Source: Corbicula japonica (taxonomy: Eukaryota > Mollusca > Bivalvia > Venerida > Cyrenidae). Taken from it: 64,000 nucleotides of DNA. The notes below the pieces were generated by a model. It saw only the letters and a program-made list of their open reading frames with translations, did no database searches and was not told the DNA's origin. The stretch is taken from contig JAZAYU010000005.1 of assembly GCA_038501625.1 (NCBI GenBank), positions 13,355,484-13,419,483 of the forward strand, given 5' to 3'. Positions within the stretch are counted from its first letter, which is position 1. Every line of letters begins with the position of its first letter. Position numbers and translations under genes: made by a program. This document shows positions 1 to 64,000 of this stretch, in pieces.

Positions 1-259
1 CTCAAAAGGTTTAAATCATTTCTTTATCAAGTATTTTTATTTTTTAATACATATAACAAACTTTAATCTTGTAAACATTTATTTTAAACAATGTCCTATA
101 CTTCGCACAATTTTAGCGCTTTCTTGCTAAGACAAGTTTAAATTACAAACCTCGTAAACGCAAGAGTTTGGTTGTTCAGTTAGCAATTGTATACTGTTAT
201 AATTCTGTTACAATCAGTATTGTTTTTAAATTAAAATTGCTTTTTTATTTCCTTTTCAG

Positions 260-289
260 GTAAATGTGATATTAAACACCAACTTTGTG
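260..289 (+). CDS. 30-nt microexon, two cysteines (phase 1-1)
   Basis: A pyrimidine tract (ttttttatttccttttcag) precedes base 260 and the donor GTAATA follows 289. In phase 1 it encodes KCDIKHQLC and then splices to the next exon to give Asp-Cys. The C...LCxC spacing suits the start of the EGF-like hinge. The exon itself begins GTAAATG, so the junction CAG|GTAAAT could alternatively be a recursive splice site with no exon retained. Confidence 0.45.
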
Positions 290-3200
290 GTAATAATCAT
301 TTTTGTTTGTCTTGTAAAATAATTAATTTAATTACGGTTATATAAGAAGTATTCATTGAAAATTAGCACATTTAGTATTACAAAAAGTATTCACTTTGGT
401 CAAAGGCCTTCCACTTACCAGACTTTCAAATTAATTATTTCATATTAAGTAAGGATTTCATCAAATGTTATATCGTCCATATATAATTGCAGCTCACATT
501 TAAATTTTGATTGCTTGAGATGGATCAAAATTGTACTGTTTATTGGTGTAAATATTGAAGTCCGCTCAACCCGGTGCTAGGCGGCGTGGGTAGTAATGTG
601 TATTTTTATTACTGTTCATTAACAGGCTCAATCAAACCAAGCCTGCAATATTTTCATATTTTTCGTGTTTGGTGACCTTGAAAGTTCCATTTTCATCTAT
701 TTATAAATTAGCAAATTACTAATTTCGCTTTGAGAGTTACTGATATATTTTTATATAAGTGCCAATTTCTGTTTACTTTCAGATTGTCGAAAGACGTGTT
801 ATTCACCCGGCAAGGGTCTTGGTGTCCTTGACAACGTAACATGTTCATGTACATGCCAATATGGGAGGGGTCTTAATTGTGACAGTACGTATCACATTTT
901 GTATTGTCGGTTGCTCAAATCTGATAATTCATATAGATTAGTATAGAATGTGTATTGAAGGTAAGAAATGCACGACGTTTGCAAGTTTACATAGCAAAAA
1001 GTCAAACAAAACTGTGCCAGTTCTAACAAAATTAAACCAATGTCCTTAGGGGCTGAGGCGAGGACAGTAATATACATTTCATTAACTGCCGATGAACGGA
1101 CTCGATCCATACATGTCTGTGGTGTTCGATGGCTTTCAAAGTTCCATTTTCTTTTATTTATAAACTTTATAAAATATCAAAGTCAAAAAAGGATGGCGGA
1201 AACCTGGCAGGAGTTCAGCCCAGCCAAACGACATTTAGAGAAGACGGACTTCAATAAGACAGCAAAGTTAAAGCATTACATACTATCAGGTTTATCTGCA
1301 AGATAGACTGGGATAGTTGGGTAAAAACTAAGCAGTTGAAGGGCTATATATTATCCAGATTCCCTTGGAAAGTCATATTGATTACTAAATTTTCCAAGAT
1401 ACTGTGGTTATCAAAATTCTGATCAAGTATGATAAAAAAAATGGTAAAAGTGGAGAAACAAAAGACTTCGCAAGTTTGAGAGGTTTCTGTGTAAATTTAG
1501 TCAAATCTCAGTCATTGAAGGGCAAAAATCAGAAATGTAATTGAGCAAATGCTATGTAAGTGGGCTGACATATTAAGGTCTTAAACAGTCTGATCATTTC
1601 GTAGACGTTGAAATATTCCACCATTGATTGTTAATATGCAGGGTTTAGAAAGAAACTCATTCACAGTGTCTCGAGTCCCTTTTAGACATCAGTGCGTATT
1701 GATTGACAGCCATGGGGTTTAAATACTGGGCATCCAGTGTTTTCTAAAAATGTCTTGTCATAGCCCTTCTTAGTTAACAATGTTACTTAAAATTGATAAA
1801 TTGATAAAGGAAAACCGCAGTCACAAAAAAGAGATCCCGTGTGAACAAAGAAGGAAGTAAATGTAGAAAAATGAATGAAATGCATAAAATCTGTCACGTA
1901 AAATTGTCGTAAAATAATCACATCGCAATATATTACGTCAAACACATAAAAGTGAATGTAAACGAATGATGAAGGCCTTACATTTATCAAAACCACAATG
2001 ACCCTGAGAATTAACATCATTTGCATTGCACGTATTGCATGCACTGTGGTCTACTGTATTTATTTTTCACAAAAAACTATGTTTCTCAAAAATAGTAAAA
2101 CAAACAACCTTAAGAATGTCTGCTTAGCTGTATAAAAATTCTTGGTTTATATATACAAATGTTCAATTGGATATCAATAAAATGTAAAATAATTCAAAAC
2201 CATGAACACATTGATATTATGAACTGTTTCAACAAAACCTTTATGTGTTAATTTTTATACATTATAGAATGACATTGAGATAAGCTTGTTGACAGACATA
2301 TTGTGAAATGTTTAATTATTGTTTAAAGCTGGTCAAACATCCCAATATACCCTTTTCCTGAAAAATACTTGTTAGTGACAAAATAATTTCAACTAATCAT
2401 TTTAAAACATATTCGATTGAAAATCGTGTTGTTATTTTTTGGAAATTTTAATGCAAATTCAGGCTGTTAAATCAGCAAACATGAAAGTACATATCTTAAA
2501 GTTACGTCCCTTGATTAGAAAAAAGAGTGTTGGTTACTATCAATGAAAGGTTTGTGCAAAATAAACCTCAAATATATCCAGACAAGATTTTTTTTCAAGG
2601 ACGGTCCTGGTCGTACAACACTACCCTTGGCTTAGAAAAGCATTCGAGCATTGTATCTGCCATGAACTCTTTTAAAAAATCCTTTATAGCCCAGGATTCA
2701 GAGCATGATTACTGTACAACCATGAAAAACGTCTCTTGTTATATTAATGATAATTAATGTATTTCGGCCTTAAAATCATAAAACTAAAACTTGAGACCAT
2801 TCTCAAATCTCAAGCATCTGATTGGATGAAATAGAAACTCAGTTATAATGTTGGTGGTTATCTACAGAGAAGAATTTAATGACGTCATAAAACCGTACAA
2901 AATGTCTCGTGCTAGCATTTATTTATCATGAATTTCAATGATCTTTCTATAAGGCATCGAATTATCTTTATCCGCAGTTTAAAAATTCTTATGACGTTGA
3001 TCAAGTTCTTTTGAAAATGCAAACATAAACAATTATAACCATAAAGTTAGTATTTTTAGTATACATTTACATGCCACCAGGCTGTATATATTGCACTGTC
3101 TTTACATATTTTCTAAATATTTTAAATTCAAAAAAAACTTATCGAAGTTTTATTTTTAAAAGATATAATTAATGTAAATTAAATTATACTGAAATTGGCT

Positions 3201-5260
3201 CATGTTCGAACAATTCAATAACGCCAACCCCTACAAAATGACTAGCCTCAAACAGTATTATCCATTTTAATTACAATAACATTTTTATTATTATAGAAGG
3301 TTGCGACAATGAAGCAGCTGGTCATTACGTAGATATGGACATCTGCGATATGCTAACACCTGAAGAATGCACTGATCCGCTCGTGGAGCAATTCTGTACC
3401 GCCAAGTGTAATAGATGTAGTAAGTAAATCTGATATATAGGGAGCGTCCATGAAAAGGTACCTTTGGAAAAAAAGGTGCAATATGCATATCAGGAATCGC
3501 CACATTCAGAAAAAAATAGCCTCCCCACACAGTCAAGAAGAGGAGAGAGGGAGAGAGCATGGTTAATAAAATGATCAGTTTCAAAAAAGACATCAATAAC
3601 AATAAACAAAAATGAGAACCCGAGGGGTTACCGCATTGGAACGGTCAGTGGCAAATCAAATTGCCGCTGGGGGTTTAAACCAGGTTCTAGGGTACACCAA
3701 CCTCACACTTGCCCCAACAGGTTCTCATATCACAAAACAAGTACAAGTTGTCTTAGTGAAAATACTCCAACCCACTTATCGGCTCAACAATGTTGCATGC
3801 AAAAGCACACAAACATATAAAACATAAAAAGCTAAGAGCATTGCAAAGCCGAAGGGGCGGGTACTCAATGATCTTACCGAGACCAGAGCTCCTGGAGTAA
3901 AATCAGCAAGAACACGACGGGGATAAAAGAAACAAATCGAGCTTGTAGGTTCTTTTAAGAAAAGATTTCCCCATAAACCTTCATAAACTCTTAAACCCCT
4001 GCCACCTTCGTGCAACCAAAAAGGTAAGCATAATGATCAACTGTAGAAGGGTTAATCACCAGGCCTGCAGAGCGCTGTAAAATATCATGTTGGTAACTGA
4101 CGTCATAACGTTGAGCAGACGAGATTACTGGTTATGCCTTTCGTGGTAAAATATTATTCTGGTGTCGAAATGTGTAACAAAATACCCAATAAGTTATGAG
4201 AAAGCGATGTCAAACAATTTGACCAAATATACCTTTTTCCCTGGCGTGCCCCATATATAACAGTATTATTATCTTGTTTTATGCTCTAGATATGTGATTA
4301 AATAGTTTGTTCCTTGACGTTTGATTTATGCATTGAATGCACAAGGCATATCTAAAATGTTGCATGTCAGAGTTTGTCTCAAAATAACCATAAGTTTGTC
4401 TTTAAATTATTTCTTTTGACCACGTAAGCAAAGCACTTTTAGCATGGCAGTCATGCAGACATAAACTGCGACTTGAATATTTAAACATCTTGAATGGCCA
4501 TGTTTCTTGTCCTAATCAGTCGAGAAACCATAGCATTTGTATCATTAATAAACATAAGGTTTAATCAATCTTTTTTGTTCTGTTTTTCAGGACGTTTTCC
4601 GGAAATTCTAAACATAGGTAACTAAAATCGGAAACCATTGAAAGAGGTGTGGATATATCTTCAGGATTGCCTTTAAAATATATAAAAATGGTCACAACAA
4701 CTTCAATTGAATGTTCATATCATGAGTATGTACCTCATAGAAAAAATAATTGAGAATTTTGAACATTGGTTATTAAAAGAAAACATCCAAAGAGGTGTGA
4801 GTATGTCTACAAAATAGCCTTTAAAATCTATGAAAAATGTCAAAACAATGTTGATTTGAATGTTCACATCATATAAAAATACCTCATTGTGAAAATAATT
4901 TGAGAACTTTAAAATTTGGTAATTAAAACGGAAGCCAATTACTGACAATTAATATACCACATAGTAAAAAAATTGTGAATTTTGAACATTTGGTAAAAAC
5001 GGAAGCAAACCAAAGAGGAGTGAGTATATCTACAGCATTGCCTTTAAAATCAATGAAAGATTGTCACAACAATGTTGAATTGAATGTAAACATCATGAGT
5101 TTATACTTCATAGTGGAAAATGGAGGCGGTCCATGAGACAATGTTTCTTCGGGAGGCTGGCATCGTTTATAGACGTGACATCATAAAGACGGAATTGATT
5201 ATTTAGCATATTACTGTAAAATTATAGACATAATTGTTTTTAGGAAAAATTACCAATTAA
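260..5260 (+). CDS. 3' end of a secreted cysteine-rich gene (EGF-like + ShKT; possible CAP/SCP protein tail), partial, multi-exon
   Basis: I read five exons: 260-289, 783-884, 3297-3419, 4591-4617 and 5244-5260 (stop TAA 5258-5260). Each has an AG before it, and the first four have a GT after. The first four all start and end in phase 1, so they join in frame and could be skipped or duplicated without a frameshift, which is typical of extracellular modules. The joined protein has a CxxxxxxxC piece, an EGF-like module with a CSCTC core, then a six-cysteine ShKT module ending CTAKCNRC. An EGF-like hinge followed by ShKT is the tail I know from secreted CAP/SCP proteins of bivalves, so the CAP domain would lie left of base 1. 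The family is an inference. The modular exons are what the sequence shows. No signal peptide is expected in this C-terminal part. The two last small exons are the least certain. Confidence 0.5.
520..715 (+). repeat. Family B SINE, tail segment
   Basis: It carries the family B tail: a gtaaatattga block, a GTGGGTAGTAAT / ATTACTG arm pair, the GGCTCAATCAAACCAAGCC stem and the final TTGAAAGTTCCATTTTCATC. The same series recurs at 6595, 11873, 19470, 42145 and 62315. It lies in the intron between exons 260-289 and 783-884. Confidence 0.7.
783..884 (+). CDS. EGF-like module exon (phase 1-1, 102 nt)
   Basis: The acceptor is tgtttactttcag and the donor is GTACGT at 885. The 34 codons read CRKTC, then a Gly-rich loop, then TCSCTCQYGRGLNC. 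This is a C-x3-C ... C-x-C-x-C-x8-C pattern typical of EGF-like hinges. Length is an exact multiple of three and no stop occurs in frame. It is GC-richer than the flanking intron. Confidence 0.6.
1105..1165 (+). repeat. Family B SINE, 3'-end fragment
   Basis: Only the terminal block is present (GTGTTCGATGGCTTTCAAAG followed by ttccattttcttttatttat). It is in the large intron before the ShKT exon. Confidence 0.5.
1166..2775. other. Intron sequence without recognised elements
   Basis: AT-rich, with short open frames on both strands that show no splice context, codon bias or family resemblance. I see nothing further in it. Confidence 0.4.
2776..2852. mobile_element. Half copy of palindromic MITE family 1
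   Basis: It matches one arm of the family (TCTCAAATCTCAAGCATCTG, then ATTGGATGAAAT) and then stops. The mirror arm is missing, so it is a deletion derivative. Confidence 0.55.
3297..3419 (+). CDS. ShKT-type six-cysteine module exon (phase 1-1, 123 nt)
   Basis: The acceptor is ttattattatag and the donor is GTAAGT at 3420. Cysteine spacing is C-x13-C-x7-C-x8-C-x3-C-x2-C, ending CTAKCNRC; the last three spacings are characteristic of ShKT modules. Acidic residues follow the first cysteine (CDNEA). ShKT modules are common structural add-ons of secreted animal enzymes and CAP proteins, and nothing here says it is a toxin. If the donor is not used, the frame stops soon after, at 3425-3427. Confidence 0.65.
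3468..3790 (-). mobile_element. Family A interspersed repeat, near full-length
   Basis: On the - strand it begins TTGTTGAGCCGATAAGTGGG and ends with the family's tail (GACTGTGTGGGGAGGCTATT ... GATATGCATATTGCACC). Over more than 300 bases it aligns almost without gaps to the copy at 26818-27132. Because the two copies are so alike, both are probably young. It starts about 50 bases after the ShKT exon donor. Confidence 0.75.
3838..4020 (-). repeat. Repeat related to the 26700 and 45262 'TTCCTGCAATCGTG' family
   Basis: In reverse orientation it resembles 26700-26800 (GTACCTACCC... and AACTCAAGAAGCTCTGGTCT). It appears to be a third dispersed family of modest length, with degraded ends. Confidence 0.35.
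4085..4262 (+). repeat. Dispersed repeat ending in CCTTTTTCCCTGGCGTGCCCCAT
   Basis: It shares ACTGACGTCATAACGTTGAG plus a later block reading accttttTCC.TGGCGTGC.CCAT with 54955-55240. The end block also occurs alone at 38285-38345 and in degraded form at 61375. Not assigned to a known class. Confidence 0.4.
4591..4617 (+). CDS. Possible 27-nt microexon
   Basis: A strong acceptor (ttttttgttctgtttttcag) precedes 4591 and GTAACT follows 4617. In phase 1 it encodes RFPEILNI and is phase-neutral (27 nt). Its 3' half and its donor match the first unit of the tandem array at 4600-5120, so the donor is itself repeat sequence. Skipping it would leave the reading frame unchanged. Confidence 0.35.
4600..5120 (+). 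repeat. Degenerate tandem array, about 147-bp unit, 3-4 copies
   Basis: Landmarks GAGGTGTGGATATATC (4645), GAGGTGTGAGTATGTC (4792) and GAGGAGTGAGTATATC (5015) recur, together with GCCTTTAAAAT and AACAATGTTGAATTGAATGT. One unit near 4920-5000 is internally deleted. The first unit contains the splice donor of the possible microexon. Confidence 0.7.
5244..5260 (+). CDS. Possible terminal coding exon with stop
   Basis: The acceptor is acataattgtttttag. Read in phase 1 it gives Gly/Arg-KITN followed by TAA at 5258-5260. A GTAAGT also occurs at 5278, so the exon could instead be internal in another phase. Candidate poly(A) signals AATAAA lie at 5938-5943 and 6240-6245. Confidence 0.3.
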
Positions 5261-5740
5261 CTATAAGAAAATGACAAGTAAGTGTTTGTACTTCCCAAAT
5301 CAAGCAACACCTAACGTATCAAACCATCCCGAAGACGCATTTTCCCTTTATGTGGCCCAGTTTTGGAAAAGCGGCTATGCTCGAAACAGGACAGCTAATT
5401 CCGAGATTTGGCCTCTCTCGCTTACAGTGCCTGTTTCTTAGAATCCGGCAAGTTCTTTCAGAATTTGTTTACATAAAGTAAACTTAGATATGGGAGAGAG
5501 AATGGTCCGGACTGTTTTAAATGTCATTTGTAACAAAATATGAAATTGATTACATAATTCATTTTTAATGGAAAAGATTACGTAATGGACAAAAACGTAA
5601 TGGTCATATTTATTGAAGACGACTATGATGTTGAATTCCTACTTGAAAGATGGAACAAAAAATCGGGACAACACTTGAGAAGTTGGGTTTCCTGAAGAAG
5701 AAACAAAACTGCTGGCTGATTTGATGGATAAAACCATTGC
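5261..5740. other. Possible 3' UTR or intergenic sequence, nothing recognised
   Basis: Stops occur in every frame and no repeat match was noticed. If the terminal exon is right, this is the start of its 3' untranslated region. Confidence 0.3.
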
Positions 5741-5877
5741 CCAAGGTTATAAAACTGAGCATGGAAACCAGTCTCCTATCTCAAGCATCTGATTGGCTGA
5801 AATGGCGGCCATTACAGCCAATCAGATGCTTGAGATTTGAGACTGGTTTCCAAACCCAGTTTTATAACATTCAGCCC
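5741..5877. mobile_element. Palindromic MITE, family 1, full copy
   Basis: Two arms of about 65 bases are reverse complements: AAGGTTATAAAACTGAGCAT ... CATCTGATTGGCTGAAATGG against GCCAATCAGATGCTTGAGAT ... CCCAGTTTTATAACATT. The ends read GCCCAAGG and CAGCCC. There is no coding capacity. Further full copies are at 25731 and 44468. Each arm contains an ATTGG/CCAAT box. Confidence 0.85.
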
Positions 5878-5937
5878 ATGTGTTCCATAAAATGACGTTC
5901 ATCGAAAAACCAACTCAACTAAGAAGTGTAAATAATC

Positions 5938-5943
5938 AATAAA
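5938..5943 (+). promoter_or_regulatory. Candidate poly(A) signal for the cysteine-rich gene
   Basis: AATAAA about 680 bases after the proposed stop. A second AATAAA is at 6240-6245. Such hexamers are frequent in DNA this AT-rich, so this is only a positional candidate. Confidence 0.2.
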
Positions 5944-6594
5944 CGACATAATTAATCCGTCGAATTTCGCGAGAGATGTGATGCATCGGCGAATGAATGG
6001 AGTGAGGTGTGCAATATGAACCACAGAGAACATCGTTTAATTTATTTATTTATTTATGTAACCAAAAATCTTACTTTTGTGATTCGGCTATTTTTTAGGA
6101 AGGAAACAAAATGTATTGAAAATACCATTCAAAAAAATCAATACGACCCTACACAATTTTCATTAGATGAAGTGTAGAAATTGTGTTCTTTAAACTTTTA
6201 GATGAACATTTGTTCCTATTTATAAATTATTTTGAAGTCAATAAATATTTATTTTTATTATTTGGGTTTTATTGTTGTTCAAACGCAAACATTTCGGCCG
6301 ATTTCTAGATTTTGTGTTGATGCAGATTACTTATGCAATGGACGGATACACATTATAAATGTATCTTACTTGCGGGATTTGATCCAGACCAGGGCAAATT
6401 GACGAGAAGTTGCGATTCACAAATCAAATCTTTCAAATGTGTGTGCTTTAGGCTCAGTATATCTGAGAGTAAAATATATCAATTATAACATATAACAGTC
6501 TTTTGATATCTTAAATGTAATATTAGACAAGATCGACCGAGTCCAATTACACTTGTTATTCCATTCTTTCAGTCCCATCAATTTTTTTTTCGTT

Positions 6595-6870
6595 TAGGGC
6601 ACACCCATTCTATTTTCTGGGGACCCATACGTCGCTGATCATAGAATGGTGTTTATCTGAAAATACCGCATGAAGGTTTCATTTTCACTGCTATATGCAT
6701 ATCATTGTTTGGGATGGATCAAAATGGGACTCTTTACTGGTGTAAATATTGAGTTGCGCTCAACCCGAGGTTGGCATTTCCATTACTTTCATGAACAGGC
6801 TTATTAACCGAGCCTGTAATATTTTCATTTTGTCGTCATCGGTGGCTTTCAGAGTTCACTTTCATCTATT
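6595..6870 (+). repeat. Family B SINE, middle and tail
   Basis: It contains CCCATTCTATTTTCTGGGGA, the CCGCATGAAGG block, GGTGTAAATATTGAGTTGCG and the terminal ATCGGTGGCTTTCAGAGTTC. The hairpin arms between are partly deleted. It parallels 42405-42705. Confidence 0.7.
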
Positions 6871-7604
6871 ATTGTTATTAAAAGACAGTGAACTGATATT
6901 ATATTTATGAAGAAATTATTTAAAGAAATGACAATTCTTACAAATAAGTTCTATAGTTTGCGCTAGTGCACTAAAACTCATATATGTTCATCCAGGTTCC
7001 CTAGAAGAAGCATTTACAAGTTGTCTTGATGAATTAATTTTAGCCCACCAACATGTTCCTTGTTGGCAGTATTACACGGAAAGTCATGCAGAACGACATT
7101 TAAAGTAGCATTATCAAGTGACGTTGGCATGTACATATTTGCCTTTCCGGAAAACTCATGGGAATAAATTAGCGATATCGAGGGAATAGAAGGAATTTAT
7201 CAAACTCAGAACTTTAAACATATCAACAAGTTTAACATCAAAAGGAACTAACTAATTGTCAAATTTCTTTAGAAAAATTAATACAGTTTTCAACTACTGA
7301 CATCGTGGTGAAATCATATCGACGTACATAGCGCTTAATAACAATCATCTGAAATTATTGACAGTTTAAAATTAAAATGTTGCCTTTCATTTTCTTCAAT
7401 TTCCATATAAGTCTCATTTAGAAATATCCTGACTCAAATCTGTTTTCAAACTGCAATATTATGATAAACTTAATCTGAACAAAATTAACAAAATAATAAA
7501 TTTAATACACTTGTTTCTGAAACTTTTCATAACTATTAAAATTCTGAATCAAACGTTATTAATCTGTTGATTGCAAAGCTGCTTTCCCTTTTTATCTTTT
7601 CATT
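6871..7604. other. No gene or repeat recognised
   Basis: AT-rich spacer with stops in all frames. Confidence 0.3.
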
Positions 7605-7735
7605 ATAACAGTAGCGTTGTTTATGCCATTTGGTGGCTGTAAGAAGTCTCTTGGTACATTCAGTCAGACTCAATGTTGTTCTCAATTTAGCGTCCTTTGA
7701 AGGTCGTTAAACACGAAACCTATTTATCTTAATTA
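7605..7735 (+). repeat. Family B SINE, head segment
   Basis: It carries AACAGTAGCGTTGTTTATGC, GGTGGCTGTAAGAAGTCTC and CCTTTGAAGGTCGTTAAACA. The same blocks occur in the same order at 62205-62330. It is cut off directly by the family A copy. Confidence 0.6.
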
Positions 7736-7894
7736 CACCTATCGGGTTCTCACTTTCGTTTATTGTTTTTGGCGTCCATTTTGAAACTGATTATTGTAAA
7801 ACCTTGCTCTATTTTCCTCTCTACCTTTTGGCTGTGTGGGGAGGCTGTGTCTGCTGGATGTGGCCATTCCTGATATGCATATTTCACTTTTTTA
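7736..7894 (+). mobile_element. Family A interspersed repeat, 3' half
   Basis: It matches from the GGTTCTCA block to the tail GGCTGTGTGGGGAGGCTGTG ... CCTGATATGCATATTTCACT. It abuts a family B head, so one of the two inserted into or next to the other. Confidence 0.7.
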
Positions 7895-8575
7895 AATAGT
7901 AAATTACTTTAGTTTTAGTCTGTCTTTAAATGGTTGTCTTCAGTATCCAATCCAAAATACTAGAAGATCTGGATATTGTTCGATCATCCTAATGATAGAA
8001 TTCCACCCATTTTCTTCAGTAATCAGAAATTACCGTGTTTTATATTCTACCATAAAAAATTCTTATAAATGGAATTCATATCGAATTAGGGTGCAAACCC
8101 TTTAATACACGTGAATTTATCGTGGGCATAACTCAGTTATCAATATACGATTTAAATGTGGAGTGAGGTGCCGATAAGGTTACATTTTGGTAATTTAAAG
8201 TGTGTGAAGCCCTTCTCTCTTCCTAAAACGTTAAACAATCAATTGATTTTAATAGTACTTTATGAACGCAGTTATAGATTTAGAATTCAATTTATATTAA
8301 TTTACTGAATTCTAAGTTCTTCGTAATAAAATATAAGGAATTATTTGCGATATAAAGGCTTTTTAAATCACTATTGGAGCAGCGATGTTGGCGGCACGCT
8401 TTTTTCAATTCAGACGTATGTAATGACATGTAAATTAATTGGTTTATAGAATTATTGCTAAGGAGAATGGAAGAACATTTTAAGGCTACTTTAGCTTGTC
8501 TTCAAGCGGGCTCTGACACGAGCCGACTAACAAAATATACTAAGCAAAACGGTATTTGATGTTTTATTATGTTGT

Positions 8576-9640
8576 AACGTGCCCCGAGCGGAAGGCACAT
8601 AAAACAGACTATTTGTCTGAGTCAATATATATATAATTGTTCTCTTTAAAATGATTTCAAGATGTCTGAGCAATGTAAATTAGTTAAACAATATAATGAA
8701 TTTTCCATGGCCTACTTTGCTCCAAAAATGATTTCAGAAATGATAGGGGTGCAACAAAACAATAAAGGTTAGAATCAGCTGAACATATGACAATACCCCC
8801 AGGACAATAAACCTCCTGGACAAAATAACTGATTTTAAACTACGTTCCAACCACTCTCTCTGAACACAATCACAGTCCGAAACAAAACAATCTAACCTGA
8901 ACTTCGAGCACGCCCTCAGCAATCACGCTGAGCAATACAAACAAAAAAGGACCACAATGCTGTTTGAATGTCTTAAAGCAAACCTGAGCAACTACAAGTT
9001 TCAAAATAACACTCAACAAGGTTTGTAAAATAACCATTCAAACAAAACCCTAAACAAACAACCTTCAACACTAAAATCTAGCCTAGCCTGTTTGACAATA
9101 GTGTTTCAGACGCATGTGTTTCCAGCAATTGTTTGAAGACACTATTTAAAACCCTATCCTCAACTCCTACTCTGAAACTACCTTACAAGTGGCTCAGACG
9201 CATGTGTTTCCAGCAATTGTCTATGGTCACTATCTAAAAACCCTATCATCAACCTTATGCTGAAGCTACCTTACAAGTGTCTCAGACGCATGTGTTTCCA
9301 GCAATTGTCTGAGGTCACTACCTAAAAGCCCTATCCTCAACCTTATGCTGAAGCTACCTTACAAGTGTCTCGGACGCATGTGTTTCCAGCAATTGTCTGA
9401 GGACACTATCTAAAATAACCTATCTTCAACAAATACCCTACACGTTCAACGAAACAACCCGGTCAATATGCCCTAGTAAAGAATTGTACTATATTGGACC
9501 TATAAAACAGACCAATGTTGATTCCAAATTCAAAGATGTGAACACCTCTACTCTCTGAAACAGACTGCCATGTATCAATGAACGGTAATTGCTTTTATAC
9601 CTTCCGATGGAAGTCCTCGGACTTTACCGTTCAACCACAC
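8576..9640 (+). mobile_element. Possible pearl/HINE-like element with an 88-bp core array
   Basis: It opens with a small hairpin, GTGCCCCGAGCGGAAGGCAC, resembling the heads at 52554 and 60079. A tandem core of about four 88-bp units follows at 9040-9430. A second hairpin, TGAACGGTAA ... TTACCGTTCA (9580-9632), closes it. A head hairpin plus tandem core matches Helentron-associated pearl elements known in bivalves. The outer boundaries are inferred. Confidence 0.35.
9040..9430 (+). repeat. Tandem array, 88-bp unit, about 4 copies
   Basis: CAGACGCATGTGTTTCCAGC (once CGGACG) recurs at about 9107, 9195, 9283 and 9370, with AAGCTACCTTACAAGTGTCT between copies. Units 2-4 are closer to each other than to unit 1. 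Confidence 0.85.
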
Positions 9641-10013
9641 TTATTTAACACAAAGCATTCAAATAACCAAAAAGATTTAGCAGTTAGACTCGGCCCAAGC
9701 TAAATCATCAAATAATTTTCCTCACAATGTAACTTTCATTATTTATCTAAATATCAAATTGAATGGCCTTTTATCTTAGATCGTTCGTTAAAATTGTCAA
9801 GATTGTTTAAGTTCTAGAAAAATGAACAAGCTCTAAGATGTTGCACGTTGGAATCACCATCTGAAACAAAAAAAAATGCAATATTAAAATTTAAATCATC
9901 TCTTTCATCATATATTGTATCAGTAAGGGAACCATTTTCAAAGAAGATTTAGCTGAAAGTCTGCTTGCTTTTCTGAATGGTTTCCTAAATTAAGCTTGAG
10001 TTATTTGGGATTC

Positions 10014-10080
10014 GCCATTTCAGCCAATCAGATGCTTGATATTTGAAATTTGTATCCAATATCAGCTTTATAACCTTGGG
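10014..10080. mobile_element. Half copy of palindromic MITE family 1
   Basis: One arm only: GCCATTTCAGCCAATCAGAT, then GCTTTATAACCTTGGG. It keeps the CCAATCAGATGCTTGA core. Confidence 0.6.
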
Positions 10081-10298
10081 ACCAGAATTTCAAGAAGAAC
10101 CAGTTGACTAACCCGACAATGTTGCTTATGGCATCGTCAAGCAAAATGTATAGGCTCTCGACTGATGACATGTCTGCGACAAAAACACGTGCAGTTTTAT
10201 CAGCAATAACGTGATATGGACATAACGTCAACAAATAAGTTAAAATCAATCTTCTAGATATTTATTATGATAAAAAGGAACATCATCTGTTTAAATTA

Positions 10299-10540
10299 GC
10301 GCTTGGCGTGGCATCGGCTTGGTATAAACTTGAAGCTCGCAAAGGTTGGGGAGCAAGAGTAGGCTTTTAATTACTTAATTTTATATTTCAACTGAATTCA
10401 ATTACTTATAATAATTCTTCGTAATTTTGCTTATTATAAAACAAAACACTTTTTGTTCTGACTTTGGCGTGGCAAAGGTTTTGCATAATAGTTGGAAACC
10501 CACAAAGGTTGGGGAGCGAGAACATACTTTTGATTACATA
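10299..10540 (+). repeat. Direct duplication, about 75-bp blocks 163 bases apart
   Basis: 10299-10375 and 10462-10537 share TTGGCGTGGCA, then CGCAAAGGTTGGGGAGC / CACAAAGGTTGGGGAGC, then CTTTTAATTAC / CTTTTGATTAC. Divergence is moderate. Confidence 0.6.
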
Positions 10541-11126
10541 GTTTTGCATTTCGAAATAATAATGATGTTATTATCCATTCACTTACGACACATACTCTGT
10601 GCATAAATGCTTCCATTTTGTCCATAATTTCATCTTAAATTTTAGTTCTTCAGGTGCGTTGCGTGTTTTTCGCGCAAAAGACGTTAAATAATAAAACATG
10701 ACGCAAATGCAAACATGCGATATGTATCATAACTAAGAACTACATAAAGCACGCTCACGTTATGTTTCGTTTTATAAAATAATTAATTGAAAAGTACGTG
10801 GTGCGTCCGTTATTAAATGCAACCCAATCCAGTATGATTTTGATTTATAAATCATTTATTTACTTTGAAAATATTATTTAATGATCCAAAGTATTCGTTT
10901 TCCAGTCATGCTATAATTCAAATAAATATCAAACGTATTAAATAGTGTTGTTGTCGACAGAATTTACCTGCACACTATATACTGCAAACACCAAGCTCTG
11001 ACAAGACAAAAAAAATGCCTTTATTTAATGAAATATATTTTTTTAATGTTTTTTCTTTCACCGAAACACGAAATTAGCGAATTATGTATACTATATTACA
11101 AAAGAAAGTCTGATCTTTGTTTCGGT

Positions 11127-11279
11127 TATTTTACATTATCTGCTTTCCTTAATGTCTGAATATTTGGTATTAAAATTGAGATTAGCTCATAGATAGTTTA
11201 ACTTTAGAATTTAAATGATCCTATCTCAATTTGAATATCAGATATTTAGGCATAAAGAAAAAAACAGTTAATGAAAAAT
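11127..11279. mobile_element. Foldback MITE family 2, diverged copy
   Basis: The arms resemble 25411-25548: TAATGTCTGAATATTTGGTA against ATATCAGATATTTAGGCATA, ending CAGTTAATGAAAAATG. Divergence between the arms shows an older insertion than the 25411 copy. Confidence 0.5.
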
Positions 11280-11872
11280 GATACTGAATCTGAATCTGAA
11301 GTAATACGTCGAAGTAACCAATACGGTCTTTTATTCAACGGGGTGGTGTGCGCATGTTATTTAGTCCAGAGATGTTATATTACGCTTGAAACTTTCAATT
11401 GTCAGCTGATTCGCGGTATTTAAAGTGTTCACTTTTACACTGTATCAGTTGAAAGCACTTTTTGTTGTTTTACACTTGGTTTGCGATGATGTTCTTGTGA
11501 ATTATGTATACTGTCTTCCAAAAGAAAGTTTGCTATACTAAAAGGTAATCTTAATAATTCATACTACTGGCCTTCAAAAGTCTTTGTTAATTTTAATCCC
11601 TGGTTAGTTAAACAACAGATCATTGTGTAATACAGAGTCTAAGGATGTAATGCAACTTTCAAATAATTATTCACCAACTGATGTTCAATTCATTTATGTA
11701 TTAAAACTGTACGTCGCAATAGTCAAAATATTTTAAGTTGAGTGAAAGAGTCTCAAGTTCGAAAACTGAAGAAAATTTCTCAAAACGTTACAAATGAAAT
11801 GTACATTCACTTACTACTCGAGATATTGTTGCAACTTGGCAAAAAATCTAACAAATGATGTTTAAATTTTTT

Positions 11873-12025
11873 TGTGTAAATATTGATTTGCACTCAATAA
11901 GCGGCGTGAACAGTAATATGCATTTCCCTGACTTCTTATGAGCAGGCTCAATTAAACCTTTAAGTCTGCAATATTCTAATATGTGTCGTGTTCGGTGGCT
12001 TTCAAAGTTCCTTTTATATCTATTA
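11873..12025 (+). repeat. Family B SINE, tail segment
   Basis: It reads TGTAAATATTGATTTGCACT, GGCGTGAACAGTAATATGC, AGCAGGCTCAATTAAAC and TCGTGTTCGGTGGCTTTCAA in the standard order. Confidence 0.7.
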
Positions 12026-12639
12026 ATATTTTTATCACATATTATGCGTGACTCCATGGTCTCAAGTTTCAGTTTTTATGATCTTGGGAACAAGTTTCCG
12101 AAAAGAGGGTGAAAATAAACAGAAGCAAATTTTGCTATGTGGTTCTTAGCCATTAGCTCAAATGAAAATTCCTAATCAGATAAGAATATTACGAACCAAA
12201 AGGTGAACTGGAAGGATAGATGTTGAAACCATCATGTGACCCATAATATTCAAACAAAGAAAATAATAAGACTAAGCATTTAAGTATGTCCTTATCATAA
12301 TAAGCACGTACGTCAAAAACAACCTTCAGTAAGAGAACACCAAAATTACTAATTATTATTTTCCTAACAAAGATACCAATTACAGGCGTAAAGGTTGGAT
12401 CATGTAAATGTCAAAAGGTACACAAGTACTGGCCAAACATTCACGCAAAAACTCAGGTACTTACCTAGTAACAAACTCAACTTAAAAAGTTCGAAGAAAC
12501 TTGTTATTATAATAATAATATAATAACAATGAAATGAAAATAAACTGTAAATTGAATGATCATCAAAACTGACTTGTTCTGATAGGAAATCTTGAACATA
12601 TCTCATAATTATGTTTGTGTGTATGTGTAAATATTTGTA

Positions 12640-12815
12640 AATTGTTGACGCACGTAGAATGAGAATATTTTGTAAGTCAATTGTTCACGCACATAGAATG
12701 ACAATATTTTATAAGTAAATAGTTCACACACGTAGATTGAGATTATTGTGTAAGTAAATTGTTTACGCACGTTGAATTAGATTATTGTTAAGTAAGTTGC
12801 TCACGCAATCGAAAT
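12640..12815 (+). repeat. Tandem array, 39-bp unit, about 5 copies
   Basis: CACGTAGAAT-like blocks fall at 12651, 12690, 12729, 12768 and about 12805, each preceded by TTGTT.ACGCA and followed by GA.AATATTTT.TAAGT. Confidence 0.8.
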
Positions 12816-14795
12816 TAGAACAACAAGTGACAAAAGCATAAATTATATAAACTGTTGGTTAATAAAAATATTGCCAAACAAGCACAAGAATTCTTTAATG
12901 CTAAAAATAAGTGAAGAAATTTAAATTTTAAATTTATTGCTACTCCAAAACATAAAAAATCTTCTTGTTAGATGCTTTGTATATCTGGTATTTCGGGGTC
13001 TTATATAGGCGTTCACTGTTGTCTTACTCTTTATATCTTTTTTAAAAGTCTCGGGAGCCACTTTTATTTATTTATTAATCGACAATGCTACACATATGAA
13101 CGTCCCTCTAATGATTGTTGAATATTCATCCATGCCACGCGAACTTGTCCGTTGGTTTCTGCCTCAGATAGAAAACACCTAGCCTACCTTTCAGGTATAT
13201 ATTAGAAGTATATATACTTATCGTGCTGCACGCCGTCATAGTCAAAAATATTTTATAATTAATAGAAATTTAGTACTGAAGTATATATTTTTTCATCAGT
13301 TTTATAAATACTTTCCTTCTGAATGTTACCATTAACAAATGATAACAACAATCCTTTACTAATTATCTCCTAAACACGTTATTTAAGCTGCCGTTGCTGC
13401 AAACTTCAAGGACGTGTTATCGCATTTAAAGAAACAAATTTAAAACTTCAAATAACGAAAATTTTCAAAAATAACTACTAAATTTCAGGTAATGTTTCCT
13501 TTTCAAAACAAAATATCACGTTCAGTTGTGGAGAATCGAAACAGCTAGAATCAAAGGTATACAAATTGTTCCACTCTACAGTTGATGTTACTTAACTTAA
13601 TATATTTGACCAAGAAGCTCATATTATTATGTATTTGACCAGAGAGAGGCCAGTGAGTTTAATTCATTTTAAGACAAGACTGATCTGCGTACCATGCTTA
13701 AAAGTTTACGTGTGGTCGGTCAAGGTGAGACCAGTAGTCAAAGGGAGACCAATAATATGTATTTACAAACTCTGTGTTTTTTTTTTTTTTTGGGGGGGGG
13801 GGGGGGGGGGCTGCAATTCCAGATATGCATGTTTTAAATAATTTTTGAATAATTTTTGAGCTCATATTTTAATATTTGATCGTCTACTCAAACATTTTTG
13901 GTAGTTTTAAATCAGAATATATGACTAACATTTTTTTTCTTCTTTTAAAAACAAAATATCATAAAACTACAATTTTTTTTTAAAACTTAAATCGATCAAT
14001 TGAGTTGTGTGCCTCAATATTAAAATTATGATTTTGAGTTGAGTGTAAAATCCAACTTATAATGATTTTTGCCCGTGCTTATTAATTTCTGTTTCCATAA
14101 CATTAATTTATATTTGTTTAGATTCGCATGATGAAACTAATTGTTCATCAGTTATTATTTTTTAAATTCAAAACGTTAATATGGGTCAATAACATCTTAT
14201 GTTTAATGAAAACACTAGAATGAGATAGTATTTCCTTCATTTTTGTTCTTTAAATGACTTTTCAGAAAATGTTTTGGATTTCTTATTTTTTCATTTAAAA
14301 CCAAGTCAATGTCTCAGTTGGTGATTGCAATAATAGCTTTAATGCACCATTCAGTTGCAGTGAACAAGTATTCCATTATCTAAAATGAAATAAAATATTT
14401 AATCTTTCCCAATAAAAAATCACGTTTTCTATTTTCGACAAAATCAAAGGCGATAAATACCGAGATTGGCTGATACAATTGAATTTTTCGTGAAGCGTTT
14501 CTGATAAGCCTCTTGGGCTTGTTTATCAATATAACTGTGATAATGCACAGGGCTGAAGTTTTCTCACAAATTCCAGGTAGTTAATGCGATTTTCTCGAGC
14601 GATACATTGTACTATTTTATAAATCTTTACTGTGGCATGGCATTATTGCATAAAATTGTGTTTTATGATTATTGATTTAAATTATGAATATTACTGTGAT
14701 ACGTTTTGTTTAAATAAATAATCAACTGGGAAAAATGGAATACCGTTGAAATAAGTTTTTTTGAAATAATTGTGATTCGAATTTTTTTATTAATT
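12816..14795. other. Non-coding AT-rich stretch upstream of the 14982 exon
   Basis: No coding exon is recognised. It contains a T15-G19 tract at 13777-13810, followed by a fragment (CTGCAATTCCAGATATGCAT) that may be the worn tail of a family A copy. Confidence 0.4.
13777..13810 (+). repeat. T15-G19 homopolymer block
   Basis: Fifteen T (13777-13791) directly followed by nineteen G (13792-13810). The G run could form a G-quadruplex. It is also the kind of tract where assembly length is unreliable. Confidence 0.9.
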
Positions 14796-14981
14796 TAATA
14801 CATTGATTTTATACTTACATGTAAACACACACCTAAATCATATAATTCACATCAGAAGGAAAATAATCATTATATATATATTTATTTATATCGGAAAACA
14901 TTTAATTTCATCCGTGTAATATTTGACCATTTTGAACAAATATATGTTATAAATAATATTGATCTAAACATTCAAACAAAA

Positions 14982-15635
14982 ATGCCTCTAACTGCACTGC
15001 AGAATGTTAGAATGATGTCACAAGAGCTACTTCAGATGCATGAAGCATTTTCTAAACAACCGCGGGAAACCATAACTGCTATGGACCCGTCGGGAAACAT
15101 CCTCATGGCTGTCCTAGAACAAACACTAGACAGCACAAATGAAATAAATATGGTTAAGGAAAAACCACTTAAAAATTTAAATGAAACTATTACTTACATA
15201 GATGAAACTGAGGTGCACCAAGCTGAAGAAAGGGAAGAACCGATGGAGGAGGTTGGAATTCCACAAGACAACACAGACGTGAATTCTGATATCAAAAGGA
15301 ATGTTGATACTAATGCCAACAAACCAGACGAAAACGCCGACGTTCACCTGAATTGTGATATCAAAACGACTGGTGGTGCTAATGACAACAAACCAGACGA
15401 AAACGCCGATGTTGACCTGTTCGAAGTGGTGGTAGACATATCCGAACCGCAGTCAGACGATGCACTGATAGATGATGAAGAGAAACGACGTTCGTTGGAT
15501 TTGCCAGGGGAGTTTGGCTCCCGGCGAGGATCGCGGTGGAGTGCTACAGTGCTTTTTCTCGCTTCTGAGGTTCAAATGATGGTCAACCTTGCCCATCTCT
15601 CTCCCCCGGAGGGTTTTCATATTGCTCCACCAAAG
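14982..15635 (+). CDS. Acidic hypothetical protein, first coding exon (218 codons), 3' incomplete
   Basis: The frame is open from about 14798, but the first ATG is at 14982 with A at -3 (aaaATGc). It runs to a donor AAAG|GTTAGT at 15635/15636, leaving phase 0. Without splicing it would add 12 residues and stop at 15672. The protein starts MPLTALQNVRMMSQELLQMH, is rich in Glu/Asp, and has an internal duplication: NKPDENADV occurs at about residues 112-120 and again at about 135-143. The last third is more basic and hydrophobic (GSRRGSRW, VLFLASEVQMMV). Coding-like GC and the longest non-repeat frame in the window support a real gene. No signal peptide or known domain is visible. I do not recognise the family, and no following exon was identified with confidence. 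Confidence 0.6.
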
Positions 15636-18569
15636 GTTAGTGTTCTTTTATGTGTATATGCGTGCGTTGCTTAGTGCGTCCGTGCGTTCGGGCGTTAATA
15701 AAGTAGTTAGGTAGTTTTTACCTGCCCATTACTTTAATATTCATTGTGCAGTTTTCTTTATATTTGGCATGAATGTTTTTTTAAGTCAGTGCATTTTTCG
15801 AGCTTTGCAAATCAACGTCTAACTAACATTTGTACACTAGTAAATGTATATGTACTGAGATTTTTAAGTAATCGATAATTCAGTCATGATTTTGTACCAG
15901 TTGTATTTTTTCGATTTTAAAGAGAAGCGGTTATCATTTCATTCGTTTTGCCCTTCTAAATAACACAGGTCATTTCTCTTTAAATGTCTTACAATCACTG
16001 GTTACTGAACTTGATCAATGTTGAATAAATAATAATTAATCTTGCTGACTAAAATTAAAGAAATCTTGAAAAGAATAATCTTGTTGACCAAAAATTAACT
16101 ACCAGACTTCTACATTATACCATTCAGGGTTGATGTGTTTTTCATTTCAGTGATTTTTTAAATAACAATAAACGCAGTTGTAACAGCAACATAGTTGTTT
16201 ACATTTAACGGTTAACTATCTGAAAAATTTTACAATTTGCTGTACCTGTATGACAGAATAAGCACAATTCGTGCTGTTCAGCTTAATGACGTCACTTTTG
16301 TGTCATGCTGATAACTTCCAAAAGATACCCTTCGTCATGCTTTCTATGGAATATTAAAACTACCGATAATTACATGTATTTTTACATTTTTATTTTTTAA
16401 ATAAAACTTTAAAATATTAAATTTAAGACTTTCACTGACCACATATTTCTTTGTTACAATGCCATGAAGTTTAAATTTCAATGCCTGTCTTTGTACTTGT
16501 ATTCTTAGGGGTCCATACTCTTTATTCTGTCATACGACCAATACTTTATGAAATCTTTATTATTATGTTGTTGTTTTGTTTGCTTTTTCTGGTTGAAATG
16601 TAAGTATTTTTAAGAAATTTTAGTTATGGAAGACGAATATTTAACTTAATTCGCCATAAAACTGTGTGATTGCTGTGATGTCATTACCGGCTATGGTAAA
16701 CTTATTAAAATTTATTTCTCTGATTAAAGAAAATAGATTAAGACCCACGTAAGAATACGTAAAAATGTCGTGTTAGCGCGCACCAAAACATTTCCTATAG
16801 TTATCCTAATAAAACCAATTCAAATTTCTAGAAAACATAGTTAACAATTGCGATGGAGCAATAGCGGACAATTGCATTTTTACCGAACATGTTGTACATT
16901 TTTGATAGAGAAGTCTTTGGCTCTGAAATTAGATAATCGCATACCAACTTGCCATAATGATCGCCCTGATCATTATAAATGTCTTGATAAGCCTATTTCA
17001 TTTTTGTTATCTTTATATAATACCTGGAACAACAAGAAAACTGACTTTTACGTGAATAACAGATTCGATTCACATATGCTTATACATTATGATATTATAG
17101 TGAAGTTTAATTTCTTATACCGCCCTTACATATTTCTGGTTCTACTTCATGGTTTCAACTGAACCAACAAGATGATATCACATTTCGGCGACTTTTCGAA
17201 GAGTTTTGCGATTTTTAAGTGTATTTTTATCTACGAACTTTTCCTATTAAATGATGTTAAGTTTAATATATTCATGCAAACTATTAACTATTAAGCATAA
17301 CATTGAACTATTAAGCATAAAATAATAGCGAGACACTTCTTCTAAGCGAATTCTAAGTAGTCTTGCAAACGTAGAAGGTTCCAGTGCATGTTTAACATTC
17401 CGAAAATACATAAAAATGAAACAATGCAGAAAAGAATAACGAAATGGGGAACGTCACCGGAAAGTGTATCTTCGGATATTTAATTGACATTTTAGTTGTA
17501 ACTATAACGGATAGAATTTACACTATTTTATTGCTTTCCCATAATTTATTTGCAATTTCATTACCAATCTTGACTGTATAATGATATTTTACAGCGACAT
17601 TCATACAGTTTAGTATGCAATATCATAATTTAAGCATTAATCTTAATTAATCCTTGACATGTAACAAAATTCTCCTCTCAAATATTTTTAATAAAAAATT
17701 TAAAATATTAAAGTTATTGGAAAAATGTTAAAAATATTAAATATGTTAAAGTGTTACATGTGGGTAACTTTGTAAAAAATTGTAATTATTTATCAACCAC
17801 TCTGTGGTTTGAGGTATTCTATCAGCTAGAACGCTTAAGATTTGATAAAGTTTTATTACACCTATATGACGCCTCCTTATCTTCCCCACACGCTATTAAT
17901 ATCTTATATTTTGCTTAATCGATATATTATTTTATGTTTGATATAATTAAAGATAAGGCTATTTGGAAAGCACTGCAAGGCATTTCCTTGCTGGATACCC
18001 AGTAAAGAAGCTAATATTTCAAATACTGAACGTTTTATTGAAATTTCAAACCATCAAAATCACGTAAAGCAGGTGTGCGTTCGTACATAATTTTATGTCT
18101 GTTTCTATTTTTATTTTAAGAAACGTCACGGCACGACTTAGATATAACATGTAATTTGAAGAAAAAGAAATAACGAAAAGAAAGCCTCTGGACATTTTGA
18201 GTTGGGTATGGTTGCTTTTTGGCTTCCAAACTTGAATGTAAAATGTTTGCCTGTTATGTGTATAAACTAGTAGAACAATATTTTTATATTCATTTGGGAC
18301 GAAATTCGCTCCTAGTTATTTTATAGTAGTGCAATTAAGAATAACCTCAACTGTGACATTGAAAGAATTTACCCTGAACACTGAATGTGATGCTTTTTGA
18401 CTGCATACTTTTATTCTCATTGAAAAAGGTGTCAGCAACGTGTATTGCACAATAACACGTATATTTTTTTTCCTTTTAAGTAACGAGTTTTCTTGCATGT
18501 TAAAAGGCAAATATTAAAATATTTTACGATATTGCTACTATAAATTGAAATACACTCTTAGAGTTTTGA
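15636..18569. other. Intron or intergenic sequence after the acidic exon
   Basis: No further exon was found. A pair of inverted 16-17 base blocks, TGTATGACAGAATAAG near 16247 and CTTTATTCTGTCATACG near 16524, may bound an undescribed foldback element. A 104-codon frame at 16848 has no supporting features. Confidence 0.35.
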
Positions 18570-18767
18570 AATGCCTTTGCTTTGCCACTTACCGTTCCAA
18601 GGCGGTAACACCAAGGGTTCTCTATGTCGTTAATTGTTTGTGGCGTCTTATTTGAATTGACATACTTATAACAACATGCTCTCTTAACCTCTCTTCTTTT
18701 TTCGCTGCGTGGGGAGGCTGTGTTTTGTGAGTGTGGCGATTCCTGATATGCATATTTTACTTTTTTC
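18570..18767 (+). mobile_element. Family A interspersed repeat, 3' two thirds
   Basis: It runs from TTGCCACTTACCGTTCCAAG through GTTAATTGTTTGTGGCGTCT to the tail CGTGGGGAGGCTGTGTTTTG and CTGATATGCATATTTTAC. Confidence 0.75.
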
Positions 18768-19469
18768 ACAAATCAAAAATAACAGATCCTTAGGGAATCC
18801 TTTGTCTCTGGATGATATCCAAAGCGATATGTTTCTTGTCGATACTTTCTTTAACAGTTAAGTTGAAAACACATTATTTGAATGGTAATAACGACATTTA
18901 GAACCAGAATACCATTCACCATGGCCACATCAGATTCTGTTTTTGCTCAAACACGAGGACAAGGAGTGCGAAGAAATGATCTGCATAGATGTTTGCATTC
19001 ACAGTTGGCAAACGATAACACTTTTGGTGTTTTTGCACTAGACTGCATTATTGTTACTGGCTTATTGTTAACAAAGATGCATTCTCTAGCTGTTAAATTT
19101 GTGTCATACGTAAAAATAAACATACCAATATACACCGGCAGCGTTTTGGGGGTAATTGCTGCAATTGGTCTATAATCATATTACCTACAATCTCTAACAA
19201 TAACCTTTTTTTTATTGAAACTTGATTTTTATTTAATTATTCTTACGCAGTTGTTTCAATTTGGTGAACACAAATTTCCAATTTGGTTATGCAGACTTTG
19301 TGCATATTGCATGGCATTTGTATTGAGGGTGGCATTTTTCTTATTAATGAGATCCTTACTTAATTTACAGGTACTTTTTAAGCCTATTGATTTTACGTAA
19401 GTTATTTTAGAGTTTTTTTTTCACTGTAAAGTATTTCTGCTGCAATCATATTCCATTGAGCACAATATT

Positions 19470-19635
19470 AATGTTGTGAAAATTTCGAGTTGCGCTCAAC
19501 CCAAGGATAACAGGCGCGAAAAGTAATAATAATTTCCATAACTGCCAATGAATATACTCAGTCAAACCGAGCCTGTAATATTTTGATATTTGTCGTGTTT
19601 GGTGGCTTTCAAAGATCCCCATTTTCATCTATTTC
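19470..19635 (+). repeat. Family B SINE, tail segment
   Basis: It contains GAGTTGCGCTCAACCCAAGG, AAAGTAATAATAATTTCCAT, TCAAACCGAGCCTGTAATAT and TCGTGTTTGGTGGCTTTCAA. Confidence 0.7.
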
Positions 19636-22020
19636 AATATGAGAATCTCGATCATTAATAAGGTTTAGTAATTGTAAGGTTTTATGGATTCAAACAAAAA
19701 AATATACATAAAATTCGACAAACATGCAAACATGGGTGAATATCCGCCAGGAAGAATAATAGCTAAATTATCTGGTCGACGCACAGGCTGCCAGAGAAAC
19801 TTCTGGTGTTAAAAACGCGCCACCAAGTGGCTCGAAGTTGAATACCCGCTTCATGTGGGTTCTTTCTATTAACAAAACATGAATTCCATGAAGATTTTAT
19901 TCTTTCTATTAACAAAAGTAGAATTCCAAGAAGGTTTTTACAAACTAACGAAATGATTGGAATATGCCTGTTAAAGAGATAGATAATTAAGGTAATATAT
20001 CGTTGGAAATAAACGTAATTGATGTAGAACAATTATTCGTTGTTGGTAAGAACAAACACTTAACTAATTTACGAACTATCAGGCTGATTAATTTACTAAG
20101 AGGGGTTGTCAGAATATAATGCAACTTGCATACCCGTCTTTAAATTGGTAAGTGCACAGACATTACATGAATTCCTATTATCAGCATGACATTTTTTTCT
20201 AGCAGTTTTGACAATGTTTCATTTACCTTAGACATAACTCGAGGACTTTGTTGAACCCCTAAATTGTACCGTTTTATGATTACATCCAAGTTTTATTTGA
20301 AAATAGCAACCTCGTTTTAAATGATTCAAATTTGGCTCTATAACTTGCCTAATACCATGTTCATAATGTAAAACACAGTAAACTTTTTCGTTAGGTGTAA
20401 GGCAGAGACGTTTCCATACAGAAACAAAGAAACAAAACCTTTATAAGCGTAACAATTGTTAAGGATTGCATCTGTAATGTTAAATGTCATTCGTTATAAT
20501 TATTATTGTGAACTGGAAAAACTACTTAACTGTTAATTACAAAAAACCTAGTTTGCTTCTTGAAGGATGTCATATATATATTGAGGAAAATTAAAGTAAA
20601 CAGCAATTTACGTTTTTATTTCAATGAGAACGAGATAAATACAATTTAGTTACATTCTAAATTGACAACTTACACGGTTGAAACGAACAATGATGACTGT
20701 TGGTGGAAGATTTAATTGTTTATACACAGGTGAGCCAGGAACTATAGTGCAACTGAACTATAATGAATGGTTTTGTTGATAACGTAACGCTAGATAAATA
20801 TGTCGTATAAACTATTCATATTCAATATCAATATTTTGAATGTTTATCCCTCCTACACATTCCCCAAAACCAACAAAAACAACTACTACACATAAGAAAG
20901 AAACAATAGTACAAGCTCTGTGTCTTCAATTGCAATCACAGTGACTGTATTAGAACCATGATATTGATGAAGACACGATGTGAAGTCGATCAAATACTTT
21001 TTGTTTAATGTTTAGTGTTTTGATATTATTAAAAGTCTTGTAAGAGATTCCATTATTTAATATGAAAAACGAAAAAGAACATTCATATTTCACAATTAAT
21101 GTAGGAAAAGAAAACAGTTAAATTTGACTTAAAATACAATGTGAAAAGGTTTATAACATATAAAATTAGTGCTTAGTGCAAACAAAAATTATCAATACGT
21201 ATTGCCGGGCAACATAGTCTGCTGTACTCAAGATGTTACAATGATACAATAAATTTGGAATGCAACATATGATTTTAACAACTACAATGACTGCTTAACT
21301 CAGTGGAAAGTTTCGTGGGATGAACCGCAAAAAACCCCCACAAAATTAATGTCGACAACTAACTTAATGTCACACTGAATTATGTTTACCTGGAAAATGA
21401 AATTGTTAATTGCATTTCACAAATGTCAGTGATAATAAGAAAAAAGTAAATTTGAAATATAAATATGTTTCGACATTAAGTGACATTTTACTAGGACAGG
21501 GATGGCAACTGGGCATGTTTCGTAAGAAACCAATGTCGTTTTTCGTCTTTTAAGACATCTTGTATGTATCTCATTAAGCGACATCCGATACAGTTCGTGG
21601 CAGATTTTTCATTGATTTTGATCATTACGTTCGTTAGGTAATTAGAAGTAAAAGCACCCTGCATTTCTTTATCCCTTGATGCAGTGTTTTTATGTCAAAT
21701 AATTGGAGAAATTGGGCCCCATTCCCCCCTCAAAATAGTATATATTTTTCCCCACGTCCAATAAAAAATTCCCCCTTTGCTGGAGTCTGTTACGGACGGT
21801 TCGATTTGTTCCGCTAATGTGTAATAGCGTGATAGTGAAAATGAAAGTGAAGATGATAATTCTTAATTTTTCTGATGCAAGAAAAATCAACCCCCCCTTC
21901 CCTCCAAAAGTTATAAAAAACACTGATATGTGAAGCCTTTTACATACATACACAATAGTTTGTCCCTTTTTATAACGAATATCAGGAAAATGTCACATTT
22001 AGAAAAGACGGCAATATCAC
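19636..22020. other. Spacer without recognised genes
   Basis: AT-rich with short chance frames. TTAATGTCGACAACTAACTTAATGTCAC near 21350 is partly inverted by CGACATTAAGTGACA near 21470. No other structure was noticed. Confidence 0.3.
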
Positions 22021-22089
22021 ATAGCCATATCACAAAGCCATAGCTTAAGGGACAATATATTGCTACACCGCTTAATCACACTACATAGT

Positions 22090-22640
22090 CACACTTCATA
22101 GCCACATCACATAGACACACTACATAACCACATCACATAACCTCACCACATTGCCACACTACATAACCACATAACATAACCTCACCACATTGCCACACAA
22201 CATAACCACACCACATTGCCACACAACATAACAACACCACATTGCCACACTACATAACCACAACACATTGCCACACAACATAACCACACCACATTGCCAC
22301 ACAACATAACCACACCACATTGCCACACAACATAACCGCACCACATTGCCACACAACATAACCGCACCACATTGCCACACTACATAACCACACCACATTG
22401 CCACACTACAGAACCACACAACATAACCATACCTCATAAAAACAACACAACATAGTCACTCTACATAACAACATAACATAACAATACCACACAGCCACAC
22501 TACATACCTTAGTAAACATGCACACCACATCCTCCCTTCATAGCAACAATACATAATCATACTTATTACACAATAACACCACATTGCAACAATACGTAGC
22601 CATAGTAAATAGTCACACCTGATAACTGCACCACAAAGCC
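22090..22640 (+). repeat. Minisatellite, 26-bp unit, about 10 good copies with degenerate flanks
   Basis: The unit is CACATTGCCACACAACATAA followed by CCACAC. Copies from about 22187 to 22420 are nearly identical, with CTACAT and CCGCAC variants. Decayed copies extend to about 22640 on the right and 22030 on the left. Because 26 is not a multiple of three, the overlapping open frames on the - strand are by-products. Confidence 0.9.
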
Positions 22641-23369
22641 AATTAATAAGTAAGATGATAGGGAACATATTACAAATATCACAAGTTTTATAATTTTGGA
22701 TTTAACAGACAATTAACAAAAACTCAAAAAGAGAACCGGCTGTGTTACAGCCTGTCAAGAAAAAATTGAAGTTATCCGATTTAACTTGATTTTTCCGGGT
22801 TTTTTTTTAACATTGCGCTTGTTCGGTTTGTACACAGCTGTGTACCACGGTAGGTTTTTGTCCTGCAATATATAATGGCAAACTTGACGTTTTTCGCTTC
22901 CAGTTGACAGGTTGATACGATGCACTCCAATAAATGGCATGCTCCACAAAATGTTATCTCGTCTTTGAGGTAATTTCCTGGTTTAGTTATGTTTCTTGCC
23001 CAGATTCTAGTTCACTCTGCACATCTGGAAATTTCTTCTTGTTGTAACCAGTTACACAGGAGTGTGTGATAAAAGTCATTGTTATTGCTAAAGATTAGTG
23101 CAACACGTACAGTCACGTACTGCATCTGTTGATCTTCAGGAATAAACCAAGGTTTCATTGAATTGGAGAAAAAATGTTCTCTATATAATTACTTATGAAA
23201 ACAAAAACCACACATATATTTAATTCAAATACAATAAAACACATAAGCGAGAGATCATTCATCATTTAGTAGATACGTGCACGAGTATCTTATGAACGCT
23301 TCTTATATACAACTATTGCTGTGCTTTTGAACAGAAATTGATTCTATCATGTAACCTTAATTCATATCT

Positions 23370-23955
23370 ATCGACCTTACGGTTACCGCACTGGTTCTCA
23401 TTTTTTTTAATAAATTATATTATAAAGTGGATAGTTTTATTTTACCAATTAAAGATAGAATTATATTTCACCGAGCGATCACCGGCTTTGGTATATTTAA
23501 GAGTCGCATTAACACGAGGAGTGAAAATACATTGTGCCGGAGTTAACAAGTAGATTTCTATTTTACACTCGTGAAAATACCAATTTTATGGTTTTTATGC
23601 TTTTAATCTACATTTTACAAGATTTTGACAGGAAAAATACGCTGGGAACGGCGCAAAAAAGTTTTGTTTATGACGTAGAGTCATGACGTCATACATTCAA
23701 TACTTGAACACGTTTCTAAACTCATTCGAAATATTTTGCGCATATGGGTCACAAAGTGAAAAGAATGAAAACAAAAATGATAATCCACAGCTTTAAACAG
23801 TGTTATATCTTTTTTGCGACTAAGATATTCCACAATTCTTTGAAAAGCATAAACTATTTTTTTGCGATTCTATTCTCTAACTTCTTTGTGAGTTGTGTTA
23901 GGAGGCTATATTTTCGCAAGGTGATTCTCCCTCAAACATATATTTCACTTGTTTT
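23370..23955 (+). mobile_element. Possible split family A copy (23370-23430 and 23886-23955)
   Basis: The left part has CCTTACGGTTACCGCACTGG followed by TTCTCAT. The right part has TAGGAGGCTATATTTTCGCA ... ATATATTTCAC. About 455 bases of unrelated sequence lie between. Similarity of the right part is weak. Confidence 0.3.
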
Positions 23956-24159
23956 GCTAATAAAAACAATTCTCTTATTAAACTTACTTTTGTATCAGTG
24001 TGTGTTTGTTTTCACTGTTTAATTCGTGTTTTTCAAGAAATATCTTATCTGCTGAGAAATCGCGATGGAATTCCTTCATGCACGTTTCAGAGTTAAAATT
24101 CTTGAATAAAGAAGATCGGAGAAATAATTTGTTTTGCATCTATGAATGAAAATAAAATT

Positions 24160-24256
24160 TATAATGAAAGCCACCGAACATGTCAAAAATGAATATGTTG
24201 CAAGCTCGGCTAGAGTCTGTTCATGGTCTGTAATGGAAATGCATATTACTACGCCA
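24160..24256 (-). repeat. Family B SINE, tail fragment, reversed
   Basis: On the + strand it reads AAAGCCACCGAACATGTC, GCAAGCTCGGCTAGAGTCTG and GGAAATGCATATTACTACGC, the reverse of the family tail. Confidence 0.65.
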
Positions 24257-25400
24257 CCTAATACAGTTTAATTTGAACACATTTTATTACCATCTTTATG
24301 CATGTGACAATATTTTGTTCATAGAGTCGAACCACACGATCGTCCAGCGTTAGTGACGGTTCTTCCCTAAATTGATGTATATTACATAGATCAGCTTTTG
24401 ACAGGTGGTTTAGCATAGTACTCAAATTGTAAACTATTGTCTTAGCTATATAACTGAAAAAAAAACCCACAGAAATTCCACGCACAAATGCTAATTGCAG
24501 GAAAATATGGTTAAACGGTAATTCTACCCGCGTATTTCACGTAGTTAACAGAGATGCATATGTGAAAAATGTGACATCATTTACATGACTTAGTAAAAGT
24601 ACTGGTAAGCGGAAAAGTATGTAAATACATGTAAATACACAAAACCATATGACAAACAATTAAGTAAAGAATACGGAGGGAAAAGAATAAAAGAATACAC
24701 CTAAAACAAACCGTATTGTCGACAAGATATTGGATAATAATAACTGCCGTTTGTAAAATTGTAGGATGTCGCTTTTAATTATGAATTCATGAAAGAAGCA
24801 ATTATTTATAGTTCAGACATGTCTGTAGTAATTAAGTAAACGTACTTTCGAGAAAAACCATTTTCTCCGACAGGTAATGACATTTTAGTAAGACATAAAC
24901 AAGGATGAGGCAGATTTGCAGAAAAAAAGTGTTTTTCTTGCCTTAATGAAATTGAAAATGGTTATGATTAGCCATATACTGAAACTGAGTTTACATTTTT
25001 GATACGATCAAAAAATGGTAAATAGAACAATGTTGAACCATCCCAGACGATGGTATGCATATGGCGGAGAACATGGAACACTCAATGCAGTATTTCTATA
25101 AAGATAACACGGATAAAAAAGATAAAAGCGGATATCAAAGTCAAAATACTGAATGAAGCTATAAAAATCACTTCTTAAAACTAAAGACAAAAATATGCTT
25201 TAGGTTATCAGAAAATCCACATAAAGAATATACAGTCCTCTCCTACAGGCGAATTAGGTGAGCGAACTAATATTAATTGCATGTCAAGACTATCCATTAA
25301 GGTTGACAATACATAATAGGTATTTTGTAGGTCAGGAACTTACATACAATCAGGATATATATACTTTATTTGAAAAAAAAACGATAAGGTGCATTTCGTT
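24257..25400. other. Spacer without recognised genes
   Basis: No repeat match or splice-supported frame was noticed. Confidence 0.3.
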
Positions 25401-25410
25401 TCTGGTAAGT

Positions 25411-25548
25411 TTTCATTAACTGCTTTTTAATGCCTAAATGTTTGGTATCAAAGTTGAGTTTTGATCATTTAAATTCTATAGTAAATTCTATGATCTAATC
25501 TCTTTGATACCAAACTTTTAGGCATTAAGAATGGCAGTGAATGAAAAA
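25411..25548. mobile_element. Foldback MITE family 2, well-preserved copy
   Basis: TTAATGCCTAAATGTTTGGT / ATCAAAG is mirrored by CTTTGATACCAAACTTTTAG / GCATTAA. The outer ends TTTCATTAACTGC and GCAGTGAATGAAA are also paired. The loop is about 35 bases and AT-rich. Confidence 0.75.
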
Positions 25549-25674
25549 TCACCGAAAAAAGGGCACACTCAGTTTGGAAAAGAGTATATTTATCCTTTTT
25601 TTTATTAAACTAGGTTTATCGTTGGGAACAATAAATACCAACAGGAAGTGCGTAGGAATATTTAAAGAATTCAA

Positions 25675-25955
25675 TGTAGTGGTGTATTTGAAATTGATAA
25701 TTTTATTACCAATGCTCTTTGCCCAAGGTTATAAAACTGAGCATGGAAACCAGTCTCAAATCTCAAGCATCTGATTGGCTGAAATGGCGACCAGTCGCCA
25801 TTTCAGCCAATCAGATCCTTGAGATTTGAGATTGGTTTCCAAACTCAGTTTTATAACCTTCAGCCCTTTTTTCATCTCTTCATGTTGGCGGTGTGCGGAG
25901 GCTGTGTCTTCTGTATGTGGCCATTCCTGGTATGCATAGTTCACTGTTCCTTGCA
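25675..25955 (+). mobile_element. Family A repeat interrupted by a family 1 MITE
   Basis: The left part, 25675-25730 (GTAGTGGTGTATTTGAAATT ... CCAATGCTCTTT), and the right part, 25867-25955 (TTCATGTTGGCGGTGTGCGG ... CCTGGTATGCATAGTTCAC), are consecutive pieces of family A. The palindromic MITE lies exactly between them. Confidence 0.65.
25731..25866. mobile_element. Palindromic MITE family 1, full copy
   Basis: The arms are nearly perfect and meet in the palindromic centre ATGGCGACCAGTCGCCAT. The ends are GCCCAAGGTTATAAAACTGA and CAGTTTTATAACCTTCAGCC. It carries two inverted GCCAATCAGA/TCTGATTGGC boxes. Confidence 0.9.
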
Positions 25956-26699
25956 AATATTCCTTCATCAGTTAAAAAAGAAACATATCCATACCCTCTT
26001 TCTTGAAGAAGGTAAATATGTTTTCCCAGTATCGATAATTGTTACATATTTATCTGGCAATATGTAATAGCATACTTCTTTTCATTTGCCTGTGTTGAAA
26101 AGTTGATACGTTACACTCCACTTAATGGCATGTTTCGGGAAATTTTTATCTCGTCATTCGAAGCTAACGTCCTGGATAAATTGTGTTTCCTGCCCAGATT
26201 AAGTACACTTTTCACATCTGGAAATGCGTCATATATGAATTATTTATAATCACTCTTTAGTAACAAACTAAGAAAAAGAACAAAGTGTGTATAATGAGAC
26301 ATTGCACTGTTATTTGTAGATATTATTTGTCTTATATAACACAATCATCAAATAGCAATAATCACAAAATTAGAAAAAAGTTATGAATTTTTGTCGATAG
26401 CCAGATTTAATTCAATAATCTCAGTTCAGTTTAAAATTATGGTAGAAACTGCAACGGGGAGTTCCTTGGCAATTGTTCATAGAGTTTTATAAATTTAAAA
26501 GCCTTAAATCAATTTATCAACCTTTTTGTAAAAAACGTTAACTTTGTAAATTGAAAATAAAAGGCTACTAGCATAATTTTCTGCAGCGCTTTGCTAGGTG
26601 ATTAACAATCTACATTCGCTTTGTTTACCTCTTTGCACGGAAGTGGCAGGGGTTAAAAAGTGTTAGTTTGTAGGAAAATCTTGAGAATGGAAGTAGAAT

Positions 26700-26805
26700 C
26701 TCGATCAGTGTCTTTTATAGCTTTATTACTGTCATCCGCGCTCTTGCTGAATTAACTCAAGAAGCTCTGGTCTAAGTTATGTCATTGAGTACCTACCCAT
26801 TTTGC
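26700..26805 (+). repeat. Dispersed repeat related to the 45262 array
   Basis: TCGATCAGTGTCTTTTATAG, then AACTCAAGAAGCTC and GAGTACCTACCCA, parallel the 45262 unit and the reversed copy at 3838. Confidence 0.35.
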
Positions 26806-26817
26806 TTGAAAATACTA

Positions 26818-27132
26818 TAAAAAGGTGAAATATGCATATCAGGAATCGCCACATTCAGAAAAAACAACCTCCCCACACAGTCAAGAAGAAGAGAGGGAGA
26901 GAGCATGGTTAATAAAATGATCAGTTTCAAAAGAGACACCACTAACAATTAACAAAAATGAGAACCTGAGGGGTTACCGCCTTGGAACGGTCAGTGGCAA
27001 ATCAAATTGCCACTGGGGGTTTAAACCAGGTTCTAGGGTGCACCAACCTCACACTTGCCCAACAGGTTCTCATATCACAAAACAAATACAAGTTGTCTTG
27101 GTGAAACAACAACCCACTTATTGGCTCAACAA
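26818..27132 (-). mobile_element. Family A interspersed repeat, near full-length
   Basis: It aligns along its whole length with 3468-3790. It begins (- strand) at TTGTTGAGCCAATAAGTGGG, exactly where reverse-transcriptase homology of the neighbouring retroelement ends (…GCACCCC), so this insertion or a recombination at its end truncated the RT. Confidence 0.8.
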
Positions 27133-27987
27133 GGGGTGCACAATTAGTACCAATTGGGATGCCTATTACTTGTTTATAAATAGAGGTACCGAATCTAACA
27201 TAAATATTATCCAGTAAGAAAGCTAGCGACTCTATTAGGTCTTGACATGTCCATAAAGTATAATTATCATAAGAACCATCTGTATAAAATGCCCTATGTT
27301 CATTACAAGCGATGAACGTTTTATATTCTCTAGCAAACGTTTTTCCAATGAGACTGGTTAGTTTGTCTCTTATTAAATTATGGGGGAGCGAGGTATATAA
27401 AGTTGAGAAATCATAAGTAGACAAACAGAACGCCTGAAAATTATTTGATTTAAGCTTTTTTTAAACGTCATTTGAATTTTAAATCGACCAAAATAAATTT
27501 TTGCCAGAAGTTTCAAAAACCTTATCGCAATACCTAATTACATGTTCTTTAATAGCTGTAAGACAAGAAGTTAAGAGCACGGATAATTTAGTAGTAGTGC
27601 AAGAACTAGAGTTAGCAATAAATCTTGCTTTGTACGGTGTTTTATGCATTTTAGGCAACCAATACATAATAGGTACTTTGTCTTGTTTCGGCTCAATACT
27701 GATTCTAAATTTTGTAATTTGTAGAGTGTGTGCAGTAACAATATCACTCTCAGATGAAGAAGTCAGTACATAAGCATAAGCATTAGTGCTGTTCAGTTCT
27801 TCAGTTTGAATATTAATATAGTGTACCCGTCACACTATAATTACATTATTAGAAGCCTTATCAGCAGGTGTTAAAACAAATTTGTTATGAAAGTCTTGAA
27901 TTCCTTTTTTCAAATTACGAAAGTTAAAACGAGGTCGAGATGGTAATAAAGCAATGTTTCTTTCATAAAATGATATACGAGTGTCTA
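27133..27987 (-). pseudogene. Reverse transcriptase domain, truncated, of the Naiad-like element
   Basis: The frame reads FVLTPADKASNNVIIV, UGA (27832-27830), RVHYINIQTEELNSTNAY, then YWLPKMHKTPYKARFIANSS. After TAA at 27481-27479 and another near 27460, the same frame resumes with STYDFSTLYTSLPHN (motif A, catalytic Asp) and KQVIGIPIGTNCAPL (motif B). PADKA, PKMHK.P and the DFSTLYT/GIPIGTNCAP pair are Penelope-like RT hallmarks. Motif C (YxDD) and the thumb are missing because family A sequence starts at 27132. Confidence 0.8.
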
Positions 27988-28691
27988 TTATTTTGAATAT
28001 GTGTTTTTTCCAGGCTCAGCATGTTCTCTTTTGCACCATTTATTGCAAAATAGGTTTAAAGACTCAGCAATTTCTCCACGACATGCATTAAAATCAATTT
28101 TGGATGGAATTCTATATTTGGGACCTTTAGAAATTAAATTACGAATTCTAGAGTCTTTGATTACATTAAGATCACCGGTAACAATATGACCGACAGGCAT
28201 ATAGCAATATTTAGAAGTTAAACACTCTCCAGATTTTGGTGTATTATCAATGATCTGTAAATCAGAGGTAATTTTATTGTAACTAAAAATTGTATTTCTA
28301 GTTGGTTTGTTGTATTTATAACGAACCATAGGCGATTCAGTATTCTTAAAATAATTAGGAACAGTCAATTGAACTGTTTTATCTTTAAATATACTAGGAA
28401 GGTCAATAAAATCTATTCCTTTATTTATAAAAGAAATTTTGAGGAAATGTCTTTTATGGTCAGATTCCAAGTCAATGTGTGGCCTGAGAACATGCCGAGT
28501 ATAACACTGAATCAGACTAGCAACCTCGTAAAATGGATGGGTTCTTATGACGATGTCGTCTGCTTCCTCATCCAGTTTCTGCAGACTTGATATAGAAAGA
28601 GAAGCCAACCTAGATAGCATAGCGTGTCTGCCTGATTGTTTTAAAATAATATGTAGGTCATTAATAGAACAACGAATATGTGATTTTCTTT
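27988..28691 (-). pseudogene. Naiad linker / pre-RT region
   Basis: The open part begins before the Met at 28620: GNIKRKSHIRCSINDLHIIL precedes MLSRLASLSI. It contains CLTSKYCYMPVGHIVTGDLN and NLISKGPKYRIPSKI, then a W-C-K-R-E end. This block sits between endonuclease and RT, where the clade's CxC-containing linker is expected. Here the CxC position reads Gly-Glu-Cys (GGA at 28230-28228, TGT at 28224-28222), one substitution from UGA or TGT. The frame ends with TAA after a run of six A, where one missing base would restore continuity. Confidence 0.65.
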
Positions 28692-29180
28692 TTATGTTTC
28701 CATTAGTTCTGCTTCCGTGCGACCTCGATTTTCGTATTTTCGTTTGCGTAATTCAAGCAATTCAAAGACGTCATAATCAGGATTTTTAGAAATGTTGCCT
28801 TCCTGATAAATATTATCATTTAAACCAAGTGGGTATGGACATTGTAATTTTTTAATCCATTTTTGTTCCGAAATGAGTCTGGCCCTAATTTTAAATGCTC
28901 TTGATGCAGCGCTGTCAAATGTAAGTTTTTCTACTGGTTGAACGGAAATATTTTGTAAACGGTGTCCTGAATGTTTAAAATGCTGGTATAAAAATGTTTT
29001 AAATTTGCCGTTGTTTCGAATTTTAGAACAATGTTGTTTAAAACGTGTTTTTAAGGGGCGACCTGTTTGACCTACATATTGAATTCCACAGTTATTAGAA
29101 TTTCAAGTTAAAACGTAAACAACATTATCAGTTTGTCAGTCTATATCATTATTAGTTTCATATGTTTCTTTGTTTGTGTC
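28692..29180 (-). pseudogene. GIY-YIG endonuclease domain of the Naiad-like element
   Basis: The - strand frame reads ...NNDID(UGA)QTDNVVYVLT, then UGA, then NSNNCGIQYVGQTGRPLKTR and an H-x(n)-H segment (FKQHCSK ... YQHFKHSGHR). CGIQYVGQT with a downstream Arg and His is the GIY-YIG core as found in Penelope-like elements, whose endonucleases carry a CCHH metal-type signature. Both UGAs occupy the expected Cys spots just before GIQYVG. The frame continues through FDSAASRAFKIRARLISEQK and KRKYENRGR to TAA at 28694-28692. The next domain is in another frame, so an indel has occurred near 28700. Confidence 0.75.
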
Positions 29181-29215
29181 CTTTTAAATACAACTGTTCT
29201 AGTAGATGGGTCGAT

Positions 29216-29425
29216 TTGTGGTTTTTCACCAAGACAACTTATACTTGTTTTTTCATATGCGACCCTCTAGAGGCAAGTGTGATGTTGGTGCAACATGGAG
29301 AACCTTAAAACGCAGTGGCTAAATGTTTTGCTACTGTCCGTCCCATGGCAGTAAACCCCCATGTTCTTAATTTCATTAATTACTTACTGTGTTTTTTTTT
29401 TGGTAATTTAAAGAATTCGTGTTCT
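29216..29425 (+). mobile_element. Family A interspersed repeat, diverged
   Basis: TTTCACCAAGACAACTTATA, GAGGCAAGTGTGATGTTGGT, CTACTGTCCGTCCCATGGCA and CCATGTTCTTAATTTCATTA follow the family order. It is oriented opposite to the copy at 26818-27132. It may extend to about 29480 in worn form. Confidence 0.6.
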
Positions 29426-30189
29426 CTTGTCCTCCTTTCTTTTCTTAAATTTCCTGGTTGTGTAATGAATATGAGAATCACATTCTTTTCATCACATGCC
29501 AAAACAATGAAGAGAACATTTCAAAATAAAAGTAGGTCATGGCGGGGAAACGCGTCATAAAACAAGTTATTTGTTTATTCATTGTATTTTGACAAAAGTT
29601 ACAGCCACTGGAAGAAATGTGATGCATCTACGTGTATTCTGATGTATGTTATTAACACTTATTTCGTAAATTGTTTGTGATGCATTATTTGAAATTGATA
29701 TTGTTTCAACTCTACATTTTGGGAGTTACATAACGGTAACTATATAGTATAATGGTACGAAACATTTTTTTTCATAGAAACCAATGCTGATTTAAAGGTT
29801 TGGTAATAAAAATTCAAATAAGATAGTGTGTATGTTGTTGGGGAAAATTCCTACGAGTGACTGTAATGCATACATACTCGTATTAGTATGAAAAACTTTT
29901 CAATTGTTAATTCTTAGAAAATGATATTATTTGAAAAATGTCATTTTAACATAATTATTGAAAACGAAAAATCACATTTTCGTCGGTTTATATAATGATT
30001 GAACAAGATACTAATGATAATTACATATTTTTTACAATTTCATCGCAATAATATTGAGTAACTTCTATTTACATATTTCGAGAAAAAACTGTTACAAACA
30101 TTTAACTGAATCTTGTTCGATCATTCTTGTTCGATGCTATTTTTAGACCACATAAAAAGACGATAGAAGAATCTTTATGCAAATAATCA

Positions 30190-30350
30190 GTACTGTCATC
30201 TCGCTCTTTGAAGGTCGTTGAGCACGATACTTATGTATGATATTCGTTCTTACGAAACTTAACGTATGTTTCAATATTTTGGATAGTTTTAAAATACGTG
30301 GTTTCGATATCTCAGCCAGTTTAGATTGCGATTTGTTCAATTAACCCAAG
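30190..30350 (+). repeat. Family B SINE, middle segment
   Basis: CTTTGAAGGTCGTTGAGCAC is followed by GTATGTTTCAATATTTTGG and ATTTGTTCAATTAACCC, matching 42155-42305. Confidence 0.5.
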
Positions 30351-30599
30351 GATACAATTCTTTCCGATCTTTTCAAAAATCTTATTTTTATGTTCATCTT
30401 TTAAAATAAACAGCAAAACTTCTAATGTATTAATTCAAAGTCCTATTGTTGGTTACATTGCAAATAACATTACTTAATTTAACAACAATTCAGTTATTGG
30501 AGACATGTGCTAAACATAATGTAATTTTGTCTAGGTTATTGCGGTTATAAATTAATTTTAAAAGAATATTTTTTCACCTATTCCAACTCCCGATGTTTT

Positions 30600-30703
30600 G
30601 TCGTTCTAATTTTGAACTGCTAACGTGTGTTGGTTGCGTGGGGAGATCTTGTTTTCTAGAAGTGGCGATTTCGGATATACATGTACATGTTTCACCTTTT
30701 TAA
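30600..30703 (+). mobile_element. Family A interspersed repeat, tail fragment
   Basis: GTTGCGTGGGGAGATCTTGT, then TTCTAGAAGTGGCGATTTCG and ATGTTTCACCTTTTTAA. Confidence 0.6.
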
Positions 30704-31119
30704 GACTATAACCTTATTACATTTTAAAATCACAAATAATCGTAGACATAAGTAATTAATGTAATAGGTAATAAATAATTTGCTTGTAATTTCAAACAAG
30801 TCTGCTCGGTTGGTCTCTATGGATTATCGAACCACCTTCTCCCACACGGCGTTGCATTTGTGAACATTTTAATCGTTTTAACCGTCAATTGTAACTGCCA
30901 AAAATATTTAAGATTTTTCTTTTTACGCATTTTTTGCCAGTTACAAAACAGGAAGAACGAAACTTAAGAACTTAAGAATTCCACACAGGTGCAAAATACT
31001 TGTGTTCTATCTTTTTATAAAAATATGTAGAAATAAATCAAACAGCAGACTTCTGCTGTTTATTCAACCTGTTACTAATTACAATATCCCCGGAATTTCA
31101 ATAAATACAAAAGTATTTT

Positions 31120-31200
31120 GTTCAAATGAAAATAAAATTTTGAAAGCAACCAAACACGATAACCATGTGATTTTTCAGGATATTTTTGATTGAGCCTTTC
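31120..31200 (-). repeat. Family B SINE, 3'-end fragment, reversed
   Basis: GAAAATAAAATTTTGAAAGC, CAACCAAACACGATAACC and TTTTTGATTGAGCCT are the reverse complement of the family tail. Confidence 0.55.
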
Positions 31201-31849
31201 AGAATTTCATTTTCGTTTATTTGAATAAAGTTCTAACTTTGTAGTCACACACCTTTAAAAAGTAATCAATTGTAAAGCAGAAACATTACTAAATTACTTT
31301 CCATTGACAAGCATTACCATGACCCGCGCAATTATATTCAAAAGAGAAGTTAACTTAAGTTGCTGGTCTCTGAATATGTAACAGAAACAAAAAAAATTGG
31401 CATAAGTTTATTTACATTTTCGATCAATGTCTGTTATATATGTGATCATAATTATATTAAATTTCAATCGGCAAAATTTTTTTTAATTTTTACTTGAAGA
31501 AAGACACGTAGCCAATTCTAAAACAGCCATGCCATTTAAATTAACCTAATTTAAGGAGTAATACAGTACAGTACACGTTATCTTATTTCATCTCGAAATT
31601 TCCATCTCACGTAAAATATCAAAAATAGAGAAAGTGTGCAAAGAATCTCTGGAAAAATAGTTCAGTCTTGAGTATAATTGACATGGATATGGCGAATTAC
31701 AGAACTAAACAAAGAAAATATACGTCAAAAATTTAAACATAATTGTTTCTACGTGAAAATGTCCACTGTGAGTATACTAACGGTAAAAGAAACCGCCACT
31801 TGTTTCATAGCTTTATGTACACACACATATACGTATATTAAATTGTTGG

Positions 31850-31965
31850 TGCTTATCCGAACAACCTTTTTGGGGGGTTGTCCCGGCAGAGTGAATTGGG
31901 AGCGTCATTGGCATTGCATGACCAGGCGCTCTCCCCGTACTGGTTGGCTCCCCAGAAAGAGCAAT
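31850..31965 (+). repeat. Family B head, worn tRNA-like copy
   Basis: CCGAACAACCTTTTTGGGGG parallels 40265, and GAGTGAATTGGGAGCGTC stands in the A-box position. The B-box region (GTACTGGTTGGCTCCCC) is eroded. Confidence 0.45.
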
Positions 31966-32272
31966 ATCATTCATGTATTTGTATATTTGTAATAAAAATC
32001 TGTTCAATTTCTTTTTGATTAACGCCACAAAAGTTGATTGATGTGCTTAAATCTTAGAATGCTCGGTACTGGTGGGGGCTTGAGTGTTAACGAAAGTTTC
32101 GAGAGAGGTCTTGAAGAAATAACTTGAGGGGTTAGATAAGATATTTATGCCTGCCACGATGATCTTGCTGATATACCTTAATGTGCTTTGGTATCAGAAC
32201 GATCATCGAATGCTTTCCCGTTTTCACTGACAATGTTTTTGTGATTTAAAAATTTGTTATCTTATAAACGTA

Positions 32273-32406
<134 letters not shown>

Positions 32407-32624
32407 ATATCTTCATATCGACTATGTGGTAAACTATGTTTACTAGCTGTTGTTTATTCTAATGTGTCATAACTTGTTTATCCTATCCTCACCATTTAAT
32501 TTAACGAAAGAGGGGTGGCATGTAATCAACAATAATTTCTGGTATTTTGCACTCAAGGAACCCCTAATCTCCTGTAAGAAATCTTGCTTACCATGCGTTT
32601 CAAGAATAGTTAAAAATTTTAAAT

Positions 32625-32665
32625 AGATGAAAATGAAATTTGGAAAGCCGCCGAACGGGACAAAT
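32625..32665 (-). repeat. Family B SINE, short 3' fragment
   Basis: TAGATGAAAATGAAATTTGG followed by AAAGCCGCCGAACGGGAC. Confidence 0.45.
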
Positions 32666-34600
32666 GTGAAACGTGTAACACAATGTCCTTTTGAAAAAAA
32701 AGTAACGAAAATGAAAATGAAGGCCGATGATATGTAATATAAATCTTTTTTATCATGGAGTACATCAAAGCATGTGTTTAAAATAAAAGCAATAAATTCA
32801 CAAAATCAAAAGTGTTTTCAATTTTTTTCGTAAAATGTGAAACAAATATTGCCTTTGATTATAATGCATTTATGGTCTTACTGTGAAATAACAACATTAA
32901 AAATACCCATAGCTGAGAAAGTAGGACCAAAGTTATTTACAAATTCTTAGATAATTTTATCAGAGATATTGTAATTTGATATTTTTGCAACATACGCACT
33001 TTCTGACTTTAGTTTATGGCCTTTGATGACAGATTCTAGAATGTTGGTACATTTATGATTTGAATCACATTGATGTAAAGGCCGTCGAGGCAACAAACCG
33101 TCAGGTTTTTCAGTTTTCACTCGTACTATCTGGCTTACATGTAATGGCCTTTGAAGACACATTCTACAATTTAGCTATATAGATTATTTGAATCATATTG
33201 ATGTGAAGGCTGTTGACCGAGAATAAGAAATAAGAAAAAGAAATTCTTCAAGTTTAGCTCTCTTTTATTTATTTATTGAAACTTCTATTAAGATTATTAG
33301 TCTTAATGTTAATAATTACACTAGCAATAGTGTTAAACGCGGTGACAAGCCGTCCAGTTTTAACGTTTATTTATACAATCAAAAATTCCTCAATTTAGAG
33401 TTTAAATGTAAATTATGTAACTAGAATAAGAAATTCTTCAAGTTCAAGTATCTTTTATTTGTTGATTGAAATTTCAATCAGGAATATAAATTTAAGCTTT
33501 TTTGTTGTGAGCTTTCCAATAAAAATCGCTTTTCCTTTGTGAGATTATTATGATTAAAAAGAAATTAAATAGAACATTATATTCAATTATTTAATGTTGT
33601 GATATGTAATATTAGGAATTTGAAAGTTATTTTTTAATATCACCAAGTGATAAGTTCATCATACGGGAAAACAAAATTGCAACGTGAAAACGTGATAATT
33701 TTCTTATAAATTGTATGCAGTACTTACACTTGAATATAACTTTTTGGCCGATAAAATAGTTAAAATATGCTATCCATTATGAATCAACAATCAACACAAC
33801 TTGTGTACGTGACATGAGATATGAATTGATATCTTCTTACTCATGCAGATTCATAGACATTAAAAGTGGAAAATTCCTGTTGAAAGTATTCTGTCATTAA
33901 GAGAAGTACAAACATCTACATATTTCTATTTGCCGCCGCAGGTACTTGTCAAATCAAAGACATTATGGAAAATTTCTGTTGAAAGGCCTTTCTCATTGCA
34001 AAAGTAAATGAGAATTCCTACTAGCTCTTAAAAGTTCATGTTCAAGCAGGGACATAAAAATAGACCTCAAGGTGGCCACACCACGTGGTTTGTGACGTCA
34101 TTGTTGGTATTTCGGCAAGAAAAAACCATCGATTTAACTCTTCGAAGCCATTTAAGAATTTTATTAGTTCACCATTTTCGACAAAAGTTATCGCATTCTT
34201 CGGGGAAAGTTAAACACAACCCATGGTTGTCAATACATTTGTCGCCATTTGACTACTTTTGTCTGTGATTCCGGGCAAATACTGAAATTGAATGATGAAC
34301 ATTTTATCGGTATTTATCGCGAATCATATACAAAAACTTTATAATCGTTAAGGTACATGTAATACATTTACCTTCTAAATCATATATGTAATACATTTAA
34401 AATATCACGTAATTAACCTGAAACGTTCATTTAAGGGACCTCAATAAGCCGTATTGTCTTATGTTCCGATCAATTTCTTATTGAAAAGATTTTAGTCATA
34501 GATGTTCGCAGTGCACATCGAGGTTTTAGTGAATTGTGTTCATATGTATATATATTTACTTGTAAATTGCGATAAATCAGCACTGATTTAACGAAGTTTT
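32666..34600. other. Spacer without recognised genes
   Basis: Two blocks around 33230-33300 and 33425-33480 (AAATTCTTCAAGTTTAGCTC / AAATTCTTCAAGTTCAAGTA, each with TCTTTTATTT) are a weak direct duplication. Nothing else was noticed. Confidence 0.3.
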
Positions 34601-34608
34601 TTTTACAG

Positions 34609-34676
34609 CCGCCACACGGCATGCTCCGACATGTCCGAAAATTCAGACAATACCAAAATTAACATGTGACACCTAG
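34609..34676 (+). CDS. Speculative terminal exon
   Basis: A strong acceptor (GAAGTTTTTTTTACAG) precedes 34609. In phase 2 it encodes ATRHAPTCPKIQTIPKLTCD before TAG at 34674-34676, and AATAAA occurs near 34787. All three phases end within 70 bases, so no phase is favoured. There is no link to a known upstream exon. Confidence 0.15.
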
Positions 34677-35904
34677 TGAACAAAATTTAAAAGTAGTCAT
34701 ATAACATTATTAGCTGCCCACAGTTCGCTTCTTCAAATGGATCATAAATCGTGACATGGCGAAACAATCAAAGTCAACTAAAACAGAATAAAAAAAACCC
34801 AATTAATATCAGATAACATCATTGAACATTACAACAGTGATGTTTTCTTTTATATGACCTTACAATTGATATTTGCCAGGCAATTATAGCCTCATCCTTA
34901 CTAATGTCTGGTATTCGTAAACGTTTGTGTTGATTAATTTTCAATATTTTACAGCACAGGTTTAACGGTGTTATTGTTTACTTGAATTGGCGTAAACAAT
35001 TACAAGAAAGAAAATAGGTGATATTGTGTGATTTGATTTGGCGTAAACAATTATGTAAAAGACAGTGCATGTATACTGCATATCATTTAGATTTTAAGTT
35101 TATCTGAACTATGCCTACTGTAAATAGATACACGTTCTATAGAAAGCTTAAATGAACAAGTTCAGGTTCCTGATTAAACTTGTCCATTTCCACGATAAAT
35201 AAATAAGAGTTGCACCCAAAAAAATCCAGTCTTTCAGAAAACACCTAGTACACCTTCACTTTAATATATCTGACTTGTAGTAACTTTAAATATGACCTTT
35301 TTGTAATAGCATAAAATTAATTACTATAAATTTGATTAATTAATTTGATTGATTGATATAATTAATTAACATAACAGTATTGAAGCAAAAGCCCGACTAA
35401 TACGTTTCCATCCTCCTTTTAACACTGCGGTGACATTTGGGGTTTCAACGAAAACGGTTCTTTCACAATTACGACGTACAACCGGCACGCAGATTTACGT
35501 TTTTTACCGATTTTATATAGTTTAAAATGGTTTCGGTCGCGAAAATGATATCAATTCTAACATTTACTCCTTTGTTTAAAGATGCTCTAAATGTCGGTAT
35601 TCCGTTTTGCTGACATATACCTTTTTATGCGTTTTTTGTTTCCAGTTTTACAGTGACTGGCATATAACTTCATAAAGATTTCTATGAAAGTCTTGAATAA
35701 AGAAAGTAGAAGCTCAATCAGTTTCTTTTTTTCGTGCCATTTTGTTATTGGTTATTGAACTCATGTATCATGTCTCAAGTGCTCATGTCTCAGTAAGGTT
35801 ATTGGATACATTCATTTTGTTTCCCAATGTCATTACATGTTCAATATTTTGTATGTTTTTATGCTTTGACATGAAATATAGTCTAGTTGATTGGTTAGTT
35901 GAAG

Positions 35905-36494
35905 CTCAATAACCAAGTTAACCTGCACTTACTTGTGCATATAAGAACTTTTAGACGGATGTGTGAAGTTGGTGCACCCTAGAGTGTAATTTGGACCACC
36001 AGAGCAAATAATTTTGCCACTGAGTGTTCAAGGTGGTAAAGGGGTAACCTCATACCTCATTTTGGTTAATTGTTCGTGGTATCTGTTTTATGGCCCTTGA
36101 AGTGGAAGGCATATAAAGTTGCCCTCGTCCGTACGTCTGTACGTCCGTCCGTATGTCCCTACGTACGTCCATCCTTACGTCCCCCTTACGTATCATTACG
36201 TAACTCCTCCTAAATTATCGGTCATATTTCTTTCAAACTTGCATAGATGATCAAGCAGGATGTGTAGATGATCGTAAAAAAGATTTTTTTTCCTGCGACC
36301 ATTTATACCAGAGATATGGCCTTTTGCTTTAACATATGTTGTTGCAACATTGTGGGCGTCAGTGTCCGAGGACACATTCTAGTTTACATGTATCATTGGT
36401 CATATTATTAAACCACGCTCTTTTTTTTCTCTTTCTTTTTGCCTGTGTCTGGAGACTGTGTTTTATGAAAGTGGCTTTTTGTGTTATGCATAAT
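35905..36494 (+). mobile_element. Family A repeat interrupted by a HINE-like insertion
   Basis: The left part, to 36090, includes GTGAAGTTGGTGCACCCTAG, AGGTGGTAAAGGGGTAACCT and TTAATTGTTCGTGGTATCTG. The right part, 36383-36494, continues with TTGGTCATATTATTAAACCA and TGTCTGGAGACTGTGTTTTA. The pieces are collinear with the intact copy at 26818-27132. Confidence 0.65.
36091..36382 (+). mobile_element. HINE-like short element
   Basis: It has the head GGCCCTTGAAGTGGAAGGCA with TATAAAGTTG, a stretch of CGTCCGTACGTC-like units, then TGATCAAGCAGGATGTGTAG, ATGATCGTAA and the end GTCCGAGGACACATTCTAG. It is closely paralleled by 60079-60331. No coding capacity. Confidence 0.6.
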
Positions 36495-37399
36495 GCATGA
36501 CTGTGTATGCATTTATTTTGATTCCTTTTTTTTTCTCGATTTTCTGCAAGTGTGTGTGTGTGGGGGGGATTGTTTCAAACAAGCGATGAAAACATAATTG
36601 CAAACCCTGTGTAATCATTTATTTAATAGACTCCAACAATAAACACTCAATTTTGTTAACATTCTAACGTTCTTCCAGCACTTTGAAAATCTTTTTAAAT
36701 CACAGTGCACGAACCAAAATGTAAACTTTGTTCAATTGTTTAAACATACAGTTGTTTTCAATTAATTAAAATTGAATATTGCATTCCAAGCAAAAGATAT
36801 TATTGCTTGCACAATCTTTTAACAATTCAAAAGAAACCATTAAATAAACAGAAGCTTATTTGTTTTCTTTTGTTTGCAAAGATTCGTTAATATAGTCAAG
36901 CAGGTCAAAAGAAAGTCATAATAATATAATACTGCTCGATACAAGTGAGTTTGCTTACGTGTAGTTGCATATGTGATATCTTTGGGGTTTTTTTTTTGCA
37001 TTTCTTGTTTGGTTGTAAATGTTTTTATTCCCCTGTAGATAAGACATTTGGAATTATTTTACGTACGGTAAAAGCGAAAATGTTTCAAGTGATATTAAAT
37101 AAAGAAACACATAGAACTTTTCCGTTTTCACCCTCAAGAATATGATTATAGGGTCCCATCTGAATTACGTTTCTGGTGTAATAATCTCCAATAGGACGTT
37201 GAGTACAGAACAAGTGCTTTATTGAAGCTTGATATGTTTTAAATTGCATGGTGGAAAAATCGAGTTTACCAGGTGTGTCAAATCTTAGGAGACCAATTTG
37301 TAAACATTTTGTGCAAAAACGGTATAACGTCTTCTTACTTAAATGGTATTTTAACCGTTTTTGCACTAAGGTAAAGAAATTCGGGCGTTAGTGACGCTT

Positions 37400-39120
37400 G
37401 CTCGTCCTATAATATATTTTCAACTAAAAAAATTAGAAAAAAAATATTGAAAGTTCATGGGCGGTTACCCGTTAGATTGAAAATGTGGTGAATTGTTTGT
37501 AATGCCTATTCTTACAATGATTATGTTTGTACCTTCTTTGCTCAAGTTGGTTTTGCGATTGATTAAAGACCATATTCTAGTCACTCGCATATGACGGCTG
37601 TAAGCATCAAAATATTAAAATGCATGAATAAGTAACTGGCCTTTTATATATGGAAGGTCAGGTTTTGTATGCTCATTGTTATTTCGTGGTATTTATTCTG
37701 TTGTTTATTTTACTTTCTTTCATTTTTTATTTTGCTTGTTAGTTAAAAATTTTCAATTACTTTTTTCTGCGATTGCCTTTCCTTAGAAACTACTGGTTCG
37801 TATGATGAACAGCAGTGAAGTATGAAGGAAAAGAATAATTAGATAGCAAACTATTTTGCGTAAAAAGAAGTATTCGTTCCCTTCGTAAAAACTTTCAACA
37901 AGGCTGAGTGGTTTTTTTATGTTCTGTGCTTTCAGAGGTAACAAGCTGATCGGCCATTGTTCGCTCTTCCAGATATGTCGGGCACTGATAACTGTTTACT
38001 ATTCGAAAGGACATATTATGTAGTTCATTTTCTTCCATTGTCTATGAAAGTTGAGATAATACACTCCTCTGCATGGCGAGTTAATTCATTTCTTACTTCA
38101 AGTAACTTGTTGGCTTCACTGCATAAATCTAGCACATTTTTCATATGAGGCATGCCACGGGAAAAGGAGTCTACATTGTCTTTTGTTTTCTCCCAACTAA
38201 TTTGAGACTTTGTTACACAGTTTGACAACTTAGTATTATTTTACCGCGAAATGCATTTAAGACATGTCGTGTGCTCAACTTAATGTCGTTTCAAGAAGTC
38301 CGACGGAACCTTTTTCCGTGGCGTGCGCCATATAATATAATATTGTTTTCTGGAAATATCTTTACTGATTAACATATCACGTAGCGAGAACTTGCAAAAA
38401 GCAGTTATACAATTGTTGTAATTGAAATGATAGTGTCATTGGAAATGAATAGTATTTAAAAGAAATTGCAGATAGTTTCGTAAAAATACAACTTAAAACC
38501 ACTCAATTATATTGTTATTTGAAATGATAAATGTCCTCGCATATACGGTAAATCGTCTGCGTGTCTGTCTTGATAAAGCAATGAAAAAATGATGACGAAA
38601 TTTTTACAACACAAAAATACAAATTACATGTATTTTAATCACAGAGCATCTGTAACTGGCAAAAAAGGAGAAATCTAGATACCGCAATATAACATAGGCG
38701 TTGCCAAATCAAACTTTCAAAATTCTACGCAGGTGTAAGATACCTTTAATTTATAGTTCGATCGAAATCAATAAAGTTAAGTAAAAATAGTTTCACAAGT
38801 TATTCAACCCGCTATACCTTGATCTCGAAAATATTCCAGGAATTGCAAGTAGTATATAAAGAACTGATTTCTTTAACCAAACTAATTTGCTATCAGCTTT
38901 CCTCTGATCTGCCTGCAGATACAAAACACATTTAACTGGAAAATCCTCACCTGTCAAATTTACAAAATGTGGCAACATCATCTTTGTCTGTCTTATTCAT
39001 TTTGACAGATAGACACTTTTCTTAAACACAATGCAATAACATTAAAAACTGGTTACGGTTAGAGCGATGTCGGATACTTTATACAAATTTAAATACAGCT
39101 CAGCCCAACCCCTTTTCTAA
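37400..39120. other. Spacer without recognised genes
   Basis: The only repeat match is the short ACCTTTTTCCGTGGCGTGCG end block at 38310, shared with 4240 and 55220. Confidence 0.3.
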
Positions 39121-39125
39121 ACATC

Positions 39126-39178
<53 letters not shown>

Positions 39179-39184
39179 AACATC

Positions 39185-39237
<53 letters not shown>
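39121..39237 (+). repeat. Two (CT)n arrays separated by a duplicated leader
   Basis: CTAAACATCTCCA occurs before each of two CT tracts of about 50 bases, so leader plus tract was duplicated as a unit. Confidence 0.9.
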
Positions 39238-39240
<3 letters not shown>

Positions 39241-40064
39241 TGGTTTTGCTCTACATATAGCGATGATAGCGATTACACTGTTTGTTTACCTATTGCATCT
39301 ACTCAATCTTTATTGAGTTATTCAATCAAGCCTAGACTTTTTTATCCATATATATTATTTAACGCATTAATAAGACGGCCGTAAAACTTTGTGGAAATTG
39401 ATTAATTTAAAAGAAATGTATGTTATTGCACAGAATAAATTTTGCAGGATTCATTATTTATAAAAGTGTGCTAATTTATAATGAAAAAGAATACCCTTCC
39501 ATTTCACGGATGTTTTCATTTACTTATTGAAACAGACGTACTACAAAAAGCAATTGCTTCTTCCATTTACACATTCATCCTTACAAAAACCATGAATTAT
39601 ATTCAATTATTTACCTGTAAAATCTCAACGGAATACCTTTATGCGCATAACAGATATGAAATCCTGAAAAGAAGCATAAACACTCATAAGTTTGTCCTGA
39701 ATAAAGACAGAACATGTTTATCAGAAATCTCTTTTTTTAATTTGAAAGAACTATTACATTTATTTCAATTTAATATTTTTCCAGACGTTTGTAGTTTCAT
39801 TATCTTCGTTTTAATGACGCACACCAGATATAATGTTCAACTGAAACGTCCGTGTCATTGACCTCTTCAAATGATTTTCAAAAACGTGTTGTGCGTTTTG
39901 TTAACTGTAGTTGATAATTGATGTCTAGACTGTCAAGTGATGTATTTTCATTGCAAAAGTTATACTAAAGAGAGGTGTAGCCTTCATGATATTCTGGTAA
40001 GCAATTTTAGAGGAAAAACATTAAAAAATGAAGTTTGAACAGTCTTGTATTCTAGAATTACCTT

Positions 40065-40215
40065 ACATGTCGCGTGACTGTCTTGTTAGCGTGACGGTGC
40101 GGGTTCGCTCCCAGCTAGAGACACTATCATTTGAAATTCACAGTAGCGCTATTTGTGCAGTGTGGCGGTCGTAAAACGTCTCCCCGTATGTATAGTCAGT
40201 ACTGTTATCAGTAAA
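40065..40215 (+). repeat. Family B SINE, B box plus body
   Basis: GTGACGGTGCGGGTTCGCTC, CCAGCTAGAGACACTATCAT, TTCACAGTAGCGCTATTTGT and GTGGCGGTCGTAAAACGTCT link the tRNA-like head to the body block seen at 7605 and 62205. Confidence 0.65.
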
Positions 40216-40261
40216 ATAACCTGTTACTGATGTCATGCAGCGATGGTAACGTTTATCAGGG

Positions 40262-40400
40262 ATATCCGATCAACCTTTTTTGGGGGGTTAGCTCAATTGG
40301 TTGCGTCGCCAGAATTGCAGGGCAAGGCGCTGTCGCCGTGACGGTGCGGGTTCGCTCCCAGCTAGAGGCACTACCATTTGTTATCAATAACACTGTATGT
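40262..40400 (+). repeat. tRNA-like head of family B SINE (boxes A and B)
   Basis: The A box is TTAGCTCAATTGGTTG and the B box is GGGTTCGCTCCC, about 50 bases apart, as in a pol III tRNA promoter. It follows a GGGGGG run. An intact cloverleaf with paired acceptor ends is not evident, so this is a SINE head and probably not a working tRNA gene. Confidence 0.65.
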
Positions 40401-40439
40401 TCAAACTGCTATCAAACTATATTATGTCTGATTTTTTAA

Positions 40440-42105
40440 AACACAAATGTTCTTCTCTTTATTTAAATCACAAATGTTCTTTTCTTTACTTAAATCACAA
40501 ATGTTCTTCTCTTTATTTAAAACACAGATGTTCTTCTCTTTATTTAAATCACAAATGTTCTTCTCTTTATTTAAATCACAAATGGTTTTCTCTTTATTTA
40601 AAACACAAATGTTCTTCTCTTTATTAAAATCACAAATGTTCTTCTCTTTATTTAAATCACAAATGTTCTTCTCTTTATTTAAAACACAAATGTTCTTCTC
40701 TCTATTTAAAACACACATGTTCTTCTCTTTATTTAAATCACAAATGTTCTTCTCTTTATTTAAAACACACATGTTCTTCTCTTTATTTAAATCACAAATG
40801 TTCTTCTCTTTATTTCAATCACAAATGTTCTTCTCTTTATTTCAATCACAAATGTTCTTCTCTTTATTTCAATCACAAATGTTCTTCTCTTTATTTAAAT
40901 CACAGATGTTCTTCTCTTTATTTAAAACACAAATGTTCTTCTCTTTATTTAAATCACAAATGTTCTTCTCTTTATTTAAATCACAAATGCTCTTCTCTTT
41001 ATTTAAATCACAAATGTTCTTCTCTTTATTTATATCACAAATGTTCTTCTCTTTATTTAAATCACAGATGTTCTTCTCTTTATTTCAATCACAAATGTTC
41101 TTCTCTTTATTTCAATCACAAATGTTCTTCTCTTTATTTAAATCACAGATGTTCTTCTCTTTATTTCAATCACAAATGTTCTTCTCTTTATTTCAATCAC
41201 AAATGTTCTTCTCTTTATTTAAATCACAAATGTTCTTCTCTTTATTTAAATCACAAATGTTCTTCTCTTTATTTAAATCACAAATGTTCTTCTCTTTATT
41301 TCAATCACAAATGTTCTTCTCTTTATTTAAATCACAAATGTTCTTCTCTTTATTTAAATCACAAATGTTCTTCTCTTTATTTAAATCACAAATGTTCTTC
41401 TCTCCATCTAAATCACAAATGTTCTTCTCTTTATTTATATCACAAATGTTCTTCTCTTTATTTAAATCACAGATGTTCTTCTCTTTATTTCAATCACAAA
41501 TGTTCTTCTCTTTATTTAAATCACAAATGTTCTTCTCTTTATTTCAATCACAGATGTTCTTCTCTTTATTTAAATCACAAATGTTCTTCTCTTTATTTCA
41601 ATCACAAATGATCTTCTCTTCATTTAAATCACAAATGTTCTTCTCTTTATTTAAATCACAAATGTTCTTCTCTTTATTTAAATCACAAATGTTCTTCTCT
41701 TTATTTAAATCACAAATGTTCTTCTCTTTATTTAAATCACAAATGTTCTTCTCTTTATTTCAATCACAGATGTTCTTCTCTTTATTTAAATCACAAATGT
41801 TCTTCTCTTTATTTAAATCACAAATGATCTTCTCTTCATTTAAATCACAAATGTTCTTCTCTTCATTTAAATCACAAATGTTCTTCTCTTCTTTTAAATC
41901 ACAAATGTTCTTCTCTTTATTTAAATCACAAATGTTCTTCTCTTTATTTAAATCACAAATGTTCTTCTCTTTATTTAAATCACAAATGTTCTTCTCTTTA
42001 TTTAAATCACAAATGTTCTTCTCTTTATTTAAATCACAAATGTTCTTCTCTTCATTTAAATCACAAATGTTCTTCTCTTTATTTAAATCACAAATGTTCT
42101 TCTCT
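40440..42105 (+). repeat. Minisatellite, 27-bp unit, about 61 copies
   Basis: The unit is ATGTTCTTCTCTTTATTTAA plus ATCACAA. Since 27 is a multiple of three, frames stay open on both strands (553 codons on +, MFFSLFKSQ repeated; KEKNICDLN on -). Variants are not random: AAAACACA forms lie in the first third, and the TATATCACAA variant recurs 15 units apart (about 41030 and 41435). No splice context, start context or signal suggests a protein. Confidence 0.95.
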
Positions 42106-42144
42106 TAGTTTCTTGTTTGTGGCTTTGATCATTCTAAGTTCCTC

Positions 42145-42705
42145 TTTTGTTATGTCCTTTGAAGGTCGTCGAGCACGAAATACGAATGTACGTTAAAGTA
42201 CTTCTTAAAATTATTTTGTTTCAATATTTCGGCCATTTTTCTAATACATTGTATGTTGTTTCAAAATCCGAGCAAATACAATTTTGGATATTGTTCAATC
42301 ACCCCTGCTTTTAGTTGTTGCCTTTGGCATTATCTGTGATATGCAGGATTTATATTCTTAGATCCCCTGTTTAAATTCTATTCTGTTTAGTTTCGCCTCT
42401 CGATCAGGTTAACCCATTCTTTTATCTGGGGACAACACGCCGCATATCATGGAATGGAATAAATATTAAAATACCGCATGGAATATTATGTTGGCCGCCA
42501 TATGTACACCATCGTGATTGATCAAAATTCTACTGTTCACTGGTTTTAATATTGAGTTGCGTTCAACTAGGGAATATGCTGCGTGGGCAGTAAAATGCGT
42601 TTCCATTACTGCCCATGAACAGGTTCAATCAAACCGAGACTACAATATTTTCATATTAATGTTGTCTTGTCCAGTGAATTTCAAAATTCCTTTTTTCTAT
42701 CTAAT
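42145..42705 (+). repeat. Family B SINE, longest continuous copy (middle and tail)
   Basis: In order: CCTTTGAAGGTCGTCGAGCA, GTTTCAATATTTCGGCCATT, TTGGATATTGTTCAATCACC, TATCTGGGGACAACACGCCG, ACCGCATGGAATATTATG, TATTGAGTTGCGTTCAAC, the GTGGGCAGTAAAATGCG / CCATTACTGCCCATG pair, and TTCAATCAAACCGAGACTAC. It begins about 40 bases after the 27-bp array. Confidence 0.7.
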
Positions 42706-44467
42706 AACGTTGTTTTAAATGTTCGTAACAAACATTGCGCTCATAACGATCGGTCACATTGTTACAGGTTTATTTGGTGTTTTTCCGTTTTTGTAGCCAA
42801 GAAAATAAAAAAAAATGCTGTTACTTAGATTTAAGAATTTACATGAAAGTTAATTATGTTTAGCTGTCTATTGAGTCGCAATAATCAAAAAACAAAACCT
42901 TTCTACGAGAGGAAAAGAAATCACGTTTTGGCGTGATTTAAAAAGACACTTCAATCAATTACATGTAACGGGGGTGTGCCTTTGTCAGACCTCCGACATT
43001 TTGATAAAACGACTTTAATGAGGATAAATTACATAAGCAAAATATCGTTCGAATTAAGACGTTACAATCTTGATTTGTTTTTCACGTGCTATGAATTGGT
43101 ACAGCGTTCGTAATATGTACATGTCGTGCGTTATTGCAATTAAACAACCTGATATTAACATCGTCATTTAGAATAAAGAAATTAATCAAAACGGATTTAG
43201 TACATAATTTAAACACTTAGATAAAGAAACTCTTTAAGAATACTTAAAGTTTATATGTTTTCCCTCGAAAATAAATTTAAGGATCCGTTTTATAGATGTT
43301 TTTTCGGCATCAATTATCACGACAATCAAGCGCAGATTTTCATTAAAACGAACTTCAAAAACCAAATGTATCTTGTGTTTTTTTTCCTATTTCTAGTTTC
43401 ATTACTCGAAAGTCCAACGTTAAATCGAGGACCCAAGTGCTCGGATACTCGTACCCATCCCTAAATTATATATTATACATTTAGTTGGTGGTGGGAGGGA
43501 AATACAATATGTTGCTATACTTTTCTGAGCTATGAACTATAAAAGGAACAGTTAATGGTTTATTTAATTACTTTGTAATAACATTAACCCTGGTAAATGA
43601 TTAGCAGATGGTGATGAATAATATCATTTTACAAATCAACGTTAAATTAGTTTTAGTTATTTGTAACTGTACTGTAATATTTCTGTTGAGTGCAGGTATT
43701 AAACTAATGTTGTTTGTCATTGTAAAACATACATATCACAGTAAAAAATGATAATTATTTTTATGGGGCGACATGTTATGGTATTAAGTTAATGAAGTTC
43801 TCATTGTCTAGTCAAGAGGATAAAAGGAAAATTCCAACCAAATAAAATTATCCATAGGAGTCGGCGTCCTGAAATGATTATTGGAATAATATATAATGTC
43901 ATTATACTTGGTAATTGTATCTTAATGTTTAGCATGTGAGAATCGTGTGCACTTCTTGTCTGTACCGTGTCTCTTATAAAAACTTCATCATCTAAAAATA
44001 TTTACAATATTATTTAAAATCAAAATCATTTGATATCTTTTAGTGCTTATAAATTAACTTGTTTGCTATATACAGCTTCAGTTGATCAGGTTGTGTTTTG
44101 ATTCCTCAAAATGGAGAATTGTTTTTATCAATATTAAACAATCGTCAAAATATTTCAAGGTATTCTAAAGGGATGTAATAATGTTATCTTTATGTTCTAA
44201 AGAAAGAGACACTATAAATTCACTGTAGGCCTATCCTTGAATTATATTATTTATTCTTATACGTTTGCAGACTTAGCAAGTTATCTTAAACCTATTTGGT
44301 CTCCAAAAAGGTAGCCTATTTATTTCGGTAACCTGTGAATACTTCGAGCATGTTTGTAAACATTTAAATTGTTTGTGATAGAAATTACCGCCACAATCTG
44401 AGTCATTGCTGGACCATGTGTGTGGTCCGTATTCCATTTAACTAAGGAGACTCGATATTGACCATCT
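42706..44467. other. Spacer without recognised genes
   Basis: AT-rich. The 69-codon frame at 43255 has no supporting context. Confidence 0.3.
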
Positions 44468-44612
44468 GGGCTGAAGGTTATAAAACTGAGTTTGGAAACC
44501 AGTCTCAAATCTCAAGCATCTGATTGGCTGAAATGGCGACTGGTCGGCATTTCAGCCAATCAGATGCTTGAGATTTGAGACTGGTTTCCATGCTCAGTTT
44601 TATAACCTTGGG
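44468..44612. mobile_element. Palindromic MITE family 1, full copy (opposite orientation)
   Basis: The ends are GGGCTGAAGGTTATAAAACT and CAGTTTTATAACCTTGGG. The centre is GGCGACTGGTCGGC. The arms pair almost base for base over about 65 positions. Confidence 0.9.
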
Positions 44613-45261
44613 TACTGGGCAGGAATCTTTGTAAACATGCTGGTTGGTTGGAAGTCTGGATTTTGTTACTTAGCTCTTAAGTTTTTAAAGTTTTAACTAC
44701 AGTTCAAATGATCATTTAAAAGTTTGTCGAACGCGATATTTACGATAAGACAGGTTAATATCCAGAGACCGATATTTACCAAAATCGCATATTAACAAAG
44801 TAAACACGAAGGGCGATCGTGTGTATGATCAAAGAGGACAAATAAATTGAGTATATTTCGTAGAGTTAGAGCGAGAAAGGTTTCAACTGTTCTTTTATTT
44901 TATATCACCAGGAATATGTTCGCTTTCACCACACGATTTATGTATGATCAAAGATACAAGAAACAAGGGGAAAATTACTTGTGATCAAAGAGGCAGGGAA
45001 AACTTTTGACAACTTATTGTATTGTAAAGAATATCATGTAAAGGGAGTGCATGTGAATAATTAGTAAGGCGATATACGTTTGTCGACTATATCCGTAAAA
45101 GGTTTTCCAGAAATATTATACGCTCTGCGTTCTCTTTAGTTAATTAACTATAAACGACTGCTTTCCTTACCTCTTGGTTTGCACGACGTTCGCAGGAGTT
45201 TAATAGTTTGTGAAGTTTTATAGGAAAATCTTGAAAAAAAACAACAACATAGAAACTCGAC

Positions 45262-45515
45262 CAGTTTCTTTATTCCTGCAATCGTGTTATTGTTCACTTA
45301 ACTCCAGGTAAGTTGTGACAGTAATGTCGGTGAATACCTACCTACCTTTTTCTTTTATTCCTGCAATCGTGTTTTTGTTGACTTAACTCCAGGTGCGTTG
45401 TGACAGTAATGCCGGTGAATACCTGTACCTTTTTCTTTTATTCCTGCAATCGTGTTATTTCTGACTTAACTTTAAGGTGTTGTTGCGACAGTAATGTCGG
45501 TGAATACCTATCTTT
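45262..45515 (+). repeat. Tandem array, about 85-bp unit, 3 copies
   Basis: TTTATTCCTGCAATCGTGTT, GACTTAACTCCAGG and TGACAGTAATGTCGGTGAAT recur three times, with CCTACCT spacers between. Confidence 0.85.
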
Positions 45516-45545
45516 TTCGCATCACAATGCCATTAGCTTCTAACG

Positions 45546-45690
45546 TTTTATATGTTAGTGTGCTTTGGCTTTTGTCTATTTGGACATTGATCATTTTGTA
45601 AATCCGTGCTCTCCTATCCTCTTTTACTTGGCTGTGTGGGGAAGCTGTGTTTTCTGGATGTGGTTATTCTCTATATGCATTTTTACTCTA
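45546..45690 (+). mobile_element. Family A interspersed repeat, 3' third
   Basis: ACATTGATCATTTTGTAAAT, CTTGGCTGTGTGGGGAAGCT and TTCTGGATGTGGTTATTCTC. It follows the 85-bp array directly. Confidence 0.65.
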
Positions 45691-46794
45691 AAATTAAAAC
45701 TTGTTTTAATCTTAAATGTAAAAAACTATCACACATTTTATGTAAACATGAGAGGAACTAATACCGTCATCTGTGATTCACCTACACATATCCACGATTA
45801 GACATACATGTATACAGAATTGTGATCAATGCCTTTATTAACGAAAAGATGTTTTAATAATTTGTATAAAATATTTCCTATCTTTCAAACAGCTGCGAAA
45901 CAATTTTAGATCACTTAAACAGCAAACATCCTACCATGTCAAAAGCTGCTTGCTAAAGATCATTCAAAGATTATCTCGGATTTTGCTTGCCATATGCGTC
46001 GAGTTCAAAAGTTTAATTACTTGATACAAGAGATTCCGCATTTTCCTGAATAAAAGGGGTGTTTTGTCATCGTCATAGTTATGTTTGTTTCTGGTAGCAT
46101 TTAGAACTTCAATATGTTATCTTCTTAAATTTTTAACAGCCGTTCAAGTATTGGTATGTTTGATTGATAGTTTAGTCTGAACCGATAAAGTTGAGAAACT
46201 AAAGTTTAAAGGTTTCACTGGCAATTTAATAAACAAATAACGGAATTGAATGAAAATGTTTAGTTTATAAACAACAACACAATACATGTAACAACAACTG
46301 CACAAAACTTTACCTGCAACTAGATATAACACTTGTCTTTGGCTAATGTATAGAGAAACATATTTATTTACAAAATAGTTTGTGTACAAACTATATATGG
46401 GTATCCTTTAACAATTACTTTTTTAAATTGTCATACCATAAAATATAATATTGATCAATTATTGTTCCTAATATCATAGGATTTTTTATTTAAAAAATTC
46501 AAAGTTCTAGAATCGATTTTGTTCTTTTTCGAAGACAGGAGAATGTCGTTTAGTCTATAGTCAGGTCCTGCAATTTTGTGATAAATTCATCTTAATGAAT
46601 TTTTTATATTTATTAAAAAATCATTAAAGAAATGGTAGTCCGATTCTAAATTATTTGTGCAATGTTTACATATTCTTTATTTGGTGTTCCAGTATATTTT
46701 GCAAGCGAATTGTTCGAAAGTCGAAAACATGTTACAATTCGTTTCTTAAAATCCTATGTTAGATGAAAGAGTTAAGGAATACTTGGCTAATTAT

Positions 46795-46870
46795 TGTAAA
46801 CATAACTGTACTGTACGGGTTTAATTTCCAATGATGGGCACTATCATTTGTATGTGTTCTGAAATTCCAA
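46795..46870 (+). repeat. Family B head fragment (B box region)
   Basis: TGTACGGGTTTAATTTCCAA, then GATGGGCACTATCATTTGTA, parallels 40350-40385 with a decayed B box. Confidence 0.35.
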
Positions 46871-47139
46871 GAGATAAATTTTCAATTATAATATGAGTTT
46901 AGACGATTTATTACTGTTTTGTGAAATAATTCAATCTTAAGACAACATTAAGTATTACATATTCCAGGTGTACAAGTACACATGTATTCTGTTTTGCTGC
47001 AGCGGAGGTGTTAGAGGTAATCTTGACTATCCCTGCAGTAGTAAATTACAAACTTTTACAATAAAACAACGCGGCTACTGATGTATGGTATAACGTTTCA
47101 TGTTTGTCAGACGTATATTAAACATGTTATGTGTAGTTA

Positions 47140-47690
47140 GTATGCAAGAATTACTTTAATTTTAAAGATTAAGACTAAAGTGTAAAATTAGCTATTTATG
47201 TATATTTGGGTTGCAAGCATTTTTGACTTTTGTGTTTAAGATTAAGACGTAAGTGTAGTATGTATTAAATTGATTTTTAATTAAGATGCACACGTTTCTT
47301 ACTTTAATGCTAAAGATAATAATAAAGACCTAGTGAAAAATGCATTAAATGTATGTATAATTACATTGCAAGCGTCTACTACCTTTGTGTTAAAGATTAA
47401 GACTTAGTATAAAAGGCATTAAATTTATAAATTAATGTATAATTACAGTGCAAGCATTTACTACTTTTATGTTAAAGATTAAGACTAACTGTGAAATGAA
47501 TTAAATTTATGTATATATAAATTAATTGCAAGCGTTTACTTCCTTTTTAAGTTAAAGATTAAGAAATGTAACAAATGTGTAAAATGTATTATATTTATGT
47601 ATACGTAGGCTGCAAACGTTTACTTATTTTATTTAACAGATTCAAACATGTAAAATGTATAACATTATGTGTATACCTAACATGCAACAT
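47140..47690 (+). repeat. Degenerate tandem array, about 80-95 bp unit, 6-7 copies
   Basis: TTGCAAGC(G/A)TTTACT and GTTAAAGATTAAGACT alternate with ATTAAATTTATGTATA through the stretch. Unit length drifts and indels are common, so the array is old. Confidence 0.7.
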
Positions 47691-50510
47691 CCAATAAATT
47701 TAGAAATATACTCTTGCCCGTTTGATACCGGTGTTTTAATTTGACAAGTGGTATATTCCGAAAATACTGTTCGCAGGTTTAACGTAAAATGATTTTATAT
47801 ATGGCAAATTTTGTGAAAATTGGAAGAAACATTACTTTCGGAATTCAAATCAAAGTTGCATTTTTGCGAATCTGTTGATATTACCTTAACCATTCGTTAA
47901 ATTAAATTCAATATAATCTGTTTCATCAGTTCTTTCTTGTTTTAGATTCATGGCATCCTTAAACGAGTTTCCTGCATAGTGCAGAACTTTCGGAGCGTCC
48001 TAAAAGTTGTTTTATTGTTCTCTTATCAGATATATAGAAGAAAAAGCTCCGCTTCGATGTTCTGTTGTGATTTTCAATGAAGATATTTTATACGTAGGTA
48101 AATTCAAACGGATTTTCTATTAATCTTATATCTAAGATAAATAACCGGAATATAGTGTTCATGGGTTTGTTAATAAACTGTAACATCTTGTTTAATATCT
48201 ACTGAACGTTATTTAAAAGAAACAGATAAAATGGGCGAGAAATGTCTTAATCAATAAGGAGGCTTGCATTTACGTCACTTTGGGAAATAATATTTCAGAC
48301 ATTCAAAACGTTCGAATGCGCTAAAAACTATACGTACAACGAATTTATGAAATTTATTTGCAAAGACGAATCTGATGTAAATCTTGAGTGAATGATTTGT
48401 TTTGAATAAGAAACAATAGGTATGAATTGTAAAATGGCCAGGGAAACGTTTTTCCTTTTGCCGGGTGGAACGCCATTGCTCTAACCATGCTTTGAATTGT
48501 GACGTAGTTTGTTTGACTTTTTTTCTTTAAATAATTCATTTTCTTCCAGTGCACAAAACATTTGTATTTAAAAGATTTGCGGCCATGGGCGCCTATTCAA
48601 ATTTAATGTGTTTAACAAATTTGTAGATCAACGTTAATGGATGACGTGGTACGTGATATTGTTGTGGTCTGCGTTCCCCTTGATGTGGATTTCCGCAGAT
48701 TTTATGCAAAAATAATGATAGAATTGGTCAAGAGGAACTTGTGGGATAATCAAACGGTCAATATAAGAAGTCTATGCAAAAACAACCAAATTACATATTA
48801 GCCTATTTAAAAATTGTTCTTATATTAAAGTGTCCAATATACAAGCGTATTAAATTAAAATTCCAGCTGTCTGCTTATTTCAAGGTATAGCAGACTTATC
48901 AGCATTTCGAGGATTTTGGCACACAACATGACTATTTCCGTCAAATTTCCCGTCAATTTTCAATACTAGTAAGACCATTGTTGCACAAAGCTCTTGATTT
49001 ATCGCCCATAAGTAACAAGAAATATCTTTAAAAAAGATAAACGGCGTTGATGGAAAAGATTTATAAATACATGTACATGTATATAAGAAAGAAAGAAATA
49101 CAGAGAGGCGAAGCAGACACAGTTTAGTTATTTTATTTTACTTGTTATAGCTCTTGACGAACCCTCCCTGCCTTCTAAGTATGACCTAGAGTTTAAGCGA
49201 CGAATCAGGACAACTCATAAATTCATTTAAAGTGTCTTTCATCAAAGGAACTAGAAAGAAACCAGTAAGAATTAGAAATATCTACACTTCTCTTTCGTTT
49301 TACACTGTGTATTGTATGCAAGTGTTTACCTGACACCCAAGAATATTCCATATAAAATTGTATTTAAACCATCAATATTGACTTAACTGGTTATTTAAAT
49401 CGTAAATATGTTTGTCTCCAATACAACACCAATTGAAATAATCTATTTGATTTTTCCGCTGCATAATAATAAAAATCCCACTAGATACCTCTCCACCCTG
49501 CTAGATGCCTCTATGGTGTAAATAGCTACCAATCGAAATAGTTTATTTAATTTTCCCTCTGCATAATAAGATAATACGAGTATTATTTACAATATTTCAT
49601 TGGTCGAAAAACTAGGTCAAAAGTGAGCTTAGACAGCTAACGCCGAAAAACCTTTATTTTGCCAATCAACTAAATATAAATATGAACTCGTGTGAAACAG
49701 ACAGCACGCATGAAAGAACCGTAGACATAATTTGACATGTAAACGCGATAATAGAATAAATGTAGTGCGGTGTAAGTGGTTGTTTAATTGTCTTAAACCT
49801 TAATATCCGTAATCTTATGCACGCTAGCCTTGGCTTTTGGTGACTGGAATCTCAAAAAAGATTTACACAAAAATCCTCTATAACATAAGTTTCAAGACTT
49901 AGTATATGTTTGATTAAGCACCATATGTGAATAATACTGAGAAAATGGGACCGAATAGTGAACACTTGTTGTTGCGAAAAATTAAAAGAAAATTAAAAGA
50001 CATTGAAAGTAAATATAACCAAATTTTGAACGCTTGTAAAAAGTCAAAAATGAACTGTATTGTAAAGATGAAGATCGTTCTGTTAAGATATTATCATAAA
50101 GAATGTCACCATGGCAATAATTTTCTCTTTCAAGATCGTAGAATTCTTTATTGTTGTTAAAAATACGAGCTGCATCGCTCTTACTGTTTCGTTTCGTGTA
50201 AGGACGAATGTTATAGTGATTTTTTTAACATTTGAATGTCATACTCATAAAACAATTAAAAAGTATTCTGTTATTTGCGCCGTTTTTAACAAAAATAATA
50301 ACCTAATATCAACTCTTTACATTTACTAAATTAAAATTAACTGAGTACATAATCTGTTATTCCAGAATGTGCACTCATATTTTCGTTGATTATTTTTCTT
50401 AAAAATGTTTCAAGTCTACTTACTACAAACTATATTTTGAATTGTATTTCTTAAACTGTGTTGGTATATGTAATTATTTGATTTATATCATTTATTTAAT
50501 AATACAGTTT
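47691..50510. other. Spacer without recognised genes
   Basis: Short frames only, and no repeat match was noticed. A 77-codon frame at 49927 is Lys/Glu-rich but unsupported. Confidence 0.3.
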
Positions 50511-50514
50511 GTGT

Positions 50515-50625
50515 GTAAGGTCTGTGGGGGATGGCTCTCCGACCTCAGCACCTATGACGGGGATAATAAATGAGGTTACCCTGGAAAGGGGCCTGATCCG
50601 GAAAAAAAGATAAAAAAAAAACTGA
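50515..50625 (+). repeat. GC-rich, A-tailed insert (possible retroposed RNA)
   Basis: GGTCTGTGGGGGATGGCTCT, TGACGGGGATAATAAATGAG and GAAAGGGGCCTGATCCGG are followed directly by an A-rich tail (50599-50620). Sharp GC contrast plus an A tail suggests a reverse-transcribed small RNA or SINE. I do not recognise the parent RNA. Confidence 0.35.
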
Positions 50626-51459
50626 AAATGAAGGTATAGTCTCTCACAGTAAGAACTTATTTATAATAAGAAACTTAAAACAGACCTTTTGATTTTTGCT
50701 CATTTGGCTTCATTTTCTCCGTTACGGTCACAAATACAGCAAGGGTTTTGGTATTTGCTACTGACTTGTGTAAACGCAACCTAACTTCACCTAGAACGGG
50801 AATGAATCAAACGAAACCTTAGTGATATTTTCAAAAGTATAGAAAACCAGTATGCTTACACAATAGATTTTGATCACAGGCATCAATTTGATAGAAATCT
50901 ATTTGGGCACCTCAGCAAAACAAACACTTGCCTATAGATACGTTTATAAAGGATTCATTGATTGGGGATCAACAAAAACGTTTAATGTTTCAATATTTTT
51001 ATCCATTACGTATTATAAATGCATTTTGTTATTTATTGATGCTTTCTAAATGAAAATATTCTGCGATTTACGACCCTCATAATACATTCTTAACTACATT
51101 TAACTTTACTAATACCACATTCTAATATCATAGCCTATTTAATATGAACCATATCTCACGTTCTTCAGAACTGTGGTTTAAATCAGTTATGAGCAGGTGG
51201 AGATAATTCTTTAAAAATTAATTTTTAATATTTATTCCGACATATTGTTATGAACGATTCAGCTACGAACGTTTAATAGATGCTTATTCTTAAAGTTCAG
51301 ATTTGTGGTTAAGCTAGATAAAATTAGATTGAACAAAAAATCTAGATGCCGATTAAATGTATGGACGTTTTTTGTAAGAAATATCAAATATACGACCACA
51401 GTTTGCATTTCGAGGGTTACAAGCAAGACTATCCTAACTTCATTAAGGTTAAGAATGAG

Positions 51460-51676
51460 TTACGACAGTCTTGCTTGCATCCCTAGGTTTGTAATAAACA
51501 CTGAAGTACTTTGTTGTAAATTAAGTTCGTAAATCTGGCTCAGATGTTGTAATTTTAATAGCCTATTCAAAACGCTCCTTGGCATATTGAAAAGTCGTGT
51601 TTTGCGTTGAAGGTTTAGTGTTGCAGTTCTGCTAAGGCCACAAGCACGCCAACACGACCTATAGTTTGTGACTTGA
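51460..51676 (-). CDS. Speculative exon or decayed element frame
   Basis: On the - strand an acceptor-like CTTTGTTTTTTTTCAAG precedes a 70-codon open frame: VTNYRSCWRACGLSRTATLN ... NMPRSVLNRLLKLQHL, ending at the stop 51460-51462. The full frame from 51849 is 129 codons. An inverted repeat (CAAGCAAGACTATC near 51420 and GACAGTCTTGCTTG near 51465) overlaps the end. No family recognised. Confidence 0.2.
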
Positions 51677-52553
51677 AAAAAAACAAAGAGGTGTATTTGC
51701 AACACTGCGAATTTTCGAATTTCATTTTGAAATTTGGTATGGTATTGATTGATGATGACTACAGCAAGTAGCAAAGTGTCTCGTTCTACCTTAAGTCTAT
51801 ATATTTCGTCCTTTCTTACTTCTTTCTGAATATGTATAATAATTTCCATTTATTGCTTGGACTGTATTATTCATTGTTTTTTCTTGGCGTGTCTTTTGTA
51901 TATTATGCAACGTAATTCGGAATTGTATATTTCATCTCGTTCATATATGAATTTACCTTCTCTTGGAGGATAAAGGAATATCAGTGTCTATCAACTATAT
52001 GGAAAGGCTGAACTAGAGGATCCAGGTGGACATAACAGGCCATTTTCAGTTTGAGAGAAACAGAAAATTAACTGTTAGCCATCGCTTAGTTCAAACAGCA
52101 AACCTACAATCAAAAATCAAAACATATTTAGATGAATTCGGTCCGTCTATTAAGAAACGCTTTGTTTGGGTAAGAAATTACCATTGAATAAAGAGTTCTG
52201 GCTAAATTGCAAATCAAGACAACAAAACCACTGAAAGTTAAAACGATTTCAAAATTGTTTCAATCAAATCGTCTATTGTTCCTTGAAAAGTGTTTAATCA
52301 TTGATCATTTTTATGTCACGCCTCATATTGATTTGTGCTAATGTATTTAGCGTTTGTATAAAAATCATGAAAAAAACTCTACGAATGTTTTAAACCAGTT
52401 TAAATGTTGACAGAAACGCAGATTCTAATTTAGTATTATTAAAATAATAATCTATTTGACAACACAAAATCGTTTGCACATATGAATGGCTTCAAATTAC
52501 AGCAAACCACTGAAAATGAAAGACACATGTTGATCATGAAAAGTCCTTTATTA

Positions 52554-54100
52554 TGCCCCCGCCATGTAATGGCGGAAGGGCATATAGTGTTCACCCTGTC
52601 CGTGTGTGTGTCAGTATGTGTGTGTGTCAGTGTCAGTGTGCGTGTGTGTGTCCATGTTCGAAAATCGGGTCCGCTCTATAACTTTGTTATTTCTTATTGG
52701 ATTTTAAAATAACTTGGTATAAATGTTCACCATATCAAGACAGTGTGTCGCGTACAATACCCATGCCTGTAGGCCAAAGGTCAAGGTCACTGTTACTAAA
52801 AATAGAATATTCTTGTCCGGGCTGTAACTTCGTTATGAATGGAGTGATTTCAAAATAACTTGGCACAGATGTTCACCATGACAAGGCGGTGTGTCGCATA
52901 CAATACCCAAGCCTGTAGGTCCAAGGTCAAGGTCACTGTTTCTAAAAATAGAATTTTGTTGGGAAAATCGTGTCCGCTCTGTAACTTTGTTATTTCGTAT
53001 TGGATTTTAAAATAACTTGGTATAAATGTTCACCATATCAAGACAGTGTGTCGCGTTTAATACCCATGCCTGTAGGTCCAAGGTCAAGGTCACTGTAACT
53101 AAAAATAGAATGTTCTTGTCCGGGCTGTAACTTTGTTATTTCTTATTGGATTTTAAAATTACTTGATAAAAATGTTCACCATATCAAAACGGAATGCCAC
53201 ATACAATACCCATGTCTGTAGGTACTAGGTCAAAGTCACTGTAACTGAAAATAGAATTTTCTTGTCTGGGCTGTAACTTTGTTGAAATAGAGTGATTTCA
53301 AAATAACTTGGCACAAATGTTTACCATGACAAGGCGGTGTGTCACGTACAATACCGATGCCTGTAGATCCAGAGTCAAGGTCACTGTTACTAAAAATAGA
53401 ATTTTCTTGTCCGGGCTATAACTTCTTTGTGAATTTAGGGATTTCAAAAAAACTTGGCACAAATAATCACCATGACAAGGCGGTGTGTCGCGTACAATAC
53501 TCATGCCTGTAGGTCCAAGGTCAAGGTCACTGTTACTAAATCTAGAATTGTCTTGTTCAGGCTATAACTTCGTTATGAATAGAGGGATTTCAAAATTACC
53601 TGGCGCAAACGTTCACTATGACAAGGTGGTGCGTTGTGTACAATACCAATGCCTTTAGGTCCAAGGTCAAGGTCACTGTTACTAAAAATAGAATTTTCTT
53701 GTTCTAGCTATAACTTCATTATGAATGGAGGGATTTCAAAATAACTTGGCACAAATGTTTGCAATGACAAGGCGGTGATTTGCGTACAATACCCATCCCT
53801 GTAGGTCCAAGGTCAAGGTCATTGTTACTAAAAATAGAATTTTCTTGTTCGGGCTATAACTTGGTTATGAAAGGAGGGATATCAAAATAACTTGGCACAA
53901 ATGTTCACCATGACAAGGCGGTGTGTCATGTACAATACCCATGCCTGTAGGTCAAAGTTCAAGGTTACTGTTACTAAAAATATAATTTTCTTGTTCGGGC
54001 TATAACTTCATTATAAATGGAGGGATTTCAAAATAACTTGGCACAAATGTTCACCATGACAAGGCGTTGTGTCACGTACAATACCCATGCCTGTAGTTCC
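52554..54100 (+). mobile_element. Pearl/HINE-like element with a tandem 146-bp core
   Basis: It opens with the hairpin TGCCCCCGCCATGTAATGGC / GGAAGGGCA, then CATATAGTGTTCACCCTGTC and a GT-rich stretch, then the tandem core. This layout (hairpin head, microsatellite, tandem core) is that of pearl-type Helentron-associated elements described from bivalves. No transposase or helicase is encoded. The 3' end near 54100 is inferred from where the repeat match stops. Confidence 0.65.
52680..54095 (+). repeat. Tandem core, about 146-bp unit, 9-10 copies
   Basis: AATACCCATGCCTGTAGGTC, CAAGGTCAAGGTCACTGTTA, CTAAAAATAGAATTTTCTTG and CAAAATAACTTGGCACAAAT recur at 146-147 base spacing (landmarks about 53337, 53483, 53629, 53775 and 53922). 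Confidence 0.92.
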
Positions 54101-54954
54101 TTAAAAAGTACATCATTGTGATGTTAGTGAACAAAAATATTGGTATGCTAAAAACACCATTACCCCTTCTTTTAAAAGTTGTCTTGATAGTGGGATGGTC
54201 TTATTATTGGGGATTCTAGATTGTTAATAGCTTACCTTACCCCTAGTTTTTTAACACATTTTTAAAATCATAACTTAAAGCTTTGCAAAATACAAACATG
54301 TATATATGTTTGTTTAAAATATTTCATTACCACCAACTTCTTCACTGACATTTCCGTTATGAGCAGACAACAGTGCAGCAAATACAAATAATTTACATGA
54401 TCTTCAAATTTATGCATATTCTTATAATTACTCACACAGCACTGTCTTTGAAATGCTATTATTCCCGTCCTATGGACACATTTCTAGTTTGTTTTTTAAA
54501 TGAGTCTAAAGTCAAGGCCTGTTATTTCTATTTAAGATTCACATTCGAATCCAATCCTAGCTGTTTGTTTTCTTTTTAAAGTTTCGTAAATGTTAACAGC
54601 ATGAAGGTCGTTGTGAAGAAATCAAATATGTATGATCAGATATTTTGCGATCAGTTGAAACTGATCGTAATTCAGTCAACTCTTATGTTATATACAAATA
54701 CGTGGTCTATTTCTGAAAACTCAGGTGGAGATGAAGACTCTATCTAACTTTCTGGATGTAATTATGCCGACGAAAGTTTGGCATAAACATAATGGTTTCT
54801 GTAAAATATATACTGTTAATAATACAATACTGTTTCTGAACGTCGCTTGTTCAAACAATTTACACGTTGTAAGTCATGTTATACGTTATGCTGGCATCTG
54901 CTTAAATTAGTTCTTCGAAATCATGAGAAATAATATGGAGCACGTAATAGAGAG

Positions 54955-55240
54955 AGTGTGTGTCTTCGTCAAGCAGACGCCAATCATTGAAATGACGTCA
55001 CAAAGAGTATCTTTGACAAGCTGACTTCAGTTCTTGAAATGATCTCATAGAGTTGAGCAGACGACATTGCTTATTATGCATCTCCCAGAAATTCAACATA
55101 GTATAGTTAAATGAGTGTTAAAATTGTCTATGAGTTTTAAGTAATAAAAGGTAGTTGTGTAGATTTCTAAATATAGTAACACAATAATAAAATGTCGGAA
55201 ATATAACCAAAGGCATCTTTTCCCGTGGCGTGCACCATCT
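54955..55240 (+). repeat. Dispersed repeat shared with 4085-4262
   Basis: GAGTTGAGCAGACGACATTG and CATCTTTTCCCGTGGCGTGC mark it. The intervening part is longer than in the 4085 copy. Confidence 0.4.
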
Positions 55241-55330
55241 GTTAAGTACGCTTAATTTAAACTTGTTCTTCATTCAGTAAATATAGGTTTAAGGAAAGTG
55301 TAATGTTTTTGTTGCTCTTCTGGTGGGGAT

Positions 55331-55344
55331 GGGGGGGGGGGGGG
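55331..55344 (+). repeat. G14 run
   Basis: Fourteen G after GGTGGGGAT. Potential G-quadruplex and a likely length-uncertain site. Confidence 0.85.
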
Positions 55345-55784
55345 TGTAGACAGCTCGTATTATACCTTTGTTTTGTTAAATTGTCTATGCCTTGTAACAT
55401 TTGAAATGGTTACAAAAAAGAACGTCAAACTTGGTATCTTTAAAAGCTGAAATTTTATTTCTTAATAAGAATTGTAATAATATTTCTCATGCTTTGTCTA
55501 AATAAAAACACTGCAACAAATTATAAAATATATAGATCCTAGATATCTCCTATCGAAAAATCATTGGCTATTCATTTAGAATATTGCTTTAAATTTTATA
55601 TTTACTCTTGTAAGATAGCTTCCGTCTTGTTAGTCGAAAATGAATTTCTCTCCTGTGATTTACATCAAGGTATTATGCTGATACTCTAGCATAACCATGA
55701 CGATATATGTATCAAACAAAGTGTTAACAAACAGAAAATTGTTTCAGAGTGTTGATTATTTAACCAATCTGCAAGTTAATTTAA

Positions 55785-56215
55785 AACCGTTTATTTGCAT
55801 TGTCTTGTTGATTTTGTCTTTCCGTTACGGTGAGAGCAATTAGGTTAGACAAAAGCAATTCAAATCCCATGTAGTCTGCGATTATTGTTAAATTCCCGAT
55901 TCTGAATTAACTGTTGTGCGCAGGTTAAAACCGTTTATTTGCATTGACTTGTTGAGTTTGTCTCTACGTTACGGTAAGAACAATTAGGTTGGACTAGAGC
56001 AATTCAAATTCCATAGACTCCTATTATTGTTATATCTCAGATTCTGAATTTACTTTAGCGTGAAGGTTAATTTAAAACCATTTTTTGGAATACTGACTTG
56101 TTGAGTTTGTATTTCCGTTACTGTTAGAACAGTTAGGTTAGACTAAAGCAATTCAAATTCCACAGACTCCCATTTTTGTTAAAAAAACCAGATTCCGAAT
56201 TTCATATGTGGGCAC
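55785..56215 (+). repeat. Tandem array, about 145-bp unit, 3 copies
   Basis: TTTAAAACCGTTTATTTGCA, CTTGTTGAGTTTGTCT, CCGTTACGGT and AGCAATTCAAATTCCATAGA recur three times. Confidence 0.85.
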
Positions 56216-56219
56216 ATGT

Positions 56220-56345
56220 GAGTGCATTATTTATATATAAATGCCTTAAAACCGGTGATTTTTCGTGTAAATCCGGAGATCCGGAGAAGTGCTTTAAAAC
56301 CCGGGGATTTTGCGTTTAAATCCAAAAATCCGGAGATTTTATCAA
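56220..56345 (+). repeat. Short repeated 'ccggag / aaatccgga' stretch
   Basis: TAAATCCGGAGATCCGGAGA, TTAAAACCCGGGGATTTTGC and AAATCCGGAGATTTTATC are local repeats of one motif. Confidence 0.5.
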
Positions 56346-56869
56346 GTCTTAAATCTGATAAAACAAAATAATGTATATTTTGAATAAATAGTTGTGTTTT
56401 AGAAATAAATTTGTATTTTCCTTAACAGTGCATATATAAACTCTGCGGACATGTGGTGCGTGGTGCGTGTGCGGCAAAACTTTCAAGTGCTCAAATCCCA
56501 GAAACAAATACTGTCAGTCCTATAATGTGTTCCGTAACACATAAACTGTTGAAACCAACATATTGTTTCTAAGTGCTATTTATTTAAACAATTTACACAC
56601 AAGTCATTCACGTAATAAACTGTTGTGGGCATCTGGTGTTACAGAACTGTAATTCCATAGGACTACATTTTCGAATGTTATCAAAGTAAACGTGTCTTAC
56701 AGTACCGCTGGAATGTATTTTAGAAGTGGTCACATTAGCAGTTATAAACGTTACGTTTTATGCGGTTCCCGTTAATAAGTCTTCATTGAGATTTAACTTC
56801 CTGTAATTCTGTTTATACATTGTAAGTACTCCTCGTGAACCAACATAATCGTGCTATCCTGCAAAAGAA

Positions 56870-57095
56870 TATATAAGGGTTACATAAAATCTGCTGGTCG
56901 ATATAAGATAGGTAAAGGCACTTCTTGCATGCCGGCATAAAAGAATTATATAAGAAATTTATACAATATATGTGCTATCAGCTAAAGAATAAAGGGTTAC
57001 ATAAAATCTGCTGGTCGATATAAGATAGGTAAAGGCACTTCTTGCATACCGGCATAAAAGAATTATATAAGAAATTTTATACAATATGTGTATAA
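56870..57095 (+). repeat. Recent tandem duplication, 117-bp unit x2
   Basis: Both copies contain GGGTTACATAAAATCTGCTG, GTCGATATAAGATAGGTAAA and GGCATAAAAGAATTATATAA. Within this core the main difference is GCATGCCGG versus GCATACCGG. Confidence 0.92.
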
Positions 57096-58074
57096 TTATA
57101 TACAAAAAGGGATATGGTTAACCTTCTCGCCACTTGGGTGACCGGAAATAAGGGGCATCAACTCGAGAAGACCATTGTCAGCGTGCCAGAGGGTTGCTGA
57201 GTTCTTTTTCAGACTTTCACCCCATAATGTATTGACAAACAAAACACAAAATTAGGCATCATGACAACATTCCGATGTCCGCTAGAAGCTTCGAAAATTA
57301 AACAGAATATCACAGTATGTCACACAGACTTTATGTCATGTTTTCTAAATGTTTTGTGTCAAGGTCGATGGAAATCTGCACACGAGTACATTTATTTCCA
57401 TTTTAGTTGACAAGATTACATACAAAGAAATGTAAAGAATGTGTGATATTCTTCACGTAGACATTCAGTGTCACCCTTGTTGCATAATAAAAGACGAATA
57501 TTTATGTACTCAATAATACGTTATGTAATTATAATCGCCATAATAAAATATCATCTTTTTTATCTATATCATAAACCACTTTCACGAAGCTTTGAAAAAT
57601 TTCACACCATCCAATTGAATATGTTCAGAAGTTACCACTTGTTTAAGATTAATGTCAGTTTGTTAGATTGTATTACATTTCATTTCTTTTAGTCGAATGT
57701 CTTTTATCAGGGAAAATTTAAGACGTAAAACAATTGTAAGCGTTTCGTAAATCAAGTAATATGACCGCAAAACAGGTTTTATGCTCATTGTATGTCTCTC
57801 GAAGACTTTTTTGTCTGTTAGCCTGTCCATCCTTCACAAAAACGTAATATTAGGTATACATTTGCCGTTTCATAATATTTCAATATGCACTGGTTAAAAC
57901 AAATGCGCAGACACAACTGAGGGAGGTATGCTCATTTTCTAAAACAGACTTTCGTTTTTTTGACCAAGTACATGGGGTCGATAAATGTGTTTAATGAACA
58001 CCTCGTTTAATTCATATTACATGTAATGGGGTTTATAGCATTGGCGAGCAGAAACACACGTGTTTTAGTGAAAA

Positions 58075-58266
58075 CACCGTCAACTTCATCTGAATGGGTT
58101 TTATAGATTTCTCGAACAGAATTGCAAAACATTCATTGTTCAAAAGAGAGACATACTTATATTAAAATATAATAATTATATTAAGTAGTTCTCTCTTTTG
58201 AACAATGAATGTTTCGCAATTCTGTTCGTGAAAGCAATAAAACCCATTCAGATGAATTAGACGGTG
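58075..58266. mobile_element. Hairpin element, about 75-base arms
   Basis: ACCGTCAACTTCATCTGAAT / GGGTTTTAT ... CATTCATTGTTCAAAAGAGA on the left mirrors TCTCTTTTGAACAATGAATG ... AAAACCCATTCAGATGAATT / AGACGGT on the right. The loop is about 38 AT-only-like bases (ACTTATATTAAAATATAATA). Confidence 0.85.
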
Positions 58267-58379
58267 AATTGATAACGAGAAGGCTTACATTAAATTTAGA
58301 ATTTAACAATTTATCTCGATTCGAAATTGTATGTAGATAGGGATTTTTGAAACCCTTTAGTCTTTGGGATATGGATGGG

Positions 58380-58510
58380 ATCCCATGGGCGATCAGTGTA
58401 GATTCACACTAGATTCATTAGGTCATTGCTGGCCAGGAAACGAATGTTGAAGATCCAGATCAGACTGCATTTATGTGCAGGCTAATCTTTTATTACACTT
58501 GTCGCTAATT
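58380..58510 (+). repeat. Worn relative of the 60597 foldback element
   Basis: GATCAGTGTAGATTCACACT and AGATCCAGATCAGACTGCAT / TTATGTGCAGGCTAATCT echo the inner arms of 60597-60820. Confidence 0.35.
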
Positions 58511-58679
58511 TGATTACAGGCGTAGCCATGAAGTTAAGGGTTTATACAAAACAGAAGTAGCAAACTCGTTGAAAAAGCTCGTCATCTTGGCAAGCCAACT
58601 AACTTAACGAAATAAATTTAGACGAAAACTGTCAGCGTTAAGTCTGCGTTACTTCAAACGTTGGTTTACTCCAACCAGA

Positions 58680-58907
58680 TCAAACAAGTAAAGTACTTGG
58701 TAATATATTACAAAACTGTTTATAAACAAGTTTCAAGAAATTAGAACCAGTCTCTATTATGTATAAACCATACGGGTTGTTTTGCAATTTACAAAATTCA
58801 CAGATAATGTGGGAGGTTGCTTGCGGGCAAATGTTGCAGTTTCGTTTAATTGTATTGTTATTTTCGGAGTTATATTGATACACACTGGATCCTGTGGCAA
58901 TTATCAT
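58680..58907 (-). other. Unsupported 75-codon frame with four cysteines
   Basis: It contains RNCNICPQATSHIICEFC followed by NNPYGLYIIETGSNF. The CxxC pairs and position, downstream in the direction of the 62577 gene, make it a conceivable exon, but no convincing acceptor or donor was found. I do not assign it. Confidence 0.12.
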
Positions 58908-60078
58908 AAATCATGCAGCTGCTTCTAGTGATGACTTTTAAGAGTTTTTTTTATATGAATACCTTTATTCCTGTCATGTTGTTCTGTCTGATTTAATCCC
59001 GATGTTGTTGTTTTGAATGCTCAACAGAACATTTTACCATTCTAGCGTAGTATTATAGCATTGATATAGCTCTTTGGTATTGAATGTTGCAAAATGTAAT
59101 CACATAAAGCTCAAGTAGATTTCTGAAATTCAACTATATCATGTTTGAAAAATGATTTTGATTAAACGGTTTAATATGTCGTATGATGTTTTAAGATTTC
59201 TAATGACAGCATCATGTTATAATCACAGAGACCTCTCAGCCCTGCTGCCGACTGTTCAGTGTTAAAATCTTAGGGCCATCTCAACACTCTTGTGACCTAA
59301 AAAATACGACTTTTAGATGTTTAAACTTTAGGGTAAGCTCAACACCGTTGATTGATTCTTTGCTTCAATACTAGATAAAAAAACTACCGAAAGTTTATTT
59401 TTAGCGACATATTACACCACAGCTCTAACTGGAATTCTATGTAGGTTTAGTCGTGACCTACAAATTACTAAATCGTGTGAGATCGCGTTGATTCCAAGAT
59501 TCCACGCTTCTATTGAGGCGGATGTTATGATTGTCACGCAACGTTCCAACATACCACCTGTCTGGCTCGTTGATTTTCAATTGTCCCTATCAAAGTAATG
59601 TAATATTATCGCCAGGTAATATGCTTTTTATGTGTTAATTGACGGGCAACATTTGTCTTGTACAAATTTATATCTTCTGTCCGCAAATAACGGATTTTTT
59701 TTCTGTCAGAGAATCTACTTTTCTGCCAAAAACTCTTGTCTGTGTTGATTTTATTGTTTGATTTAATCGTTGTTTATAGGAGTTCACTACTGAAGTAGAC
59801 TACCAGTTTACTTTTGCTTGAACCGGTTCCTTGGGAGAAAACCAGTTGAATGCAGCAGCCTAAAAAACCTTTAGAATTCCTGTTTCGTTTTATTTCGATT
59901 TCGTCATTTGCACCCGAGGGCACTTTTTTCCTTGTCCGTGTCTGTAAATGAGTATAATGCCTGATTTCGTATTAAGCTTGTACTTTTGACAAGAGGCTTT
60001 ACACACAAACCCAGATCAAAAGGTACAAATTTTAGCATATGGTTACATGCTGGTGGTTGTTGATTTATTTTGTTTGTT

Positions 60079-60331
60079 ATGCCCCCACAAAGTGGGAGGC
60101 ATATAGAGTTGCATTCGTCCGTACGTCCCCAAAACTTGTGGCATCAACTCCTAAATTTTAAGGCGAAGGCGGATTTCTTTTAAACTAACACATATGATCA
60201 AGCAGGATGTGTAGATGATCGTAAGAAAGGAGTTTTTTTCCTTGCGACCATTTTTATCAGAGTTATGGCCCTTTGTTATTACAAATTTTGTTTTAGCAGT
60301 GGGGGCATCACTGTCCGAGAACACATTCTAG
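60079..60331 (+). mobile_element. HINE-like short element
   Basis: The head hairpin is GCCCCCACAAAGTGGGAGGC, then ATATAGAGTTGCATTCGTCC, TGATCAAGCAGGATGTGTAG, ATGATCGTAA and the end GTCCGAGAACACATTCTAG. It is the best-preserved copy of the 36091 type. Confidence 0.65.
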
Positions 60332-60596
60332 ATTATACACAAATCGTGTTTGCTGGAGTTTGTACTAAAAACCTGTTACAGAATATTGAAAATTATATAC
60401 ATATCTTTATACACGAACATAAGCAGACTGTTACATCTAATAAGCATTAACCCTTATTTAACAAAGTGGTATAACTGGCTTTTCTGAAGGGGCTTATGTG
60501 TAACATTGTGCTGTCTTCAGTGGAATTTTATCTTCCTACCATAAGATCCAGACTTCTAAAAATCAGTGGGGTAAGAGGGATCTCACAACAATAATG

Positions 60597-60820
60597 TTTA
60601 ACCCTTTACTCATTGGTATACAGGCGAACAGTGTAAATCTTGATCAGCCGGCACATCCGTGTCGTCTGTTCAGGATCTAAAGAATTTTATTCATAAGGTT
60701 ATTTCTTATCAAGAAGCATACAGTGTAGGTCCTGATCAGAAAACACGGATGTGCCGGCTGGTCTGGATCTATACTGTTCGCAATTCGATAAAAACTCGCA
60801 TATGTGGAGTAAAGGGTTAA
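60597..60820. mobile_element. Foldback MITE with TTAACCCTTTACTC ends
   Basis: The outer ends TTTAACCCTTTACTC and GAGTAAAGGGTTAA are inverted. Inner arms GCGAACAGTGTAAATC ... AGCCGGCACATCCGTG and CACGGATGTGCCGGCT ... ATACTGTTCGC pair as well. No coding capacity. Confidence 0.75.
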
Positions 60821-62199
60821 TATGGAAAATATATAATAAAACTGAGATTTGAGAAAATCTCAAATCTATAGCTTTTGATGAGTCGGCTTGGAGACGGAGC
60901 TTATTTCAGCAAATAATCTGCGTGAGATTCTAGACTAAGCTAGAATATAGCTAAGTCTCGCCAGGGCTCGTCACGGGAAAAAGGTGTTTTCGAACAGTCT
61001 CCGTTCTTCCTGGAAATCACGTGCTACTTTTGTATAAAAAGTAAGATAAAATATTCCCTTTCTCAGAGCAGTTAAAACTTAAAACTACGTTCTGATTACT
61101 AAGAGTCTTTAAGATAAGCGCAGGTAATTTTTAAATAAAATAAAATAATTTCCATGAATTAGTGTTTTAGTATACCTTCTCAGCCATTGTCCTATAATGT
61201 TTTCTTTTGTTATACAGTAAAACGCTACTGAGAATTAAACAATCCCACTCTAAAAATCCCTAGTTAGCAGTCCTAGTTAACAGTTTTATGTTATTCCTTT
61301 TATGACAAAATTGTAGAAAATTGTTTGCTCATTCCCAATATAGTAACAACTGAAATGTCAAAAAATCACGAAATAGACCTTTTTCCGTGACATGCCAAAT
61401 TTCTGCCCCAAAATAGACATAGTCAGGCTAATAAGACCACTTTTTTCATCATAAAAGTGGACATATTAGCGGAAATTTGCTTTATATTCTAAGGATTAAT
61501 ACACAATAATTGACGATATAAACTTAAAAAGAAGGTTTATTTGATAGTTCCAAAATTTTCTTAATCAAAAGTATAAATATTCAGCTTTGTTCTTAAACCT
61601 GAAAATAAAAAAAAGATATTGATAATTAATAATGAATAGTGTATATATAGTAATAGTATTCAAAGCGTCAATTCCCTAAATAGATACTACATTGTAATTT
61701 ATATTGTTCATATTTTTATGACAACCACTGTATAGTAAATTCATAACATTTATTTCGAGAAAGTTCTGCCAGGAGTCATGATTTTACGCATAACTTCTGC
61801 TATTACTGAATATTTATATATCTATAAAACGTTTTAAATCTTTCGCACTTCATATTACATTCACCGATGTTGGCTTACTGGCGATTGCCGCTTTTAAGGT
61901 TAGCCCTATTAATCAATAGTTTTATTTTTTTAAATTTTGCATGTAGTGAAATGCGGAAGATTGATTTATTCGGGTCTCCGCCATAAAAAGAGCACGAGAG
62001 CAAGCTCAAAGATAAGGAAACTGAAGCCAGAGACAGGTTTCAGAACTCCAGTTTGTGATTGGTTGGTCCGAAGACTGTCATCATTTTCAGACAATAAATG
62101 CCAAATGTTGAAGTCTGGTCCCCGGCATTAGTTTCGTGATCTTTGACATGTCTTGCAAGAATCTCTAGTCTCAAACTCTTACAAAGTTTGCTTTTCATC

Positions 62200-62455
62200 T
62201 ATTTAAGTATAACAGTAGCTTTATTTATGCCGTGTGACGGCTGAAAAAAGTCTGCCCGTACGTTAAATCAGTGTTTTTTATCAATTATGACATTTGAAGG
62301 CCCTAATCAACGATACATATGTCTGTGTAAATATTGATTATTGCCCAACTCTAGGCTAGGCGGCGTGGACAGTAATAGGCATTTTCATTACTGCCTATAT
62401 ACAGGCTCAATCAAACTGAGCCTGCAATATTAAGTTCAGTTCCTTTTGATCTACT
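62200..62455 (+). repeat. Family B SINE, body joined to tail
   Basis: TATAACAGTAGCTTTATTTA, GTGTGACGGCTGAAAAAAGT and CATTTGAAGGCCCTAATCAA are followed at once by TGTGTAAATATTGATTATTG, GGCGGCGTGGACAGTAATAG and GGCTCAATCAAACTGAGCC. This copy ties the head/body and tail segments into one family, with the middle deleted. Confidence 0.75.
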
Positions 62456-62576
62456 TTAACTCTTGCTAGATAAGGATAGTCCCAGATGTTTGTAATCATC
62501 GTATTATGTGTTAAATACCTTGCTATGCCGAACTGATACAGGTTTCATACAGCCAATGTTCAAATAAATTCTTTAC

Positions 62577-62747
62577 CTTGTCGTTTGCTTTTGCCGTAGG
62601 AAAAAGAAATTTCGATATTATTTCGTCGAGAATAGATGGTTGGTCACAGTTTAACTGACATCCGGTCACTGGTGCTTTGACTTCCGGTACTACCTGCGGA
62701 GCTGGAGGCGGAGGTGGAAGCTCTATGCGGTGCTCTTCTGTGCTTGC
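62577..62747 (-). CDS. Extracellular stalk exon of a single-pass membrane protein (57 codons, phase 0-0)
   Basis: On the - strand, TTTTATTTTAAG precedes the exon at 62747, and AAG|GTAAAG ends it at 62577. It reads ASTEEHRIELPPPPPAPQVV, then PEVKAPVTGCQLNCDQPSI, then LDEIISKFLFPTAKANDK, with no stop. It joins in frame (phase 0) to 63506. A Pro-rich stalk with two cysteines just after a membrane segment suggests the extracellular juxtamembrane part. GC content is clearly above the flanks. It continues in an exon to the left that I could not locate. Confidence 0.65.
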
Positions 62748-63288
62748 CTTAAAATAAAAAATAATAAATTGAATTGCAAATTTTCACTATGTTATATGCT
62801 TTGACCTACCGGTATATTTTTCTGAAGCTCTGAAAAATGTCTGCGTTAGGATATATGTTGCACGTGCCTCTTTGCAGAGGCTTACAGATAATGTACCGAA
62901 TGTAAGATGGTATTGTTTGTGTCGTTCCTTTTGTTAAAGCTTTTGATATACCTGGTATTTTTAATTGTGTATATAACGTTCTTGCGAAAGTACTGTTGGT
63001 AGTATCTGGTTCAGTTATTAAAAATTATAGTATTTAACAATCCTGGAAAATTTTATATAGACAGCTATTGCTTAAGTTAAGCTCATAAAAATGATAAAAA
63101 CCAAAACAAATATAAAAATATTTTACATATATTCACCGACTAAGCAAACAAATCTTACTGTCGAGAATATTTGATAGCAATATGAATTTAATTATTTTCG
63201 AATAGATCGCCTTTGCATAGCTTTTCTCAGCGCTTCAGAGATGATTTCCGTAATGTATATATCAGAGCACAGGAATTCTCAGATAACT

Positions 63289-63441
63289 CAATACAGTAAA
63301 ACCTCTCCATTAAGACCACCTTTGGGACAATGGGGTGGTCTGTATGTTAAGTGCAAAACAGTTCAAATGAACATTAAAATAGTGGTCTTCTACCAAGGTT
63401 GTCTTAATTTTGGGGTGGTCATTATGACGAGTTTCACTGTA
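63289..63441. mobile_element. MITE with CAGTRAAAC ends and TA target duplication
   Basis: TA|CAGTAAAACCTCTCCATTAA opens it and GACGAGTTTCACTG|TA closes it. The interior (TAAGACCACCTTTGGGACAA, GGGGTGGTC repeated) is non-coding. TIR plus TA duplication fits a Tc1/mariner-type non-autonomous element. It sits inside the 62748-63505 intron. Confidence 0.7.
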
Positions 63442-63446
63442 TTAAA

Positions 63447-63497
63447 AAAGAATTTACCTCTCCTAGGGAGAGAACCCGTACCGTCACGGCGACATTA
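63447..63497 (-). repeat. tRNA-like (B-box) fragment of family B, reversed
   Basis: On the - strand: GTCGCCGTGACGGTACGGGT followed by TCTCTCCCTAGGAGAG. It matches GTCGCCGTGACGGTGCGGGT at 40332. It lies just a few bases inside the intron after the 63506 donor. Confidence 0.6.
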
Positions 63498-63505
63498 AAA
63501 CATAC

Positions 63506-63674
63506 CTTATACATCAAGTAAACTCCGCTGAGTAACAGGCAAGTGGTGACCACAATGGCTAGCAAAATGGTTCTCATGAAACTTCGGCGCCTTTCGTGAA
63601 CTTCCGTCTCTGCTTGAATGTGCATATTCATGATATCATTTCTTATTTGATCCCAAGCCGTTTTATCCAAGCTG
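63506..63674 (-). CDS. Transmembrane exon of a single-pass (probably type II) membrane protein
   Basis: On the - strand, TTGTTTACAATTTACAGCAG gives an acceptor at 63675 (or 63672, a NAGNAG pair). The donor is AAG|GTATGT after 63506. The protein reads LDKTAWDQIRNDIMNMHIQA, ETEVHERRRSFMR, then a roughly 20-residue hydrophobic span starting TILLAIVVTTCLLL and ending near VYLMYK. Basic ERRRSFMR before the span and few charges after it favour N-in/C-out. It splices in phase 0 to 62747 over a 758-base intron. Upstream exons lie beyond base 64000. Type II topology recalls ligand-type proteins, but no ligand domain is visible, so no family is claimed. Confidence 0.7.
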
Positions 63675-63774
63675 CTGTAAATTGTAAACAAAAAGAACTG
63701 ATAACAAACTTTTAAATGTCTAGTAAGGTATGAGAAAATAACCCAATGTCCCAAGAAATAAGGCGATTCCCAAT

Positions 63775-64000
63775 GAAGATATAAGGAACTGTTAAATCTG
63801 CGTTCATAAATAAATTAGAAACTGTTAAATCCGCGTTAATGAAGATATAAGGAACTATTAAATCCGCGTTCATAAAGATATTAGAAACTGTTAAATCCGC
63901 GTTCACGAAGATATTAGGAACAGTTAAATCCGCGTTCACGAAGATATAAGGTACTGTTAAATCCGCGTTAATAAAGATATAAAGAACTGTTAAATCTGCG
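63775..64000 (+). repeat. Minisatellite, 33-bp unit, at least 7 copies, running off the window
   Basis: The unit is AACTGTTAAATCCGCGTTCA plus CGAAGATATTAGG, with TTAATGAAGATATAAGG variants. As 33 is a multiple of three the - strand stays open (NADLTVPNIFV repeated). It lies in the intron upstream of the transmembrane exon and continues past 64000. Confidence 0.92.

Follow-up and report, generated by a model that had tools for sequence, protein, structure and literature searches.

The 64-kb stretch of Corbicula japonica DNA analysed here (the window) carries the truncated, dead remains of a Naiad-like Penelope retroelement. The active ancestors of this copy very probably encoded a selenoprotein. 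As many as four of their Cys positions would have been occupied by UGA, namely two in the Cys cluster of the GIY-YIG endonuclease (EN), the first Cys of a CxC motif and one in the RT. These sites have putative roles, for example in binding metal or sensing redox state, and selenocysteine (Sec) may have had enzymatic value. Beginning the 3′ UTR, a SECIS hairpin would have made the host's selenocysteine machinery decode the UGAs as Sec, and Sec insertion would then have given a full-length EN–RT protein.

The element and its in-frame stop codons

The broken Penelope-like element lies on the minus strand (29177–26819) with the domain order EN, CxC linker and RT (Table 1). Homology to relatives is detectable from 29177 onward, and relatives align over the entire EN part (232 proteins matched, the best 120 of them listed), while the Pfam GIY-YIG match to this part falls below the cut-off (E = 7.2e-4; 20.2 bits, cut-off 22.6). 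The element is termed Naiad-like for its domain order and CxC motif: the weak Pfam match places the GIY-YIG EN N-terminal to the RT, the same order is found in the related locus L001, and the linker motif is mostly CxC in relatives and GxC in the window itself. The copy is clearly dead, with two frameshifts (the first at about 28690–28750, the second at about 28015), two TAAs and a deletion of the RT C-terminus; it is inert and unable to make the EN–RT protein. The sequence that follows the RT runs to 26819; 26819–27132 is 93% identical to 3470–3790, and because the same tail follows the end of a sister copy's ORF it is taken as the element's own 3′ tail; its interpretation as an unrelated dispersed repeat was rejected on the same ground. 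Several 5′-truncated Naiad copies and tails occur in the window.

Other features of the window include a long tandem minisatellite at 40432–42108 (repeats such as FFSLFKSQM and NKEKNICDL), which is open in several frames on both strands and coincides with a strong GC skew, and a palindrome of about 130 bp, recognized by eye at 44480–44610, that is perhaps a foldback or MITE-type element. A tRNA search of the window found none, and Rfam at gathering thresholds gave no match in it.

The first-pass annotation, made from the letters and a list of open reading frames, had placed three in-frame UGAs at expected Cys positions, the second of them directly before the NCGIQYVGQT core, and two TAAs at other kinds of position, and had favoured recoding over random decay. 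All three UGAs and the placement of the second are borne out by the codons read from the sequence, and the two EN-frame TGAs share one frame, 11 codons apart. The first TAA lies exactly where it had been reported, and the second, given as about 27460, is refined to 27463–27461. An extra in-frame TAA (29186–29184) lies upstream of detectable homology. Taken from the window only, p is about 0.007–0.013 for three random UGAs all falling on Cys codons under a single-step mutation model, a modest excess over chance that is suggestive and no more. This window-only chance of about 1% and the plainly dead state of the copy, with its frameshifts, TAAs and deletion, are what favours random decay, in which the three UGAs would be ordinary nonsense mutations like the two TAAs; the relatives provide the evidence against it.

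Table 1. Features of the Naiad-like copies in the window (query, column of the window element; residue counts are those of relatives)
Feature	Position	Strand	Evidence
GIY-YIG endonuclease part (N-terminal), 5′ truncated, holds UGA 1 and UGA 2	28695–29177	-	Pfam GIY-YIG
UGA 1, Cys column, query 11	29136–29138	-	TGA codon; C15 W3 D1
UGA 2, Cys column, query 22, before NCGIQYVGQT	29103–29105	-	TGA codon; C18 W2 A1 G1
Linker/CxC region and RT start, frame differs from EN	28018–28689	-	ORFs, alignment to relatives
GGA at first Cys of CxC motif, query 313	28228–28230	-	Stop or Trp in closest relatives
RT, second frame	27833–28012	-	ORFs, homology
UGA 3, RT Cys column, query 448	27830–27832	-	TGA codon; C58 W19 L3 F1 T1
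RT beyond UGA 3	27482–27829	-	ORFs
TAA at Lys column, decay	27479–27481	-	K66 N5 Q1 G1 T1 D1
TAA at Leu column, decay	27461–27463	-	L70 I4 V2
RT up to GIPIGTNCAPL, remainder of RT absent	27128–27460	-	Sequence and homology
Naiad 3′ tail fused straight to RT through internal deletion	26819–27127	-	Tail comparison
Second tail copy, inverted, just 5′ of EN fragment	29219–29399	+	75% identity over 186 bp; inverted repeats I1, I2
C-terminal end of sister Naiad copy, terminator TAA 3993–3991	3991–4095	-	91% identical to P0097 residues 398–431, 34 residues
SECIS-like hairpin: AUGA, AAA apical loop, CGAU	3925–3992	-	Rfam SECIS_1 19.3 bits, E 0.69
3′ tail of sister copy	3470–3790	-	Tail comparison
Further 3′ end with GUGA/AAAA/CGAC, 7/10 helix pairs	45166–45308	+	No Rfam match
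More decayed Naiad 3′ ends	26633–26718, 32016–32222, 35669–35753 (+)		Tail/3′ end comparison

Cysteine, tryptophan and protein ends in the relatives

In an alignment of the best 120 of 232 protein relatives, the columns of UGA 1, 2 and 3 hold Cys in 15 of 19, 18 of 22 and 58 of 82 rows, Trp in 3, 2 and 19, and other residues in 1, 2 and 5, respectively (columns 11 and 22 were read from this alignment; a later re-alignment misplaced column 22). The two TAA columns are Lys (66/75) and Leu (70/76). An in-frame UGA aligned to Cys in homologues, one mark of a selenoprotein gene, is found here, and the case for UGA at Cys positions is strong because the relatives show Cys or Trp at these columns and Lys or Leu at the TAA columns. 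Of the columns filled in 15 rows or more, 25 have Cys as the majority residue. Repeated Trp (twice or more) is confined to four of these 25, namely the columns of the three UGAs and that of the first Cys in CxC; the remaining ones have at most one Trp each, and the strongly conserved Cys columns at query 27, 315 and 525, together with three upstream, have none. Trp also occurs at least twice at 14 columns in which Cys is not the majority residue; many of these are aromatic or hydrophobic, and Trp alone is therefore no marker; it is Trp at Cys columns that is taken to mark UGA sites.

The positions at which relatives end carry a second signal. We pooled 235 relatives from three overlapping protein searches (best 120 of 232, 40 of 40 and best 120 of 265). 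Among the matches listed, 73 of the 235 end one residue before column 448, the UGA 3 column, and 20 end one residue before column 313, the first Cys of CxC, while every other end position was seen at most once; the local alignments of these listed proteins stop at 447 in 72, 446 in 1, 312 in 11 and 310 in 9. The best 120 of 232 on their own include 37 that end at 447. These shared ends, the recurrence of Trp at the same Cys columns and the Lys and Leu identity of the TAA columns argue against random decay, which we reject on the column residues and the relatives' end positions and regard as very improbable. The first-pass preference for recoding is supported by the same states: where the window has UGA, relatives have Cys or Trp or break off, and where it has TAA they have Lys or Leu.

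Stop and Trp forms occur at the same columns in independent copies at the protein level, and their codons, read back from proteins and not from DNA, would be UGA. A stop in one copy opposite Trp in a near relative fits UGA, and Trp in protein models may come from some gene callers using UGA as Trp. For instance, P0135–P0137, gene models of Pinctada imbricata and the sole ones of seven listed Pinctada proteins with a match reaching column 448, stop exactly where their 85–91% identical relative P0071 has Trp. Among the matches listed, 7 of the 73 proteins with a stop at column 448 have a Trp partner at 75% identity or more (85–93% identical), as do 14 of the 20 at column 313 (76–93%, some over only 60–71 columns); for the other 66 and 6, UAA or UAG is formally possible. 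Since the Trp-type relatives are known here from proteins alone, their Trp might be truly encoded as TGG and the stop-type relatives might carry unrelated nonsense mutations, but stop and Trp alternate at both columns between copies as close as those just given, and other strongly conserved Cys columns lack Trp, which leaves this explanation hardly credible. A changed nuclear code was also rejected: the sister copy's terminator is TAA, and the Trp states would fit the gene-caller setting named above.

The first Cys of CxC is a fourth such column, overlooked by the first-pass annotation, at which the window has GGA. Its first position is C in 63, W in 14 and another residue in four of 81 rows, and its second position is C in 77 of 82. 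P0175 and P0177, the closest relatives, end in VENTPTS, one residue before this column, and P0204, which shares 93% identity with them across 60 columns, reads VENTPTS-W-DC. Because the two proteins end where P0204 has Trp, the subfamily to which the window copy belongs is likely to have a fourth UGA, of which the GGA of the window is probably a decayed remnant. An end at 312 is also seen in P0223, a protein named as belonging to a Lucinoma symbiont MAG. In a pairwise mapping, a residue other than C, W or an end stands at column 313 in 29 of the 172 proteins reaching it, probably by misalignment through a small gap there; at column 448, two of 170 proteins have L and one has F in this mapping.

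The history of these states was followed on a FastTree phylogeny of the 117 columns before column 448, with 142 rows that comprise the window and 141 of the 235 relatives (those that show C, W or an end at column 448 and fill at least 85 of the 117 columns). With stop and Trp pooled as UGA states against Cys, 4 changes are needed on the tree. The starred clade that includes the window holds 99 UGA rows and 17 Cys rows, and 13 of the latter form two blocks (5 and 8) inside a group of 27 whose other members are 12 Trp rows and 2 stop rows. The pattern would fit an old gain of UGA followed by a few reversions to Cys. It is only a lead, because 66 of the 137 inner branches are unresolved and some long branches come together, in a sample biased to UGA-type kin since the query itself is UGA-type. 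Tentatively, with a chance that we put somewhat below even, Sec at the RT position may have originated a single time, in the ancestor of a large clade of retroelements (some 115 of the 142 tree rows), and been kept through most of its diversification with a few reversions to Cys. If true, few selenoprotein families would be as numerous or as rich in Sec as these elements, and the family would reach pearl oysters (Pinctada) and, going by a symbiont-bin protein, lucinid clams (Lucinoma).

A SECIS-like element at the 3′ end of a sister copy

A scan for a SECIS, which the first-pass annotation had proposed for the 3′ UTR of full-length copies, gave a SECIS-like element, below threshold, in the 3′ end of the sister copy and none beside the UGA copy, where the corresponding region is lost. 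The sister copy is of the same family, P0097, to which its C-terminal end was matched, being 92% identical to the RT of the UGA copy. SECIS_1 was the best of 4227 Rfam families over 3300–4020, at 19.3 bits against a gathering score of 35 and with E 0.69 for all families. The hairpin has 9 of 10 helix pairs; its SECIS fold (−9.2 kcal/mol) differs from the minimum-energy fold (−14.4 kcal/mol), with z −1.16, and AUGA lies only 6 nt past the stop, so that helix I would overlap the stop. Two control stretches of 10 kb, searched with Rfam up to E 10, gave no SECIS_1; in these, 19.3 bits would correspond to a scaled E of about 9.6, barely inside the limit. A pattern scan of both strands of the 64 kb gave 5 candidates including the sister hairpin; it was designed after the Rfam match had been seen and is therefore not an independent test.

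Four other Naiad 3′ ends in the window have 7, 6, 6 and 8 of the 10 pairs, and among them only the one at 45166–45308 keeps RUGA, AA and NGA together; a relaxed Rfam search over three of the four (all but 35669–35753) gave no SECIS. By eye, about three tandem copies of an ~83-bp unit are seen at 45270–45520, inside the 3′ tail of another Naiad 3′ end. Beside the UGA copy, Rfam at 26500–27130 found no SECIS. This copy has lost the stretch between RT and tail that holds the SECIS-like element in the sister copy, and it would therefore be a fossil of recoding.

The hairpin also bears on regulated readthrough without selenocysteine, in which a leaky UGA, decoded as Trp, Cys or Arg, would set the ratio of EN-only to EN–RT protein. 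Among stop codons UGA is the leakiest, and some protein models do have Trp at these columns; however, up to four UGAs per ORF would make plain readthrough very inefficient, each of the four coincides with a column at which Cys-type relatives have Cys, and the sister copy's ORF is followed by a SECIS-like element. We consider such readthrough improbable and favour Sec insertion in the active ancestors.

Significance and comparison with known elements

A mobile element dependent on the host selenium machinery is unusual. Gene callers cut such proteins at UGA, and we suggest that the points at which proteins in public sets break off mark Sec codons, so that Sec-type retroelements could be mapped cheaply; here the relatives point to a Sec site in the CxC motif that is no longer visible in the decayed window copy. 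A limited literature collection yielded nothing relevant on Naiad or Penelope with selenoprotein or selenocysteine, which has no bearing on the wider literature. Scans of viral contigs confirmed no relative, and a PDB sequence search with P0048 gave no match up to E 0.01. A search of genome contigs gave four loci, taken for animal DNA in bacterial bins, of which only L001 covers the Sec columns, with Cys; its record is titled as a Flavobacteriales MAG, and this full-length relative, with one open frame of 1013 aa, has the domain order of the window element. Two others, L002 and L003, in records named for Bathymodiolus symbionts, are Naiad-like fragments and probably mussel DNA in bacterial bins.

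Cys-type Naiad-like elements, such as L001 and P0048, share the domain order and have Cys, and nowhere UGA, at all four columns, but they are 30–35% identical to the window copy. An RT is also combined with a GIY-YIG domain in the canonical EN+ PLEs (Penelope/Poseidon, Neptune). For one Penelope/Poseidon element this combination is stated in a passage of a published article (PMC11167929). The EN is C-terminal in these canonical elements, whereas it is N-terminal in the window element.

The closest likeness is to the Naiads of spiders and clams, which, as Craig et al. are said to have described in 2021, independently evolved selenoproteins with several selenocysteines. These reportedly have an N-terminal GIY-YIG EN, a CxC linker, an RT and several UGAs at Cys positions, as does the window element, whose few named relatives come from bivalves or from bins of bivalve symbionts. 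The likeness is one of description, and unlike those elements the window copy is truncated and dead. Selenoprotein Naiads have thus reportedly been known since 2021, and the window copy would add another such element.
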